Below are positions 1 through 59,936 of a DNA stretch of 59,936 nucleotides, piece after piece. The DNA comes from Candidatus Rokuibacteriota bacterium (GTDB lineage: Bacteria > Methylomirabilota > Methylomirabilia > Rokubacteriales > CSP1-6). Within the stretch, counting starts at the first letter, position 1; the number at the start of each line of letters is the position of its first letter. The position numbers and the translations under genes are program-made. The stretch is from the NCBI GenBank assembly GCA_016866775.1, contig VGLJ01000027.1:1-59936 (forward strand), written 5' to 3'. The notes below the pieces were generated by a model. That model ran no database searches. It was not told the DNA's origin and saw nothing but the letters and a program-made list of their open reading frames with translations.

Positions 1-2
1 AT

Positions 3-167
3 TGGGACGGGATCGCGGCGTACTGCCGTCCGGACAACAAGGTCGCGCTCGGGTGCGTCGAGGGGCTCAACAACAAGATCCGCGTGCTCCAGCGGCGGGC
101 GTACGGGCTCCGTGACGAAAAGTATCTCCGGCTCAAGATCCTCACCTGCATGCTGCCGGCGATCTGA
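3..167 (+). CDS. ISL3-family transposase, C-terminal end (5' part outside window)
   Basis: The first 54 codons form the end of a reading frame that enters from the left edge and stops at TGA 165-167. The translation contains VEGLNNKIRVLQRRAYG followed by RLKILTCMLP, the characteristic C-terminal end of ISL3-family DDE transposases, which cut and join insertion-sequence ends. The catalytic DDE residues would lie upstream, outside the window, so activity cannot be judged. The end of the element must lie in the 30 bp before the porin stop codon. Family assignment is confident; whether the copy is intact is unknown. Confidence 0.85.
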   Translation, partial: WDGIAAYCRPDNKVALGCVEGLNNKIRVLQRRAYGLRDEKYLRLKILTCMLPAI

Positions 168-197
168 CCGTGCGGTCATACGGAAATGTGCCCGCAT

Positions 198-1481
198 TCA
201 CCCACACGACTTCACGAAGACCCACAAATAACTCAGTGCCACCGTCACCGTGTCCTGGCTCCGCCCCGTCGGCACGCGGCCGGGCGCGCGGATCTTGGAG
301 ACCTTCGAGTCCGCGTCCTCGTCGTGGCGGTACTCGAGTCGTCCCAGGAGCCCGCGCCAGATCTTGTACGACGCGGTGACCGTGACGTCCCACAGCGAGA
401 CGCGCCCGCCGACGCCGGCCGCCGTCGCGGCCGTCCGGACACCTTTCGGGTCCGAGAAGTATTCCGCGCGCACCGCGGTGCGGAGCTGCTCCGTCCGGTC
501 GTAGGCCGCGTAGCCCGCGAGGCCCCACCAGGTCGCATCCGTGTGGCGCCGCGTGCCCGAGGCGACGAGCGCGGCCTCGCTCTCCTCGAAGCCGTAATCG
601 ACGTTGAGGCCGAGCGTGACCTTCGGAATGCCCGTGTACGTGACCACGAGGTCGAGCACCGTGCGGTTGTTGCTGTCGTCGAGGTTCTGCTCGGGCCCGG
701 TGATGAAGTTCAGGTTGGTCACGAGGTCCTTCATCGGCGTGACGCTGACCTGACCCATGACGGACATCTTGGTGTTGTTGTCCTCCGCCACGTCCCAGCC
801 GACGACGGGCCCCGCGGTGAGACTGAGCCACTCCGTCGGCTGCAGGGTGAGCAGCGCGCCCACGTGCGTGAGCGGGATCGCGAAGGAGAACAGGAACGAG
901 CGGGAGAAGTTGAGGTTGTTCGGCGCCTCGACGACCTCGTAGCCGAGGAGCGTCACGAACTTCCCCGCCTTGATCGTGAGCCCCTCCGCCACCGGGAACT
1001 TCCACGACGCGTAGGCTTCCTCGAGGTCGAACGTCTCGGTGTTCCGGAACGGGAACGTGTCGTCCCCGTCGCGGAAGATGCCGATCGCGTGGTTCTTCTG
1101 CGAGTCGATGCCCGCCGTCACCACGAGCCCGTAGCCGAACGGATAGCGCTCGGAAGGATCTTTCTTGAGGCTGAACTCGGCGATGTTGAACGTGTAGCCC
1201 GCGTCGAAGTCGTAGAAGCGGAGCTCGTTGACGCCGTGCCCGCTCCCACCGCGTCCGGTCTTGCCGAGGTTCCACACGTAGCTGTTCTCGATGTAGGCGA
1301 ACAGCACGTGCTCTTCCCACAGGGTCTTCGGTTTGTCCGGCGCCGCCGGCGCGGTCTGCGCCGACGCGCCCGTCGGCGCGGCCGCAATCACTCTCGCCGA
1401 CAGCATCGCGACCATCGCAAGCACGACCAACGCAGGCGACGCGGCGGTCGCTGCAACCGCGGGGATCCGGCTCCGGCTCAT
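198..1481 (-). CDS. putative outer-membrane beta-barrel porin
   Basis: About 427 residues from ATG 1481, chosen because the protein then begins with a typical signal peptide: a basic start (MSRSRIP), a hydrophobic stretch to about residue 32, then ASAQ. An in-frame ATG 60 bp upstream would put 20 residues before it. The rest alternates polar and hydrophobic residues with many aromatics (for example FAYIENSYVW, FDAGYTFNIAEFSL), as in outer-membrane barrels of the BBP2/OmpL-like type. The last predicted strand (VALSYLWVF) ends in Phe, as barrel proteins usually do, but is followed by VKSCG, which may come from the adjacent insertion sequence. It is the last gene after glnA; a role in nitrogen-compound entry is only a guess. 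Confidence 0.75.
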   Translation of the reverse strand: MSRSRIPAVAATAASPALVVLAMVAMLSARVIAAAPTGASAQTAPAAPDKPKTLWEEHVLFAYIENSYVWNLGKTGRGGSGHGVNELRFYDFDAGYTFNIAEFSLKKDPSERYPFGYGLVVTAGIDSQKNHAIGIFRDGDDTFPFRNTETFDLEEAYASWKFPVAEGLTIKAGKFVTLLGYEVVEAPNNLNFSRSFLFSFAIPLTHVGALLTLQPTEWLSLTAGPVVGWDVAEDNNTKMSVMGQVSVTPMKDLVTNLNFITGPEQNLDDSNNRTVLDLVVTYTGIPKVTLGLNVDYGFEESEAALVASGTRRHTDATWWGLAGYAAYDRTEQLRTAVRAEYFSDPKGVRTAATAAGVGGRVSLWDVTVTASYKIWRGLLGRLEYRHDEDADSKVSKIRAPGRVPTGRSQDTVTVALSYLWVFVKSCG

Positions 1482-1567
1482 GTCTCGTCTCTTCGACGCA
1501 GTCAATCCTTCGATCGAAGCCCTCGCGTACCCGGACTCCACGCCACGTCTTCGGAGCGATGGGGGGC

Positions 1568-1596
1568 ATGGGGGGAGCGAGCATCGCTCCCCCCAT
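1568..1596 (-). terminator. perfect 13-bp hairpin between glnA and the porin gene
   Basis: A 13-bp perfect inverted repeat with a 3-nt loop lies just after the glnA stop on the minus strand. The stem contains a G6/C6 block. There is no U tract; instead a second C6 tract (G6 on the plus strand, 1561-1566) follows. It probably ends or attenuates glnA transcription before the porin gene. Confidence 0.7.
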
Positions 1597-1613
1597 GTGG
1601 ACGGGCCGGCTAC

Positions 1614-3038
1614 CTAAATATCGTAGTACAGCGCGAACTCCCACGGATGCGGGCGCAGCCGCACGGCATCCACTTCGTTCTTCCGCTTGTACTCGATCCA
1701 CGTCTCGATCACGTCCGGCGTGAACACGTCGCCCTTGAGGAGCCAGTCGTGGCTCTTCTCGAGGTTGTCGAGCACGATCGAGAGGTCGCCCGGCAGCTGC
1801 TTGATCTTCTTCTGCTCGGCCGGCGGCAGCTCGTAGAGGTCCTTGTCGACCGGCTTGCCCGGATCGATCTTGTTGGCCACGCCGTCGAGGCCCGCCATCA
1901 CGCACGCCGCGAACGAGAGGTACGGGTTGCACGTCGGATCCGGCGTGCGGAACTCGATGCGCTTGGCGCCCTCCGCCTTCGAGTACATCGGGATGCGGAT
2001 GGCCGCCGAGCGGTTGCGCTGGCTGTACACGAGGTTGATCGGCGCCTCGTAGCCCGGCACGAGCCGCTTGTAGCTGTTCGTCGACGGCGCGATCAGCGCG
2101 AGCAGCGCCGGCGCGTGCTTCAGGATGCCGCCGATGTAGTAGAGGCACGTCTTCGAGATGTCGGCGTAGCCGCCCCGCTCGTAGAAGAGGTTCTTGCCGT
2201 TCTTCCAGAGCGACTGGTGCGTGTGCATGCCCGAGCCGTTGTCCTGGAAGAGCGGCTTCGGCATGAACGTGGCGGTCTTGCCCCACTTCCGCGCGGTGTT
2301 CTTCGCGCAGTACTTGTACCAGAGGACCTTGTCCGCCATCTTCGTCAGCGTGTCGTAGCGCATGTCGATTTCCGTCTGACCACCCGTCGCGACCTCGTGG
2401 TGGTGGACCTCGACGCGCACGCCCACGCTCTCGAGCGCGAGCACCATGTCCGAGCGGATGTCCTGGAACTTGTCCATCGGCGGGACCGGGAAGTAACCCT
2501 GCTTGTAGCGCGGCTTGTAGCCGAGGTTCGGCTGCTCGGGCGTGCCTTCCTTGCCCGTGTTCCACGCGCCCGCCTCGGAGTCGATGAAGTAGTAGCCGGA
2601 CTGGTAGTTCTGGTCGAAGCGGATCGAGTCGAAGAAGAAGAACTCGAGCTCGGGACCGATGTAGATGGTGTCCGCGATCCCGGTCTTCTTGACGTACGCC
2701 TCGGCCTTCTGCGCGATGTAGCGCGGGTCACGCGTGTACCACTTGCCGGTGACCGGGTCCTTGACGTTGCAGATCAGCACGAGCGTCGGCACCGCGGTGA
2801 ACGGATCCATCTGCGCGGAGCTCGCGTCGGGGATCAGCAGCATGTCCGACTCGTCGATCGACTGGAAGCCGCGGATCGAGGAGCCGTCGAAGCCCAGGCC
2901 GTCCTCGAAGATGTCTTCCTTCAGCTCCGACATGGGAATCGAGAAGTGCTGCCAGAGGCCGGGGAGGTCGATGAAGCGCAGGTCGACGATCCTGGCGCCT
3001 TTCTCCTTGGCCATCTTGAGAACGTCTTTGCCGGTCAT
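1614..3038 (-). CDS. glnA: glutamine synthetase type I
   Basis: A 474-residue enzyme that makes glutamine from glutamate, ammonia and ATP in the cytoplasm. The length fits the GS I family. Landmarks are FDGSSIRGF near residue 50, the ATP and metal motif [11 protein letters not shown] at 266-276, and NRSAAIRIP near 342. Tyr402 in DKDLYELPP matches the tyrosine adenylylated by GlnE in proteobacterial GS I-beta, so control by adenylylation is likely. Start ATG 3038 has AAGGAG 6 nt upstream. It lies downstream of glnB and amt on the same strand, but a strong hairpin at 3173-3195 separates it from amt, so it may also have its own promoter. Confidence 0.97.
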
Positions 3039-3172
3039 GCGAAACTCCTTCTTCTCTCCCAGAGTTGTGCGAAGAGCCCGACTACCGTAGTCGCCGCCCG
3101 TACCGAAATCAAGCCCGCCGGCCGCTCGCGGAGGGCCGGGATTCACTCCCGGCCCGCAGCGCAGGGGGGCTT

Positions 3173-3195
3173 GGGGGGTGCGTCTCGCACCCCCC
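3173..3195 (-). terminator. perfect 10-bp G6/C6 hairpin after amt
   Basis: A 10-bp perfect stem with a 3-nt loop lies 13 bp beyond the amt stop codon (minus strand). Like the hairpin at 1568-1596 it has a G6/C6 core and a further C6 tract downstream in the transcript (G6 on the plus strand at 3164-3169) instead of a U run. Likely terminator or transcript-processing site between amt and glnA. Confidence 0.65.
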
Positions 3196-3208
3196 ATGTC
3201 GTCTGTCC

Positions 3209-4693
3209 TCAATGCGCCGGACGAGGCTTGGCTTCCGACCCGCGCATCGCTTCCGCGAAGGCGCCGCCGCCGGACGCGAACTCGCCGTACGATCCGGCGC
3301 CGCCCGCGTACGCCGTCTCGGAGTGCTGGGAGAGGTCGAGCCCGGCCACCTCGTCCTCGTCGCTCACGCGCAGGCCGAGGAGCGCGTCCACGATCTTCAG
3401 GAGGATCGCGGTCACGACCATGGCCAGCACGATCGACGCGACGACCGCGACGATCTGGGTCCAGAGTTGCCCCGGATTGCCGTAGAAGAGCCCGTCGCCG
3501 CCCGCGTCGTTGACCGTCTTGGTCGCGAAGAGGCCGGTCGCCAGGGCACCCCACGTGCCGCCGACGAAGTGCACGCCGACCACGTCGAGCGAGTCGTCGT
3601 AGCCGAACTTCGCCTTCATGTTGCACGCGGTGTAGCAGAACGCGCCCGCGAGCGCGCCGATGATGATCGACGCCACCGGGCCGACGAAGCCCGCGGCCGG
3701 CGTGATCGCGACGAGCCCGGCCACCGCGCCCGACGCGGCGCCGAGGACGGTCGGCTTGCCGCGCGACATCCACTCGGTGAACATCCAGCCCAGCGCCGCG
3801 GCGGCCGCCCCCGTGTTCGTGGCGAGGAACGCGCTGGCCGCGAGGGCGTTGGCCTCGAGCGCGCTGCCCGCGTTGAAGCCGAACCACCCGAACCAGAGCA
3901 GCGCCGCGCCCAGCACCGTCATCGGCAGGTTGTGCGGCTGCATCGGCTGATGGCCGTAGCCCTTGCGGCGGCCGAGCACGATCGCGCAGATCAGCGCGGA
4001 CGCCCCGGAGGAGATGTGGACCACGGTGCCGCCCGCGAAGTCGAGCGCGCCCATCTTCTTCAGCCAGCCGCCGTCGCCCCACACCCAGTGCGCGAGCGGG
4101 TCGTAGACGAAGGTGGCCCACAGCACGGTGAAGAGGAGGAACGACGAGAACTTCTTCCGCTCGGCGAACGCGCCCGTGATCAGCGCGGGGGTGATGATCG
4201 CGAACATCATCTGGAAGAGCATGAACGCCTGGTGCGGAACGGTCTTCGAGTACGCCTCGAAGGGCGCACCGCCGACGCCGCGCAGGCCGATCCACTCGAG
4301 CCCGCCGATGATGCCGCCCTTGTCGGGCCCGAACGCGAGGCTGTAGCCCCACAACACCCACTGGATCGAGATGACGGCCATGATGATGAAGCTCTGCATG
4401 AGCGTCGCGAGCGCGTTCTTCGAGCGGACCATGCCGCCGTAGAACAGCGCGAGGCCGGGCGCGGTCATCATCAGCACGAGCGCCGACGACGTGAGGAGCC
4501 ACGCCGTGTCGCCCTTGTCGATCGTGGGCGCGGCGGGGGCGGCCGGCGCTGCCGGCGTCGCGGGAGTGCCCGGTGCCGGCGCCGCGGGTGCCGGGGCTGC
4601 GGGCGCCGGGGCTGCGGGCGTCTGCGCGAGAACGGCGGAGGCCGTGAGGCCGAGCACGAGCGCTGCGACGAGTCCCAGCCCAAGTCGCTTCAC
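3209..4693 (-). CDS. amt: ammonium transporter Amt/AmtB
   Basis: About 494 residues, an inner-membrane ammonium channel. I chose GTG 4693 because AAGGAGGA lies 8 nt upstream and the protein then begins with a clean signal peptide ([19 protein letters not shown]...LAQ). An ATG at 4735 would give 14 extra residues but overlaps glnB. A long Ala/Pro-rich linker (about residues 25-57) precedes the conserved core, which starts with [16 protein letters not shown] and includes [12 protein letters not shown] and about 11 membrane helices. It follows glnB by 47 bp, the usual glnB/K-amt pairing in which PII blocks the channel. Confidence 0.95.
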
Positions 4694-4740
4694 CGTTGAA
4701 GTCCTCCTTGCGGTCACCGTCGTCATGGCTCGCATCGGCG

Positions 4741-5253
<513 letters not shown>

Positions 5254-6637
5254 TCAGGAGCGTCGTTGCGGGATGTTGTGCTTCCGCATCTTCGAGTAGA
5301 GCGTCGGCCGGCGCAGGCCGAGGAGGGCGGCGGCAGCCTGCTTGTTCCAGCGTGTCGCGTCGAGGGCTTGAGGATCGACGCCCGCTCGATGTCCTCCAGG
5401 GAGCCCGACGGCACCTCTGAGGGCGCGATCGTCCCTCGTCCCCGTCGCCGGTCGCGTGCTGGAGCGTCTCCGGAAGGTCGGCGATCGTGATCTCGCGCGT
5501 GCGCGCGACGAGGACGGCGCGCTCGATGGCGTGCTGGAGCTCCCGGACGTTGCCCGGCCACGGGTACTGGAGGAGGCGCCGATAGGCCTCGGGCTCGATC
5601 TCGTCCACGCCGCGCGCGTGCTTGGCCCGGTAGTGCTCGAGGAACGCCTGCACCAGGATCGGGATGTCGTCGCGCCGGTCGCGCAGCGGCGGCACCTGGA
5701 TCGTCACGGTGTTGATGCGGAAGTAGAGGTCCCGGCGCATGTGGCCTTCCTTGACGGCGACCTCGGGCGGCCGATTCGTCGAGGAGATGAGCCGGAAGTC
5801 GACCGGGACCGACTTGGCGCCGCCGAGCCGCCGCACGACGCGCTCCTCGAGCACGCGCAGGAGCTTCGCCTGCAGATCGACCGGCATTTCGGTGATCTCG
5901 TCCAGCAGCAGCGAGCCCTGGTGCGCTTCTTCGAGGAGGCCGACCTTGTCGGTCGTGGCGCCGGTGAACGCGCCCTTGATGTGGCCGAAGAGCTCCGACT
6001 CGATCAGGTCCTTCGGCAGCGCCGCGCAGTTGATCTTGATCCACGGCCCGTCCTTGCGCCGGCTCCGCTCGTGCAGCGCGTTGGCGATGAGCTCCTTGCC
6101 GGTCCCGCTCTCGCCGACGATCAGCACGTTGGCGTCGGTGTCGGCCACCGACGCGATGGTCTCCATCACCCGCTGCATCGACGGTGCCTTGCCGAGGATC
6201 TGGCTGTCGGCGGTCTGATCGAGCAGCCGCCGCCGCAGCTCCGCGTTCTCGGCGACGAGCTTGCGACGGTCGAGCGCGTTGCCGATGAGGCCGATGAGCT
6301 CGTCGGGATCGAACGGCTTCTCGAGGACGTAGAAGGCGCCGGCCCCCTTCGTCGCTTCCATCGCCTTCCGCACCGAGCCGTAGGCCGTCACGATGACGAC
6401 CTCGATGTTCGGATCGCGCTTCCTCAGCTCGCGGGTGAGGGACAACCCGTCGCCGTCGGGCAGCATGAGGTCGACGGTCGCCGCCTCCACGTCGGTCTGC
6501 GTGATGACGGAGAGCGCGGTCGCGACGCTGCCCGCGATGCGGACGGAATAGCCTTCGGACTCGAGCGTGAGGCGGAGTCCGTCGGCGATGCTGACCTCGT
6601 CGTCGACCACCAGAACGGTGCCGTGTTGCTGCTTCAC
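5254..6637 (-). pseudogene. NtrC-type sigma-54 response regulator, frameshifted near its C terminus
   Basis: Starts at GTG 6637, overlapping the kinase stop by 3 nt. Receiver domain (VLVVDDE, phosphoacceptor DLMLPDG) at about residues 5-120, then an AAA+ sigma-54 domain with GESGTGKE, the sigma-54 contact GAFTGA and the R-finger region up to PWPGNVREL. The C-terminal Fis-type helix-turn-helix is present but in two other frames: one indel near 5431-5440 and a second near 5364-5369. Repairing both restores SLEDIERASILK, then ALDATRWNKQAAA, ending at TGA 5254-5256. As written the protein would lose DNA binding. Either a decayed gene or two assembly indels. It lies directly upstream of a sigma-54-controlled nitrogen operon. 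Confidence 0.8.
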
Positions 6638-7395
6638 CGCGCCGCCGCCTCCTCCCCACCCTCGGAAGGCGCCGGATCGATCGGCAGCCGGACGATCACC
6701 CGCGTCCCCCGCCCGACTTCGCTGTTGATGGCGAGCTCCCCACCGTGGCGCATGATCACCGAGCGGGCGAGCGCCATTCCGAGGCCGGTCCCTGCCGGCT
6801 TCGTGGTGAAGAAGAGGTCGAACACGCGAGCGAGCGTCTCCTCGCTCGTGCCGCCGCCGGTGTCGTCGAGCGTGATCGTGATCGTCCGCGCCGCCGGCGC
6901 GTAGCTCGTGGACACCGCGAGACGCCCGCCCGGCCCGGGCCTGAGCGCTTCGAGGCCGTTGAGAATCAGGTTCAGCAGCGCCTTGCGCAGCTCGCGCGCG
7001 TCGATGACCGCCGGCGGACACGCCGCGTCGTACGCGGTGGTCACCTCGATGTCGTCGCGCGCCACCTTCGCGCGCCCGAACGTGATGCACTCGTCGAGCA
7101 GGCCCGCGACGGCGGTCGGCGCGCGGCGCAGCGCCGAGGTCTTGCCGAACGCGGTGATCTCGTTGACGACCGCCGCGAGGTTGTCGACGGTGGCGGTGAT
7201 CTTCTTCGCGAGATCGGCGCCCTCGCCGTCCGCGTTGCGCGACAGCCGCTGCTCGAGGTGCCGCGCGTAGAGACGCAGGCCCGCGAGCGGGCTCTTCAGC
7301 TCGTGCGCCACCTGCGTGGCCATGCGGCCCAGCGCGGCGAGCGCGCCGCTGCGCAGCCGTTCGAGCTCGTGCGTGGTCCGGATCGCTGCCCAGTG
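6634..7395 (-). pseudogene. sensor histidine kinase, C-terminal part only
   Basis: About 250 residues: a phosphoacceptor helix (ATQVAHELKSPLAG, His in HELKSP), then the N, G1 and G2 boxes of an HATPase_c domain (NLILNGLEAL, DDTGGG, GTGLGMALARSVI). No sensor, membrane or HAMP domain precedes it: upstream of about 7395 the DNA turns into the middle of an MFS transporter gene in another frame. No good start codon exists for the kinase frame except internal ATGs such as MATQVAHEL. The stop overlaps the start of the regulator, so the two were a kinase-regulator pair. The 5' part is missing. Confidence 0.75.
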
Positions 7396-8056
7396 CGGAA
7401 TAGAGGAAGAAAAACGTGAGGAATGGCGGCCACGTGCGGCGGTTTCGCAAAACCTGCAACATGCCGTGAAGGACAGTACGCAATCCGGGTGCCGCATCCG
7501 GCGCCGGTGTCGATGCAGGAGGACGGTCGCGACCCGCCACCGCGCAGAGTGCCGCCGCGGCGAGCGTGACGAATCCGACGATCGCGAACGCGCCGCGCCA
7601 CCCGACGGCGTCGACGAGCCACGCGAGCGGCGCGGCGGACGTGAGAGAGCCGAGGACGCCGACCGTCGCGCTCAGCGCCGAGAGCGTTCCGAATCGCGCG
7701 GCTGAGAACCACACGCTCGCGCTTTTGAGAACACCGACGAATGTCACCGTGGCGCCGGCGCCGACGAGGAAGCGGCCCGCGGACAGCATCCACGAGCCGG
7801 TCGCGGCGGACATCGCAAGCGTGCCGAGCCCCATCACCACGCCGCCCGCGGCGACCACGCGGCGCACGCCATACGCGTCGATCAGCACGCCGCCGGGAAT
7901 CATGAAGCCCGCGTACGCGTAGAAGTAGGTCGACGCGAGCAGACCGACGAGCGCGCTCGTGGCCCCGAACGTCTCCATCAGGTCTTTCGCGATGACGCCG
8001 GGCGCCGCGCGGTGAAAGAACGCGATCAGGAAGAGCGCGGCGGGAATGCCCCACAT
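7380..8056 (-). pseudogene. MFS transporter, N-terminal half only
   Basis: From ATG 8056 (18 bp after the mnmG stop) about 225 residues match the first half of a major facilitator transporter: roughly six membrane helices, with the loop 2-3 motif A region near GGVLIDAYGVRR and helix 4 around GRFLVGAGA. After FLTFFFLYSALG the homology ends at about 7390 and the sequence becomes the kinase gene in another frame. By chance that frame stays open into the regulator, so an automatic caller could report one giant false fusion. The C-terminal six helices are absent and the substrate is unknown. Confidence 0.75.
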
Positions 8057-8073
8057 CGCCCACGCGCGAGAGG

Positions 8074-9891
<1,818 letters not shown>

Positions 9892-9922
9892 GTGCCGACA
9901 CTCTGGCAGAGGGTCCGGTGCG

Positions 9923-9951
9923 TTGCAAAGCCCCGGTGAGTCGCCTACCAT
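9923..9951 (+). promoter_or_regulatory. possible promoter of the F420 operon giving a leaderless mRNA
   Basis: TTGCAA (9923-9928) and TACCAT (9946-9951) are separated by 17 bp. A start 7-9 nt after the -10 box would fall on GTG 9960, the first codon of the LLM gene, which has no visible ribosome-binding site. Each box matches the consensus at four of six bases, so this is a suggestion. Confidence 0.4.
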
Positions 9952-9959
9952 TCACCCCC

Positions 9960-10967
9960 GTGGAGTTCGGTTTTTCGCTACCCGGACGCGGGCCTCTCGC
10001 CACTCCCGAGCAGATTCTCAAGCTCGCGGTGCGCGCCGACACGCTCCGCTACTCCTCGCTGTTCGTCACCGATCACGTCGTGCTCCCGATCTCCGCGACG
10101 CGCTCCGTCTATCCCTACGCGACCAGCGGTCAGCTTCCGGGCGGCGCCAACCAGGATTACCTGGATCCGCTCGCGCTCCTCGGCTGGCTCGCGCACGCGA
10201 CGAAGCGCATCCGGCTCGGGACCAGCGTGCTCGTGGTGCCGTATCGCAACCCGCTCGTCACCGCGAAGGTCCTTGCGACCATCGACCGGCTCTCCGGCGG
10301 CCGGGTGATCCTCGGCGCCGGCGTCGGCTGGCTGCGCGAGGAATTCGAGGCGCTGGCCGCGCCGGCGTTCGAGGAGCGCGGGCGCGTGACCGACGAGTAC
10401 ATCGCGCTCATGCGGGCGGCGTGGACGAAGGATCCGCTGTCGTTCGACGGCCGCCACTATCGCGTGAGGGACGTGTACGCGCTGCCGAAGCCGCAGCAGC
10501 GCGGCGGGATCCCCGTGTGGATCGGCGGCCACACCGACGGCGCCGTTCGGCGCGCCGCGACGCTCGGCGACGGGTGGCATCCGATCGCGCTACGCCCGCC
10601 GGGGCTCCTGTTCCCCGACGAGTACGGCACGCGGGCCGCGCAGATCCGCCAGTGGGCGAAGGAGGCGGGCCGCAATCCGGACGACGTCACGCTGACCGTC
10701 CGGGTCCCGATGGCGGTGCGGTCGTCGCGCGAGAAAGCGCCGGCCGGCGATCGGCCCTTCTTCCAGGGCACGGCCGCCGAGGTGCTCGGCGACATCCAGG
10801 CCTACGCGCGCCACGGCGTGAGCCACTTCATCTTCGATCCGGTCACGCCCGACTTGAAGGCGTTCCTGGGGGCCATGGATCGCTTCGCGGACGAAGTACG
10901 TCCCAAGGTGCGTCGGCAACCGAGCGGGCGGGCGCTTGAGCGCCCGGGCGCCCGCGAGTCCACATGA
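9960..10967 (+). CDS. LLM-class F420-dependent oxidoreductase
   Basis: About 335 residues from GTG 9960 (MEFGFSLPGRGP...). It has the luciferase-like (beta/alpha)8 fold of enzymes that use F420H2 or FMNH2. Conserved features are DHVVLP near residue 38, the RIRLGTSVLVVPYRNP block, GRVILGAGVGWLREEFEA and PVWIGGHTDGAVRRAA. Being the first gene before cofG and cofH, with a 4-nt overlap into cofG, it very likely uses the F420 made by this cluster; its substrate cannot be read from sequence. The last 14 residues (PSGRALERPGAREST) are encoded by a palindromic repeat also found near 56 kb, so the true end may once have been at about 10,920. Confidence 0.9.
   Translation: MEFGFSLPGRGPLATPEQILKLAVRADTLRYSSLFVTDHVVLPISATRSVYPYATSGQLPGGANQDYLDPLALLGWLAHATKRIRLGTSVLVVPYRNPLVTAKVLATIDRLSGGRVILGAGVGWLREEFEALAAPAFEERGRVTDEYIALMRAAWTKDPLSFDGRHYRVRDVYALPKPQQRGGIPVWIGGHTDGAVRRAATLGDGWHPIALRPPGLLFPDEYGTRAAQIRQWAKEAGRNPDDVTLTVRVPMAVRSSREKAPAGDRPFFQGTAAEVLGDIQAYARHGVSHFIFDPVTPDLKAFLGAMDRFADEVRPKVRRQPSGRALERPGAREST
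10921..10962 (+). repeat. 42-bp palindromic repeat, copy 1 (inside the LLM gene)
   Basis: A G+C-rich palindromic unit whose core forms a GGGCGCT/AGCGCCC stem. It matches the copy at 56234-56275 at 38 of 42 positions, and the reverse-strand copy at 56047-56083 apart from a changed centre. Here it codes for the C-terminal tail of the oxidoreductase and reaches to just before the overlapping cofG start. Confidence 0.7.
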
Positions 10968-12097
10968 TCACGCACGACGAGGCGACACGGCTCATCGAGG
11001 CACCGGCGGAAGCGCTGCCGGAGCTCCTCGCGCGCGCGACGACTGCCCGGGCGCGCAAGCCGGTCACCTTCTCGAAGAAGGTCTTCGTCCCGCTCACCAC
11101 GCTCTGCCGCGACTACTGCGGCTACTGCACGTTCCGGCGCGATCCGGGCGAGCCCGGCGCGCACACGATGTCGCCGGAGGAAGTGGTCGCGCTGGCGCAG
11201 GCGGGTGCCAGGCTCGGCGCGAAGGAGGCGCTCTTCTCGCTCGGCGACAAGCCGGAAGCGCTGTTTCCTTCGCATCGTGAGTTCCTGCGGCGCCACGGTC
11301 ACCGGACGACCGTGAGCTACCTGCGCGCGACCTGCGCGCTGACGCTCGCGGAGTCCTCGCTCTTGCCGCACGCGAACCCCGGGCTGATGACCGAGCACGA
11401 TCTCGCGGCGCTGCGCGAGGTCAACGTCAGCATGGGCCTGATGCTCGAGACGGTCTCCGAGCGGCTGCTCGGCGAAGGCGAAGCGCACCATCGGGCGCCC
11501 GACAAGGTCCCGGCGCGGCGGCTCAAGACGATCGCGCTCGCCGGCAAGCTCAACATTCCCTTCACCACCGGCATCCTGATCGGCATCGGCGAGACGCGCG
11601 CGGAGCGCGTCGACGCGCTCGCCGCGATCCGCGACCTCGCGGAGCGCTACGGCCACGTGCAGGAAGTCATCGTGCAGAACTTCCGCGCGAAGCCGCGCAT
11701 CCCCATGCGGGATCGGCCCGAGCCGTCCTTCGACGATCTCGTTCGCACGGTGGCCGTCGCGCGGCTGATGCTGCCGGAGTCGGTCTCCGTGCAGGCGCCG
11801 CCGAATCTCTCGCCGACCGTGTACCCGCGGCTGCTCGCCGCCGGGCTCGACGACTGGGGCGGCATCTCGCCGCTCACGCTGGATCACATCAACCCCGAAA
11901 AGCCGTGGCCGCTGATCCCCGATCTGCGGCGCGCGACCGAGGGCGAAGGCTACGCGTTCCGCGAACGGCTGGCGATCTACCCGGCCTACGCGAGCCGCGC
12001 CGAGTTCCTCGACGAGTCGCTGCGTCCGCGCGTGGCGTCGCTCACCGACGCCGACAGCCTCGTGAAGGAGTCGCATGAGCACTGGCGCCGCTGGTAA
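10964..12097 (+). CDS. cofG: FO synthase subunit 1 (7,8-didemethyl-8-hydroxy-5-deazariboflavin synthase)
   Basis: 377 residues. A radical-SAM enzyme that, with CofH, makes the deazaflavin chromophore FO from the tyrosine-derived intermediate and the pyrimidine substrate. The iron-sulfur motif CRDYCGYC has cysteines 48, 52 and 55 (CX3CX2C). Also visible are the SAM-binding TGILIGIGETRAER region near residue 200 and the C-terminal WGGISPLTLDHINPEKPWP typical of CofG. Start ATG 10964 overlaps the LLM stop by 4 nt (ATGA), so translation is coupled. Length and motifs indicate an intact gene. Confidence 0.97.
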   Translation: MITHDEATRLIEAPAEALPELLARATTARARKPVTFSKKVFVPLTTLCRDYCGYCTFRRDPGEPGAHTMSPEEVVALAQAGARLGAKEALFSLGDKPEALFPSHREFLRRHGHRTTVSYLRATCALTLAESSLLPHANPGLMTEHDLAALREVNVSMGLMLETVSERLLGEGEAHHRAPDKVPARRLKTIALAGKLNIPFTTGILIGIGETRAERVDALAAIRDLAERYGHVQEVIVQNFRAKPRIPMRDRPEPSFDDLVRTVAVARLMLPESVSVQAPPNLSPTVYPRLLAAGLDDWGGISPLTLDHINPEKPWPLIPDLRRATEGEGYAFRERLAIYPAYASRAEFLDESLRPRVASLTDADSLVKESHEHWRRW

Positions 12098-13340
12098 CCT
12101 CGCCGCCGTTCTCGATCGGGCCGCGCCCGAGGTCCGGGCGATCCTCGCCGCCGCGCTCGACGGCCGCGAGCTGAGCCTCGACGACGCGCTGGCGCTCTCC
12201 GAGACGCGCGGGCGCGATTTGCAGGCGATGACGATCGTCGCCGACGAGATGCGCCGCCGCGAGGCGGGCGACGTCGTGACGTTCGTCGTCAACCGCAACG
12301 TCAACTTCACGAACGTCTGCATCAAGCACTGCGGGTTCTGCGCGTTCAGCCGCGATCACCGCGAGGAGGAAGGCTACTTCCTGCCGATCGAGGAGGTCGT
12401 CCGCCGCGCGCAGGAGGCGTGGGACGTCGGCGCGACCGAGGTCTGCATCCAGGCGGGGCTCCCGCCGAAGCTCGACGGCCGGTTCTACATCGACCTGACG
12501 CGCGCACTGAAGGCGAAGCTCCCCGACATCCACCTCCACGCGTTCTCGCCCGAGGAAGTGCTGTACGGCTCGATCCGCTCGGGCCTGCCGATCAAGGACT
12601 ACCTGAGCGAGCTCAAGGCCGCCGGCCTCGGCACGCTGCCGGGCACGTCGGCCGAGGTGCTCGACCAGGAGATCCGCGACCGCATCGCGCGCGGGCGCAT
12701 CACCGTCGATCAGTGGGTCGAGGTCATCACCACCGCGCACGCGCTCGGGATCCGCACCACGTCGACCATCATGTACGGCCACGTCGAGACGCCGGCGCAC
12801 TGGGTGCGGCACATGGCGCTGCTGCGCGCGATCCAGAAGGACACGGGCGGCTTCACCGAGTTCGTCCCGCTGTCGCTCATCCACTCCGAGGCCCCGATGT
12901 ACGCGAAGAACCTCGTCGAGGGTGTCAGACCCGGCGCCACCGGAGTCGAGATCGTGCGCATGCACGCGCTCGCGCGGCTGATCCTCGGCCCCGTGCTCCG
13001 CAACATCCAGGCCTCGTGGGTCAAGGAAGGGCCGAAGCTGGCGCAGCTCCTGCTCGACGCGGGGGCGAACGACCTCGGCGGGACGCTCATCAACGAGTCG
13101 ATCTCGACGTCCGCGGGCGCCTCGTACGGTCAGCTCGTGCCGCCCGCGGAGCTCCGACGCTTGATCCGCGACGCCGGGCGCATCCCGGCCCAGCGCGACA
13201 CCCTCTACAACGTGCTCCACGTCTACGAAGCGGGCGACGAGCCCGACTCGGCGCTCGATCACGTGCAGGACGCGGAGGCGCGCTTCGGGTCGTATCGGCG
13301 GCTCATCGCGTCGGGCGAGTTCCGCTTCACCGCGCGATAG
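12075..13340 (+). CDS. cofH: FO synthase subunit 2
   Basis: 421 residues. A radical-SAM enzyme that joins a tyrosine-derived radical to 5-amino-6-ribitylaminouracil, the step before CofG. The cluster motif is CIKHCGFC (Cys82, 86, 89), followed by FSRDHREEEGY. Further CofH-like segments are HAFSPEEVLYG, LPGTSAEVLDQEIR and FVPLSLIHSEAPMY. It overlaps the end of cofG by 23 nt, so both subunits are co-translated. The gene appears complete. Confidence 0.97.
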   Translation: MSTGAAGNLAAVLDRAAPEVRAILAAALDGRELSLDDALALSETRGRDLQAMTIVADEMRRREAGDVVTFVVNRNVNFTNVCIKHCGFCAFSRDHREEEGYFLPIEEVVRRAQEAWDVGATEVCIQAGLPPKLDGRFYIDLTRALKAKLPDIHLHAFSPEEVLYGSIRSGLPIKDYLSELKAAGLGTLPGTSAEVLDQEIRDRIARGRITVDQWVEVITTAHALGIRTTSTIMYGHVETPAHWVRHMALLRAIQKDTGGFTEFVPLSLIHSEAPMYAKNLVEGVRPGATGVEIVRMHALARLILGPVLRNIQASWVKEGPKLAQLLLDAGANDLGGTLINESISTSAGASYGQLVPPAELRRLIRDAGRIPAQRDTLYNVLHVYEAGDEPDSALDHVQDAEARFGSYRRLIASGEFRFTAR

Positions 13341-13415
13341 CGGCGCCATCATGTTTGTGGTATCAATGCACTCCGCGCTGCGACCACCACTACCACGCAT
13401 CACCGGGAGGAACCC

Positions 13416-13703
13416 GTGGCGAAGATGATGAGCAAGTCACAGACGATCAAGCACCTCTCCGAGAAGACGGAGCTGTCGAAGAAGCAGGTGCAGGAGCTGT
13501 TCGACGAGCTGTTCAGCCTCGCGACCAAGGAAGTGAAGAACGGGTTCGTCCTCCCCGGCTTCGGCAAGCTCGTGCTCGCGAACCGCAAGGCGCGCATCGG
13601 CCGTAACCCGCAGACCGGCGAGCCCATCAAGATCCCCGCGAAGCGCGTGTGCAAGTTCCGCCTCGCGAAGCAGATGAAGGACGCGGTGCTTGGCAAGAAG
13701 TAA
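13416..13703 (+). CDS. HU/IHF-family DNA-binding protein
   Basis: 95 residues from GTG 13416, with GGGAGG about 7 nt upstream. The family features are the dimerising helices (KHLSEKTELSKKQVQELFDEL), FVLPGFGKLVLANRKARIGRNPQTGEPI with the conserved GRNP arm, and the closing lysine-rich helix. It bends DNA as a dimer in the nucleoid. It sits inside the F420 block, 75 bp after cofH, which is unusual; it probably has its own promoter in that gap, but I cannot point to a convincing one. Confidence 0.93.
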   Translation: MAKMMSKSQTIKHLSEKTELSKKQVQELFDELFSLATKEVKNGFVLPGFGKLVLANRKARIGRNPQTGEPIKIPAKRVCKFRLAKQMKDAVLGKK

Positions 13704-13764
13704 CACGCCGGGCCGCCGCCGTCCCGGGGCCGCGCGCGACCACGCTGCGCGCGCGGCCGGGACC

Positions 13765-14289
13765 ATGGCGGCGCCGGGCGGGGCGGTGTCGCTCGACGAC
13801 GCCCTCCGGCCCAGGAACTGGCAGGATCTCGACCTTCGTCCCCTTCCCGACGCGACGCAGGCGCGGCCGCTCTTCGACTTCGCGGCCGTGCCGTGCCCGG
13901 ATCCCGCGGGCGTCGCCTTCGGCTGGGGCGCCGTCGCCGCGGACAGCGCGCTCGTCGCGACCGTGCTCGCGGAGCGCGCCGGCCGCTCGGTCATGCTGCA
14001 CGGTCCGCTCGTGAAGCTCGACGGCTCGGCGTCGTACGAGCCGCTCCCGCTCGCCTCGCAGCTCGTCGCCGCCGTCCTCGACCACATGATGGCCCTCGGC
14101 GCGGACACCGCGTTCGCGCGGCCGCAAGGTCTCGACCGCGTCTGGATCCGCTTCGGCTTCATCCCCGTCCCCGAGGCCGCGCTGCCCGCGGCATTCGCGG
14201 GCTCGGCCGGCGCGGGGCTCTATGGGTGGCGCGGTGGCAGCGCGTTGTGGACGTTCCGCAACGCGGACGGCGACGAGACCGCGGCGTGA
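13765..14289 (+). CDS. uncharacterised protein between the HU gene and cofD
   Basis: About 174 residues from ATG 13765. A TTG at 13690 is also in frame but overlaps the HU gene and adds a low-complexity Arg/Ala tail. I do not recognise the family. Recognisable stretches are LRPRNWQDLDLRPLPD, SVMLHGPLVKLDGSASYE, WIRFGFIPVPEAALP and a closing LYGWRGGSALWTFRN. There are no membrane helices or cysteine motifs. Its stop overlaps the cofD start (GTGA), so it is translationally coupled to F420 synthesis. A role in F420 biology is inferred only from position. Confidence 0.65.
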   Translation: MAAPGGAVSLDDALRPRNWQDLDLRPLPDATQARPLFDFAAVPCPDPAGVAFGWGAVAADSALVATVLAERAGRSVMLHGPLVKLDGSASYEPLPLASQLVAAVLDHMMALGADTAFARPQGLDRVWIRFGFIPVPEAALPAAFAGSAGAGLYGWRGGSALWTFRNADGDETAA

Positions 14290-15206
14290 AGGTCGCCGCC
14301 CTCGCGGGCGGGACCGGCGCCGCGAAGCTGCTGCGCGGCCTCGCTCAGGTCATCGACCCGATGGACCTCACCATCGTCGGCAACACCGGCGACGACGCGG
14401 AGGTCTGGGGCCTGCACGTCTCGCCCGACCTCGACACCGTCACGTATGCGCTCGCGGGACGCCTCGACGTGGCGCGCGGCTGGGGTCTCGCGGACGAGAC
14501 GTTCCACTGCCTCGACGCGATGGCAACGCTGGGCGGCGAAACGTGGTTCAACCTCGGCGATCGCGACCTCGCGCTGCACCTGTGGCGCACGCGCGCCCTG
14601 CGCGGTGGGCAGTCGCTGTCCACGATCACCGCTGAGGTGACGCGGCGGCTCGGCGTGCGATCGCGGCTCCTGCCGATGAGCGACGATCCGGTGCGCACGC
14701 GCATCGAAACGCCCGATGGCTGGCTCGACTTCCAGGAATACTTCGTCCGGGAGAAGGCGCAGCCCGCGGTGCGCGCGATCGCCTATGTCGGCGCGGAGCG
14801 CGCGCGTCCGGCGCCCGGCGTGGTGGAGGCGCTCCGCGACGCCGACCTCGTCCTGGTCTGCCCCTCCAATCCCGTGACGTCGGTGGGGCCGATCCTCTCG
14901 GTGCCGGGCGTGGTGGACGCGCTGCGCGCGAGCCGGACCGTCATGGGCGTGAGCCCGATCATCGGCGGCGCGCCGGTGAGCGGCCCGGCGGGGACGCTGA
15001 TGCGCGCGCGCGGCCTCGAGGTCTCCGCCGCTGGCGTGGCGACGGCGTACGCGCCGTGGCTGCGCACGCTGGTCGTCGACACGCGCGATCGCGAGGCCCC
15101 GGCCGCCGTCGGGGCACTCGGCGTCCGCGCGGTGGTCGCCGACACGCTGATGACTGACCGCGCAACCGAAGTGGCGCTGGCGCGTTCGGTCATCGGAGCC
15201 GTGTGA
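14286..15206 (+). CDS. cofD: 2-phospho-L-lactate transferase (F420 pathway)
   Basis: About 306 residues from GTG 14286, overlapping the preceding stop. It transfers the phospholactyl or phosphoenolpyruvyl group from the CofC-made nucleotide donor to FO. Conserved family segments are ALAGGTGAAKLLRGL at the start, VGNTGDDAEVWGLHVSPDLDTV, WFNLGDRDLALH, VLVCPSNPVTSVGPIL and SPIIGGAPVSGPA. Coupled to cofC by a 4-nt overlap. In bacteria the donor is often PEP-derived (FbiA type); sequence alone does not tell which is used here. Confidence 0.96.
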   Translation: MKVAALAGGTGAAKLLRGLAQVIDPMDLTIVGNTGDDAEVWGLHVSPDLDTVTYALAGRLDVARGWGLADETFHCLDAMATLGGETWFNLGDRDLALHLWRTRALRGGQSLSTITAEVTRRLGVRSRLLPMSDDPVRTRIETPDGWLDFQEYFVREKAQPAVRAIAYVGAERARPAPGVVEALRDADLVLVCPSNPVTSVGPILSVPGVVDALRASRTVMGVSPIIGGAPVSGPAGTLMRARGLEVSAAGVATAYAPWLRTLVVDTRDREAPAAVGALGVRAVVADTLMTDRATEVALARSVIGAV

Positions 15207-15889
15207 CCGTGCGCGTCCTCGCCGTGCCGGTCAAAGACCTGGTCAACGCGAAGCAGCGGTTGATCCCGCTGCTCGCCGCGGAGGAGCGCCGCGCGCTCGC
15301 GGCCGCCATGCTCGAGGACGTGCTCGCGGCTCTGGCGGGCGCGCGGCTCGACGCGGTCTGGGTCGTCACGCGTGATCCATCGGTGACCGCGCTCGCGCAA
15401 CGCGCGGGCGCCACCGTCGTCACCGAGGCCGAGAACCGCGGACACACCGCCGCGGTCGCCGCCGCGCAGGCACGCGCCGCGCGCGAAGGCGCCCGCGTCT
15501 TCGCGACGATCCCGGGCGACGTGCCCTGCCTGACGGCCGCCGAGGTCGACGCGCTGATCGGCGCCGCTGACGGCGCGCCCGCCATCGTGCTCGCGGCATC
15601 GCGCTCCGGGCTCGGCACGAACGGCGTCGCGCTCGCGCCGCCCGACGGGCTCGCGCTCCGCTTCGGCGAGCCGTCCTTCGACAACCACGTCGCGGCCGCG
15701 CGTGCACGAGGCGTGGAGCCGCGCCTGCTGCGGCTCGCGGGCCTGTCGCTGGACGTGGACGATCCGGACGACCTCGTGGCGCTGCTCGCCGACGGCGGCG
15801 CCACGCGGAGCGCGCGCCTCGTCGCCGGCTGGAACGTCGAGGCGCGGCTCGCCGATGCGCGCTCGCGCGCGAACGCCTCTTCGCGCTAG
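15203..15889 (+). CDS. cofC: 2-phospho-L-lactate / phosphoenolpyruvate guanylyltransferase
   Basis: 228 residues from GTG 15203 (overlaps the cofD stop by 4 nt). It activates phospholactate or PEP with GTP for CofD. The nucleotidyltransferase fold is visible from VPVKDLVNAKQRL near the N terminus, through NRGHTAAVAAA and the metal-binding IPGDVPCLTAAEV, to SRSGLGTNGVALAPPD and SFDNHVAAA. The family is CofC/FbiD. An intact member of the F420 operon. Confidence 0.95.
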   Translation: MTVRVLAVPVKDLVNAKQRLIPLLAAEERRALAAAMLEDVLAALAGARLDAVWVVTRDPSVTALAQRAGATVVTEAENRGHTAAVAAAQARAAREGARVFATIPGDVPCLTAAEVDALIGAADGAPAIVLAASRSGLGTNGVALAPPDGLALRFGEPSFDNHVAAARARGVEPRLLRLAGLSLDVDDPDDLVALLADGGATRSARLVAGWNVEARLADARSRANASSR

Positions 15890-15898
15890 GCTCTTCCC

Positions 15899-16651
15899 AT
15901 GCCGCCACGCTACGAGGTCATCGGAATCGCCGGGGTCGTCGAGGTGCGCCCCGGCGACGACGTCGCGCGGCTCGTCGTCGACGCCGCGGCCGCCCAGGGC
16001 ACGCCGGTCGCGACGCACGACGTGCTCGTCATCGGCCAGAAGGTGATCTCGAAGGCGGAAGGCCGCCTGGTGCGGCTCTCGCAGGTCGAGCCGGCGCCGG
16101 CGACGCGGCGCATGGCGGAGAACCTCGGGCGCGATCCGCGGCTGCTCGAAGTCATCCTCCGCGAGTCGCGCCGGATCGTGCGCATGGACAAGGGCGTGAT
16201 CATCACCGAGACGCACCACGGATGGATCTGCGCCAACGCCGGCGTCGATCAGTCCAACGTCGATGCCGACACGGTCGCGCTGCTGCCCGAGGACTCCGAT
16301 CGCTCCGCGCGCACCTTCCGCGAGCGCGTGCACGCGCTGACCGGCGCCGAGGTGGCGGTGATCGTCGCCGACACGTTCGGGCGCCCGTGGCGCGAAGGCC
16401 TGACGAACGTCGCGATCGGCGTCGCGGGCGTCGCCGCCATGCGCGACTACGTCGGCATGCCCGACTCGGCGGGACGGCCGCTGCAGATGACGGTGCTCGC
16501 CGTCGCCGACGAGCTGGCCAGCGCCGCCGAGATCGTCATGGGCAAGCTCGACCGCATTCCCGCCGCCATCGTGCGCGGGCTCAGGCTCGACGCGGGCGAC
16601 GCGGGCTCGAAACCGCTGTTGCGCGATCCGGCGCGCGATCTCTTTCGTTGA
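15899..16651 (+). CDS. cofE: coenzyme F420-0:L-glutamate ligase
   Basis: 250 residues from ATG 15899, 9 bp after cofC. It adds the gamma-linked glutamate tail to F420-0 using GTP. Conserved segments are DVLVIGQKVISKAEGR, HHGWICANAGVDQSNV with the metal-binding Asp, the VIVADTFGRPWREGLTNVAIG block and DYVGMPD. It lacks the extra C-terminal flavin domain found in actinobacterial FbiB, so it is the single-domain CofE form. Confidence 0.96.
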   Translation: MPPRYEVIGIAGVVEVRPGDDVARLVVDAAAAQGTPVATHDVLVIGQKVISKAEGRLVRLSQVEPAPATRRMAENLGRDPRLLEVILRESRRIVRMDKGVIITETHHGWICANAGVDQSNVDADTVALLPEDSDRSARTFRERVHALTGAEVAVIVADTFGRPWREGLTNVAIGVAGVAAMRDYVGMPDSAGRPLQMTVLAVADELASAAEIVMGKLDRIPAAIVRGLRLDAGDAGSKPLLRDPARDLFR

Positions 16652-16697
16652 ACATGGGGCCCCGCAACGGGAGGACCCCACACCCCCAGGACGGTCC

Positions 16698-17342
16698 ATG
16701 AACATCGCGATCCTCGGAGGAACGGGCAAGGAAGGCGCCGGGCTCGGAGCGCGCTGGGCGCTCGCCGGGCACTCGATCATCATCGGCTCGCGCGACGGGG
16801 AGCGCGCGCGCGGCAAGGCCGCCGAGATGCGCGAGAAGACGAAGAAGCTGACGATCATCGGGCACTCGAACCTCGATGCCGCGCGGCTCGGCGACGTCGT
16901 CGTGCTGGCGCTGCCCGCCGTGGGCCTCGACGCGACGCTGCGGCCGCTGGCCGACGCGTGTCGCGGCAAGGTCGTCGTCAGCACGGTGGTGCCGCTCACC
17001 TTCGGAGGTCCGCGCCTCTTCACGCCGCCCGCGGCGGGCTCGTCCGCCGAGGAGGCGCAGGCGCTGCTGCCGGACGCGAAGGTCGTCGCCGCGTTCCATC
17101 ACATCGCGGCGCACGAGCTCGCGGAGACGGAGCACGCGATCGAGTGCGATCTGCTCACGTGCGGCGGAGACGCCGCGGCGAAAGCCGTCGTCACGGAGCT
17201 CGGCGCGTCGATGGGACTGCGGACGCTGGACGTCGGCCCGCTCAGCAATGCCGGTCCGATCGAAGGCATCACGGCGATCCTCGCCACGATCAACCGCCGC
17301 TACAAGCTGAAGAACTCCGGCATCAAGATCACGGGCGTTTAA
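16698..17342 (+). CDS. npdG: F420-dependent NADP reductase
   Basis: 214 residues. It transfers hydride between NADPH and F420, so it likely supplies F420H2 to the LLM oxidoreductase of this cluster. The N-terminal Rossmann motif is AILGGTGKEGAGLG, and GSRDGERARGKA lies at the NADP-phosphate binding turn; VVLALPAV and the C-terminal NAGPIEGITAILATIN match the NpdG/Fno family. Last gene of the F420 block, 46 bp after cofE, ending convergently with the next gene (4-bp overlap). Confidence 0.93.
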   Translation: MNIAILGGTGKEGAGLGARWALAGHSIIIGSRDGERARGKAAEMREKTKKLTIIGHSNLDAARLGDVVVLALPAVGLDATLRPLADACRGKVVVSTVVPLTFGGPRLFTPPAAGSSAEEAQALLPDAKVVAAFHHIAAHELAETEHAIECDLLTCGGDAAAKAVVTELGASMGLRTLDVGPLSNAGPIEGITAILATINRRYKLKNSGIKITGV

Positions 17343-17773
17343 CCCCGGCCGCGGGAGACGAAGAGGCCGAGATACACGATCACGAGGGCCAGCACGAGGG
17401 TGAGTCGGTCGAGCCACGCGATCGATCGCAACACCGCGCCCGGCTCCACCGACTCCGTGCCGGCGATCGCGCGGGCGAGGCGGGGGACGTGCGCGAAGTC
17501 GCGCTGGGCGGCGATGGTTACCGCGGCGATGACGAGGATGAACTTGCCGGCGAGCGCGAGCCCGGCGCCGCTCTCCATCACCGCCTGCAGCGAGCCGAGC
17601 TGCGTGACGTTGTAGAAGCCGGTCAGCACGACGAGCGCCACCGCCGTCCACGTCACCGGCCGTGCGCGGCGCGCGGCTTCCGCGAAGACCCGCGCTTCCC
17701 CCCGGCGCGCGAGCGGGGCCAGGACGTGTGCCTGCCAGGCGACGCCGCCGATCCAGATCACCACGCCGAGCAC
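17339..17773 (-). CDS. small integral membrane protein, CopD-like
   Basis: 144 residues from GTG 17773 with four predicted membrane helices (VVIWIGGVAWQAHVL, TWTAVALVVLTGFYNV, GKFILVIAAVTIA, LTLVLALVIVYLGLF). Reading upstream in frame gives ALVAVWLHVLG, which completes the first helix, so the true start may be a CTG or other rare codon around 17800. It resembles the CopD / DUF2269-type membrane family; function unknown. Same strand as the upstream HAD gene, with a 41-bp gap. Confidence 0.6.
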   Translation of the reverse strand: MLGVVIWIGGVAWQAHVLAPLARRGEARVFAEAARRARPVTWTAVALVVLTGFYNVTQLGSLQAVMESGAGLALAGKFILVIAAVTIAAQRDFAHVPRLARAIAGTESVEPGAVLRSIAWLDRLTLVLALVIVYLGLFVSRGRG

Positions 17774-17814
17774 GTGCAGCCAGACGGCGACGAGCGCCAG
17801 GGGGTTCGGGGATC

Positions 17815-18531
17815 CTATGGTGTGGGACCCCCATGTTCACCGGCGTCCGTCAGGCGCGCGACGACGTCCGGCACGTCCGCGAAGTCCTTGAAGATCAGGT
17901 CGGGCCCGCAGCCCTCCAGCTCGTCGTAGGGATAGAAGCCCGTGGCGACGGCGATGGCGCGCGCCCCGCACGCCCGCGCGCAGTCGACGTCGAGCGGCGT
18001 GTCGCCGATGATGACGACACGGTCGAACGGAAACTCGCGCCGCGTGACCACGCGCGCGCGGTCGCAGGCGATCGCCGGGAGCCTCCGGCGATCGATGTCG
18101 TCGGAGCCAAAGGCGCCGACCTGGAAGAGCGGCCACAGCCCCGTCGCCGCGAGCTTGATCCGGGCACCCGCTTCGACGTTGCCCGTGAGCAGGCCGACGA
18201 GCGCGTCGTCGCGCGCCGCGAGCGCGCGCACCAGCGCCGGCACACCGGGCAGGATCTGCACGCGCGACCCGTCGCCGATCACGACCGCGAGCTCGCGCGC
18301 GTAGGCGGCGAAGCACGCCTCGCGGCGCGCGGCGATCTCCTCGTCGGAGAAGCCCGCCGCAGCCATCAAGTCCTGGAGGATGCGCAGGTCCGTGCGGCCG
18401 CGGAAGTCGTAGCCGGCTTCCGCCGGCCCGACGGTGCCGAAGACCTCGACGAGTGCCCGGTTGAACGCCGCGCGGCCCGCGCCGCGCGCGGTGATCAGCG
18501 TGCCGTCGATGTCGAAGAGGAAGAGGCGCAC
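17815..18531 (-). CDS. HAD-superfamily phosphatase (phosphoglycolate-phosphatase-like)
   Basis: About 238 residues from GTG 18531, chosen because the HAD motif I, LFLFDIDGTL, follows at once. Motif II is GLLTGNVEAGARIKL, and motifs III-IV are RVVIIGDTPLDVDCARACGARAIAV. A helical cap lies at about residues 15-95 (FGTVGPAEAGYDFRGRTD). Phosphoglycolate phosphatase is the nearest general label; the real substrate is open. Only 7 bp separate it from the cysteine desulfurase-like gene upstream, so they share an mRNA. Confidence 0.85.
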   Translation of the reverse strand: MRLFLFDIDGTLITARGAGRAAFNRALVEVFGTVGPAEAGYDFRGRTDLRILQDLMAAAGFSDEEIAARREACFAAYARELAVVIGDGSRVQILPGVPALVRALAARDDALVGLLTGNVEAGARIKLAATGLWPLFQVGAFGSDDIDRRRLPAIACDRARVVTRREFPFDRVVIIGDTPLDVDCARACGARAIAVATGFYPYDELEGCGPDLIFKDFADVPDVVARLTDAGEHGGPTP

Positions 18532-18538
18532 GCCGCCG

Positions 18539-19741
18539 CTATCCGGACGCGAGCCGACGCAAACGCGAGACGACGGCCGGAAGCGCTTCGAGCGCGGCCT
18601 CGATCTCGGCCGCGGTGGTCCATCGTCCCGCGGTGAAGCAGAGCGAGCCCTCGGCCAACGCCGCATCGCACCCGATCGCGCGTAGCACGTGCGACGGCTC
18701 GCCCGTGAGCGCGCTGCACGCCGAGCCGGAGGACGCGGCGACGCCGCGCAGATCGAGCTCCATGAGCACCGCGTCCGCCTTCACGCTGGCAATCGCGACG
18801 CTCGCCTGATGCGGGAGCCGGGCGCCGCCGCGCGGCCCGGTGACGCGCGCGTCCGGAATCGCCGCAAGGATTCCCTCGAGGAGCCGGTCGCGCAGCCTGC
18901 TGAGCCGCGCGGACTCGGCCACGCGCTCGACGCGTGCCAGCTCCGCGGCGACGCCCATGCCGACGACGGCGGGGAGGTTCTCGGTCCCCGCGCGATAGCC
19001 GCCCTCCTGCGCGCCGCCCACGACGATCGGCGCGAGCTTCGTCTCGGGACGGACCCAGAGCGCGCCCGCCCCCGGCGGACCACAGAGGTCGTTCGAGGAG
19101 AGCGACAGCAGGTCGATGCCGCACTCGTCGACGGCGACCGGGACCCGGCCCACGGCCCCGACCCCGTCCACGTGGAAGGCGACCGAGCGTTGCCGAAGCC
19201 GACGACCGATCTCAAGAATGGGCTGGAGCGTGCCGATCTCGAGATTGGCGGCCTGCACCGAGACAAGTGTGGTCTCGGCGGTGATCGCCGCGGTGATCGC
19301 GTCGGGATCGACACGGCCCTCGCCGTCGACGCCGACGTAGCTCACGCGCCAGCCGCGCTTTTCGAGCTCGCGGCAGGAGTTGAGGACGGAGACGTGCTCA
19401 ACCGCCGACGTGACGACGTGCCGGCCGGCCGCACGCTCCGCGAAGCCCTTGACCGCGAGGTTGTTCGCTTCGGTGGCGGAGGCGGTGAAGATGACGCCGC
19501 CGGGAACGCCGCCGACGAGCCGCGCGATTTTCGCGCGCGCGCCGTCGAGCGACGCGCGCGCCTCGATGCCCAGCGAATGCGGGGCCGAAGGGTTGCCGGC
19601 GCCACCTTCGAGGAAGGGGCGCATGACGGCGACGACGCGAGGATCGACGGGCGCGAAGCCGGCGTAATCGAGGTAGGCGCGGGTCAGACCGACCGCGCCG
19701 CTACCGGGTCTTTCGGACGAGGAACCGGGAGATCGGGCCAT
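18539..19741 (-). CDS. cysteine desulfurase-like protein lacking the PLP lysine
   Basis: 400 residues with the whole NifS/IscS fold: YLDYAGFAPVDPRV, SATEANNLAVKG, SAVEHVSVL, FHVDGVGAVG, AQEGGYRAGTEN and the active-site loop SSGSACSALTGEPSHVL with Cys342. The expected PLP-binding motif S-G/S-H-K reads SSND at 215-218, so Lys is Asp218 and the preceding His is Asn217. The substrate-binding Arg of RFSLGR-type motifs is Cys here (LCFTAGRWTT). Without the lysine normal PLP chemistry is not expected, yet the persulfide cysteine is kept. It overlaps tusA by 41 nt, so the pair is expressed together. It may be a sulfur-relay scaffold or a variant enzyme. Confidence 0.85.
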   Translation of the reverse strand: MARSPGSSSERPGSGAVGLTRAYLDYAGFAPVDPRVVAVMRPFLEGGAGNPSAPHSLGIEARASLDGARAKIARLVGGVPGGVIFTASATEANNLAVKGFAERAAGRHVVTSAVEHVSVLNSCRELEKRGWRVSYVGVDGEGRVDPDAITAAITAETTLVSVQAANLEIGTLQPILEIGRRLRQRSVAFHVDGVGAVGRVPVAVDECGIDLLSLSSNDLCGPPGAGALWVRPETKLAPIVVGGAQEGGYRAGTENLPAVVGMGVAAELARVERVAESARLSRLRDRLLEGILAAIPDARVTGPRGGARLPHQASVAIASVKADAVLMELDLRGVAASSGSACSALTGEPSHVLRAIGCDAALAEGSLCFTAGRWTTAAEIEAALEALPAVVSRLRRLASG

Positions 19742-19937
19742 CCCGCTCGATCGCGAGGATCTCGTGGCCGGTCTTGGCCGACCAGCTCTTCATGTCGGCT
19801 TCGGACGCCGGATCATCCGACGTCATCTCGAGCACCTGGCCGGTGCGGAGGGTTTTCATGGCTTCACGCGTCTTGAGAATCGGCATGGGGCAAAAGAGCC
19901 CCAAACAATCGACTTTTGTGTCTGCGACGACGGTCAT
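19701..19937 (-). CDS. TusA-family sulfurtransferase
   Basis: 78 residues from ATG 19937. TusA-type small proteins carry a persulfide on the Cys of a CPxP motif, here DCLGLFCPMPILKTREAM. The C-terminal half (EMTSDDPASEADMKSWSAKTGHEIL) is also typical. It normally takes sulfur from a cysteine desulfurase, and the overlapping downstream gene is a desulfurase-like protein, so the two probably work together. It lies 47 bp from a divergent gene at 19985. Confidence 0.9.
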   Translation of the reverse strand: MTVVADTKVDCLGLFCPMPILKTREAMKTLRTGQVLEMTSDDPASEADMKSWSAKTGHEILAIERDGPISRFLVRKTR

Positions 19938-19984
19938 ACGACGCAGAATTCTGGCATTGACTCCCTGCGGCGGCAACTAGAATA

Positions 19985-20225
19985 ATGCGCGTCATGCCTC
20001 GGCAGGATGAAGCGGGACAGCTTGCCCTCGTCGGGCGGAGGCTAAAGCAGAAAGTCCAGCTCGCGATCGCACTCTCCCGCGTGGTTCCCCTGCTCGTTCT
20101 CGCCTACGTCGTGCACGACTACGCGCTCCCGCGGCTCGCCGACAGCGACCCGACGCGGATCTTCGCGCTCCAGGGCCTGATCATCTGCACGATGCTCGGG
20201 ATGATCGCCGGCGCGTACGTCGACC
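19985..20225 (+). pseudogene. N-terminal fragment of a membrane sensor protein
   Basis: About 80 residues from ATG 19985 (or ATG 19994): a basic amphipathic start, then two membrane helices (VVPLLVLAYVVHDYAL and [18 protein letters not shown]). This resembles the two-helix N terminus of GGDEF or kinase sensors, but no signalling domain follows. At about 20222 the sequence changes to the middle of an enolase-superfamily gene. Truncated at the 3' end; what it sensed is unknown. Confidence 0.5.
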
Positions 20226-21066
20226 GTCGGGCGCCGCGGGATCACCGTCGCGGCGATCAGCGGCATCGACATCGCGTTGTGGGACATCGCGGGAAAGGCG
20301 CTCGGCGTCCCCGTGTGGCGGCTGCTCGGCGGCACGTATCGCGGATCGCGTGCCGGCGTACGCGAGCGGCGGCTGGGCGCCGGTCGGCGGCATCGGCAAG
20401 CAGCTGGCCCAGTACGTCGAGCGCGGGCATCGCGCGGTGAAGATGCGCGTGGGCCTGCAGGACACGAGCGTCGACGACTCCGCGGCGCGCGTGCGCGAGG
20501 TGCGCGACACGCTCGGCCCGGAGCTCGGCATCATGGTCGACGCGCACGGGACGTGGGGCGTGCGCGACGCGCTCAGGTTCGCGCGCAAGGTCGAGGCGTA
20601 CGACCTCGCGTGGTTCGAGGAGCCGGTCTCCGCCGACAACATCCAGGGCCTCGCGGAGGTACGGCGCGCCACCGACATCCCGGTGGCGACCGGCGAGAAC
20701 GCGCAGACGCGCTTCGAGTTCCGGGATCTCATCGCGGCGGGCGCCGTCGACGTCCTGCAGCCCGACGTCGCGATCGCGGGCGGGCTCACCGAGTGTCAGC
20801 GCATCGCGGCACTCGCCGCGGCGCACGAGCTGAGGGTCGCGCCGCATCTCTGGGGCTCGGCGATCCTCTTCGCCGCGGGTCTCCATCTCTGCGTGGCCAC
20901 GCCGTGCGCCACGATCGTCGAGTTCACGCGCGGCGAGAACCCGCTCCTGCACGAGTTGGTGGAGGAGCCGTTCACGCTGAAGGACGGCTACGTGCTCGCG
21001 CCGGAGCAGCCCGGCCTCGGCCTGACGCTACGGCGCGACTTCGTGCGCTCGATCGCCCGCGACTGA
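20226..21066 (+). pseudogene. enolase-superfamily (mandelate racemase / muconate lactonizing type) enzyme, 5'-truncated and frameshifted
   Basis: The reading starts mid-domain with [23 protein letters not shown], breaks at one extra G near 20343, and continues in another frame ([14 protein letters not shown]) to the stop at 21064-21066. The barrel contains KMRVGL, the metal ligands in [10 protein letters not shown] and FEEPVS, then VATGEN, and a C-terminal His in [11 protein letters not shown]. These fit the MR/MLE group. The N-terminal capping domain is missing and no start codon is available, so it is not functional as written. It ends convergently with tctA (39-bp overlap). Confidence 0.8.
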
Positions 21067-22551
21067 GCGTCCGCGGCGCAGCAGCCGGACGAGCGGGGGC
21101 ACGACGAGCGCCGCGGCCGGGAGGATCAGGATCGCCGCCGTGAGCGGGCGGCTGACCAGCTCCACGATGTCGCCGCGCGTGAGGAAGAGCGCCTGCCGCA
21201 GCGTCTTCTCCATCATCGGGCCGAGCACGAGCGCGACGACGAGCGGCGACGGATCGACGCGCAGCTTGCGCAGCGCGTAGCCGAAGATCCCGAAGATCGT
21301 CAGCACCCAGAGGTCGAGGAAGCTGTTGTTCAGGCTGTAGGCGCCGACCAGGCACAGGAGCAGCACGAGCGTCGCGAGCACGTGCTGCGGCAGGCGCAGC
21401 ACGCTGACGAACATCCCCACCAGCGGCAGGTTGAGGATCAGCAGCATCAGGTTGCCGATGTACATGCTCGCGATGAAGCCCCAGAACACTTCCGGGCGCT
21501 GGCTGATCAACAACGGCCCGGGATTCAGCCCGTGGATCACGAGCGCGCCGAGCAGGATCGCCGTCGCCGGCGAGAACGGGATGCCCAGCGAGAGCAGCGG
21601 CACCATCGCGCCGGCCGTCGCGGCGTTGTTCGCGGCCTCCGGCCCCGCCACACCTTCGACGGCGCCCTGCCCGAAGCGCTCGGGCGTCTTCGAGACCTTC
21701 TTCTCCACGGCGTACGCGATGAACGTGGACAGCACCGCCGCCGGGCCGGGCACGAGACCCGAGATGAACCCGACGACCGAGCCGCGCGCGATCGGCGCCG
21801 CGGACTGCCGCCACTCGAGGCGCGTCGGCAGCATCTCGCGCAGGCGGACCGTCGCGATCGACGCGCGCCTGATCCCCTCCTCCGCGAGCAGCAGCACCTC
21901 GGCCACGCCGTAGAGGCCCATGATCACCGGGACGAGATCGACGCCCTGCGAGAGCTGCACCGAGCCGAACGTGAAGCGGCGCAGCGCCGAGATCGAATCC
22001 ATCCCGACGGTGCCGAGCGCGAGCCCGATCGCCACCATGATGAACGCGTGCACGAGCGAGCCGCCGGTGAGCCGCGAGAGGAGCACCAGGCCGCCGAGCG
22101 TGATCGCGAAGTATTCCGGCGGGCCGAAGCGGACGGCGAGATCCGCCAGCCACGCGGCCGCGACCATGATGCCGACGACCCCGATGGTGCCGGCGACGAA
22201 CGAGCCGACCGCCGCGATCGCGAGCGCGGCCCCCGCGCGTCCTTTTCGCGTCATCTGGTAGCCGTCGATCAGCGTCACTACCGAGCCCGCTTCGCCCGGG
22301 ACGTTGACGAGGATCGACGTCGTGGAGCCGCCGTACATCGCGCCGTAGTAGATCCCCGCCAGCATGATCAGCGCCGTGGCCGGATGCAGCGCGAACGTGG
22401 ACGGGAGCAGGAGCGCCATCGCGCCGACGGGCCCGATGCCGGGCAGCACGCCGACGAGCGTGCCGACCACGACACCGATGAAGCACGCGAAGACGTTCGT
22501 CGGCGTCAGCGCGACGGAGAACCCGTAGACGATGCCTTCGAGCGGTCCCAC
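21028..22551 (-). CDS. tctA: tripartite tricarboxylate transporter, large membrane subunit
   Basis: 507 residues, about 12 membrane helices. Typical TctA features are [18 protein letters not shown] near residue 40, [20 protein letters not shown] near 70, [13 protein letters not shown] and [17 protein letters not shown]. With TctB and TctC it imports tricarboxylates or other organic acids using an ion gradient. 12 bp downstream of tctB. The substrate is not predictable from sequence. Confidence 0.95.
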
Positions 22552-22563
22552 GTGGTTACCGGG

Positions 22564-23013
22564 TCACCAGACACCCCGTGGGAGCGGGACGTCGAGCAGC
22601 ACCGCGAAGAGATAGAACGAGACGGCGGCGCTCACGCCACCGATCACCAGCGCCGCCGGCCACCGGCTGCCGAGCGCGCGCAGCACGACCGTGACGAACA
22701 GGAACGCGGTGGCGACGTAGCCGATCCACGGCAGCACGAAGCAGGACACGGCGAGCGCCCCGACGGTGCTGAAGACGCGACGCCGCGCTCCCGGCAGCTC
22801 GGCGTCCGCCGCGACGACGGCGCGCGCCGGGCGCGGGGCGAAGAACGCCTGCGCGGCGGCGACGAGGCCGACGAGGCAGGCGAAGACGGCGACGAGCGTC
22901 GGATAGAACCCCGCGCCTGGCCGCGCCGTCGCCCCGTACGGGAGCTTGATCGCCAGGCTCAGGTAGATGCCGGCGGCGATCAGCACCACGAGCGGCAGGG
23001 CCCGCGCGAGCAT
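22564..23013 (-). CDS. tctB: tripartite tricarboxylate transporter, small membrane subunit
   Basis: 149 residues with four membrane helices, the usual TctB size. The PGAGFYPTLVA segment after the first helix is the conserved TctB motif. It follows tctC with no gap (tctC stop at 23014-23016), so the order tctC-tctB-tctA forms one transcription unit on the minus strand. Confidence 0.92.
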   Translation of the reverse strand: MLARALPLVVLIAAGIYLSLAIKLPYGATARPGAGFYPTLVAVFACLVGLVAAAQAFFAPRPARAVVAADAELPGARRRVFSTVGALAVSCFVLPWIGYVATAFLFVTVVLRALGSRWPAALVIGGVSAAVSFYLFAVLLDVPLPRGVW

Positions 23014-23967
23014 CTACTTCTTGATCATGCCCAGCCGCTTGAGGATTTCGGTGTGGTCCTTGTACTCCTTCCAGAGGTCCTTCCGGGACTGCTCGCCGGT
23101 CTTGTACACGATGTCCACGCCGCGGTTCTTCATCAGCGTGACGAACGAGGGCTCCTCGATCGCCGCCTTCGCCGCGTCGTGGAGATACTTCACGACGGGC
23201 GCCGGCGTGCCCTTCGGCGCCGTGAGCACGAACCACGTGCCGAGCGCCGCGTCCCAGCCGAGCTCCTTCGCGGTGGGCGTGTCCGAGTAGAGCACCTGGC
23301 GCTTCTCCTGGAACGCGACGAGCGTGCGAAGCTTCTTCGCGTCGACGAGCGGCTTCAGCTCGCCGGGCTGCGCGACGATCGCGTCGACGTGGCCGCCGAG
23401 CACCGCGGGGCTCGACTCACCCCATCCGGAGAACGGCACGTTGGTGACCTTGAACTTCCCCGCGACCATGAGCTGCTCGAGGTTCAGGTGGCTCGAGGTG
23501 CCCTCGCCCGGCGTCGCGACCCGCAGCTTGCCGGGATTGGCGCGCGCGGCGTTGACGAACTCCTGCACCGTCTTCCACTGCGCGTCCTCGCGCACCGCGA
23601 GCAGCGGATGGAAGGCGATCGTGTTCATGATCGGCTCGTAGTCGTCGGGCGTCTTGTACGGCAGCTCGTTGAGCTGCGGATGGATCACCAGCGTGGAGAC
23701 GGGCGCGAGAATCACGGTGTATCCGTCCGGCTTCGCCTGGACGACTTCCGCGAGCCCGACCGAGCCACCACCGCCCGGCCGATTCAGGACCGCCACGCCC
23801 TTCGGGAACTTCTTCTTCATCGATTCCGCCATCGGGCGCGCGACGATGTCGACCATGCCGCCGGCAGGATACGCGGCGACGATCGTCAGCGGCCGCTCCG
23901 GATACTGGGCCGCGGCGGGCAGCGCGGACGCAAGGACGAATGCCACGAGAAGCAGGACACGACGCAT
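23014..23967 (-). CDS. tctC: tripartite tricarboxylate transporter substrate-binding protein (Bug family)
   Basis: 317 residues with a cleavable signal peptide (LLLVAFVLASALPAAAQ). Bug-family landmarks are YPERPLTIVAAYPAGGMVDIVAR, VLNRPGGGGSVGLAEV, KPDGYTVI and VPFSGWGESSPAVLGGHVD. This periplasmic protein captures an organic acid and delivers it to TctAB. The first gene of the transporter operon; upstream is a hairpin that ends the preceding gene. Confidence 0.94.
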   Translation of the reverse strand: MRRVLLLVAFVLASALPAAAQYPERPLTIVAAYPAGGMVDIVARPMAESMKKKFPKGVAVLNRPGGGGSVGLAEVVQAKPDGYTVILAPVSTLVIHPQLNELPYKTPDDYEPIMNTIAFHPLLAVREDAQWKTVQEFVNAARANPGKLRVATPGEGTSSHLNLEQLMVAGKFKVTNVPFSGWGESSPAVLGGHVDAIVAQPGELKPLVDAKKLRTLVAFQEKRQVLYSDTPTAKELGWDAALGTWFVLTAPKGTPAPVVKYLHDAAKAAIEEPSFVTLMKNRGVDIVYKTGEQSRKDLWKEYKDHTEILKRLGMIKK

Positions 23968-24009
23968 GAGGCCTCCTCGCGAACGGTCTGGCGCCAGACG
24001 ATAGGAAGG

Positions 24010-24034
24010 ACGCCCGCTCAGGTCAAGCGGGCGT
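24010..24034 (-). terminator. 9-bp hairpin after the 24.0-25.3 kb gene
   Basis: Perfect 9-bp stem (24010-24018 with 24026-24034) and a 7-nt loop, starting at the stop codon of the preceding minus-strand gene and before tctC. No clear U tract. Likely separates the two transcripts. Confidence 0.5.
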
Positions 24035-25317
24035 CAGGCGCTGTGGGAGAGCACCTGCTCGAGGTGGACGATCCGCTCGAAGGCGTCGCCGAGATCGTCC
24101 TGGCTCAGGCCGCGCTGGGTCGCGCCCCGCAGCACCGCCGAGAGCTTCTCGAGCTCGGCACGCGCCCCGGCGACGTCTTCCACCACGAGCTGCTGGATCG
24201 CGGGCCACCGCGCCTCGACGAGCCCCCCGAGCGCCCGGATGAGCGCGCTCCGCGTCTCGGTGAGGCGGTCCTCGTCGACACCGCCCAGGCGGATCGCGCG
24301 GAAGAGCGGCGCGAGCGCGCCGTCGAAGTTCTCGAGCTCCACGCGCCGCAGCCCGACCTTGGTGTAGCCCCACCAGAGCCGCCGCTCGAACTCCTCGCGC
24401 CGCTCGTCCGCCACCGCGCCGTCCGGCAGCGCGCCCGCGAGCTGTTCCGCGCGCTCCAGCGCTTCGAGCGCTTCGCCGTCGCGTCCGTCCTGGACGCTGC
24501 GGATCGCCTGCGCGGTGAGCTGCCCGATCTCGGCGCTCGACGCCGCGGCGAGCTCCTCGCACGCGGCGGTCAACGCGTCGCGCACGGCGTTCTGGGCGCT
24601 CGTGAGGTCCGGATCGCCGGGCACCACGGCAAGCGCTTCTTCGAGCGCGGCCGCGCACCCGCGCAGCTCGCGCACGCGCGCGCCGTCTGCGTCCGCGTCA
24701 TCCGGACCGGGCGGATTCGCCACCACTTCCTCGACCGCGCCGACGAGGTGCTGCACGTAGCCCGCGCGTGCGAGCGGCTCGGCGTCGAGCACGGCCGCGC
24801 GGAACGCGTCACGCGCGCCCTCGCGGTCGCCGAGCTCCCGCTTGGAGAGACCGACGAGGTCGAGCAGCGCCGCCGCTTCGTGCGGGCGATCGGAGACCGC
24901 CGCGAGCCGCGCGTGCACTTCGAGCGCGGCGGAGCCCAGCGACACCACTTCGGCGAAGCGGCCGTCCTTGTACATCGCGAGACACGTGTCGACGGGCAAT
25001 ACTCGTGGCCGCGGCGTCTCGGGCTCCGCGCCAGCGATCGGCGGGCGTGGCGGGATCTCCGGGATCGGCGCCGGCGTTGCGTCGCTCGCGGTTTCCACCG
25101 CTCGCTCCACCTCGATCGCCGGCTCCGCCGGCTCGATCTCGGCGACCGCGGTCGCCGACGCGCTCGTCAGGGGCTCCACGCGCGCGACGGGCAGCGGGCG
25201 GGCGCGACGCGCCGGTCGGCGGGGCGCCGAGGGCCACGCGAGCTCGGCGACGCCCAGGGCGAGGAGCCCGGATGCGCCGAGGGTCGCCAGGAGGATGAGC
25301 GCCTCTTCCGTCAACAT
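24034..25317 (-). CDS. membrane-anchored helical-repeat protein of unknown function
   Basis: 427 residues. An N-terminal membrane helix (ALILLATLGASGLLALGVAEL) is followed by about 80 residues rich in Pro, Ala and Glu, then an all-alpha region from about residue 108 to the end with TPR-like helices (MYKDGRFAEVVSLGSAALEVH, GDREGARDAFRAAVLDAE, DGRDGEALEALERAEQLAG, ENFDGALAPLFRAIRLG). I do not recognise a named family. Such proteins usually act as scaffolds. It is divergent from the thiolase gene, with 97 bp between. Confidence 0.6.
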   Translation of the reverse strand: MLTEEALILLATLGASGLLALGVAELAWPSAPRRPARRARPLPVARVEPLTSASATAVAEIEPAEPAIEVERAVETASDATPAPIPEIPPRPPIAGAEPETPRPRVLPVDTCLAMYKDGRFAEVVSLGSAALEVHARLAAVSDRPHEAAALLDLVGLSKRELGDREGARDAFRAAVLDAEPLARAGYVQHLVGAVEEVVANPPGPDDADADGARVRELRGCAAALEEALAVVPGDPDLTSAQNAVRDALTAACEELAAASSAEIGQLTAQAIRSVQDGRDGEALEALERAEQLAGALPDGAVADERREEFERRLWWGYTKVGLRRVELENFDGALAPLFRAIRLGGVDEDRLTETRSALIRALGGLVEARWPAIQQLVVEDVAGARAELEKLSAVLRGATQRGLSQDDLGDAFERIVHLEQVLSHSA

Positions 25318-25414
25318 GCCTCCATTGAAACCGCAGATGCCCGGAGAACCAAGGAAATCGCGCCTAGCCGCAGCGCGTCAGCGTCTTGCTATGATGGCGC
25401 GCGGGAGGATCCCC

Positions 25415-26569
25415 ATGCGTAGAGTCGCCGTCATCGGCGTCGGCGTCACGAAGTTCGGCAAGCACGATCGCACCTCGGGCGAGCTCTTCGCGGAGGCGGC
25501 CGTCGACGCGCTGGCCGACGCGGAGCTCCCGCCGGGCGCGGTGCAGGCCCTCTATTACGGCAACGTCGTCGGCGGGGAAACGGAGCACCAGCTCCACACC
25601 GGGCCGCAGGCGGCCTCGATCCTCGGCATTCCGACCGTCCCCACGACGCGCTTCGAGACCGCGTGCGCGAGCTCCCACGCCGCGTTCCGCCACGCCGTGA
25701 TGGAGATCGCCGCCGGCGTCTCCGACGTGGTGCTGGTCGGCGGCGGCGAGCGCGTGCTCAACGTGCCGACCGCGGAGTCCACCGAGTACTTCGCGTACGC
25801 GTCCGACGCGAGTTGGGAGCAGCCGCTCGGCCTCACCTTCCCCGGCGTGTTCGCGCTCGTCGCGCGCGCGCACATGGCGAAGTACGGCACGACCGAGGAG
25901 CAGATGGCGGCGGTCGCCGTGAAGAACCACAAGCACGGCACGATGAACCCGAAGGCGCAGTTCCAGAAGGAGATTACGCTCGAGACGGTGATGAAGAGCC
26001 CGTACGTCGCCGACCCGTTGAAGCTCTACGACTGCTGCCCCTTCACCGACGGCGGCGCGGCGATCGTGCTCGCCTCCGAGGACGTCGCGCGCCCGCGACG
26101 GCGCGCCGTGTGGGTGCTCGGCACCGCCGCGGCGTCGGATTCGATGCTGCTCGGCGACAAGAAGGATCTCTCGCGCGTGATGGCGACCGAGCGCGCGGCG
26201 AAGGCCGCCTATCAGCAGGCCGGCAAGAGCCCGTCGGACGTCAACGTCGTGGAGCTGCACGACTGCTTCACGATCGCGGAGATCGTCGCCACCGAAGGGC
26301 TCGGCCTCTTCGAGCCCGGCGCGGGCGGCATCGCGGCCGAGCGCGGCGACACGAGCCTCGGCGGCAAGGTGCCGGTGAATCCATCCGGCGGGCTGAAGTC
26401 CAAGGGCCATCCGATCGGCGCGACGGGCGCGGCGCAGATCGCCGAGATCGTCACGCAGCTCCGCGGCGAGGCCGGACCGCGCCAGGTCGACGGCGCGCGC
26501 ACCGGCCTCACGCACACGCTCGGCGGCAACACCGCGACCGTGCTCGTGAGCCTGTTCGGCCGTGAGTGA
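25415..26569 (+). CDS. thiolase-fold acyl-CoA acetyltransferase
   Basis: 384 residues from ATG 25415, preceded by GGGAGGA. It is a SCP-x/lipid-transfer type thiolase: the active Cys lies in ETACASSHAAFRHAV (near residue 85), with HDCFTIAEI and NPSGGLKSKGHPIGATG towards the C terminus carrying the catalytic His. It overlaps the next gene, a DUF35 protein, by 8 nt; such pairs form complexes that cleave or condense acyl-CoAs, for example in sterol side-chain or fatty-acid metabolism. The substrate is unknown. Confidence 0.92.
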   Translation: MRRVAVIGVGVTKFGKHDRTSGELFAEAAVDALADAELPPGAVQALYYGNVVGGETEHQLHTGPQAASILGIPTVPTTRFETACASSHAAFRHAVMEIAAGVSDVVLVGGGERVLNVPTAESTEYFAYASDASWEQPLGLTFPGVFALVARAHMAKYGTTEEQMAAVAVKNHKHGTMNPKAQFQKEITLETVMKSPYVADPLKLYDCCPFTDGGAAIVLASEDVARPRRRAVWVLGTAAASDSMLLGDKKDLSRVMATERAAKAAYQQAGKSPSDVNVVELHDCFTIAEIVATEGLGLFEPGAGGIAAERGDTSLGGKVPVNPSGGLKSKGHPIGATGAAQIAEIVTQLRGEAGPRQVDGARTGLTHTLGGNTATVLVSLFGRE

Positions 26570-26939
26570 GCCCGTGGTGACGCTGAAGAGCTTCTTCGAG
26601 CAGGCGCGCGAGGGCCGCCTCACCGGCATCAAGTGCGGCGGCTGCGGCGAGATCGCGATTCCGCCCAAGCAGTTCTGCGCGAATTGCGGCGCGCGCGCGT
26701 GGCAGAGCGTGCCGCTCTCCGGCGAGGGCACGCTCGCGAGCTACACCATCATCCGCGTCGCGCCCGCGGGTCACGCCGCCGACGCGCCGTACGCCGTCGG
26801 TGTCGTGAAGCTCAAGGAAGGTGCCGCGATCTTCGGCCGCATCGTCGACGTCCCGTTCGAGAAGCTCGCGGTCGGCCTGGCGCTCCGCTTCCGCCCCATC
26901 GTCGTGAAGGAGCAGACCTCGGTCGGCTTCGCTCCCTGA
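26562..26939 (+). CDS. DUF35 OB-fold / zinc-ribbon partner of the thiolase
   Basis: 125 residues from GTG 26562. The N-terminal rubredoxin-like zinc ribbon has CGGCGEI and CANCGARAW (two CxxC pairs), followed by an OB fold (GEGTLASYTIIRVAP). Known DUF35 proteins bind acyl-CoA and stabilise thiolase-like enzymes. Translational overlap with the upstream thiolase supports a two-protein complex. Confidence 0.92.
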   Translation: MSEPVVTLKSFFEQAREGRLTGIKCGGCGEIAIPPKQFCANCGARAWQSVPLSGEGTLASYTIIRVAPAGHAADAPYAVGVVKLKEGAAIFGRIVDVPFEKLAVGLALRFRPIVVKEQTSVGFAP

Positions 26940-26990
26940 CCCGCACGAGCGCCGGCTCCGCCGGCGCAATCCTGTTCTGGGGGGGAGCAT

Positions 26991-27017
26991 TGAGGGGGGC
27001 CGTCGAGGCCCCCCTCA
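26991..27017 (-). terminator. 11-bp hairpin directly after the tRNA-Gly 3' half
   Basis: Perfect 11-bp stem with a 5-nt loop and a G6/C6 core, starting 4 bp beyond the CCA end of the tRNA-Gly 3' half (minus strand). A run of seven G on the plus strand lies at 26979-26985, the same arrangement as the hairpins near 1.57 and 3.17 kb. Probably the original terminator of the tRNA-Gly gene. Confidence 0.65.
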
Positions 27018-27021
27018 AAAG

Positions 27022-27068
27022 TGGAGCGGCCGACCGGATTCGAACCGGCGACGTCCAGCTTGGGAAGC
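27022..27068 (-). pseudogene. 3' half of a split tRNA-Gly(CCC), including CCA
   Basis: Read on the minus strand this gives the anticodon loop TTCCCAA, the 3' anticodon stem, a variable loop, a T arm with the TTCGAAT loop, acceptor strand CGGCCGC, discriminator T and CCA. The sequence before the loop (GTGCAC) does not form a tRNA 5' half. Its acceptor strand pairs perfectly with the 5' half at 36607-36645. Joined at the shared 11-bp core (27058-27068 and 36607-36617) the halves make one 75-nt tRNA-Gly(CCC). Not functional where it stands. Confidence 0.85.
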
Positions 27069-27147
27069 GTGCACGCGCCGTTTTGGGGCTCATGTCCCCG
27101 CATTTCGCGGGTCGTTCACCCCGAGACGACTCGCCGCATGATCCGTA

Positions 27148-27461
27148 GTGACGGCCCGTGGCGACGAGACCGTCGACGAACTGCAGCACAGGTTTCGCCA
27201 CGGCGCGCTCGAGCTCGCCGAGGAGGCCGCGAGACGCGCCCCCCGGCGTGCCGGCTGGGAGCCGAGCGACCTCGACTTCATTGCCACGACGACGTGCACC
27301 GGGCGCCTCACGCCGAGCGTGGATGCGCACCGTGTCGAGCGGCTCACGTGTCGACCGGCGGTCCAGCGCGTCCACGTCGGCGATACCGGCTGGGCGAATG
27401 GGGAGTCATGATCGGCCTCGGCCCGGGGTTCGCGGCGGAAGGCGCGCTTCTGCGGGGCTGA
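27148..27461 (+). pseudogene. type III polyketide synthase (chalcone-synthase family) remnant
   Basis: The first part, ALELAEEAARRAPRRAG then WEPSDLDFIATTTCTGR and VQRVHVGDTG, matches the N-terminal thiolase-like region leading to the active-site loop. The loop (expected GDTGCA) turns into GDTGWANGES and stops. In another frame the next bases encode GVMIGLGPGFAAEGALLRG, the family's last strand, ending at 27461. So roughly 200 middle residues, including the Cys-His-Asn triad, are gone, as are the first 60 or so. An in-frame TGA just upstream of GTG 27148 blocks any longer start. Non-functional remnant at the island edge. Confidence 0.8.
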
Positions 27462-27623
27462 GCATATATCCCTGCCGACCGGCCGCGGGTGTGGCGCAGG
27501 AGACCTGCGGCGCAACCTCTCCCGGGGGAACGGTGAGCCGGGATCGGCCTTTGCCGCGGGCCTCCCGCCATCGACACAAACCCCCGAGCCCAGCAGTCCA
27601 TTCCCGCGAGCGGCCGGGCATCG

Positions 27624-28370
27624 CTACGCCGCCTCCGGCGGACGATGGATCAGCGGACGCATCCGGCTCATCAGCTTCTCCATGCCGTACATCACGAGGC
27701 CCATCTCCCGGCGGAAGTCCGCCGTGGCCTTCGTGCCGCCGCGGCCCACCGCCCCGTCGAACTCTGCCGCTCCGTGAATGAGTGGCACGATGAGGTTCTC
27801 GCGCTCGTCGAGCGTCACCGACGTCCGGTGGGTCTCCTCCAGGCGCAACAGCTCCTCGAGCTTCGCGCGAAGCAGGCGGGCCTGACCCGCCCAGAGCGCG
27901 CGAAACGCCACGATCCCTGCGCTGTTCACGATGTGGATCGAATTCGGCCGCGCGCCGTACGCACGATGCATCGTGCCGTCGAGCGTGTCGACGGCCACCG
28001 CCCACGGAATGTGATCGAGGCGCGCCCAATCATTCGCGTGCCGCATCTTCTGCGCCTCGCTCGTGTGGTGCGGATACCGCTCCCCGGGATGCGCCTCGCG
28101 CACGTGGACCGAGACGAACACCACGCGCTCGCTGAACTCGCGGTGGAGCTGCTTGAGGCCCGGCCGGGCCCCGCGCGTCATCGGTCACGTGATCGAGCCG
28201 ACCTCGATGAGGACCGGCCGGCCGCGGTGTGCGCTCAGGCAAAAGCGGCCGCCATCGATGGTCGGCAAGTCGAAGTCCGGCGCGGGCTCTCCCGGCTTCG
28301 GACCGCCGCCGAAGTGCATGTCCTCCTTCATCATGTGTCTGCGGAAGGTGTCGTAGTTGTACCCATCCAT
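27624..28370 (-). CDS. deiodinase-like thioredoxin-fold selenoprotein (Sec at in-frame TGA 28187-28185)
   Basis: 248 residues if TGA is read as selenocysteine. Start ATG 28370 has GGAGGAG 6 nt upstream. Residues 26-61 are a redoxin start (KPGEPAPDFDLPTIDG...VLIEVGSIT), then U62, PM, and the same frame runs on for 186 codons. The motif GSIT-U-P corresponds to GSCT-U-P of iodothyronine deiodinases. Further matches follow: VSVHVREAHPGE (deiodinase I-EEAHPSDG region) and VDTLDGTMHRAYGARPNSIHIV (VDTM...AYGA...LYVI region). A SECIS-like hairpin follows the TGA. A peroxiredoxin-like or dehalogenating redox role is possible; the substrate is unknown. An ordinary annotation would split it into two short genes. 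The Sec machinery is not in this window. Confidence 0.88.
28155..28172 (-). promoter_or_regulatory. putative bacterial SECIS hairpin
   Basis: Immediately downstream of the in-frame TGA the mRNA can form a 7-bp stem (GGGGCCC with GGGCCUC, one G-U pair) closed by the tetraloop GGCC. The loop begins with G and lies 19 nt after the UGA, inside the 16-37 nt range known for bacterial SECIS elements that bind SelB. The high G+C content makes hairpins common here, so spacing and position carry most of the weight. Confidence 0.6.
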
Positions 28371-28481
28371 GGCTGGCTCCTCCATCAGCACCGGTCATGA
28401 CGATGCCGAATGCATGCCACCTGGTCGAGGATCGGCCTCGACATCTGCGGGAATATTGGAGCCGTGTCTCGGGTTGGCGAC

Positions 28482-29586
28482 ATGACTCATGACGACACGA
28501 TGACCGCCGCGACGCTCGTCACGGGCGCCACCGGGTTCATCGGCCGGCACATCGTGCGCCGCCTCATCGCGGATGGGGCACCCGTGATTGCGTTGGCGCG
28601 CGCACGGAACGGTTCGACCGCCGCGGCGCGCGTGGCCGCGGCGGTCGGGCCCGCGGTCGGCCAGGTCGAGGTGGTGGAGGGCGATCTCGCGCTCCCTGGG
28701 CTCGGCCTGTCTCCGGCAACGCTCGCGCGCCTGCGTCATGACGTCGCGCGTGTCGTCCACTGTGGTGGCGACACGACCTTCGCGCCGCACGCCGTCGACG
28801 CGTTCAAGGCGACGCTCGTCGACGGGCCACTCGAGCTCCTGCGCATGCTCGCTGGCGATCGACTTCGTCGCTGGATCCACATCTCCACGGCGTTCGTGTG
28901 CGGCGCTCGTCACGGTCTCGTGCGTGAAGACGACGGCGACGTCGGCCAGCGCTTCCGCAATACCTATGAGCGGATGAAGCTCGCGTCCGAAGCGGTGCTG
29001 CGGGCCGCGGCGCAAGGAATGGATATCGACCTCCGCATCGTGCGGCCGAGCGTCGTCGTCGGCGCCGGCGCAGCGACACCCGGCGCGCATCCGTCGACCG
29101 TGTTGTTCGGCCTGATCCGAATGACGGCGGCCCTGGCAGGCGCGGCCCTCGCCGCGCCTGCGAGTACGGATCCCCGTCCCACCACACATCCGCTTCAACT
29201 TCATTCCGATCGAGGATGTCGTCCGTGTCGTCGCGGTCCTCGCCGAACACGACGCCGCCGCTGGTGGGACGTTCCACGTGGTGATCCGGAATCCGCCAAC
29301 GCATGAAGAGCTGCGTCGCCTGGCGTGCAGATACTTCGGAGTCTCGGGGATCGAGCTGGTGGACGCGGGCACGCTCGTCGATCCCTCGCCCCTCGAGCGG
29401 GAAGTTGCGTCGTTGCTCGCCCCCTACCGCGACTATCTCGACCACGATGTCGTGTTCGATGACGTGCACCTCCGCCGCGTGCTCACCGTGGCCGGCGAAC
29501 CGGCGCCGTCGCTCGATGACGGCGTGATCCAGTGCCTGATCGCGCACGCCCTCGGGCCCCGACGTGCACGGCGAACCGCCTCGTGA
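28482..29586 (+). pseudogene. NAD-dependent epimerase / acyl-CoA-reductase-like SDR, frameshifted
   Basis: Extended short-chain dehydrogenase. It has the Rossmann motif LVTGATGFIGRHIV, VVHCGGDTTFA, WIHISTAFVCG and the catalytic YERMK. The frame is lost between about 29140 and 29170; the continuation in another frame (IRFNFIPIEDVVRVVAV, then GGTFHVVIRNPPTHEELRR) runs to the stop at 29586. The fold and C-terminal part resemble NAD_binding_4 / thioester-reductase proteins. One indel separates the parts, so it is either a recent pseudogene or an assembly error. Divergent from the selenoprotein gene, 111 bp apart. Confidence 0.75.
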
Positions 29587-30445
29587 TCATTCCCGGTCTG
29601 GACTTGCTTGGTCGCCGCTCCTCGTCGTGCTGCTCGCGCTCTGGGCAGGCGTCGAGGCGGCATTCCCGCTCCGCCGACGCGTGCAGACGCGCGCACGACG
29701 GTGGCGCATCAATGCCGCCATCGCGGCGACGGCGAGCATGGTGATCCGTGGCGTGCAGATCCCTGTCGCCCTGGCGGTGGCGGCCGCCGTCAGCGCGGCG
29801 GGCGTCGGACTCATCGGCTGGATCGGCATCCCCGGGCTTGCGGCCGGCGTTCTGGGCTTCGTCCTCCTCGACTACACGACGTACGTGTGGCATCGCCTCA
29901 ATCATCGCGTCCCGTTCCTCTGGCGGTTCCATCGTGTGCATCACACCGATCTCGACCTCGACGTCACGACCGCCTTCCGCTTCCACTTCGGGGAGCTCGC
30001 GCTCTCGGTGGCGTACCGCGCGGCGCAGGTCGCGATCATCGACGCCGCACCGGTCGCGCTCCTGACGTACGAGATCGTCATGAACGCGGCGACAGAATTT
30101 CATCACAGCAACACAAAGTTGCCGCTCCGCTGGGAACGCCTTCTCAACCTCGCCCTCGTGACCCCGCGCATGCATGGGATCCACCATTCGATCGTCGAGC
30201 GCGAGACGAACGCCAACTGGTCGGTGATCTTTTCGTGGTGGGACCGCCTGCATCGGACGCTGCGTCTCGACGTCCCGCAGGACGCTATCGCGATCGGGCT
30301 GCCCGCCTTCCGCCGCCCGCAGGAGCTGACGTTCCGGCGCTTGATGCTCATGCCGTTCGGTGGGCAGCGCCCCACGTGGCAACTGCCCGACGGCGAGACT
30401 CCCGACCGTTCCCTTCACACAGACCCCCGTCGTTTGGTGGCCTAG
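29564..30445 (+). CDS. sterol desaturase / fatty-acid hydroxylase family protein
   Basis: About 293 residues from GTG 29564, overlapping the previous gene by 23 nt. Several membrane helices surround the histidine clusters of the non-haem di-iron family: HRLNH (near 115), HRVHH (near 124), HHSN (near 181) and HGIHH (near 206). The enzyme would use O2 and electrons to hydroxylate or desaturate a lipid. The upstream reductase remnant suggests a lipid-modifying pair. Appears intact. Confidence 0.85.
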   Translation: MHGEPPRDHSRSGLAWSPLLVVLLALWAGVEAAFPLRRRVQTRARRWRINAAIAATASMVIRGVQIPVALAVAAAVSAAGVGLIGWIGIPGLAAGVLGFVLLDYTTYVWHRLNHRVPFLWRFHRVHHTDLDLDVTTAFRFHFGELALSVAYRAAQVAIIDAAPVALLTYEIVMNAATEFHHSNTKLPLRWERLLNLALVTPRMHGIHHSIVERETNANWSVIFSWWDRLHRTLRLDVPQDAIAIGLPAFRRPQELTFRRLMLMPFGGQRPTWQLPDGETPDRSLHTDPRRLVA

Positions 30446-30606
30446 CGATGCGGCGAGGCCTCACCGCTTTCGCCCTGCCCATCGGCTGATCCCGCAAACG
30501 TTTCGTCGCCTCATTGGATCTGCCGATTTGACTGTGGCGTGAATCCCTATAGTGTGCTGCGTCGTCGCAGCTCAACAGGTTGGACTCGGTTCGCTGAGGT
30601 GATCGA

Positions 30607-31470
30607 ATGCGCCACTCGCTGGTCGCCCTCATCACGCTGTTGCTCGCCGTTCTCGCTCCGCTTGCCGGAGCCGCCTACGTCCCGGACACCTTGAGGGTGT
30701 CCGCGATTCCCGACGAGAACCCGAACGAGTTGATGCGTATCTACACGCCGTTCGCCGAATACCTCGCGAACGAGCTCGGGATAAAGGTGCAATTCACCCC
30801 GGTGGTCGACTATGCCGCGACGGTCGAGGGCCTCGCCGCGCGGAAGCTCGACCTCGTGTGGTACGGCGGCTTCACCTCGGTGCAGGCCGTGCGGCGGACC
30901 GGCGGCGCCGCCCGTCGCCTCGTCCTGCGCCAGGAGGACGCGGAATTCAAGTCGGTGTTCATCAGCCGCCGCGATTCGGCGATCCGCAAGCTCGAGGACC
31001 TCAAGGGCAAGACGTTCGCCTTCGGCTCGGTGTCGTCGACCTCCGGGCATCTCATGCCGCGTTACTTCATGCTGCAGGCGAAGCTGGATCCCGGCCGCGA
31101 CCTCAAGCAGGTCGCGTTCTCCGGCGCGCACGACGCGACGGCGCTCTGGGTCGAGTCGGGCAAGGTGGATGCCGGCGCGCTCAACTTCCTCGTCTGGGAC
31201 AAGCTGGTCCAGCAAAAGAAGATCGACGCCGCGAAGGTCGACGTCTTCTACACGACGCCGCCGTACGCCGACTACTGCTGGACCGTGCGGAGTGACCTCG
31301 ACCGGGCCCTGCAGGACAAGCTGACCGCCGCGTTTCTGAAGCTCGACGCCACGAATCCCCAGCACAAACGACTGCTCGACCTGCATCGCACGACGAAGTA
31401 CATCCGCGCCAACGACGCGGACTGGAAGCCGATCGAGGACGCCGCCGTCTCGGCGGGGCTCCTGAAGTAA
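30607..31470 (+). CDS. PhnD-like ABC substrate-binding protein, selenate/phosphonate-type
   Basis: 287 residues with a signal peptide (LVALITLLLAVLAPLAGA). Body features are LRVSAIPDENPNEL, VQFTPVVDYAATVEGLAARKLDLVWYGGF, FKSVFISRRDS, KTFAFGSVSSTSGHLMPRYF and VAFSGAHDATALW. This is a PhnD-superfamily protein; as I recall it is closest to the family labelled putative selenate ABC transporter binding protein, found with selenium genes, rather than classical PhnD. The ligand may be selenate, phosphite or phosphonate. First gene of a four-gene transporter operon in the same island as a selenoprotein. Confidence 0.85.
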   Translation: MRHSLVALITLLLAVLAPLAGAAYVPDTLRVSAIPDENPNELMRIYTPFAEYLANELGIKVQFTPVVDYAATVEGLAARKLDLVWYGGFTSVQAVRRTGGAARRLVLRQEDAEFKSVFISRRDSAIRKLEDLKGKTFAFGSVSSTSGHLMPRYFMLQAKLDPGRDLKQVAFSGAHDATALWVESGKVDAGALNFLVWDKLVQQKKIDAAKVDVFYTTPPYADYCWTVRSDLDRALQDKLTAAFLKLDATNPQHKRLLDLHRTTKYIRANDADWKPIEDAAVSAGLLK

Positions 31471-31472
31471 CG

Positions 31473-32294
31473 GTGTACGCGCTCTCGGACGTCCGGAAGG
31501 TCTTCGGCAACGACGCGCCGGCCCTCGACGGCGTCTCACTGACGGTCGGGCGCGGCGAGCACGTCGCGTTCATCGGCCCGAGCGGGGCGGGCAAGACGAC
31601 GCTCTTCCGGCTCCTCAACCTGACGCTGCGGCCGACAGCCGGCGTCCTGCTCATCGACGGGGTCGACGTCGCGGCGCTGGACGGCGCGGGATTGCGACGC
31701 GCGCGCCGGCGCATCGGCACGATCTACCAGCAGCACAATCTCGTCGGTCGCCTGCGCGTCGTGCACAACGTTCTCGCCGGCAACCTCGGACGCTGGTCGC
31801 TGTCCACCGCGGTCGCGTCGCTCATGCGGCCGCGCGCCGCCGATGCCGCGCGAGCGCTCGAGCAGGTCGGCATCCCCGAGAAGCTGTGGGCGCGAACCGA
31901 CGAGCTCTCCGGGGGTCAGCAGCAGCGGGTCGCGATCGCGCGGGTGCTCCTTCAGGATCCTGACGTCATCCTCGCCGACGAACCCGTCTCGTCCGTGGAC
32001 CCGTCGCTCGCGCTCACGATCGTGACGCTCCTGCGCGATCTGTCCCACCAGTCCCGGAAGACGTTGCTCGTGAACCTCCACAGCGTCGAGCTGGCCCTCG
32101 GGTATTTCCCGCGCATCGTCGGCGTCCGCGAGGGGCGCATCGCCTTCGATCTCGCCCCCGACGAGGTCACGCCCGAGCTGCTCGGCGCGCTCTACGCCGG
32201 TCACTCGGATGCCACGCGTCAGCTCGACCGGATCCACGATGGCATCGGCTCCTACGGCACCGCCTGCCGCCCGCTTCCCGGCTTCTCCAAGTAG
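31473..32294 (+). CDS. PhnC-like ABC transporter ATPase
   Basis: 273 residues from GTG 31473, 2 bp after the binding protein. Walker A GPSGAGKTT, Q-loop IYQQHNLVGRLRV, signature LSGGQQQRVAIARVLL, Walker B VILADEPVSSVDP, and the H-loop His in VNLHSVELAL. It powers import of the oxyanion bound by the preceding protein. Its 3' end overlaps the permease start by about 56 nt. Confidence 0.94.
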   Translation: MYALSDVRKVFGNDAPALDGVSLTVGRGEHVAFIGPSGAGKTTLFRLLNLTLRPTAGVLLIDGVDVAALDGAGLRRARRRIGTIYQQHNLVGRLRVVHNVLAGNLGRWSLSTAVASLMRPRAADAARALEQVGIPEKLWARTDELSGGQQQRVAIARVLLQDPDVILADEPVSSVDPSLALTIVTLLRDLSHQSRKTLLVNLHSVELALGYFPRIVGVREGRIAFDLAPDEVTPELLGALYAGHSDATRQLDRIHDGIGSYGTACRPLPGFSK

Positions 32295-33105
32295 GGCGCC
32301 CTTCGGCCGGTTCCTCGCCGCCGCCTTCACGGTGGTGCTGGCGATTTCGCTGCGTGAAGCGGGCGTCGACCCGCGCCTGCTCGTGCAGAGCGACGCCGTC
32401 GGGAACGCTGCACGCTTCGTGCGCGGGATGTTCCCGCCCGCGCTCGGGGTGGACTTCCTGGGCCTCCTCGTGCGGCCGGTCATCGAGACGATCCAGATCT
32501 CGCTGATGGGCACCACGATCGCGGTCGTCATCGGCTTTCCGCTCGGGCTCCTGGCCACGGCATCATTGATGTGGCGCGGCGCCCTCCACGAGCGCACGCC
32601 GGTGGCGCGCCGCGCGCTGCTCGGCGGCGTCCCCTACGGCCTCGCCCGCGCGCTCCTCTCCGTGTTCCGCGCGATCCCGGAATACGTGTGGGCGTTCATG
32701 TTCGTGCGCGCCGTGGGGCTCGGACCGTTTCCGGCGGTCCTCGCGCTCGGCGTCGCCTACGGCGGCATGCTCGGGAAGGTCTATTCCGAGATCCTGGAGG
32801 GCGTGGACTCGCGCCCGATCGAGGCGCTGCGCGCCGCCGGCGCATCCCGCGCGGCGATCGTCCTGTACGGACTGGTCCCGTCGGCCCTTCCCCACCTCGT
32901 GTCGTACACGCTCTACCGCTGGGAGTGCGCGATCCGCGCCGCAGCGATCCTCGGGTTCGTGGGCGCCGGGGGCATCGGGCAGCAGCTCGCGCTGAGCATG
33001 CGGATGTTCCAGTTCGACGAGGTCCTAACCGAGCTCGCGGTACTGTTCGCGCTCGTCGCCGCCGTCGACTTCGTCAGTGGCCGCATCCGCGGCCGCCTCG
33101 TGTGA
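32239..33105 (+). CDS. PhnE-like ABC permease 1
   Basis: About 288 residues from ATG 32239 (ATG 32209 is also in frame). Six membrane helices; the EAA loop reads IEALRAAGASRAAIVLYGLVPSALP, and RAIPEYVWAFMFVR and ILGFVGAGGIGQQL are typical of phosphonate-type permeases. The stop overlaps the start of the second permease (TGATG). Confidence 0.92.
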   Translation: MASAPTAPPAARFPASPSRAPFGRFLAAAFTVVLAISLREAGVDPRLLVQSDAVGNAARFVRGMFPPALGVDFLGLLVRPVIETIQISLMGTTIAVVIGFPLGLLATASLMWRGALHERTPVARRALLGGVPYGLARALLSVFRAIPEYVWAFMFVRAVGLGPFPAVLALGVAYGGMLGKVYSEILEGVDSRPIEALRAAGASRAAIVLYGLVPSALPHLVSYTLYRWECAIRAAAILGFVGAGGIGQQLALSMRMFQFDEVLTELAVLFALVAAVDFVSGRIRGRLV

Positions 33106-33953
33106 TGAGCGACACGCGGGCGACCGCCGGTGTCGGAGGAGCGCACTGGGCGTGGTGGACCGTCGCCGGCTTCGCCGCGTTGGTCGCGTGGTCCGCACAC
33201 GGCACTCGCGTGGACGTCGGGGCGCTCCTCGGCGCCGAAGGCCTAGGACAGATGACTGCGTATGTCGCGGGACTGTTCCCACCCGACGTGTCGCCGCCGA
33301 CGCTGCGCGACGCGGCACTCGGGGCGTTCGAGACCTTTGCGATCTCGTTCGTCGGATCGGTGCTGGCCGTGGGGCTCGGGTTCTCGCTCGCGCTGGTCGC
33401 GAGCCGCACCGTGCTCTACCGTGGAATTCTCTACGCGGGCGAGCGGCTCGCTCCGGCCGGGCGCGCGGGTCGAATCGGCATCTACGCGCTGGCCCGCGGC
33501 AGCCTCAACGCGCTGCGGACGATCCCCGAGATCTTGTGGGCGCTGATCTTCGTGTTCATCGTGGGTCTGGGACCGTTTGCGGGCGTGCTCGCCCTCGGCG
33601 TCCACACGGCGGGCGTCCTCGGCAAGCTCTTCGCCGAGGTCATCGAGGACATCGATCCGCGCCCGATCGAAGCCCTGCAGGCGACGGGCGCAAGCCGCCT
33701 TGCGATCATCGTCTACGGCATTCTTCCGCAGGCGGCGCCGCAGTTCCTGTCGTATGCGCTCTACCGCTGGGAGGTGAACATCCGTGCCGCGGCGGTGATG
33801 GGCTTCGTCGGCGCCGGCGGGCTCGGGCAGCGAATCCACGTGGCCATCAGTCTCTTCCACGAGCATCAGCTGCTGACCCTGCTGCTCGCCATCTATGTAA
33901 TCGTGACGGTTGTGGACGCGCTCAGCGCGTATCTGCGTGCGCGGCTGTTGTGA
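33105..33953 (+). CDS. PhnE-like ABC permease 2
   Basis: 282 residues from ATG 33105. The EAA loop IEALQATGASRLAIIVYGILPQAAPQF and VMGFVGAGGLGQRIHVA mirror permease 1, so the transporter is a heterodimer. The first 100 residues differ from permease 1 and contain one extra helix region. Last gene of the operon; no clear terminator before the convergent VKOR-like gene. Confidence 0.92.
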   Translation: MSDTRATAGVGGAHWAWWTVAGFAALVAWSAHGTRVDVGALLGAEGLGQMTAYVAGLFPPDVSPPTLRDAALGAFETFAISFVGSVLAVGLGFSLALVASRTVLYRGILYAGERLAPAGRAGRIGIYALARGSLNALRTIPEILWALIFVFIVGLGPFAGVLALGVHTAGVLGKLFAEVIEDIDPRPIEALQATGASRLAIIVYGILPQAAPQFLSYALYRWEVNIRAAAVMGFVGAGGLGQRIHVAISLFHEHQLLTLLLAIYVIVTVVDALSAYLRARLL

Positions 33954-34535
33954 GCGCGATCCGCCGCTCGCGTGTCTGGCGGAACGTCGTGCGCCGAGCG
34001 GCGCCCGGACCCCGACGGCGCCTGCGGACCCGTTCCGACGACGGCGCAGCAACGACCGAGCAGCTGACACGGCATTCGGGAGCGCGAGCGGAATCATCGC
34101 GAAGTGCGCCGCCGCGCCGACGAGACAGCACGGACACGCGCGCGCCTGACGCCGCGCCATGTCGTAGAGGTAGTTTAGGGCGCCGCCGACGCCGGCGGCG
34201 ACGGCGCCGCCGAGGAGCAGATCGAAGATCGGCCGGCGTCCGCTGCGCTCGCCTCCTCCCGCTCCCGCGAGGACGATCGTGAGGCCGTAGAGCACGAGCC
34301 CGACCGGTCCGTCGGGCACGCCCAGCGCGTACGCCTTGCGCGAGGCGTTCACCTTGTCGGAGTCGAAGATGCGGCCCGGGGGATCGGGCAGGTGCCGGAT
34401 CGCTCCCAGCTGATACAGCGAGATGATCGCGAAGTCGATCGCGCCGACCGCGGCGAGGATCACGATGCCGCGCCGGCGGCGCAGCGCGTCGGACTCGCCA
34501 TGACGGAGCTCGTTGCGAATGGCGTCGGGATCCAT
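33954..34535 (-). CDS. vitamin K epoxide reductase (VKOR)-like membrane protein, 3' end unresolved
   Basis: Start ATG 34535 with AGGAGA 8 nt upstream. Membrane helices (GIVILAAVGAIDFAIISLYQL, VGLVLYGLTIVLAG, LLLGGAVAAGVGG) surround the family pattern LGAIRHLPDPPGRIFDSDKVNASRKAYALG-like, and CPCC fills the place of the redox CxxC near residue 143. Homology ends near 34035; the frame has no stop until 33243, running antisense to permease 2, so the 3' end was probably lost. I cut the feature at the permease stop. VKOR proteins move electrons to thioredoxin-like proteins, so a link to the redox selenoprotein is conceivable. Confidence 0.6.
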
Positions 34536-34567
34536 GACTGGTTCTCCTGTCCCGTGTGTCGGCATGG

Positions 34568-35780
34568 TCAGCGGCCGGGGAGAAGACTGGCGAAGAGATT
34601 GGCGAGCCGCTCGCCGACCGAGGCTGTCAGCGACCACGGGCTCGGCTGGCGCACGACGTGGAGCCGGCCGCGCTGGTCGGTGATGCGGTAGTCCGTCGCG
34701 CCGCTCGCGGTTCGAAAGAAACGCAACGTCACCGCGGCGTCACCGACGCGGAGGTTCTCGAGCGTGATCTCCGGCAGCCACTCAGATGCGGGTCGACGAT
34801 CAGCAGGCGCAGGGGCGCGTATGGATAGAGGCCGAGCAGCGATTGCAGCAAGCAGAAGATGGCCGAGGCCGACCATGCCTGCGGCGCATTGGCCTGCGGA
34901 TAGAGCGCGGGGAACGGATGGGCGCGGTCGCGCGGGTGGCCGCTGAAGACCTCCGGCAGACGATAGAAGTCGAAGAGCGTCGCCGCCTCGAACTGCGCGC
35001 GCGCGATGAGCGCGACGTGGTCCCAGAGGCCATACCGCATGCAGCCGAGCGCGAATGTGCCGTGCTCGACGGGCCACACCGACCCGCGGTGGTAGCTGTA
35101 CGGGTTATACGCCGGGTGCTCGGCCGACAGTGTCCGGATCCCCCAGCCGGAGAAGAGATCGGGTTGGATCAGGCGATCAGCGGTCGCGGCCGCCAGTGCC
35201 ATGTCGGCGATCCCGGTCGCGAGGCAGTGGCCTGGATTCGACGTGATCGAGCGGATCGGGTGCTTCTCCGCGTCGAGGCCGAGCGCGAAGAATCCTCATC
35301 GAAGCCGATGGCGTCCTCGGCAAAGCACGGTTCGGTATCGGATCGCGCGACGCGCACGCGGACGGCGCGGGTGATGCGTGCGATCCCACGATTGTCCTGC
35401 ACGTCGTAGCGATGCGCCGCCTCGTAGCGGAGCGCGAGCTCGAATCCATCGTCGGTCTGCCGCCATGTCCGCTCGAGCTGTCCCGATTGCTGCCGTCCTC
35501 GCCTGACCTCCTCGAAGTCCGCGAAGTCGCCGTCGACCTCGACGGCGAAGCGGAACGCCGTCGGCTGCTGCGAGTAGTTCGTCAGGTCGAGGTCCTCGCG
35601 GACACCTTCGCCGACGTAGCGGGACACGCGGAGCTCGAGGGTCTGCTGCGACGCAGCGTCGACCTGGCCGCTGCCCGTATCCTCCTCGACCGCGACGCCG
35701 GGAGGCACGGTGATGGAGTAGCCGAGCCATGTGTGCTGAGCCGCGTTGCAGGCGACGACCGTCGGATTCAGCGTCGGCAC
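34568..35780 (-). pseudogene. glycogen-debranching-like amylo-alpha-1,6-glucosidase, internally deleted and frameshifted
   Basis: The 5' part (35780 to about 35297) is the N-terminal beta domain (GVREDLDLTNYSQQPTAFRFAVEVDG). It then joins the C-terminal catalytic part in another frame: FFALGLDAEKHPIRS, then PDLFSGWGIRTLS, HPAYNPYSYHRGSVWP and QAWSASAIFCLLQSLLGL. Near 34783 a second shift leads to WLPEITLENLRVGDAAVTLRFFR and the stop at 34568. Several hundred middle residues are missing. The rest matches the GDE_N_bis/MGH1-like glucosidase family. Dead gene. Confidence 0.8.
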
Positions 35781-35781
35781 C

Positions 35782-35949
35782 GTGAGCGATGTCGTCGCCG
35801 ACGTGCGTCGATTCGCGGACGCGGGCGTTCGCCATCTCCTCCTGCGCTTCGCGTCGGCTGATCAGGACGTGGCCATTCGTCGGTGGGCGCCGCTCCTCCG
35901 CGAGGCGCTGGCGGCGGAACTGACGTCACGTCCGCTGCGCGAGGGATGA
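35782..35949 (+). pseudogene. C-terminal fragment of an LLM-class oxidoreductase
   Basis: Some 55 residues (SDVVADVRRFADAGVRHLLLRFASADQDV, then WAPLLREAL) match the last helices of luciferase-like monooxygenases. Upstream the frame runs into the opposite-strand debranching remnant, so the first 250 or more residues are lost. Another trace that this part of the island has been shortened. Confidence 0.65.
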
Positions 35950-36418
35950 AGCGGGCGCACGATGTTTGACCCCCACCAAGATGACAGCCCGGCGCCGGCC
36001 ACGCACGACGGAGGGGCCTCCGCTCCGCCGCACCCGCGAAGGTAGACGGCGGGATGTGTCACAGCCGAGCGTGGCTTCGTGCGGCGAGAAGCGAGGCTCA
36101 TCACCAATAGCGCAGTGAGCCGATTGCACGATGGCGACGCGGCGGCTCGGCAGGCATGATGCGCGCACCGATGACGATGATTCTGGCGCGAGGCGAGCGA
36201 TCAGAGCGCAATGCAGCGGAGTGGCGACCGGGGAGCGGTCTGACCGCCCGTGCCGCCAGAGGATACTCTCCCTCCGGGACGGCATGACGCGATTGACCGA
36301 TCACGGATAGCGCCGCCTTGACGCTCTGCCTTCTCCTCGCCATTCTCGTCCCGTCCTTCGGCGCGCCTTCGACAACGCCGCGACCTGTGGTCTGTAAGAG
36401 ATGACAGGCAGTGAACGA
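35950..36418. other. gene-free stretch of about 470 bp
   Basis: I see no convincing reading frame, RNA gene or repeat here. The short open frames lack family-like sequence and ribosome-binding sites, and codon bias is weaker than in neighbouring genes. It may be eroded sequence at the island end. Confidence 0.5.
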
Positions 36419-36454
36419 AGGGGCCTACGGGGTGGTGATGCCCCGCAGACCCCT
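36419..36454 (-). terminator. hairpin after the intact tRNA-Gly(CCC)
   Basis: Imperfect stem (AGGGG and CUGCGGGG-type arms, two mismatches, 8-nt loop) starting 6 bp beyond the CCA end of the tRNA on the minus strand. Its position matches the hairpin after the split tRNA's 3' half, supporting a terminator role. Confidence 0.5.
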
Positions 36455-36459
36455 CGAAG

Positions 36460-36534
36460 TGGAGCGGGCGACGGGATTCGGACCCGCGACCCTCGGCTTG
36501 GGAAGCCGATGCTCTACCACTGAGCTACGCCCGC
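36460..36534 (-). tRNA. tRNA-Gly(CCC), intact, CCA encoded
   Basis: 75 nt on the minus strand: acceptor GCGGGCG/CGCCCGC, D arm GCTC-AGTGGTA-GAGC, anticodon stem TCGGC/GCCGA with loop TTCCCAA (anticodon CCC), T stem with loop TCCGAAT, discriminator T, CCA. All stems pair, allowing one G-T in the T stem. It reads GGG codons. It lies just inside the island, 73 bp from the 5' half of the split tRNA-Gly, and likely replaces it. Confidence 0.95.
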
Positions 36535-36571
36535 CCGTGACGGCAGAAGCGGCAGAATTGGCGCCCGTCGT

Positions 36572-36600
36572 CTTATAGTCCCGCGCGATGCTACTGCCAG
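36572..36600 (-). promoter_or_regulatory. promoter of the intact tRNA-Gly
   Basis: On the minus strand CTGGCA (36600-36595) and TATAAG (36577-36572) are 17 bp apart; the -10 box matches five of six consensus bases. Transcription would start about 30 nt before the mature tRNA. The promoter lies between the split 5' half and the intact tRNA, i.e. within the island. Confidence 0.6.
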
Positions 36601-36606
36601 CCTACG

Positions 36607-36645
36607 GCTTGGGAAGCCGGCATTCTGCCACTGAATTACGGCCGC
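36607..36645 (-). pseudogene. 5' half of a split tRNA-Gly(CCC)
   Basis: Minus strand: acceptor strand GCGGCCG, TA, D arm ATTC-AGTGGCA-GAAT, anticodon 5' stem CCGGC and loop TTCCCAA; after GC the sequence leaves the tRNA pattern (CGTAGG..., no T arm). The acceptor strand does not match the neighbouring intact tRNA but pairs perfectly with the 3' half at 27022-27068, and the anticodon stem does too (CCGGC/GCTGG, one G-T). So it is one end of a gene interrupted by the island. Confidence 0.85.
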
Positions 36646-36694
36646 TCGATGTCTCCTATCTTACGCGCTCCGGCCACGTGGCCGGTGGCCGGCG

Positions 36695-38239
36695 CTACTT
36701 CGCGTCCTTGAGCGACATGTCGAAACCCTTCAACCGCTCGTCAGGGCGCGCCTTCCAACCGACACGCTTGTTGACGCCATAGAGATCGACCTGCTGGTAG
36801 AGCGGCACCGCGGGCATTTCCTCGATCCAGAGCTTGTTGATCCGATGGTACTGCTCGAGGCGCTTCTTCTCGTCCATGATCGATTGCGCCTCGTCGAACA
36901 TCTTGTTGAAGTCCTCGTGATGCCAGTTCACGAAGATCCCCGGAGACTTGAACAACGGACCGTAGACCGTCTCGGCATCGATCGTCGGCGTGCCCCAACC
37001 GATGAGCCACACGGGACCCGCCTTGTGCACGTAGACCATGTTGTTCAGGTAGTTCACGAACTCGTACGTCTTCACGGTGGTGCGGATGCCGGCCTTGTTG
37101 AGCTGCCCGGTCACCGCTTCCGCGACTTCCTTGTCGCGCACGTACCGGCCTTGCGGCCCGTGCAGCGTGATCTCGATACCACCGGAGTGCCCGGCGTCCG
37201 CGAGCAGCTTCTTGGCCCTCGCGACGTCCTGCTTGATCGGCTGGAGCTTGGGGTCGTAGCCGAAGTGCATCGACGTCAGCATCGTGGCAACGCGCACACC
37301 CTTGCCGTCGAGCACGGTCTTGATGATCTCATCCGCGTCGATCGCGTACGCGATGGCTTGGCGCACCCGCTTGTCGGCGGTGGGGCCGTTGTAGAGCCCG
37401 GTCGGCTTGTGATCCTTGTCCATCTGATGCGCGTAGTACATCAGCTGGATCGTGCGGATGCTCGGCGTGGTCGACAGGAAGATCTTCGGGTGCTTGGCGA
37501 TGATGTCCGCCAGGTGAGGCGGGATGTTGACCGCCACGTCGATCTCCCCGTTCTGCAACGCCGCCACGCGCACGGCGTCGTCGGGAATCGGGCGGAACAC
37601 GACGGTCTTGATCTTCGGCGCGCCGCGGAAGTACCCGCCGTTCGCCTCCAGGACGATCTCCTCGTCCTTCGACCACCGCACGAACTTGTAGGGACCGGTG
37701 CCGATCGGATTCTTCGTGATGAACGCGGTGTCCTTGTCGGCGTACGCCTTCGGCGGATACATCGACGCCTGATTGAACGTCATCACGACGGTGAACGTCG
37801 GCCACGGCTTCTTCGTGTGCACGCGCACCGTGTGCGGGTCCGCGATCTCGACGCGGTCGATGGGCGCGAAGAACGTCGCGCCGCGCAGCTTGCCCTGCCC
37901 CTGCGCAAGCCGCTCGAGGCTGAACTTCACCGACGTCGCATCGAAGTCCTCTCCGTTCTGGAACTTGACACCCTTCCGGAGCTTCACCTCCCACGTCGTG
38001 GGCGCGACGAGCCGCGGCATGTCGACGGCCAGGAGCGGCACAACCTTCATGTTGGGATCGCGCTCGTAGAGGGTGTCCCAGATGTTGCCGCCCACGTTCG
38101 AGGCCGGCGTCTCGGACTGGTTCATCATGTCGAGCGTCGACGGGTCGACGCCCTGGGCGATCACGGCTTTGCCCGCCGGCGCGGCCGATGCCGCGACCGG
38201 CGCCGCCAGGGCGAGCACCAGCACCAGGATGATCCTCAT
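36695..38239 (-). CDS. ABC transporter peptide/opine-type substrate-binding protein (family 5)
   Basis: About 514 residues from ATG 38239 (GGAGGAGG 9 nt upstream), with a signal peptide (LVLVLALAAPVAASAA). Family 5 (DppA/OppA) features: YERDPNMKVVPLLA, WEVKLRKGVKFQNGEDFDATSVKFSLER, NPIGTGPYKFVRW, and VRQAIAYAIDADEI. A periplasmic ligand carrier for peptides or similar compounds; no permease or ATPase genes are next to it. The first chromosomal gene beyond the split tRNA. Confidence 0.93.
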   Translation of the reverse strand: MRIILVLVLALAAPVAASAAPAGKAVIAQGVDPSTLDMMNQSETPASNVGGNIWDTLYERDPNMKVVPLLAVDMPRLVAPTTWEVKLRKGVKFQNGEDFDATSVKFSLERLAQGQGKLRGATFFAPIDRVEIADPHTVRVHTKKPWPTFTVVMTFNQASMYPPKAYADKDTAFITKNPIGTGPYKFVRWSKDEEIVLEANGGYFRGAPKIKTVVFRPIPDDAVRVAALQNGEIDVAVNIPPHLADIIAKHPKIFLSTTPSIRTIQLMYYAHQMDKDHKPTGLYNGPTADKRVRQAIAYAIDADEIIKTVLDGKGVRVATMLTSMHFGYDPKLQPIKQDVARAKKLLADAGHSGGIEITLHGPQGRYVRDKEVAEAVTGQLNKAGIRTTVKTYEFVNYLNNMVYVHKAGPVWLIGWGTPTIDAETVYGPLFKSPGIFVNWHHEDFNKMFDEAQSIMDEKKRLEQYHRINKLWIEEMPAVPLYQQVDLYGVNKRVGWKARPDERLKGFDMSLKDAK

Positions 38240-38309
38240 GTCGATAGCCTCCTCCGCGAGGGCGGTCTTTGCCGGTGAACGTCGAGCGAAGCGCTGTGGT
38301 TCCGATACT

Positions 38310-39797
38310 CTAGGGGCCGTCCTCGGATGAGTCAAGGTAACGGAGGGCTTCCTCGCGCGTGGCGACGAGTCCGAGCGCCTGCGCCTCGCGCGCTCGCGTC
38401 AGCAGGGCCCCCACGGCGGGACCTGGCGGCAGCGCGAAGCGTGTCATGACATCCTCGCCGCGCAGGAGCGGCGGCGCCGCGCGGGCATCCTGCTGCTCCT
38501 GCCAGCCGGCCATCAGCTCGCGCACCACCCAGCCGCGCTTCCAGGCGACGAACGGCGAGATCCCGGTGACCGCGGCGGCGTCGGCGGTGACGAGCAGCAG
38601 CAGGTCGCGGCTGTCGTCGGCGAGGTCGCGGAAGAACCGATAGCGCGCGCGGGAAGTGATCTCGCCCGATTGCGCGAGATGCATCGGACGCAGGTGGTGG
38701 CGCACGAGCCGCTCGACGCTCGCGACCGCGCGCCCCGGAAGCCGCAGGCGCTCGCCGATCGCCCGCGCGCGCGCGGCGCCTCGCAGGTCGTGCTCGAAGA
38801 ACCGCACGCGGCCGTCGACGAGCCGGCGCGTCTCCGGCTTCGAGACGTCGTGGAGCAGCGTCGCGAGCCGGAGGAGCTGCGCGCGATCGACGCCGCCGCC
38901 GACTTCTTCCGCGAGGTGGGCGCGCAAGTCGTCGGCGATCGCGCCGAGCTTCGTCAGCCCGGTCACGAGCCGGTCCGCGCCGTCCACCGCGCGCAGCGAG
39001 TGCTCGAGGACGTCGAACCGGTGCGGCCGCGGCTGCGCCGTGCGTCGCATCGCTTCGATGTCGGGAACGAGCGCGCCGAGGAGACCGAGCGCGTCGAGAC
39101 GGCGCAGCGCCCTCCCCGCGCGTGGGAGCCCGAGCAGGAGCAGCAGCTCATCGCGCTGCCGCTCCGCCGACACGCGCGTGAGCCCCGGCGCGGCAACCCG
39201 CACCGCGCGCGTGGCGGCGGCGGTCAGCCGGAACCCGAGGGTCGCTTCGAGACGCACGCCGCGGAGCGCGCGCAGCGGATCGTCGGCGAGGGCGGTCGGA
39301 CCGGCCGGCCGCAAGCGCGCGGCGGCGAGGTCGGCGAGGCCGCCGGTGGGATCGATGACGGGCGCGCCGCCATCGCGGAGCAGCGTGCGCAGCGGTACCG
39401 CGAGCGCGTTGACGGTGAAATCGCGCGCCGCGAGATCCTCTTCGAGGGTCGGCGCGCGCCAGTCGGTGACGTCGAGGCGCCCGGCACCGGCGATGACGCG
39501 CGCGGCGCCGCGCTCTTCGTCGAGCACGAGATAGGCGGCGCTCAGGCGATCCGCAACGCGCCGCGCGACGTCGATCGCCCCGCGCGGCACGGTCACGTCG
39601 ACGTCCACGGCCGGGCGCGTCGAAGGCTGCGTCGCCGGCGGCGAATCGCGAGTCCCTCGTCGCGGGGGCGTGAGGCAGGCGTCCCGCACGGCCCCGCCGA
39701 CGAGCACCGCGTCGCGTCCCGCGCCCGCGGCCACGACCGCCCGCAGCAGCGGCAGCGCGCGCGGGTCGAGCGCCGTCAGCGCAAGCCGCTTCGACAT
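38310..39797 (-). CDS. CCA tRNA nucleotidyltransferase / poly(A) polymerase family protein
   Basis: 495 residues. Class II nucleotidyltransferase head with VLVGGAVRD (residues 32-40) and the DVDVT metal motif; between them lies a low-complexity 25-residue insertion rich in Thr, Pro and Arg. Further conserved parts are EEDLAARDFTVNALA, DDPLRALRGVRLEA, and an HD domain (TLLHDVSKPETRR, HHLRPMHLAQ). It repairs tRNA CCA ends or adds poly(A); the HD domain suggests a CCA enzyme with phosphatase activity. Likely essential and intact. Confidence 0.9.
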   Translation of the reverse strand: MSKRLALTALDPRALPLLRAVVAAGAGRDAVLVGGAVRDACLTPPRRGTRDSPPATQPSTRPAVDVDVTVPRGAIDVARRVADRLSAAYLVLDEERGAARVIAGAGRLDVTDWRAPTLEEDLAARDFTVNALAVPLRTLLRDGGAPVIDPTGGLADLAAARLRPAGPTALADDPLRALRGVRLEATLGFRLTAAATRAVRVAAPGLTRVSAERQRDELLLLLGLPRAGRALRRLDALGLLGALVPDIEAMRRTAQPRPHRFDVLEHSLRAVDGADRLVTGLTKLGAIADDLRAHLAEEVGGGVDRAQLLRLATLLHDVSKPETRRLVDGRVRFFEHDLRGAARARAIGERLRLPGRAVASVERLVRHHLRPMHLAQSGEITSRARYRFFRDLADDSRDLLLLVTADAAAVTGISPFVAWKRGWVVRELMAGWQEQQDARAAPPLLRGEDVMTRFALPPGPAVGALLTRAREAQALGLVATREEALRYLDSSEDGP

Positions 39798-39825
39798 TCG
39801 TGGGTGGGCGAAGCCCCCCTCCGAG

Positions 39826-40710
39826 TCACATCTCGATGCCCGAGGCCCCGATCCGGTACTCCACGATCTCGTCGCTCATCGCGCTGCCGCGATGCTTCAC
39901 CACGCAGAGCATGCGCGCGAGCCGCGTGCCGACGCGCTCGCTCCCCATCACGATGATGGTGTTGGCGGTCGCGCCGGTGTCGCCGGTGGCGACCTTGCGC
40001 GCGAGGAGGTCCTCGAGCCGCGTCTCCTCCGTCGTCACGAGCAGCAGCGTGGTGATCGCGGCGTGGTCGTAGCGGTGCGCGTCGATGAAGTCGCGGTACT
40101 TCCACACCGGCAGGCAGATCTCCATCCCGAGCGTCTCGGCGTCGCGGTGGACGGCCTTCCGGTACAGCTCGTCGAAGATGAAGCACTGGATCGAGTCCGC
40201 CGGCGAATCCATGGGCTCGACGCCGTCGACGACGAGCCGGCGCGTGCCCGCCGCGAAGTGGAAGTAGAGAAACGGCCGCACGGTGTAGAGCGCCTGGTTG
40301 TACGTCGCCTTCCAGTTCCAGTCGAACTCGAAGCTGCCGTCCGGCGTCGGCACCTGGACGTCGCGCACGCGGCCGACCCACGGCAGCGCGTTCGAGTAGA
40401 ACGCGGCCATGTCGTCGGCGGACGGCATCGGCGCGCTCATCGGCGTGACCGTGTGCGTCCACGGCCTCAGATCCCACGCGAACAGCCGCTTCGCGTACTC
40501 GTCGTGCTGCTGCGAGTCGCCGCGGCCGTTCATGTCGAGCACGACGCCGCGCGCGCCGTCCGCCTCGCGGCCGTGATCGGCGAACGTGAGGCCGAGATGG
40601 GTCTTGCCGATGCCCGTCGCGCCGTAGACGACGGTGAGCGTGCCCGGCAGCAATCCGCCGCCGAGCATCGTGTCGAGCTTCGCGAGGCCGGTCGAGACGC
40701 GCGGAGTCAC
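39826..40710 (-). CDS. RecA/KaiC-like ATPase of unknown role
   Basis: About 294 residues from GTG 40710, 11 bp after the DNA ligase stop. The N terminus VSTGLAKLDTMLGGGLLPGTLTVVYGATGIGKTHLG has the KaiC/RadA-type GGG turn and Walker A (residues 30-37); Walker B is RRLVVDGVEP. Later parts (FAWDLRPWTHTVTPM, FDWNWKATYNQALYTVRPFLYFHF) I do not recognise. It lacks a second ATPase domain. Grouped with DNA ligase on one strand, so a DNA-related role is possible. Confidence 0.8.
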   Translation of the reverse strand: MTPRVSTGLAKLDTMLGGGLLPGTLTVVYGATGIGKTHLGLTFADHGREADGARGVVLDMNGRGDSQQHDEYAKRLFAWDLRPWTHTVTPMSAPMPSADDMAAFYSNALPWVGRVRDVQVPTPDGSFEFDWNWKATYNQALYTVRPFLYFHFAAGTRRLVVDGVEPMDSPADSIQCFIFDELYRKAVHRDAETLGMEICLPVWKYRDFIDAHRYDHAAITTLLLVTTEETRLEDLLARKVATGDTGATANTIIVMGSERVGTRLARMLCVVKHRGSAMSDEIVEYRIGASGIEM

Positions 40711-40721
40711 GGCCGCCGATT

Positions 40722-42299
40722 CTACCCCGCGCGTCCCTTGCGGTGAAATTGCGCGTCGTAGAGCGCGCGCAGCTCGGGGAGCGTGGTCGCCTGGCCCGGG
40801 CCCTTGTCGTCGCGCACGCGCGCGATGCGCGCGAAGCGGAGCGCGAGGCCCGAGGGATACGTCGGGCTCTTCTGGATCTCGTTGTACTCGACCTCGACGA
40901 CCACGTCCGGACGCACGCGCACGGTGTACCCGTCGTCGCCGACCGCGAGCGCCTCGAGCCGCTCGGTCATCTCGGTGAACTGGCGATCGGTGAAGCCCTT
41001 GAACGTCTTGCCGACTTCCGCGAGCCCGTCGCCGTCGACGACCGCCAGGTGATAGTTCGACAGCCAGCCCACGCGCCGCCCCGATCCGCGATCGGCGGCG
41101 ACGATGACGCAGTCGACGGTCTCCGGCGTCTTCACCTTGAACCAGCGCTTGCCGCGTCCGCCCGGCGCGTAGCCGGACTTCAGGTCCTTCGCCATCACCC
41201 CTTCGTGCCCGGCCGCGAGCGCCGCCGCGCGAAACGCTTCGGCCTCTTCGGCGGCGCGCGCGATCGTCCGCTCGGCGAGGTCGCGGCCGCCCGTGACGCG
41301 CGTCAGCGCCGCGAAGCGCTCGGCGTACGGGACGTCGATCAGCGGCCGGCCGTCGATCATCAGGCAATCGAAGAGGTGCAGCGCGAGCGGCATCCGTCCG
41401 AGCGCCTCTTCGACGTCGTGGACGCGGCGGAAGCGGCGCATCAGCTCCTGGAACGGCAAGGGCCGGCCGTCGCCGCCGAGGGCCACCACTTCGCCGTCGA
41501 GGATGAACGGCGCCGAGGCGTAGCCGCGGGCACGCGTGACGACGTCGGGGAGACTGCCGGTGACGTCCGACAGGCGCCGCGACCAGATCGCGACGCGCGT
41601 GCCGTCGGAGTGGATCTGCACGCGCGCGCCGTCGTACTTGAACTCCAGCACGGTCTCGCCGCCGTGGGCGCCGAGGACCGCTGCCCAGTCCTCCGCGATC
41701 TCCGCCAGCATCGGCAGCAGCGGAACGAAGAGGCGCGGCTCCGCGCTGTCGAGGGCCGCCGCGCCGCCACGGCGCGCCAGCATCGCGACCGCGGAGAGGT
41801 CCCCGAGGAAGAGCGCCGCACGCCGCGCGGCCTCGGGGGCGGCGTTGACGCCGGCCGCGATCGCCTCGAGGACGAGCCCGTCCGACACGCCCGTGCGCAT
41901 CTCGCCGCCGATGATCCGCGCGAGGTATTCCCGCTCCAGCGATGACGCGCGCGCGGCGAGCTGGAGCAGCCGCGCTTCGCGACGTGCGCGCGAGCCACTT
42001 CCCGACGCATCGGCGATCTCGGCAAATGCCGCCCCGATTGCGGCAATGGTCAGCGGCTCGCCCTGCGCCTCGGTGGGCGCGTCGCCTTGGCCCCGCCGCG
42101 GCCCCGGCAACCCGCGCACGCTGAGCGTCCGCGGATCGGACACGGGAAACGCGCGCCCGCCGAGAAACGCGACGGCGTGCGAAAGCTCGTCCTCGCCCAG
42201 TGTTGCGAGATAAGAGGCGACGAGCGCGCGCTTCTCGAGTCGCCCACGCGTGCGCTCGAGCGCTTGACACAGCTCGGCAAACTGGAGAAATCGCCCCAC
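40722..42299 (-). CDS. ATP-dependent DNA ligase (LigB/archaeal-type)
   Basis: 525 residues. An N-terminal DNA-binding domain (MGRFLQFAELCQALERT...GGEMRTGVSDGLVLEAIA) precedes the nucleotidyltransferase motif I, LEFKYDGARVQIH, whose Lys takes AMP. Other motifs are FILDGEVVALG, EGVMAKDLKSGYAPG and WFKVK, then an OB fold. The three-domain layout resembles archaeal and some bacterial ligases rather than LigD. A second ATP-dependent ligase lies at 54.5-55.5 kb. Confidence 0.93.
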   Translation of the reverse strand: MGRFLQFAELCQALERTRGRLEKRALVASYLATLGEDELSHAVAFLGGRAFPVSDPRTLSVRGLPGPRRGQGDAPTEAQGEPLTIAAIGAAFAEIADASGSGSRARREARLLQLAARASSLEREYLARIIGGEMRTGVSDGLVLEAIAAGVNAAPEAARRAALFLGDLSAVAMLARRGGAAALDSAEPRLFVPLLPMLAEIAEDWAAVLGAHGGETVLEFKYDGARVQIHSDGTRVAIWSRRLSDVTGSLPDVVTRARGYASAPFILDGEVVALGGDGRPLPFQELMRRFRRVHDVEEALGRMPLALHLFDCLMIDGRPLIDVPYAERFAALTRVTGGRDLAERTIARAAEEAEAFRAAALAAGHEGVMAKDLKSGYAPGGRGKRWFKVKTPETVDCVIVAADRGSGRRVGWLSNYHLAVVDGDGLAEVGKTFKGFTDRQFTEMTERLEALAVGDDGYTVRVRPDVVVEVEYNEIQKSPTYPSGLALRFARIARVRDDKGPGQATTLPELRALYDAQFHRKGRAG

Positions 42300-42363
42300 G
42301 CGATTACTGTACGTCGCGCCGTTCGAGCGGCGGCTCTATCGCCGCCATCGCATCGTGGGGGAT

Positions 42364-42540
42364 TTAGCCGACGATGAGCGCCAGCGCGCCCGCCCACGCG
42401 ACGATCGCGAGCAGCGCCGCCCCGGCGCGCAGCAGCTCCGGCACGACGCTCGCACTCCGCACCTGTTGAGTGATTGCGGCCAAAAAAAAGGCGCGACGAC
42501 GACGATGGATCAGCGGAATCGCGAGCGTGTGCGACGACAT
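42364..42540 (-). CDS. 58-residue single-helix membrane protein downstream of lexA
   Basis: Starts at ATG 42540 with GGAGGAG upstream, 19 bp after the lexA stop. A short N-terminal part with RRRR near residue 13 precedes a C-terminal membrane helix (LLAIVAWAGALALIVG). An eight-base T run in the gene (A8 on the plus strand) encodes Phe-Phe-Leu. No family recognised. Being in the lexA operon it is probably SOS-induced; in other bacteria small membrane proteins beside lexA (such as YneA and DivS) block cell division, so a similar role is a reasonable guess. Confidence 0.6.
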   Translation of the reverse strand: MSSHTLAIPLIHRRRRAFFLAAITQQVRSASVVPELLRAGAALLAIVAWAGALALIVG

Positions 42541-42559
42541 GATGGTCTCCTCCCGAATC

Positions 42560-43201
42560 TCAGAAGCCGCGCAACAGGCCGATGACCTTGCCGAGGATCC
42601 GCACTTCGCGCTGCCTCGGATCCACGACGAGCGGAGTCATGGTGGGATTCTCGGGCTTCAGCACGATGCGCTGCCCGTCACGCAGGTAGCGCTTCACGGT
42701 CGCTTCCCCTTCGCCCGTCGCATCGGACGCGACCATCGCGACGACGATGTCGTTCGGATGCGCGGTTTCCTGGCGGCGCACGAGCACGAGGTCGCCGTCG
42801 CAGATGTGGGCGTCGATCATGCTGTCGCCGCGCACGCGCAGCGCGAACACGTCCTCGCCGCCGTTCGGCAGCGCGCCCGGTGCGAGCGGCAGCTCGCCCT
42901 CACGGTTTTCCGCGGCGAGCAGCGGCGCACCCGCGGCGACGCGACCGAGAACCGGCACCGTCCTGAAGCCCGCGAGGGCGCCGGGCTCCGAGAGCGTGAG
43001 CGCGCGCGACGTGCGGCCGGCGCTGTGCCGGCGCTGGAGCATGCCCTTCCGCTCGAGCGCGCGGAGGTGATCGAACGCCGCACGCGGCGTGACTCTGAAC
43101 TTCTCGCCGATCTCGCGGACCGTCGGCGGCACGCCGTGACGGGTCGTGAACGATCGAATGAACGCCAGCACTTCGCGCTGCCGTCCCGTGAGCTCTCGCA
43201 T
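42560..43201 (-). CDS. lexA: SOS repressor LexA
   Basis: 213 residues from ATG 43201 (GGAGGGTGC upstream). The winged helix-turn-helix is at about 1-65 (RQREVLAFIRSFTTRHGVPPTVREIGEKFRV). The self-cleavage bond is Ala90-Gly91 (VAAGAP) and the catalytic dyad is Ser127 (RGDSM) and Lys170 (TVKRY). RecA filaments trigger its cleavage. A palindrome 29 bp upstream of the start is a likely operator for autoregulation. A small membrane protein follows in the operon. Confidence 0.96.
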   Translation of the reverse strand: MRELTGRQREVLAFIRSFTTRHGVPPTVREIGEKFRVTPRAAFDHLRALERKGMLQRRHSAGRTSRALTLSEPGALAGFRTVPVLGRVAAGAPLLAAENREGELPLAPGALPNGGEDVFALRVRGDSMIDAHICDGDLVLVRRQETAHPNDIVVAMVASDATGEGEATVKRYLRDGQRIVLKPENPTMTPLVVDPRQREVRILGKVIGLLRGF

Positions 43202-43229
43202 GCACCCTCCTCGCTCAGCCCCGACGATA

Positions 43230-43245
43230 CTCAACGGATGTTGAG
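43230..43245. promoter_or_regulatory. putative LexA operator (CTCAAC-N4-GTTGAG)
   Basis: A perfect 6+6 bp inverted repeat with a 4-bp spacer, CTCAACGGATGTTGAG, lies between the tatB-like gene and the lexA start, 29-44 bp before lexA. It differs from the CTG-N10-CAG and GAAC-N4-GTTC boxes of E. coli and B. subtilis, so it may be a lineage-specific SOS box. Confidence 0.6.
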
Positions 43246-43281
43246 GTTGTCCACCAAAAAAAGAGGGCGCTCGCGGGCTCC

Positions 43282-43752
43282 TTACGTGGGCTCCCAGGGG
43301 TCGCAGACCGGGCAGCGGATGAAGCCTTGCTCCTGCGCGGCAGCGAACGTCGCGAAGTCCACGCGCTCGCCCGCCGGAATGCGGCGTGCCCAGTCGCACG
43401 CGCTGCGATGGAAGAGCTTGGAGCCCCGCTGGGCGCAGTACGGCGCGGTCGACACCGCGACGGGTGTCGGTGACGACAGCTCGGCGGGCGTCGCTTCGGT
43501 CTCCGAAGGAAGCGTCTCGAGTGATGCGGCCGTGGACGGCGCCGGCGTTTCGATCGGCGGCGCGATGACCGGATCGGGCTCGTTGATCTTCAGATTCGTC
43601 TCGACGGTCGAGCGGAACTCGTCGCTCGCGCGGCGGAACTCACGCATCGCGCGGCCGAACATGCGGCCGAGCTCCGGAAGCTTCGACGGCCCGAAGACGA
43701 GCAGCGCGAGCACGCCGATGACGATCAGCTCCTGGAAGCCGATGTCGAACAT
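43282..43752 (-). CDS. TatA/TatB-type translocase protein with C-terminal Ada-like zinc domain
   Basis: 156 residues from ATG 43752. The first 60 are a classic TatA/B unit: membrane helix ([25 protein letters not shown]) and amphipathic helix. After a Pro/Thr-rich linker (about 62-105) comes [21 protein letters not shown]...[11 protein letters not shown], matching the metal-binding domain of Ada (Cys-His-Cys-Cys pattern). The Tat system exports folded proteins across the inner membrane; an added cytoplasmic zinc domain is unusual and might bind a partner. No tatC is nearby. Confidence 0.85.
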
Positions 43753-43862
43753 GCGGCTAGAGTAGCATCGCCGAATCCGGGGAGACGCTGGGCGCGGGCT
43801 TGGCCGAAGTGGGAAAAGACTTCCCACACCGGCGACGGGCAGCGACGGTGGCCGTTGAACCT

Positions 43863-43891
43863 AGGGGCGTGCCCCGATCAGGCACGCCCCT
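43863..43891. terminator. 11-bp inverted repeat upstream of the tat gene
   Basis: A perfect 11-bp stem (AGGGGCGTGCC/GGCACGCCCCT) with a 7-nt loop. It could stop transcription in either direction; the DNA on both sides (43753-44054) has no intact gene. Confidence 0.5.
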
Positions 43892-43952
43892 TAACGGCGA
43901 GACCGAGGACAACATCTACCTGAAGACCGGGGACGTGATCGCTGTCCCGTGA
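43888..43952 (+). pseudogene. possible C-terminal scrap of a polysaccharide-export protein
   Basis: The frame reads NGETEDNIYLKTGDVIAVP and stops at TGA 43950-43952. The ending NIYLKxGDVIxVP is typical of Wza/SLBB export proteins, but only about 20 residues are present and the rest of the gene is absent. A short hairpin follows at once. Weak but specific similarity. Confidence 0.35.
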
Positions 43953-43967
43953 GGGGGCTTCGCCCCC
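43953..43967 (+). terminator. GGGGGC-TTC-GCCCCC hairpin
   Basis: Six-base-pair stem with a 3-nt loop directly following the stop codon of the scrap above. A plausible terminator of the lost export gene. Confidence 0.45.
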
Positions 43968-44003
43968 CGAGCGCTAGACCGGGAGGGCGGGCGCGGTTCT
44001 TTC

Positions 44004-44027
44004 GGGGGGAACGGCGGCGTTCCCCCC
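44004..44027 (-). terminator. 10-bp G6/C6 hairpin after the small cysteine protein gene
   Basis: Perfect 10-bp stem (GGGGGGAACG/CGTTCCCCCC), 4-nt loop, 27 bp beyond the stop codon at 44055 on the minus strand. Same style as the hairpins at 1568, 3173 and 26991. Confidence 0.6.
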
Positions 44028-44054
44028 CTCGTCATGGTTGGGAGGCGCTCGAGG

Positions 44055-44282
44055 CTACACGCCGACCGTGGCGCGGCGGATCGCGCTGCGCGCGCGTGTG
44101 TCGGCATCGCTCGCTCCGTCGATGGTCGAGCGCAGCGCTTCGAGCACCTCGAACGCCGCGGCGTGCGTCGGGCAATACCAGAGCCGGAGCCGCTTCGTGT
44201 CTTCGTCGCGAGCGATCCGGCAACCGCACGGCAACGTGCTGTCGATCCGGAACGTCGGCCCCGGCACCGTCTTCATGATCAT
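44055..44282 (-). CDS. small cysteine-rich protein of unknown function
   Basis: 75 residues from ATG 44282, with AGGAGG 6 nt upstream; ATG at 44276 is also possible. The core is FRIDSTLPCGCRIARDEDTKRLRLWYCPTHAAAFEVL: Cys-x-Cys then Cys-Pro-x-His suggests a small zinc site. A hairpin terminator follows. I do not recognise a named family; good ribosome-binding site and terminator support a real gene. Confidence 0.65.
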   Translation of the reverse strand: MIMKTVPGPTFRIDSTLPCGCRIARDEDTKRLRLWYCPTHAAAFEVLEALRSTIDGASDADTRARSAIRRATVGV

Positions 44283-44373
44283 GGCGCCCTCCTGTCGTAA
44301 CGTACAGGGTCTTGCACCACGCTTCCGTGGACTCTGTCGGAGGGCTGACAGGTGGCAGGGTCAGGAAGGCACG

Positions 44374-45144
44374 CTAGACACCCGCGAGCCTGGCGAGCTC
44401 GGTGAACGAGCCGATCGTCACGTCCGCCTCCGGCGCCGGCTCGCCGTGGGGCGCGAAGAGCACGGTGCGCATCCCGACCGCGCGGCCGCCGCGCATATCC
44501 GACGGCACGCTGTCGCCGACCATCGCCGCATCGGCCGGCACGACGCCCAGCCGCTCCAGCGCCATCCGGAACAACGGCGGCTCCGGCTTCCCGACCACGA
44601 CCGGCGACACACCCGACGCGGCGCTGACGGCCGCCACCAGCGCGCCGCACCCCGGCAGGAAATCGCCGCCTTCGATCGGCAGCCGCGGATCGACGTTCGG
44701 CGTGATGAGCCGGCCCGTCGCCGCGGCCGCGCGAGACGCGACGGTCAGCCGCTCGTACGAGAGGTCGAAATCGTTGCCGACGGTGACCACGGTCGCCGCG
44801 CGGTAGTCCTTCACGTCGACCAGCGTGTGGCCGGCCCGGGTGATCATCGCCGCCACCTCGGGGGCTCCGATCACGAGCACGCGCGACGGCCCGAAGCGCT
44901 GGGTGATGACGTCGCCGATGATCTCGAGCGGGGTGAACGCGTGCTCGGCCACGGTGACGCCGAGGGCGTGGAGACGTCCGAGGATGTCGTCCGCCGTGGC
45001 GCGGGAGTTATTGGTCAGGAAGGCGATCCGCCGGCCGGCGGCGACGAGCCGCCCGAGCGTCTCGGCGGCACCGGGGCTCAGCGTGTTGCCGTTCCAGACG
45101 CACCCGTCGAGATCGAAGACGAACCCCCGGACGCGCTCGAGCAC
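44374..45144 (-). CDS. HAD-IIA (NagD-like) phosphatase
   Basis: 256 residues. Motif I is GFVFDLDGCVWNG, motif II is AFLTNNSRATADDIL, and the C-terminal motifs are VVVGKPEPPLFRMALERLG and AAMVGDSVPSDMRGGRAVGMRTVLF. The large C2 cap sits between residues about 80 and 175. Such enzymes dephosphorylate nucleotides, pyridoxal phosphate or glycolytic by-products. 8 bp downstream of the glycogen-synthase-like gene, so possibly linked to sugar-phosphate metabolism. Confidence 0.88.
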   Translation of the reverse strand: MLERVRGFVFDLDGCVWNGNTLSPGAAETLGRLVAAGRRIAFLTNNSRATADDILGRLHALGVTVAEHAFTPLEIIGDVITQRFGPSRVLVIGAPEVAAMITRAGHTLVDVKDYRAATVVTVGNDFDLSYERLTVASRAAAATGRLITPNVDPRLPIEGGDFLPGCGALVAAVSAASGVSPVVVGKPEPPLFRMALERLGVVPADAAMVGDSVPSDMRGGRAVGMRTVLFAPHGEPAPEADVTIGSFTELARLAGV

Positions 45145-45152
45145 GTCCGGAC

Positions 45153-46328
45153 TCAGGCCCCCTCAGCCGAGCGCTTGAACTCGTCGATCGCGTCGGCGTA
45201 GACCTCTTCGGTCCGCGCCGCGACGCTGGCCCAGCTGAACTTCTCCTCGACGCGCTTGCGCCCCGCCTGCCCCATCGCGCGCGCCATCGCCTTGTCCGCG
45301 AGCACGCGTTTCAGCGCCTCGGCCAGCTCGTCGGGCCGCGCGGGCGGCACGAGCAGCCCCGTCGTGCCGTCCTCGACCACTTCGAGGATGCCGCCCGTGG
45401 CGGACGCCACCACCGGCGTCTCGCACGCCATCGCCTCGAGGTTGATGATGCCGAAGGGCTCGTAGACGGACGGACAGCAGAACACGGCGGCGTGGCTGTA
45501 GAGCTGCTTCACCACGTCCGGCGAGACCATCTCGGAGATCCACAGCACGTTCGGATGCTGCGGCACGGCCTTGCGCAGGCGCTCCTCGATCTCCGGCGTG
45601 TCCGGCGCCGACGCGCAGAGGACGACCTGCACGCCCGCCGGGAGCTTCTTCGAGGCCTCGAGCAGGTGGAAGATGCCCTTCTGGTCGGTGATCCTCCCCA
45701 CGAACAGCACGTACGGCTGCTTCACGCCGAGCCGCTCGAGATGGTCACGGGCTTCGATGCGCCGGTAACGCTCGGGATCGATGCCGTTGTGGAGGACGAC
45801 GACCTTCCGCGCGTCGACGTCGAAGTGCTCGATGATGTCTTCACGCATCTTCGCGGACACGCCGATCACGCGATCGGCCGTCTCCACGGCCGTCTTCTCG
45901 ATCCACGACGACAGGAGGTAGCCGCTCCCGAGCTGGTCGGCTTTCCACGGCCGCAGCGGCTCCATGCTGTGCAGCGTGACGACGAGCGGGATGCGGTGGA
46001 GGGTCCGGATCCACAGCCCGGCCATGTCCGCGTACCAGGTGTGCGCGTGGGCGACGTCAGCGTCCACGGGATCGCGCGCCATCGCGAGCCCGATCGAGAG
46101 GGTCTCGAGCGCCGGGGCGAAGAGCGGCCCGTCCTTGCCCGCCTTCAGCCGCTCCCACGGCGCGTACCCCTGGACGGTCACGGGCCCGCTCGACGGGTCC
46201 CGCTGACCGAAGCACCGCACCTCCACCGACATCCGCTTCGAGAGCGCCTGGGTGAGCTGGTCGACGACGACGCCGGCGCCCCCGTAGATGTGGGGCGGGT
46301 ACTCCCGCGTGAGCATGAGGGCTTTCAT
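45153..46328 (-). CDS. GT4 glycogen-synthase-like glycosyltransferase
   Basis: 391 residues. The N terminus MLTREYPPHIYGGAGVVVDQLTQAL and the C-terminal nucleotide-sugar site FCCPSVYEPFGIINLEAMACETPVVAS (E-x7-E motif) fit the actinobacterial-type GlgA family, which builds alpha-1,4-glucan (or maltose-1-phosphate) from ADP- or UDP-glucose. The sequence also has HAHTWYADMAG and LFVGRITDQKG. Intact, on the minus strand, upstream of the HAD gene. Confidence 0.88.
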   Translation of the reverse strand: MKALMLTREYPPHIYGGAGVVVDQLTQALSKRMSVEVRCFGQRDPSSGPVTVQGYAPWERLKAGKDGPLFAPALETLSIGLAMARDPVDADVAHAHTWYADMAGLWIRTLHRIPLVVTLHSMEPLRPWKADQLGSGYLLSSWIEKTAVETADRVIGVSAKMREDIIEHFDVDARKVVVLHNGIDPERYRRIEARDHLERLGVKQPYVLFVGRITDQKGIFHLLEASKKLPAGVQVVLCASAPDTPEIEERLRKAVPQHPNVLWISEMVSPDVVKQLYSHAAVFCCPSVYEPFGIINLEAMACETPVVASATGGILEVVEDGTTGLLVPPARPDELAEALKRVLADKAMARAMGQAGRKRVEEKFSWASVAARTEEVYADAIDEFKRSAEGA

Positions 46329-46350
46329 GAGCTCAGGATAGCGTGCCGCG

Positions 46351-47713
<1,363 letters not shown>

Positions 47714-47721
<8 letters not shown>

Positions 47722-49006
47722 GCGCGGCTCGCTGGAGCGGGATGCGGATCGAGAACATCGTCCCCTCGCCCGGGCGGCTCTTCCACGAGAGCTCGCCGCC
47801 GTGCTCGTCGGTGATCTGCCGCGCGATCGACAGGCCGAGGCCCGTGCCCTGCGGCTTCGTGGTGAAGAACGGCTCGAACAGCCGCTCGCCGACCTCCTGC
47901 GGGATGCCCGGTCCGGTGTCGGCGACGTCGATCTCGACGTGCTCGCCGCGCAGCCGGCTCGACAGCGTGATCGCGCCGCCGGCCGACAGCGCCTCCATGG
48001 CGTTCTTCACGAGGTTGTGGATCGCCTGGCGCAGCAGCGTGCGGTCGATCTCCATCAGCGGGATGTCCGGGTCCACCTCGACCTCGATCGTCAGCCCCTG
48101 CCGCGTGGCGACGGGCCGGATGAAGTCGGCGAGCTCCTTGAGCAGGTGGTTGACCGACTCGTCGTCGAAGTGCGGCTTGGGGAAGCGCGCGAACGCGAGG
48201 TACTCCTCGGTGAGCTGGTCGAGCGCGGTGACCTGGTCGCGGATCGCGCTCACGAGCCCGACGGCCTCCTCACGGTCGCCCTCGCCCGGCGCGCGCACGA
48301 TGTCCTGCAGCATCTCGGCGTTCAGCTCGATCGCGGCGATCGGGTTGCGCACCTCGTGCGCGACCTTCAGCGAGAGCCGGCCGACGGTGGCCATCCGCTC
48401 CGCGACGAGCAGCTCCTCCTGCGCGGCCTGCAGCCGCTGCAGCGTCCCCGTCAGCTCGACGTTGAGGCGCTCCACCTCCTCGCGCGCGCGCCGCTCGCGA
48501 TCGGCGACGTGGCCGAGCGCCCACGCCGGCAGTCCGACGAGGCCCACGAGGATGACGACCGCCGTCCACGCGGCCTGGGGCGGCGCGATCCAGGCCGCGG
48601 TCCAGTAGAGGAGGGCGGCGACGAGCGCCAGCCCGAGGCCCATCCAGCGCCCGAAGTAGTAGGCGTTGACCGCGACGAGCGGATAGAAGAGGTTGACGAA
48701 CGGGCTGTCACCGCCGCCCGTCAGGTAGAGCAGCGCGAAGATGAGCGCGAGGTCGACCGCGAGCGCGGCGCTGAAGATGAGCCGCGTCGCGCGCGGGTTG
48801 ATCGTGACGAGCGCGAAGACGGCGATCTTGTACGCGCCGAACCAGATGACGAGCGAGTAGAGGTCGATCCGGTAGCGCGGGCGCAGCGGCGCCAGACCGA
48901 GACTCGCGAGGCCGCCGACCATGACCACCGCGAGGAGCACCGCGAACACGCGCTCGTCCCGCTCGAGCAGGCGGAAGATCGCGTGCCACGGCTTGCGCTC
49001 GGCCAC
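47714..49006 (-). CDS. membrane sensor histidine kinase (NtrB/ZraS-like)
   Basis: 430 residues. About five or six membrane helices occupy residues 20-165, with only short loops outside, so it may sense a signal in the membrane. Then a coiled-coil (EEVERLNVELTGTLQRLQAAQEELL), the H-box LSLKVAHEVRNPIAAIELN, and ATPase boxes NLVKNAMEAL, DTGPGIP and GTGLGLSIARQI. Partner of the overlapping regulator. Confidence 0.94.
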
Positions 49007-49014
49007 GGACGCGA

Positions 49015-49608
49015 TTATACGGGCCTGCGGCTCTTGCGGTATGCGGCGTAACCGATGACGGCGGCGAGCAGGATCATCCCCGCGAGGATGAGGATGCGCT
49101 GGACGTCGTGCACGCCGCGCATGATCTGCGGCAACTGATCGGTGAAGAGGTAGGCGACGCCGAAGCCGAGCGGTACGCCGATCAGCGCCGCGATGCCGTC
49201 GACGGCCAGGAACTTCCAGAACGGGATGCGGACGATGCCGGCCGTCAGGTACGCCGCGGCGCGGAAGCCCGCCACGAAGCGCGCGGTGAAGACGATCTTC
49301 ATGCCGTGCCGGTGGTAGGCCTCGACGACGACCTGCTCCCGCTCGGGCGTCAGCACGAAGCGCGTGATCCGCCAGTCCATGATGTGCTCGCCCCAGTGAT
49401 GGCCGATCCAGTAGAGGGCGACGTCACCGGACAGCACGCCCACGAAGCAGACGATGAGCGCGAGCCACCACCGGATCACTTCCTGGCTCGCGAGGATCCC
49501 GGCGGCGAAAATCGGCGCCTCTTCGGGGATGGGAGCCCCGAGCCCGGCCACGAACAAGACCAGGAAGATCCCGGCGTACGTGAAGCGCTCGATGAGATCG
49601 GCGACCAA
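49015..49608 (-). CDS. DedA-family membrane protein
   Basis: 197 residues, starting at TTG 49608. Landmarks are the VAGLGAPIPEEAPIF motif near residue 22, FVGVLSGDVALYWIGHHWG, and FTARFVAGFRAAAYLTAGI, with four to five helices. DedA/SNARE-associated proteins are thought to flip lipids or keep the proton gradient. Only 8 bp lie between its start and the opposite-strand glycosyltransferase start, so both messages must begin almost at the start codons or inside the other gene. Confidence 0.88.
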   Translation of the reverse strand: MVADLIERFTYAGIFLVLFVAGLGAPIPEEAPIFAAGILASQEVIRWWLALIVCFVGVLSGDVALYWIGHHWGEHIMDWRITRFVLTPEREQVVVEAYHRHGMKIVFTARFVAGFRAAAYLTAGIVRIPFWKFLAVDGIAALIGVPLGFGVAYLFTDQLPQIMRGVHDVQRILILAGMILLAAVIGYAAYRKSRRPV

Positions 49609-49616
49609 CGGCGAAA

Positions 49617-50714
49617 GTGTATACTGCGCCCACGCCGTCTCCCCTCATCGTCCACACCGAAGCGTCCGTCGGCTTCGGCGGTCAGGAGCTCAGGATCCTC
49701 GCCGAGTCCCGGTGGTTGCGCGACCACGGCTGGGACGTGCTCATCGTCGCGCAGCCCGAGGGTCGCCTCTTCGCCGAAGCGCGCGCCGTCGCCCTGCCCG
49801 TGGCCGCCGTCGCCATGCGGAGCGCGTTCGACCTCCGCGCGATCGTCGCGCTGCGCCGTCTGTTCTCCGAGCGCGGCGCGCGTCTCGTGCACACGCACAG
49901 CTCGGTCGATAGCTGGGCCGGCGGTCTCGCCGCGCGGTCGCTCGGGATCCCCGTCGTGCGCAGCCGTCACGTGACGATCGCGGTGCCGCGACGCCGAACG
50001 CTCGTGTATCGCCTCGCCCACCGGATCCTCACCAGTGCGGAACGCGTGAAGAGTGTCCTGACCGCGTCGGGCGTCGACGGGAACAAGATCGTGGCGGTGC
50101 CGCCGGGCGTCGACACGGCGCGCTTTCATCCGGACGTCTCCGGCACCGCGGTGCGCGCGGAGCTCGGCCTCGCCGGCCCGGTCGCGGGCCTCGTGGCGAA
50201 CATCCGCGGCTCGAAGGGCCACGACGTGTTCCTCGACGCCGCGCGCGAGGTGCGCGCCGCGCTGCCCGACGCGCGCTTCCTGATCGTCGGCGACGGCGTC
50301 GGATACGACGACGTGCGCGCGCGCGTCGACCGGCTCGGGCTCGCGCAGGCGGTCGTGATGACCGGGTTCCGGCGCGACATCCCGGAGGTGATGGCCGCCC
50401 TCGACGTCCTCGTGCTGCCGTCGATCCGCTCGGAGGCGACGTCCCAGGTGATCGTGCAGGCCCTCGCGGTCGGCACGCCGGTCGTGGCGACGAGCGTCGG
50501 CGGGAGCCCCGAAGTCATCCGCGACGGCGAGACCGGCCGTCTCGTGCCTCCGAACGATGCGCACGCGCTGGCCGCGGCGATCGTCGCCACCCTTCGCGAC
50601 CGCGCGGGCGCGCGCGCGATGGCGCGCGCGGGCCAGACGTTCGTTCGCGATCACCTCTCGATCGACGCGCAGATGGCGACGACCACGGGAGTCTATCGCG
50701 AGCTCCTTGGATGA
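49617..50714 (+). CDS. GT4 family glycosyltransferase
   Basis: 365 residues from GTG 49617. The N-terminal domain begins with LIVHTEASVGFGGQELRILAESRWL; the C-terminal domain has VGDGVGYDDVRARV and the sugar-nucleotide motif SIRSEATSQVIVQALAVGTPVVATSVGG. The pattern is that of heptosyl or lipid-linked sugar transferases, the acceptor unknown. It overlaps the next gene by 4 nt. A TATACT box lies at 49620 but is inside the frame. Confidence 0.88.
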   Translation: MYTAPTPSPLIVHTEASVGFGGQELRILAESRWLRDHGWDVLIVAQPEGRLFAEARAVALPVAAVAMRSAFDLRAIVALRRLFSERGARLVHTHSSVDSWAGGLAARSLGIPVVRSRHVTIAVPRRRTLVYRLAHRILTSAERVKSVLTASGVDGNKIVAVPPGVDTARFHPDVSGTAVRAELGLAGPVAGLVANIRGSKGHDVFLDAAREVRAALPDARFLIVGDGVGYDDVRARVDRLGLAQAVVMTGFRRDIPEVMAALDVLVLPSIRSEATSQVIVQALAVGTPVVATSVGGSPEVIRDGETGRLVPPNDAHALAAAIVATLRDRAGARAMARAGQTFVRDHLSIDAQMATTTGVYRELLG

Positions 50715-51451
50715 CCGTCCACGTCGGGACGTCCGGCTACAACTATCCGGAGTGGCGCGGGAGCTTCTATCCCAAGGAGTTGCCGGCGTCCGCGATGCTG
50801 CGCCACTACGGCGAGCGCTTCGGCACGGTCGAGATCAACGCGACGTTCTACCGGATGCCGACCGCGAAGTCGCTCACCGATTGGGCCGCAGCCACGCCGC
50901 CGGGCTTCGTCTTCACGCTGAAGGCGCCCCAGCGGATCACCCACATGCGCCGTCTGCGCGACATCGACGAGCCGCTGCGCGTGTTCTGCGACACCGCGCG
51001 CCTGCTCGGGCCCAAGCTCGGCCCGCTCTTCTTCCAGCTTCCGCCGAACTTCAAGAAGGACACGGGACGGTTACAGGACCTGCTCGCGCAGGTGCCGCCG
51101 GATCTCCGGTGCGCCGTCGAGTTCCGGCACGCGTCGTGGTTCGCGGACGACGTCTACGCGGTGTTACGCAGTCGCGACGCCGCGCTGTGCGTCGCCGACA
51201 CGGAGGACGGCCGCACGCCCGACGAGGCGACGGCTTCCTGGGGCTACTACCGGCTCCGCAACATCGACTATCCCGACGCCGAGCTCGCGGCGTGGGCCGC
51301 CGCGCTCACCCGCCCCGGGCGCGGCGTGGTCTTCTGTTACTTCAAGCACGAGGACACGGGCACGGGTCCCGCGCTGGCCGCGCGGTTGCGCGGGATGCTC
51401 GCGACGCTGACCGCGGATCCTACAGGTCGTTCCCGGAATACGACTGGTTGA
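50711..51451 (+). CDS. DUF72 (YecE-like) protein
   Basis: 246 residues. The TIM-barrel family is recognised by VGTSGYNYPEWRGSFYP at the start, FGTVEINATFYRMP and TLKAPQRITHMRRL, with WGYYRLRN late. The function of DUF72 is unknown. It is coupled to the glycosyltransferase by a 4-nt overlap and ends convergently with the Ehr-like gene (32-bp overlap). Confidence 0.88.
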   Translation: MTVHVGTSGYNYPEWRGSFYPKELPASAMLRHYGERFGTVEINATFYRMPTAKSLTDWAAATPPGFVFTLKAPQRITHMRRLRDIDEPLRVFCDTARLLGPKLGPLFFQLPPNFKKDTGRLQDLLAQVPPDLRCAVEFRHASWFADDVYAVLRSRDAALCVADTEDGRTPDEATASWGYYRLRNIDYPDAELAAWAAALTRPGRGVVFCYFKHEDTGTGPALAARLRGMLATLTADPTGRSRNTTG

Positions 51452-52601
51452 AGGATTTGTTGCAGAGCGGGAAGTCGGGAACGATGTTCTTCAGCAGGGC
51501 GTACGACAGTGGCCGCCAGTTCAAGAAGGACGGGTCCATCACCTTCACGCGGTAGAGCCGCCCGTCGCCGCCGCCCATCACCCAGTGGGTGATCGCGCCG
51601 CGCCAGCCCTCGACCAAGGAGAAGGCCGGAGCGAATGCAGGGAGCGCGGGCAGAGGCTCGACCAGCGGTCCGGCCGGCAAGCGCTCCACGGCCTGGCGGA
51701 TCAGCGTGACCGACTCCCGCGCCTCCTCCACCCGCACGAGGGTCCGTGCCTTGACATCGCCCACGTCATGGACGGGAACCCGGAAGGACAAGTCACCGTA
51801 GGCCGCGAACGGGCGATCCCGGCGTACGTCGATATCGATGCCCGAGGCGCGGGCCACGTAACCAAGCACCCCGTGATCCCGGGCGGTGCGAGTGGTCAGT
51901 CGCCCCGTCCCATCGAGCCGGTCGAGGACGAGCGTGTTCTCGAGCGCCAGCCCGACGATCTCATCGAAGTCCCGGACGGCGGATTCGACCTCGGCGGGCA
52001 GGTCGAGGCCGGCCGGGAGATCGGCGCGGACGCCCCCGGGGACAATGGCGCCGCGGAGCAGACGACTGCCCGTGAGTCGCTTGTTCAGGCGCAGCAGGCG
52101 CTCGCGGATCCGGAAGCAATCCATCTCGAGGAAGATGACCCGGAGGTATTTCGCCCGGTCGGAGACCGGTTTTCCGGCCGCCGCCTCCACGGCCTGGCAG
52201 AAGGCCAGCGAATGCCCGACGGTCGTATCCCCGGAAATTCGCTCCGCCAGCTCGACTCCCGCCGCGGGATCACGGCCTTCGAAGAGCTTCTCCGTGCCCT
52301 TGTGCGTGAAGTACAGCCGGGACTTCATGTCGATGAGCGTCTCGCCCACGACGCTGAATCGGAAGTGCCCCGGCTCGATGATCCCGGCGTGTACCGGACC
52401 GACGGGGATCTCATAGACGCCCTCGCCCCCGACCTCGGTGAACGGGAACGGCCGCCCGTCGTCCGTGAAGTCGCGCGGGACGGCATCCTTGCGAAGGGGA
52501 AGAGCGCAGTGGAGCTCCTTGTCCCGAACCGCGTTGACATCACTCACGCGATCCGCGAACTCCTCGGCGAGCATCCGGGTGATCTGCGGCAAGCGAGTCA
52601 T
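51420..52601 (-). CDS. hydrogenase-4 component G / Ehr-like large subunit, metal-site cysteines missing
   Basis: 393 residues from ATG 52601 (ATGA overlap with the upstream stop). The NuoD/HyfG-like core runs from GVYEIPVGPVHAGIIEPGHFRF through ERISGDTTVGHSLAFCQAVE to the C-terminal DPSFLNW...NIVPDFPLCNKSFNQSYSGNDL. The nickel-binding CxxC pairs of true hydrogenases are absent at both ends (RISGDT and SYSGNDL), which fits the Ehr group (energy-converting hydrogenase-related complexes). The N-terminal NuoC-like domain is shortened to about 45 residues, perhaps by an internal deletion. The following subunit gene is missing too. Confidence 0.8.
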   Translation of the reverse strand: MTRLPQITRMLAEEFADRVSDVNAVRDKELHCALPLRKDAVPRDFTDDGRPFPFTEVGGEGVYEIPVGPVHAGIIEPGHFRFSVVGETLIDMKSRLYFTHKGTEKLFEGRDPAAGVELAERISGDTTVGHSLAFCQAVEAAAGKPVSDRAKYLRVIFLEMDCFRIRERLLRLNKRLTGSRLLRGAIVPGGVRADLPAGLDLPAEVESAVRDFDEIVGLALENTLVLDRLDGTGRLTTRTARDHGVLGYVARASGIDIDVRRDRPFAAYGDLSFRVPVHDVGDVKARTLVRVEEARESVTLIRQAVERLPAGPLVEPLPALPAFAPAFSLVEGWRGAITHWVMGGGDGRLYRVKVMDPSFLNWRPLSYALLKNIVPDFPLCNKSFNQSYSGNDL

Positions 52602-52762
52602 CGCCCGACGATCTCCACGATCTGCTCCAGCAGCGTCTGGAGCGGCGCCGGCACCGTGAGGCCGAGGACGGCCAACGCCGCCATGCAGGCACCGAGAGGA
52701 ACCAGCGGCCACCGGCTCCCCTCGCCCACGGCCGTGCCCACGGGAGGCGCACCGTAGAGCAT
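52598..52762 (-). pseudogene. C-terminal fragment of a HyfF/NuoL-like antiporter subunit
   Basis: 54 residues (MLYGAPPVGTAVGEG..., then WPLVPLGACMAALAVLGLTVPAPLQTLL) match the last helix and tail of hydrogenase-4 component F. The ATG at 52762 is internal to the family; in-frame codons continue a little further (TVAR) and then the opposite-strand HAD gene begins. So the first 400 or more residues are lost. It overlaps the large-subunit gene by 4 nt, the usual operon order. Confidence 0.65.
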
Positions 52763-52782
52763 GCGTGCTACCGTGAGATCGG

Positions 52783-54504
52783 ATGATCGTCCACGTCCTC
52801 GCCTGCGACTACGACGGGACGATCGCCGACGACGGACGCCTCGCGCCGGAGACCGCCGCGGTCCTCGCGCGCGTGCGCGAGTCGGGGCGTAAGCTCTTCC
52901 TCGTCACCGGCCGGATGCTCGACGACCTCAAGGGCGTCTGCCCGGACGTCGACCGCGTCTTCGATCTGATCGTGGCCGAGAACGGCGGTCTTCTCTACAT
53001 TCCCGACCGCCGTGAAATCCGGCGGCTCGGCGACGCGCCGGAGCCCGCACTGATCGAAGCGCTCCAGCGGCGCGGCGTCCCGTTCGACCTCGGCGCCGCG
53101 ATCCTCGCGACCACCGCCGCGTATTCCGAGGCGGCACTCGCGGCGATCCGCGAGGCGGGCGTCGAGCGCACGCTCGTCTTCAACAAGGGCGCGCTGATGC
53201 TGCTGCCCGGCGGCGTGACGAAAGGCACGGGCCTCGCCGCCGCGCTCGACCTGGCGCAGCTCTCCGCGCGCAACCTCGCGGGCGTCGGCGACGCCGAGAA
53301 CGACCACGCGTTCCTCTCGATGTGCGAGTGCGCCGCGGCCGTGGCCGACGCCGTGCCCGCGTTGCGCGAGCGCGCGGACGTGGTGACCTCCGCCGCGGGC
53401 GCCGCCGGCGCGCGCGAGTTCGCCGAGCAGCACGTGCTGCGCGATCTCGCCGACCTCACCGCGCGGCTCGCGCGCCACGATCTCAAGATCGGCGAGGACG
53501 TCGCGGGCGCGCCGGTCGGTGTCGGCGCGCACGGGACGCACATGCTCGTCGTCGGCCCGTCGGCCACCGGCAAGACCTCGCTCACCGCGGCGCTGCTCGA
53601 GCAGCTCATCGACGCCGGGCGCAGCGCGTGTCTCATCGATCCCGAAGGCGACTGCCGCACGCTCAGCGATCTTCAGCACGTGATCGTGATGGGCGGCAGG
53701 GGCGAGCACGCGCTCCCGACGCCGGACGAGCTCGGGCAGCTCCTCGGGCGGCCGGGGCAGAGCCTCGTGCTCGACCTCTCGGCGCTGTCGCGCGCCGAGA
53801 AGGTCACGTACGCGACGAAGGTGCTCGCGACCGCGAACGCGGTGCGCGGCACACGCGGTGTGCCGCACTGGCTCATCATCGACGAAGCGCACCACATCTT
53901 CCCGGCCGAAGGGTCGCAGGCCATGGATCTGCTGCCCGTCGGCACGGAGTCGTTCTGTCTGATCACGCTCGGCGTGGAGCACCTGCCGCGCGAGGTCGTG
54001 GACAGGATCGACGCCATCGCCTCGACGGATCTCGACGCGTTCCGCCGGACGACGGCGGCGGCGTTCGGGCGGCACGTCCACGGCCTGCGGCTGCCGACCG
54101 GCGCGCCGCTCGAGCGCGGCGAGGCCGCGATCGCGTGGCGTGATGCGGATCGGTCCGCGGTCCGCCTGCGCGTGAGCGCGCGGCGCATCGAGCACCGGCG
54201 GCACATCCGCAAGTACACGGAGGGCGAGCTGCCGCCCGACCGCAGCTTCTACTTCCGCGGGCCCGAGCAGGCGCTGAATCTCAGAGCCGCGAACCTCGCG
54301 CGGTTCGTCGAGCTCGCCGAGGGTGTCGACGAGGGGACGTGGGCGCATCACCTGCGCGCGGGCGATTACTCGGGATGGATCGAGGAGATGATCAAGGACG
54401 CCGATCTCGCCGCCGAGATCCGCCCCCTCGAGCAGGACTCCCTGCCGCCGTCGGAGTCGCGCCAGCGCGTGATCGAAGCGATCCGCCGCCGCTACGCCGT
54501 CTAG
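52783..54504 (+). CDS. HAD phosphatase fused to HerA-like ATPase
   Basis: 573 residues. Residues 5-215 form a Cof-type (HAD-IIB) phosphatase: ACDYDGTIADDGRL (Asp9, Asp11), LFLVTGRM, and GVGDAENDHAFL (169-179). Residues 235-500 are a P-loop ATPase of the HerA/FtsK type: Walker A GPSATGKTS (258-266), LIDPEGDCRTL and Walker B HWLIIDEAHHIFP, close to DUF87 proteins. The C-terminal 100 residues are helical (YTEGELPPDRSFYFRGPEQALNL). Linking a sugar-phosphatase fold to a DNA-pump-like ATPase is unusual; the substrate and role are unknown. Confidence 0.85.
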   Translation: MIVHVLACDYDGTIADDGRLAPETAAVLARVRESGRKLFLVTGRMLDDLKGVCPDVDRVFDLIVAENGGLLYIPDRREIRRLGDAPEPALIEALQRRGVPFDLGAAILATTAAYSEAALAAIREAGVERTLVFNKGALMLLPGGVTKGTGLAAALDLAQLSARNLAGVGDAENDHAFLSMCECAAAVADAVPALRERADVVTSAAGAAGAREFAEQHVLRDLADLTARLARHDLKIGEDVAGAPVGVGAHGTHMLVVGPSATGKTSLTAALLEQLIDAGRSACLIDPEGDCRTLSDLQHVIVMGGRGEHALPTPDELGQLLGRPGQSLVLDLSALSRAEKVTYATKVLATANAVRGTRGVPHWLIIDEAHHIFPAEGSQAMDLLPVGTESFCLITLGVEHLPREVVDRIDAIASTDLDAFRRTTAAAFGRHVHGLRLPTGAPLERGEAAIAWRDADRSAVRLRVSARRIEHRRHIRKYTEGELPPDRSFYFRGPEQALNLRAANLARFVELAEGVDEGTWAHHLRAGDYSGWIEEMIKDADLAAEIRPLEQDSLPPSESRQRVIEAIRRRYAV

Positions 54505-55475
54505 CCTTTCGGGTGGCCCGCGCTCGTCCAGCGCACGTCCGTCGAACACGTGTCGTCGCGCAGCCCCAGGAACGTCGGGTGGCGGAGCTTGCCGTCGTCC
54601 GTGCGTTCCGTGAATCCGATTTGCGCGACCAGCTTGGGCTCGACCCACGTCACCCCGCGCTCACGCGGGGCATCCTTGAAGGGTGACGTCGGACGAACCA
54701 GCAACTTCATCCGGCGCATCAGGTGATCCAGCGTCTTGCCCGTGAAGCCCGTGCCGACCTTGCCGGCGTAGCGCAAGGCGCCGTCGGCCCACGCGCCGAC
54801 GATCAGCGCGCCGAAGTGCGTCCGGCTGCCACCGGGTGCGGTGAACCCGCCGATCACGAACTCCTCCTCCGCGCGCACCTTCACCTTGCGCCAGAGCGGC
54901 GAGCGCGTACCCGCGGCGTAGACCGAGCGTCCGTCCTTCGCGATCAGTCCCTCGAGGCCGCGCGCGTGCGCCGCCTCGAACGCCTTGAACCCGTCGTCGG
55001 CGAGCCGGCGCGCGAGCATGAGCGTCTTGCCCGCGGTGACTTCACGCTCGAGCGTGGCGCGGCGCTCGGTGAGCGGGCACGCGCGGAGGTCCTTCCCGCG
55101 CGCGTAGAGGCAGTCGAACGCCACGAAGACCGGCGGCGACGCGGCCTCGCCGACCGTCCTTCGCTGGAGGAGCTGGAAGCGCGAGATGCCGCGACGGTCG
55201 AAGATCACGACTTCGCCGTCGAGGACGAGCGTGGGCGCGCGCAGCCTGGCGATCGCGGCGGCGACCTCCGCGAACTCGTCGGTGCGGTCCTTCATGTTGC
55301 GAGTGAGCAGCGTGACCACGCGGCCTTCCTTGTAGGCGAGAAACCGGAAGCCGTCGTACTTCTCCTCGTAGACCCAGCCCGGCTGGTGAAACGGGTCGTC
55401 GACGAGGGTGGCGAGCATCGGCGCCACCCGGAACGGGATGCGCACCGGAGCGGCCACGCTCCGCGCCGTGGCCAC
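54501..55475 (-). CDS. ATP-dependent DNA ligase, LigD ligase domain
   Basis: 324 residues from GTG 55475 (GTG 55457 is another choice). Motif I is YEEKYDGFRFLAYK with the AMP-accepting Lys; further motifs are LDGEVVIFDRRG, EGLIAKDGRSVYAAG, WRKVKV and a C-terminal OB fold. It matches the ligase part of LigD used in non-homologous end joining. The PE domain is a separate upstream gene and no polymerase domain or ku gene is in the window. Confidence 0.92.
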   Translation of the reverse strand: MATARSVAAPVRIPFRVAPMLATLVDDPFHQPGWVYEEKYDGFRFLAYKEGRVVTLLTRNMKDRTDEFAEVAAAIARLRAPTLVLDGEVVIFDRRGISRFQLLQRRTVGEAASPPVFVAFDCLYARGKDLRACPLTERRATLEREVTAGKTLMLARRLADDGFKAFEAAHARGLEGLIAKDGRSVYAAGTRSPLWRKVKVRAEEEFVIGGFTAPGGSRTHFGALIVGAWADGALRYAGKVGTGFTGKTLDHLMRRMKLLVRPTSPFKDAPRERGVTWVEPKLVAQIGFTERTDDGKLRHPTFLGLRDDTCSTDVRWTSAGHPKG

Positions 55476-55477
55476 GC

Positions 55478-56200
55478 TCAGCCGGCGCAGCGCGCGCGAG
55501 TGCGGTCCGCGGCGGAGCGCGCGCGCTCGGGATCGGTGCCCGCCGCTTGCTCGCGCTGGCGCGCGGTCGCGCCCGCGGCCTTCGCGATGGCGGCCATCGT
55601 GCGGCGCGAGACGACCGACAACGGCCGCGTCTGCGTCAGGTCGTCGCTGGACGCGTGCTCGTCGCGGTGCTTGATGAGGAGCCAGGTGCGCGGGCCACGC
55701 GTGCGCACGAGCACCCACGAGCCGCGCAGCTTCTTGCCGTGGAGGCGGAACTTGAGCTGTCCCTTCGCGAGCGCCGTCCCGACGTCCGGTGACTCGGGCT
55801 CCCACGTGCCGTTGTCCCAGATCATGACGGTGCCGCCGCCGTACTCGCCCTCGGGGATCACGCCCTCGAAGTGGTTGTAGTCCATCGGGTGCGGCTCGGT
55901 CTGCATCCCGAGGCGCTTCACGGCGGGATCGAGCGACGGCCCCTTCGGCACGGCCCACGACAGCATCGCGCCGTCGTGCTCGAGCCGGAAGTCGTAGTGG
56001 AGATGTCCCGCGCGGTGCTTCTGCACGACGAACTCGCGGGCGCCTCTGGACTCGCGGGCGCCCGGGCTTCGCCCGCCCGCTCGGCTGCCGGGCCGCCCCG
56101 GCGGCTCGGGCGTGATCCGGAAGTCGCGCTTGCGGGTGTACTCGGCGAGCACGCCGTACCGGCTGAGGTCCTTCGCCGACGGCGTCCGTCGACTCGCCAT
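55478..56200 (-). CDS. LigD 3'-phosphoesterase (PE) domain protein
   Basis: 240 residues. The PE core FVVQKHRAGHLHYDFRLEHDG, LSWAVPKGPSLDP and EGVIPEGEYGGGTVMIWDNGTW carries the catalytic His/Asp/Glu residues that trim 3' ends of DNA breaks. A low-complexity stretch of about 20 residues (residues 34-55, Gly/Arg/Ser rich) is encoded by a palindromic repeat (56047-56083) and sits between the N-terminal tail and the core. It lies 2 bp upstream of the ligase gene. Confidence 0.93.
   Translation of the reverse strand: MASRRTPSAKDLSRYGVLAEYTRKRDFRITPEPPGRPGSRAGGRSPGARESRGAREFVVQKHRAGHLHYDFRLEHDGAMLSWAVPKGPSLDPAVKRLGMQTEPHPMDYNHFEGVIPEGEYGGGTVMIWDNGTWEPESPDVGTALAKGQLKFRLHGKKLRGSWVLVRTRGPRTWLLIKHRDEHASSDDLTQTRPLSVVSRRTMAAIAKAAGATARQREQAAGTDPERARSAADRTRARCAG
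56047..56083 (-). repeat. palindromic repeat, copy 2 (inside the LigD-PE gene)
   Basis: On the minus strand it begins CGAGCGGGCGGGCG and ends CCCGGGCGCCCGCGAGTCCA, matching copy 1 (10921-10962) except for a shortened centre. It is translated in frame and adds a Gly/Arg-rich insert to the protein. Confidence 0.65.
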
Positions 56201-56233
56201 GCTCGAATTGTACGCGCGCGGTGGAAGCCCTGC

Positions 56234-56275
56234 CGAGCGGGCGGGCGCTCGAGCGCCCGGGAGCCCGCGGGTTCA
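56234..56275 (+). repeat. palindromic repeat, copy 3 (intergenic)
   Basis: Identical to copy 1 at 38 of 42 positions. Lies between the LigD-PE start and the DUF420 gene stop; its last bases form that stop codon (minus strand). Only 150 bp from copy 2 in the opposite orientation. Confidence 0.7.
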
Positions 56276-56830
56276 GTGATAGAGGAGCCAGTACACGAGG
56301 ACGCCGGTGATCGAGACGTAGAGCCAGATCGGCAGCGTCCATCGCGCGATCCGCACGTGGCGTGTGAACGTGCCGCGCGTGAACGCGCCGGCCAACCCGC
56401 CGCCCGCCACGGCCCCGCGCCAGCCGTGGTAGATCGTCGTCAGCGCGAGGGGCACGATCACCGCCGCGAGCACGATGTGCGTGATCAGCAGCACGAAGTA
56501 CACGACGCGGATCCACCCCTGCCCCGTGAACGCGCGCGAGCCCGCGTGGTAGTGGTACGTCACGTACGAGAGCAGGAACAGCGTCGAGACCGTGAACGCG
56601 CCGAGCATGCAGCTCACGTGCGCGACCACGCGGCGCCGCCGGATGAACAGCCAGCCCGCCACCAGGAGCCCGGCGCTGATCGTGTTGAGACAGGCGTTCA
56701 CGAGCGGCAGCGCCGTCACGTCGAACGCGGCCGGCCGCGCCGCGCGCTCCATCGTCATCAGCGCGCCGACCAGACCGACGACGACCAGCGTGACGGCGCC
56801 GATCGTCGCGAACGCGATCCGATCGTTCAT
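56273..56830 (-). CDS. DUF420-family membrane protein
   Basis: 185 residues from ATG 56830. Five membrane helices with conserved His residues: [44 protein letters not shown], and [11 protein letters not shown]420 proteins are related to CtaG-like and cytochrome-oxidase assembly proteins and may bind haem or copper. It is divergent from the amidase gene, 16 bp apart. Confidence 0.8.
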
Positions 56831-56846
56831 GGCATCCTCTTCTACC

Positions 56847-58265
56847 ATGGATGATCTCACCACCTTCGACGCGACCGCGCAGGCGGACCTCGTGCGGCGG
56901 CGCGAGGTCACGCCGATCGAGCTGGTCGACGCCGCGATCCGGCGCATCGAGCGGCTGAATCCACGACTCAACGCGCTCGTCACGCCGCTCTTCGACGAGG
57001 CGCGTGCGCTCGCCGCCGACCCGCCCGCGGGGCCGTTCCGCGGCGTGCCGTTCCTGATGAAGGACCTGCAGGCGACGTGCGCCGGCGTGCGCCACACGGG
57101 CGGATCGCGACTCCTCGCCGATTTCGTCGCGCCGATGGACACCGAGCTCGTCACGCGCTTCCGTGCCGCCGGCCTCGTCATCGTGGGGACGACCAACACG
57201 CCGGAGTTCGGCATCCTGCCGACGACGGAGCCGCATCTGCACGGCGCGACGCGAAACCCGTGGGATCCGACGCGCTCCACGGGCGGATCGAGCGGCGGAT
57301 CGGCCGCCGCGGTCGCGGCGCGGATGGTGCCGATGGCGCACGCCAACGACGGCGGCGGCTCGATCCGGATTCCCGCGAGCTGCTGCGGGCTCTTCGGGAT
57401 GAAGCCGACGCGCGGCCGCAATCCGCTCGGCCCGTTCGTCGGCGACATCATGAACGGCCTCGTCGTCGAGCACGCGGTGACGCGCTCGGTGCGCGACAGC
57501 GCGGCGCTGCTCGACGCGACCGCCGGCGCCGACGTCGGCGCGCCGTACTGGGCGCCTCCCGTCGCGCGGCCGTTCATCGAGGAGGTCGGCACGCCGCCGG
57601 GCCGCCTCCGCATCGCGGTCGTCACCACCGCGCCGATCGGCGTGCCGATTCACGCCGACTGCGTCGCGGCGGTGCGCGACGCCGCGTCGCTCTGTGCCCG
57701 GCTCGGCCATCACGTCGAGGACGCGACGCTGCCGGTGTCCGGGGAAATGGTCACCGAGTGCTTCATCACCGTGTGGACCATCGGCGTCGCGTGGACGCTC
57801 GATTCGATGGCGCGCCTGACCGGGCGTGAGATCACGCCGGGCAGCGTCGAGCCGCTGAGCGCGGCGCTCGCCGAAGCCGGCCGCCAGCGCAGCGGCGCCG
57901 ACTATCTCGCCGCGATCCAGGGCCTGCAGATGATCAGCCGCGCGGTCGCGACCTTCATGCAGGACTGGGACATCGTGCTCACGCCGGTCCTCGCCGAGCC
58001 GCCGACTCCGCTCGGTGCGTTCGACAGTCCCGCCGACAACCCGCTCGCCGGCTTCCTGCGCGCGGCGGAGTACGTGCCGTTCACGCCGATCGTGAACGGC
58101 ACCGGCCAGCCCGCGATGTCGGTCCCGCTGTTCTGGAACGCCGCCGGCCTGCCCGTCGGCGCGCACTTCATCGGGCGCTTCGGCGACGAGGCGACCCTGT
58201 TCCGCCTCGCCGCGCAGCTCGAGGCCGCGCAGCCCTGGGCGGGTCGGATTCCTCCCATCGCCTGA
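56847..58265 (+). CDS. amidase signature family enzyme
   Basis: 472 residues from ATG 56847. The Ser-cisSer-Lys triad is visible: Lys in VPFLMKDLQ (near residue 71), the Gly/Ser-rich [17 protein letters not shown] (near 145) and the nucleophile in [11 protein letters not shown] (near 171). The C-terminal [14 protein letters not shown] is also conserved. It hydrolyses an amide such as a nitrile-derived or aryl amide; it is not flanked by gatB/gatC, so a tRNA-amidotransferase role is unlikely. Confidence 0.92.
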
Positions 58266-58338
58266 GTCGCTGGCATCCCGCCCGCAAGGTGGAAGGGGCA
58301 CTCGGGACAGCTGGGATGTTTGTGGGAGGTGCCGAGCG

Positions 58339-58746
58339 ATGAAACGTCTGGGAGTCCTCGTTCTGTCCGCGGTCGTGGTCGCCGGATGCGCGACCTCGAG
58401 TCCGACGGGCTACCGCACGTCCGGCGGGACGTACGTGAACCCGGCGTATGGGAAGAGCGCGAGCCAGCAGGCCGCGGACACGGCGACCTGTGAGCAGATC
58501 GCGAAGGATCAGAGTCACCGAACGGCGGAAACCGCAAAGGGCGCCGGCGTCGGCGCCGCGGGCGGCGCGCTTGCCGGGGCGGCGGCGGGAGCAGCCATCG
58601 GTGCTGCGACGGGCGGTGACGTCGGCAAGAGCGCCGGAATCGGCGCTGGTGTCGGCGCGGTGGGTGGTGCGGCGACCGGCGGGGGCGTCACGCTTTCGCC
58701 GGCCCCTTCGTCAACGCCTCTTCGAGCTCCGTCAGCGCGCGGATGA
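58339..58746 (+). CDS. glycine-zipper lipoprotein, probably truncated
   Basis: Frame of 135 residues starting with a lipoprotein signal: MKRLGVLVLSAVVVAGC (lipobox Cys17). A Gly/Ala-rich helical region (GAGVGAAGGALAGAAAGAAIGAATGG) is typical of glycine-zipper proteins of the outer membrane. From about residue 117 (VTLSPAP...) the protein is simply antisense to the next gene, so the natural C-terminal end seems to be missing. GGGAGG lies 9 nt before the start. A surface-stress or envelope role is only general. Confidence 0.6.
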   Translation: MKRLGVLVLSAVVVAGCATSSPTGYRTSGGTYVNPAYGKSASQQAADTATCEQIAKDQSHRTAETAKGAGVGAAGGALAGAAAGAAIGAATGGDVGKSAGIGAGVGAVGGAATGGGVTLSPAPSSTPLRAPSARG

Positions 58747-59413
58747 TGCCGTCGGGCCGCACCACGCATCCGGCGGGCAATCCCGCGCCGACCCGATCGA
58801 TCCAGATCCCGCGCATGCCCAGCCGCTGCGCACCGGCGACGTCGAAGTCGAGATGGTCGCCCACCATGCACGTGTCGTCGGGCCGCGCGCCGAGCGTGTC
58901 GAGCGCGTGGCGATAGACGGCCTCGTCCGGCTTGCCCGCGCCGAACTCGCCCTCGATCACGATCACGTCGAAGTAGCCGGCCAGCGCGTGCCGCGTGATC
59001 TTGTCGCGCTGCTGTGACGCGTCGCCGTTGGTGACCATCCCGAGCCTGACGCCGTTCGCGCGCCATCCTTCGAGACAGGCGCGCGCGTCGGGGAAGAGCC
59101 GCATGCGGTCGCGACGCCGCTTCCAGAACTCGGTGGCGATCGATGCCGCCAGCGCCGGATCGGGCCGGCCGAGGCTCTCGAGCGCGCGCACCACGATCTT
59201 CGTCCACGCGCCGAGCATGTTCACCCGTTCCCGACGGTGGCGCGTCGGATCTTCCCAGAACGTGCGGCGGCTCTCCACCACGGCAGGCACCAGCGTCTGC
59301 GCGTCGACGACGGCGCCACTGCAGCCGACGCCGCACGCCGCCGCCCAGCATTCGTCGACGCCGCCGGAGTAGTCGAGCAGCGTGTCGTCGAGGTCGAGGA
59401 GCAGGGTCTTCAC
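58688..59413 (-). CDS. HAD-family hydrolase (YjjG-like)
   Basis: 241 residues. Motif I LLLDLDDTLLDYSGGVDE, motif II RLGMVTNGDASQQRDK, motif III GKPDEAVYRHAL and motif IV MVGDHLDFDVAGAQRLGMRGIWID. It resembles nucleotide 5'-phosphatases such as YjjG; the substrate is not certain. The 3' end overlaps the lipoprotein frame. Confidence 0.88.
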   Translation of the reverse strand: MKTLLLDLDDTLLDYSGGVDECWAAACGVGCSGAVVDAQTLVPAVVESRRTFWEDPTRHRRERVNMLGAWTKIVVRALESLGRPDPALAASIATEFWKRRRDRMRLFPDARACLEGWRANGVRLGMVTNGDASQQRDKITRHALAGYFDVIVIEGEFGAGKPDEAVYRHALDTLGARPDDTCMVGDHLDFDVAGAQRLGMRGIWIDRVGAGLPAGCVVRPDGIIRALTELEEALTKGPAKA

Positions 59414-59594
59414 GTGTCGATTGTAACGGTTTCCTCTTCCCGGCCCCGTTCAGGGTCGCTCCGTGTGTCGGGGAACCGACGCGTCAGTGCCCCGCTGACA
59501 TGTCGTGCCGCGGCGCGTGGGATCCATTGCGGTGGTGTGATCGCTAGTTAGCCGACGGCACGCGGGGCGCCGCTCTTGCTCCCCTCTCCGCGCC

Positions 59595-59936
59595 ATGTCG
59601 ACGCCGACGGGCTTCCACGTGGTCGTCGTCCGCTCCGACGGCCGTGGTGCGCGGCACGTCAGCGTGCCGCGCTGGAGCACGCGCGTCGCCGCGACCGTCA
59701 TCGTCGTCGGCACGCTCACGAACGTCGCGCTCGTCGCCGACTACACGCGCCTCCGTCGCGAGCACAGCATCGTCCTCGCGAGCCGCGAGCACCTCGACGA
59801 GCGCGCGCCGCTCGAGCGGCGTCTCGCTGAGCTGCGCGACGAGATCGTCGGCTGGGACGCGTGCACGCCGCGATCCTGAAGCCGCTCGGCGGCGAGCGGC
59901 GCGCGCCGGCGGCCGGCGTCGGCGGGCCCGCGGGCG
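59595..59936 (+). CDS. start of an M23-type peptidase or related envelope protein, frameshifted and cut by window edge
   Basis: From ATG 59595: TGFHVVVVRSDGRGARHVSVPRW and a membrane helix (VAATVIVVGTLTNVALVADY), then a coiled-coil (REHSIVLASREHLDERAPLERRLAELRDEI). As written the frame stops at 59879, but shifting by one near 59862 restores HAAILKPLGGERRAPAAGVGGP up to the window end. This is the layout of cell-wall M23 peptidases (N-terminal anchor and coiled coil before the catalytic domain), which lies outside. Only the N-terminal third is here. Confidence 0.6.

Follow-up and report, generated by a model that had tools for sequence, protein, structure and literature searches.

The locus poses a question that conventional gene calling hides: does the in-frame TGA on its reverse strand separate two small reading frames, or does it encode selenocysteine (Sec) within a single gene, and what would such an enzyme do? 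The window, by which we mean the whole 59,936-nt stretch analyzed, comes from contig VGLJ01000027.1 of a Candidatus Rokuibacteriota genome (GCA_016866775.1) that consists of 159 contigs and is 97.5% complete. A binning error for this contig was weighed and rejected on its tetranucleotide composition (r = 0.997 against the rest of the genome) and on flanking genes that are syntenic in relatives.

Reading frame and selenocysteine codon

Translated with TGA as Sec, positions 28370–27624 of the reverse strand give 248 residues, with a single U at residue 62 (TGA at 28185–28187) in the motif GSIT-U-PMT, followed by 186 residues and a TAG stop. Under the standard code the list of open reading frames holds, for this frame, only a 185-aa ORF starting from the ATG at 28181; as the TGA interrupts the frame, a deiodinase-like selenoprotein escapes standard annotation. 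An earlier note on this DNA had proposed that the two adjacent frames are one gene, and several features bear this out. A Shine–Dalgarno sequence, GGAGGAG (28377–28383, reverse strand), lies 6 nt ahead of the ATG at 28370, whereas inspection of the sequence ahead of the internal ATG found none; the three codon positions differ in GC in the manner of coding sequence both ahead of the TGA (0.61/0.46/0.89) and past it (0.72/0.47/0.89); and in a comparison with two relatives, most substitutions on either side of it are at third positions. The segments that the note had singled out as deiodinase-like, REAHPGE, VDTLDG, AYGARP and IHIV, are all found in the translated product.

The same note had placed the TGA at the Sec position of deiodinases, and the homologues agree. 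In an alignment of 44 homologous genes, including that of the window, the active-site column contains 31 TGA codons, 10 Cys and 3 Ser, and the Cys homologues, whose alignment at U62 had been named as a check, fall in that very column. The nearest relatives, in which a stop or an unrelated residue would have spoken against the proposal, also have TGA there: the two closest Sec forms, L024 and L025, come from metagenome-assembled genomes (MAGs) of Acidobacteria, are 67% and 62% identical to the window protein and carry TGA at the same codon, and tRNA-Sec is present in the genomes of both. The decoding machinery that a selenoprotein demands is complete in the window genome, with selA (592 bits), selB (381 bits) and a tRNA-Sec with the UCA anticodon (70 bits) clustered on a single contig, and selD (336 bits) on a different one. 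This selD has an in-frame TGA of its own, and a thioredoxin-like protein gene is found about 5 kb from it (contig C31, 19777–19980 and 24695–25639). One Acidobacteria MAG, G095, has four slightly differing tRNA-Sec(UCA) genes (L059, L060, L062 and L064); its deiodinase-like gene shares a contig with two of these, which are separated by 2.1 kb.

A SECIS-like hairpin after the TGA had also been predicted, and one is present: the structure GGGGCCC-GGCC-GGGCCTC (28155–28172, reverse strand) has a G-containing apical loop at 28165–28162, 19 nt past the TGA. Taken alone, this hairpin is only moderately unusual, its z-score ranging from -1.7 to -3.1 by the stretch chosen. The Rfam model SECIS_1 (RF00031) found no match in the window genome, nor in any of the control genomes; given its silence in the controls, a comparison of Sec with Cys genes was used in its place. 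With synonymous-codon resampling, the mean z was -1.54 in the 31 Sec genes against +0.23 in the 10 Cys genes, and the one-sided Mann–Whitney test of Sec genes against the rest gave p = 5e-5, a value that is optimistic since the sequences are related. Most Sec genes have a GG[C/T] apical loop 20–22 nt from the first base of the TGA. The hairpin is thus specific to the Sec genes and not a feature of the Cys genes.

We regard it as very nearly certain, on these comparative grounds, that the TGA at 28187–28185 encodes selenocysteine. The opposite view, that translation really ends there or that a Cys codon was misassembled, leaving separate frames or a pseudogene, is hardly credible: an ATG two codons past the TGA does allow the call of a 185-aa ORF, but 30 other genes share a TGA in the same column, the changes are third-position-biased on both sides, only the upstream start has a Shine–Dalgarno sequence, and both the SECIS signal and the full Sec machinery are there.

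Fold, active site and phylogeny of the family

The search against PF00837 (T4_deiodinase) that the earlier note had proposed came out above the gathering cut-off, at 40.2 bits against 27, with AhpC-TSA ranking second. Among NCBIfam models the best was NF038285, "deiodinase family protein", although the 67 bits obtained are far under its cut-off of 250. AlphaFold2, run on a three-sequence alignment, reached a pLDDT of 40; the model was left out of the fold search, and a profile search of the PDB was used instead. There the clade profile ranked DIO3 first (4e-14), followed by DIO2 (4.5e-11) and then ResA (8.5e-8).

The thioredoxin-fold deiodinase/AhpC-TSA domain spans residues 22–158 (27897–28307, reverse strand) and includes S59, T61, U62, E92, H94 and H102. 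In alignments, S59, T61, E92, H94 and H102 correspond to Ser127, Thr129, Glu160, His162 and His182, the proton relay proposed for Dio2 (PMC11592359); the active-site network of deiodinases, made up of Ser-x-Thr-Sec, Glu-x-His and a distal His, is kept in the window protein, and its Glu-x-His is nearly invariant across the bacterial family in the 44-gene alignment. The equivalent of Dio Tyr157 is His89 in the window protein and Tyr in the relatives. The omega-loop (loop D) has a 9-residue deletion relative to DIO3, the distance from H94 to H102 being 8 as against 17 in a profile alignment with 4tr3, and does not reach the full length typical of iodothyronine deiodinases. In place of the Sec-x-x-Cys of the catalogued bacterial family, the window protein, L024 and L025 have UPMT, and the sole other Cys of the window protein, C44, is Arg in both Sec relatives; what is left is a single catalytic residue without a resolving Cys, the pattern of one-Cys or one-Sec peroxiredoxins. 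C-terminal to the stretch that can be aligned with the catalytic core of the animal enzymes, residues 185–245 (27636–27818, reverse strand) make up a region with the motif IHGAAEFD..RGG..A..DFRREMG; it matched no Pfam family and forms helices in the low-confidence model only.

The description of the protein as deiodinase-like accordingly holds for fold and active site; for the substrate it does not, the omega-loop being 9 residues shorter than that of DIO3. By sequence, the protein appears to be a relative of the enzymes by which animals activate thyroid hormone, but with a UxxT motif, no other conserved Cys, extra C-terminal sequence and a short omega-loop, thyroid-type deiodination by it is unproven.

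The earlier note had called bacterial proteins of this kind rare, which proved too strong. A profile search of 396 genomes from the phylum of one relative, to which further loci were added afterwards, found homologues in 33 of them and the Sec form in at least 24. Within the window's own phylum, the profile at a strict cut-off recovered only the window's gene, with none in the other 94 genomes searched; a search of 95 genomes from the window's class with one sequence as query was set aside, as it gave mostly partial matches of ResA/AhpC type. On the tree, about five switches between Sec and Cys are needed, and for four of these well-supported branches leave no alternative. The window clade of three Sec genes groups with four Cys homologues, one of them on a Mycolicibacterium plasmid (support 100/98), and is sister to a clade of the UxxC type (UPFC and UPYC forms, for example L070 and L073). 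DIO3, on a long branch, groups with bacterial GSYTUPPFRR genes and not with the window clade, a placement that is only suggestive.

Several other forms were seen within the family. Twelve bacterial selenoprotein genes (L083, L085–L089, L095, L097, L098 and L101–L103) combine GSxTUPPFR with a long DIO-like loop, and several have AHPxDxW; in L103, GSCTUPPF is the same eight residues as in animal DIO3. These genes are candidates for the closest bacterial kin of animal deiodinases. L096, L099 and L100 form one strongly supported clade in which Ser replaces the catalytic Sec or Cys while Glu-x-His is retained, and are possibly non-redox proteins. A divergent Sec clade, L104, L105 and L106, has GCLTUPPF, with Leu for the catalytic Glu and a Cys three residues before the Sec, and in L025 (5998–7257) the selenoprotein appears to be fused to a membrane domain of the DUF1440 type, into which its frame runs on. 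That bacterial GSYTUPPF genes look closer to animal deiodinases than the window gene does makes the origin of the thyroid-hormone deiodinases directly testable.

An inserted segment and its cargo

The gene lies within a segment of about 9.4 kb (27069–36534) that is inserted at a tRNA-Gly(CCC) locus and absent from relatives. In seven relatives the tRNA-Gly(CCC) sits between a ChsH2/DUF35 gene (26562–26936, forward strand, in the window) and the gene for CCA-tRNA nucleotidyltransferase (38313–39794, reverse strand), and the distance between these two flanking genes is 0.2–2.9 kb; in the window it is 11.4 kb. At one end of the segment the 3' half of the native tRNA-Gly(CCC) persists as a 47-nt relic (27019–27068, reverse strand), 100% identical to the same part in G058, G059, G060 and G045, and at the other lies an intact but non-native tRNA-Gly(CCC) (36460–36534, reverse strand), the 3' part of which is 83–85% identical to the relatives' tRNA at this locus. 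An intact tRNA, a displaced 3' half and empty sites in relatives together make up the signature of a tRNA-integrated island. A simple attL/attR model of the junctions fails, however, as neither half of the intact tRNA is native; for the same reason the element appears, from these sequences, to have brought a complete tRNA-Gly(CCC). No integrase was recognized among the ORFs examined between 27 and 36.5 kb, and there was no phage match. At the same tRNA-Gly(CCC) locus, G065 carries a different insert, about 8.6 kb long, with signaling-type ORFs.

Divergent to the selenoprotein gene is one for an NAD-dependent epimerase/thioester-reductase-like protein (28410–29306, forward strand), followed on the same strand by a fatty-acid hydroxylase/sterol desaturase (29564–30445), a homologue of which is also found near the relative's gene in L112. 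Then come, again on the forward strand, a putative selenate ABC transporter substrate-binding protein (TIGR04553, 339 bits against a cut-off of 250; 30607–31470), a PhnC-type ATPase of the same transporter (31473–32294) and two PhnE-type permeases (32209–33105 and 33243–33953). Judged by sequence family, TIGR04553 with PhnC/E/E is a probable importer of selenium oxyanions. On the reverse strand are a VKOR-family membrane protein (33990–34535; PF07884, 51 bits), whose C-terminal end is not fixed, the frame being open to 33243, and a glycogen-debranching-type gene (34729–35777) that is seemingly broken: its middle is missing, and what is left, an N-terminal domain plus a short piece of the C-terminus, is spread over two ORFs. 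The window VKOR is 41% identical to that near the deiodinase-like gene of L025, and in G095 the deiodinase-like gene has homologues of both the VKOR and the fatty-acid hydroxylase within about 10 kb, an arrangement that would fit cargo shared through lateral movement.

Judging by this segment, a selenoprotein gene may pass from one Sec-decoding lineage to another in the company of a probable selenium transporter. That the segment is a transferable selenium package, combining an importer with a deiodinase-fold selenoenzyme that possibly acts on halogenated soil compounds, is a speculative extension that we consider doubtful; if true, the package would provide a Sec-decoding host with selenium as well as with a Sec enzyme that it had lacked.

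Proposed catalysis and comparison with known systems

For the function of the enzyme, the Cys homologues provide a lead. At three Cys-form loci the gene adjoins one for an AhpD-like CMD protein with a CxYC..AH motif, the two genes overlapping in two of the three, on opposite sides, and at the Mycolicibacterium plasmid locus a glutaredoxin gene comes next; the AhpD-like neighbor goes with the Cys homologues, and none was found beside the window's Sec gene. These neighbors imply, by analogy, that the ancestral role may have been that of a thiol-dependent hydroperoxide reductase, and since the window protein has no second conserved Cys or Sec, an outside thiol reductant is implied there too. We propose that SelB and Sec-tRNA insert Sec at U62 and that the Thr/His network activates the selenolate, which would attack an electrophilic substrate, most likely a hydroperoxide, to yield a selenenic form (E-Se-OH). 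An outside thiol carrier, whether glutaredoxin, thioredoxin or an AhpD-like protein, would then reduce this form, in the manner of one-Cys peroxiredoxins and glutathione peroxidases. The gene itself would have arrived on the 9.4-kb segment at tRNA-Gly(CCC), together with the probable selenium-oxyanion importer. Taken as a whole, a one-selenocysteine, thiol-dependent hydroperoxide reductase acquired on an inserted segment is the reading that we find reasonably probable.

Two other activities have to be weighed against it. The enzyme could be a true reductive dehalogenase, its selenolate taking iodine or another halogen from a soil aromatic as the animal deiodinases do from thyroid hormone. The PF00837 score above the cut-off, DIO2 and DIO3 as the nearest solved structures and the retained Ser-x-Thr-Sec and Glu-x-His network speak for this, but the omega-loop, which has a part in recognizing thyronines, is shortened by 9 residues, the animal enzyme, on its long branch, groups with the bacterial GSYTUPPF clade and not with the window clade, and no dehalogenation gene is apparent near the window gene; we hold such a function to be unlikely. 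Nearby VKOR homologues, in the window and in L025, and a fold that resembles ResA/TlpA as well would suit a thiol-disulfide or membrane-linked oxidoreductase exchanging disulfides with VKOR rather than acting on small-molecule peroxides. Such exchange lacks, however, the second residue of CxxC/UxxC (UPMT), the VKOR gene is more than 5 kb away in the window, and by eye no signal peptide or membrane anchor was recognized in the protein, making this role quite improbable. The hydroperoxide reductase remains our preferred reading.

Bacterial deiodinase-like selenoproteins have been described since Zhang, Fomenko and Gladyshev (2005; PMC1088965), and the known family is listed as PF00837 with a UxxC motif (PMC13188914). 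The real novelty here is a UxxT variant of a selenoprotein family already known, in a mobile setting that was not expected: a Sec-bearing enzyme of the deiodinase fold that does without a resolving Cys and occurs in two Acidobacteria MAGs as well as in the window lineage of another phylum. With the catalogued bacterial form it shares the PF00837 match, Sec in the active site, the fold, a bacterial SECIS and relatives that mix Sec and Cys forms; unlike that form it is UxxT, has no resolving Cys and falls in a sister clade. DIO2 and DIO3 (PDB 9h48 and 4tr3) resemble it in the thioredoxin fold, by profile, and in Ser-x-Thr-Sec-Pro, Glu-x-His and the His at position 102, whereas the window protein has the omega-loop 9 residues shorter, an extra C-terminal region, UPMT instead of UPPF and no recognized N-terminal membrane segment. 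NF038285 (347 aa) has the catalytic domain in common with it, at 67 bits, but the score is far under the cut-off and the alignment covers only the last half of the model. The "deiodinase-like protein" of the Mycolicibacterium vanbaalenii plasmid (WP_235881892.1) aligns over 89% of the query at about 35% identity and shares the GSxTxPxT motif and the lack of any further Cys; it differs from the window protein in having Cys for Sec and a C-terminal hydrophobic tail, and its gene, unlike that of the window, adjoins AhpD-like and glutaredoxin genes.

Follow-up and report, generated by a model that had tools for sequence, protein, structure and literature searches.

The split tRNA-Gly(CCC) gene and its surroundings

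The window, that is, the whole stretch of 59,936 bp that was analyzed, belongs to the metagenome-assembled genome of a soil bacterium of the Rokubacteriales, in the candidate phylum Rokubacteria (159 contigs, 97.5% complete). The relatives named below are metagenome assemblies as well. The native tRNA-Gly(CCC) gene is cut in the anticodon loop and its halves lie 9.5 kb apart, with the following features at and around them.

24842..26939, plus strand: left flank, thiolase and OB_ChsH2 genes (Pfam), which adjoin the intact native tRNA in two relatives (G018, G072)
26988..27021, minus strand: native hairpin/terminator following the 3' half (folding z −5.8)
27022..27068, minus strand: displaced 3' half of the native tRNA-Gly(CCC) (46/46 identical over 27022–27067)
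27058–27068: attR core, 11 bp (GCTTCCCAAGC), within the native 3' half
27069..36617: inserted element, 9,549 bp including one copy of the core, delimited by the two cores and by flank synteny with G018 and G072
28410..34282, plus strand: cargo, with an NAD-dependent epimerase/reductase and a phosphonate-type ABC transporter (binding protein, ATPase, and permeases; Pfam)
36420..36459, minus strand: hairpin/terminator of the replacement tRNA (−31.2 kcal/mol, z −6.5), kept in G033 and G001
36460..36534, minus strand: intact replacement tRNA-Gly(CCC) (ARAGORN; Rfam tRNA, 71.7 bits), the one tRNA called in the window
36541..36557, minus strand: two direct repeats TTCTGCCG, 9 bp apart, with the same motif pair in the attL of G033
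36572..36600, minus strand: CTGGCA-N17-TATAAG, the promoter proposed in an earlier note on this DNA
36607–36617: attL core, 11 bp (GCTTCCCAAGC), at the end of the native 5' half
36607..36645, minus strand: native tRNA-Gly(CCC), 5' half, which differs from the gene of the family at one position (37/38 identical)
36658..36663, minus strand: −10-like box TAAGAT of the host tRNA, upstream of the 5' half, for which native loci have similar hexamers at roughly this distance
36695..38335, minus strand: right flank, SBP_bac_5 extracellular solute-binding protein, with a CCA-adding enzyme further right (Pfam, synteny)

The native 5' half immediately follows the SBP_bac_5 gene, which is its place in the relatives of the family too, where the order is CCA-adding enzyme, solute-binding protein, and tRNA-Gly(CCC). 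Beyond one intact native tRNA, both G018 and G072 continue with the OB_ChsH2 and thiolase genes; the site is empty in these two relatives. Within the family, the native tRNA shows little or no variation, and its D-arm and anticodon stem are common to relatives in other families of the class. Both features mark it as an inherited gene, passed on vertically within the class.

The acceptor stem of the 3' half complements that of the 5' half. The core comprises the anticodon loop and two base pairs of the stem on each side, and its presence at both ends is the pattern that insertion by a tyrosine integrase would leave. No functional tRNA is rebuilt at either junction, where ARAGORN finds only the replacement tRNA. 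The target gene is not restored by an att fragment, as T-arm and acceptor sequences are absent after the attL core of the window. The earlier note had correctly recognized a broken tRNA-Gly(CCC) beside an intact one, without mentioning at that point the native 3' half at 27022–27067. With this half mapped, what was described as a break becomes a defined insertion of 9,549 bp.

A profile search with PF00589 gave no integrase match on the contig of the window (C27), and no integrase was found among the element ORFs by Pfam or tblastn. None of ten element ORFs matched a PHROG, and no transfer genes were seen among the element ORFs scanned, while both cores are present. The replacement-tRNA cassette was not found in viral contigs; phage and plasmid records displayed general tRNA-Gly similarity only (60–90%). 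Since no integrase was found in it, the element looks like an integrase-less remnant, or like an element mobilized from elsewhere. A group I intron in the anticodon loop was also considered, and is ruled out by the duplicated 11-bp core, the whole tRNA in the insert, and the lack of an Rfam intron match. Near the attL end, at 34568–35835, a short ORF with similarity to glycoside hydrolases (MGH1/GDE_C-like) lies amid broken frames, which suggests decaying cargo.

The replacement tRNA

The intact tRNA-Gly(CCC) is situated 72 bp downstream of the native 5' half, on the same strand. Its presence just inside the island edge, with the same anticodon as the broken gene, had been pointed out in the earlier note and is borne out by ARAGORN and Rfam. 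It folds as a cloverleaf and retains U73, G1-C72, and C2-G71, which are glycine identity elements. It is 77% identical to the native tRNA, and the acceptor stems differ as previously remarked (GCGGGCG in the replacement and GCGGCCG in the native tRNA). Outside Rokubacteria, the closest sequences are tRNA-Gly(CCC) of one WOR-3 and one Armatimonadetes genome, with 92–93% identity. These comparisons place the replacement in a foreign lineage; with a native gene that is vertically inherited, they agree with the earlier view that the intact tRNA is no simple duplicate.

The count of intact tRNA-Gly(CCC) genes in the genome is one, and this gene is the replacement inside the insertion. A degenerate CCC pattern search of the genome returned the replacement, the displaced half, and four further matches, none of which coincides with a tRNA call. 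The remaining glycine tRNAs are one UCC and one GCC.

The promoter that had been attributed to the intact tRNA is present as written. It fails a consensus scan and its −10 hexamer is not conserved in Rokubacteria AR_45 (G033), which is presented below. The window and AR_45 both keep an unbroken −10-like box of the host ahead of the 5' half, so that read-through from the host tRNA promoter, via the 5' half, into the replacement would be at least as likely as expression from a promoter of its own. The hairpin following the tRNA, also reported earlier, is confirmed by its folding score; it is devoid of a T-run. The pair of TTCTGCCG repeats just before the replacement tRNA is common to the spacers of the window and AR_45, and may represent arm-type integrase sites. 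Copies of TTCTGCC are found at attL and attR of the element in another family member (G023).

The same cassette in Rokubacteria AR_45

In AR_45 (VBPC01000014.1), the order is native 5' half, spacer, replacement tRNA, hairpin, and native 3' half. The replacement tRNA is identical to that of the window (75/75) and the spacer has diverged. The insert measures 1,043 bp, and its cargo has no match to that of the window. The PF00589 profile search and tblastn found no integrase in this 1-kb insert. Since neither this insert nor that of the window has a recognizable integrase or phage gene, the agent of insertion is deduced indirectly. The two halves of AR_45 have changed in concert at acceptor pair 6-67, where a compensatory change has turned C-G into G-C, which indicates that the native gene was still whole not long before the insertion. 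AR_45 holds a second, independent insertion of the same cassette at the same site.

Ordinary elements at the same attB

Orphan native 3' halves together with an intact native tRNA occur in eight genomes (G003, G012, G023, G025, G031, G061, G065, and G069). They mark elements that rebuild the native tRNA in the usual way. A tyrosine integrase (PF00589) adjoins the tRNA in four of them (G025, G061, G065, and G069); in G003 the integrase is at the end nearest to the tRNA, on the other side of a contig break, and in G023 a broken integrase is near the tRNA. Integrases beside a rebuilt tRNA indicate that, in the family of the window, a tyrosine integrase very probably acts at the anticodon loop of tRNA-Gly(CCC). 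In the genome of the window, the homologues of the G003 integrase are all distant (about 30% identity).

Several family members are without a detectable intact CCC tRNA, for some of which contig breaks are probably responsible. Native 3' halves were observed in G068 (L100:4084-4209) and G073 (L101:9902-9947), and neither a 5' half nor an intact CCC tRNA was detected in these two assemblies. In G068, a damaged second copy resembling the 3' half lies 35 bp beyond the first.

Origin of the arrangement

It is very likely that a tRNA-targeting integrative element, or an integrase-less remnant of one, split the native tRNA and supplied a replacement that took over the decoding of GGG codons. Recombination of the element or remnant would have taken place within the anticodon loop of the single tRNA-Gly(CCC) of the host, at the 11-bp core, with a tyrosine integrase as the presumed catalyst. 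With so short a shared core, the gene could not be reconstituted, and the native tRNA was left split. A complete tRNA-Gly(CCC) with its hairpin would thereby have been placed immediately within the attL end, in the orientation of the native gene and right behind the promoter of the host tRNA. This copy would substitute for the native tRNA in reading GGG, and would be expressed from the host promoter, from a weak promoter of its own, or from both. The proposal of the earlier note that the element supplies a replacement is thus well supported, as the sole intact CCC tRNA resides in the insertion and the cassette recurs in AR_45.

The earlier note went further in presenting the element as addictive. 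Taken strictly, this would mean that the element is kept because a cell that lost it would die from the lack of tRNA-Gly(CCC). This stronger reading is considered unlikely. It draws on the replacement being the only CCC glycine tRNA in the genome, and on the frequency of GGG, which accounts for 54 of the 257 glycine codons (about 21%) in a sample of eight genes. However, if the two cores recombined precisely, the element would be lost and the native tRNA made whole again; only an imprecise loss would abolish CCC decoding. As precise excision restores the native gene, the element is better described as self-compensating than as strictly addictive. Moreover, tRNA-Gly(UCC) may read GGG by wobble and might make the CCC tRNA dispensable. 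The element would be indispensable only if the native halves decayed and the UCC tRNA could not cover GGG. Of the original interpretation, the replacement brought by the element is retained, addiction as stated is not, and the case for a private promoter is weak.

Two same-anticodon tRNA sequences 72 bp apart on one strand could also result from a tandem duplication followed by the decay of one copy, with no element involved. This is hardly credible and is regarded as refuted, since the 3' half is found unbroken at a distance of 9.5 kb, where it continues the 5' half in register and includes the core, since empty sites exist in G018 and G072, and since the two tRNAs, with 77% identity, are of different lineages. 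The tandem order of the two tRNAs in the absence of an island, which the earlier note named as a refutation, did not come to light; the tandem of AR_45 has a displaced 3' half too. An artificial junction produced by assembly or binning might be feared with a metagenome contig, but the same cassette and the same split are found, flush to the base, in the independent assembly of AR_45, which makes a chimera extremely improbable.

Alternatively, an ordinary element may have rebuilt the tRNA with its own 3' half, the hybrid having later decayed beside a tRNA that the element carried by chance. Ordinary elements do share the same attB, and the stretch after the core of AR_45 (TCCGGTCGCGTGAG) is faintly reminiscent of a T-arm. 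Yet the matching stretch of the window is without T-arm remnant, and the displaced halves are near-pristine in both cases, which leaves little time for the decay of a hybrid. This scenario is therefore quite improbable, and the direct supply of a replacement at a split gene remains the preferred reading.

A possible exchange of alleles

In two other genomes (G030 and G001), a tRNA-Gly(CCC) of the replacement type (93 and 92% identical, respectively) with a similar hairpin is found alone downstream of the solute-binding protein. This foreign-type tRNA is at the native distance from the host −10-like box, and no native half was found in either assembly. The native gene is kept in G074, which is of the same genus as G030. 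A tree of the solute-binding protein (about 260 residues), in which many forks are weak, does not group the four replacement-bearing genomes, and this fits repeated acquisition. It is tentatively proposed that such elements swap the tRNA allele of the host for good, and that G030 and G001 represent the end state, with the element gone and its tRNA now a host gene. Either this is the case, or the lineages of G030 and G001 are donors of the replacement tRNA. If the exchange is real, a foreign tRNA permanently becomes a host gene at the native locus.

At the same locus, G009 has another variant of tRNA-Gly(CCC) (L102:9911-9985; 88% identical to the native one) beside ordinary-looking genes. One genus holds the native (G074), replacement (G030), and G009 types.

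Comparison with known systems

Lysogeny that depends on a phage-borne tRNA was described by Guerrero-Bustamante and Hatfull (2024) for the mycobacteriophage Fionnbharth and its relatives, which have a tyrosine integrase and for which the requirement for the tRNA was shown by experiment (PMC10865867). Their system and the window have in common a short core (about 10 bp) that lies at the anticodon loop and has a conserved 5'-CTT, a single-copy host tRNA that is not rebuilt, and an element-borne cognate tRNA of matching isotype. Some relatives of Fionnbharth rebuild the tRNA at the same attB (PMC10865867), as the ordinary elements of Rokubacteria do. The window differs from the Fionnbharth system (PMC10865867) in that no phage genes or integrase were found, the cargo is for metabolism and transport, and the host is an uncultivated Rokubacterium. 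Of the features of tRNA-dependent lysogeny, an attB that overlaps a tRNA gene, a short core, the absence of a rebuilt tRNA, and a target that is the only gene of its isotype are found in the window; neither a tyrosine integrase nor a temperate phage was detected in it. For lack of the latter two features, the element is not called a member of this group, and may be said to work by analogy with it.

In the group of the Rhizobium phage vTRX32-1, a whole phage-borne tRNA is presumed to replace the interrupted one (PMC8631192). An earlier hint of the same came from Lj965 of Lactobacillus. Phage-related sequences of S. meliloti introduce tRNAs that resemble those of unrelated species (PMC11476347). 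The tRNA of the Rhizobium phage is without the integration motif, an absence that may prevent super-integration (PMC8631192), whereas the replacement tRNA of the window keeps the full 11-bp core and could be a target itself.

Canonical tRNA-targeted islands (Islander, PMC4383910) share with the window a crossover in the anticodon loop and, at the opposite end, a 3' fragment of the tRNA that has been displaced. They restore the gene with an att fragment, whereas the element of the window brings a whole gene. Cis-mobilizable elements (CIME, PMC5704250) are flanked by att sites and have lost their genes for integration and transfer; the element of the window, with its two cores and no integrase found in it, may resemble them in this. 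Their definition, in the portion of that source consulted, does not include a replacement tRNA, unlike the element of the window, which is a candidate for mobility only.

Integration with a replacement tRNA has been proven only for some temperate phages, and what is new here is that no phage genes were found in the element. Further new points are the host phylum, the sharing of one attB with elements that rebuild the tRNA, and a possible exchange of alleles. Guerrero-Bustamante and Hatfull raised the questions of how widespread tRNA-dependent integration may be beyond actinobacteriophages and of its relation to the rebuilding mode (PMC10865867); in the family of the window, which belongs to an uncultivated phylum, rebuilding and replacement are found side by side at one attB. 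Such elements could offer a concrete route for the horizontal replacement of a core gene of translation.

Other tRNA genes of the same genome

Matches to tyrosine integrases occur at C120:4559-5227, C10:1045-1831, and C101:10655-11384, at most about 250 bp from tRNA-Asn, tRNA-Leu(UAG), and tRNA-Glu(CUC), respectively, which suggests several tRNA-targeted elements in the genome of the window (G000). This genome also has two divergent tRNA-Ala(CGC), at C57:1807-1879 (L194) and C131:5056-5128 (L196). No split halves were found in the tRNA-Ala(CGC) loci examined. The copy on C57 adjoins a phage-type integrase (C57:1087-1629), and may for this reason be a second element-borne tRNA.
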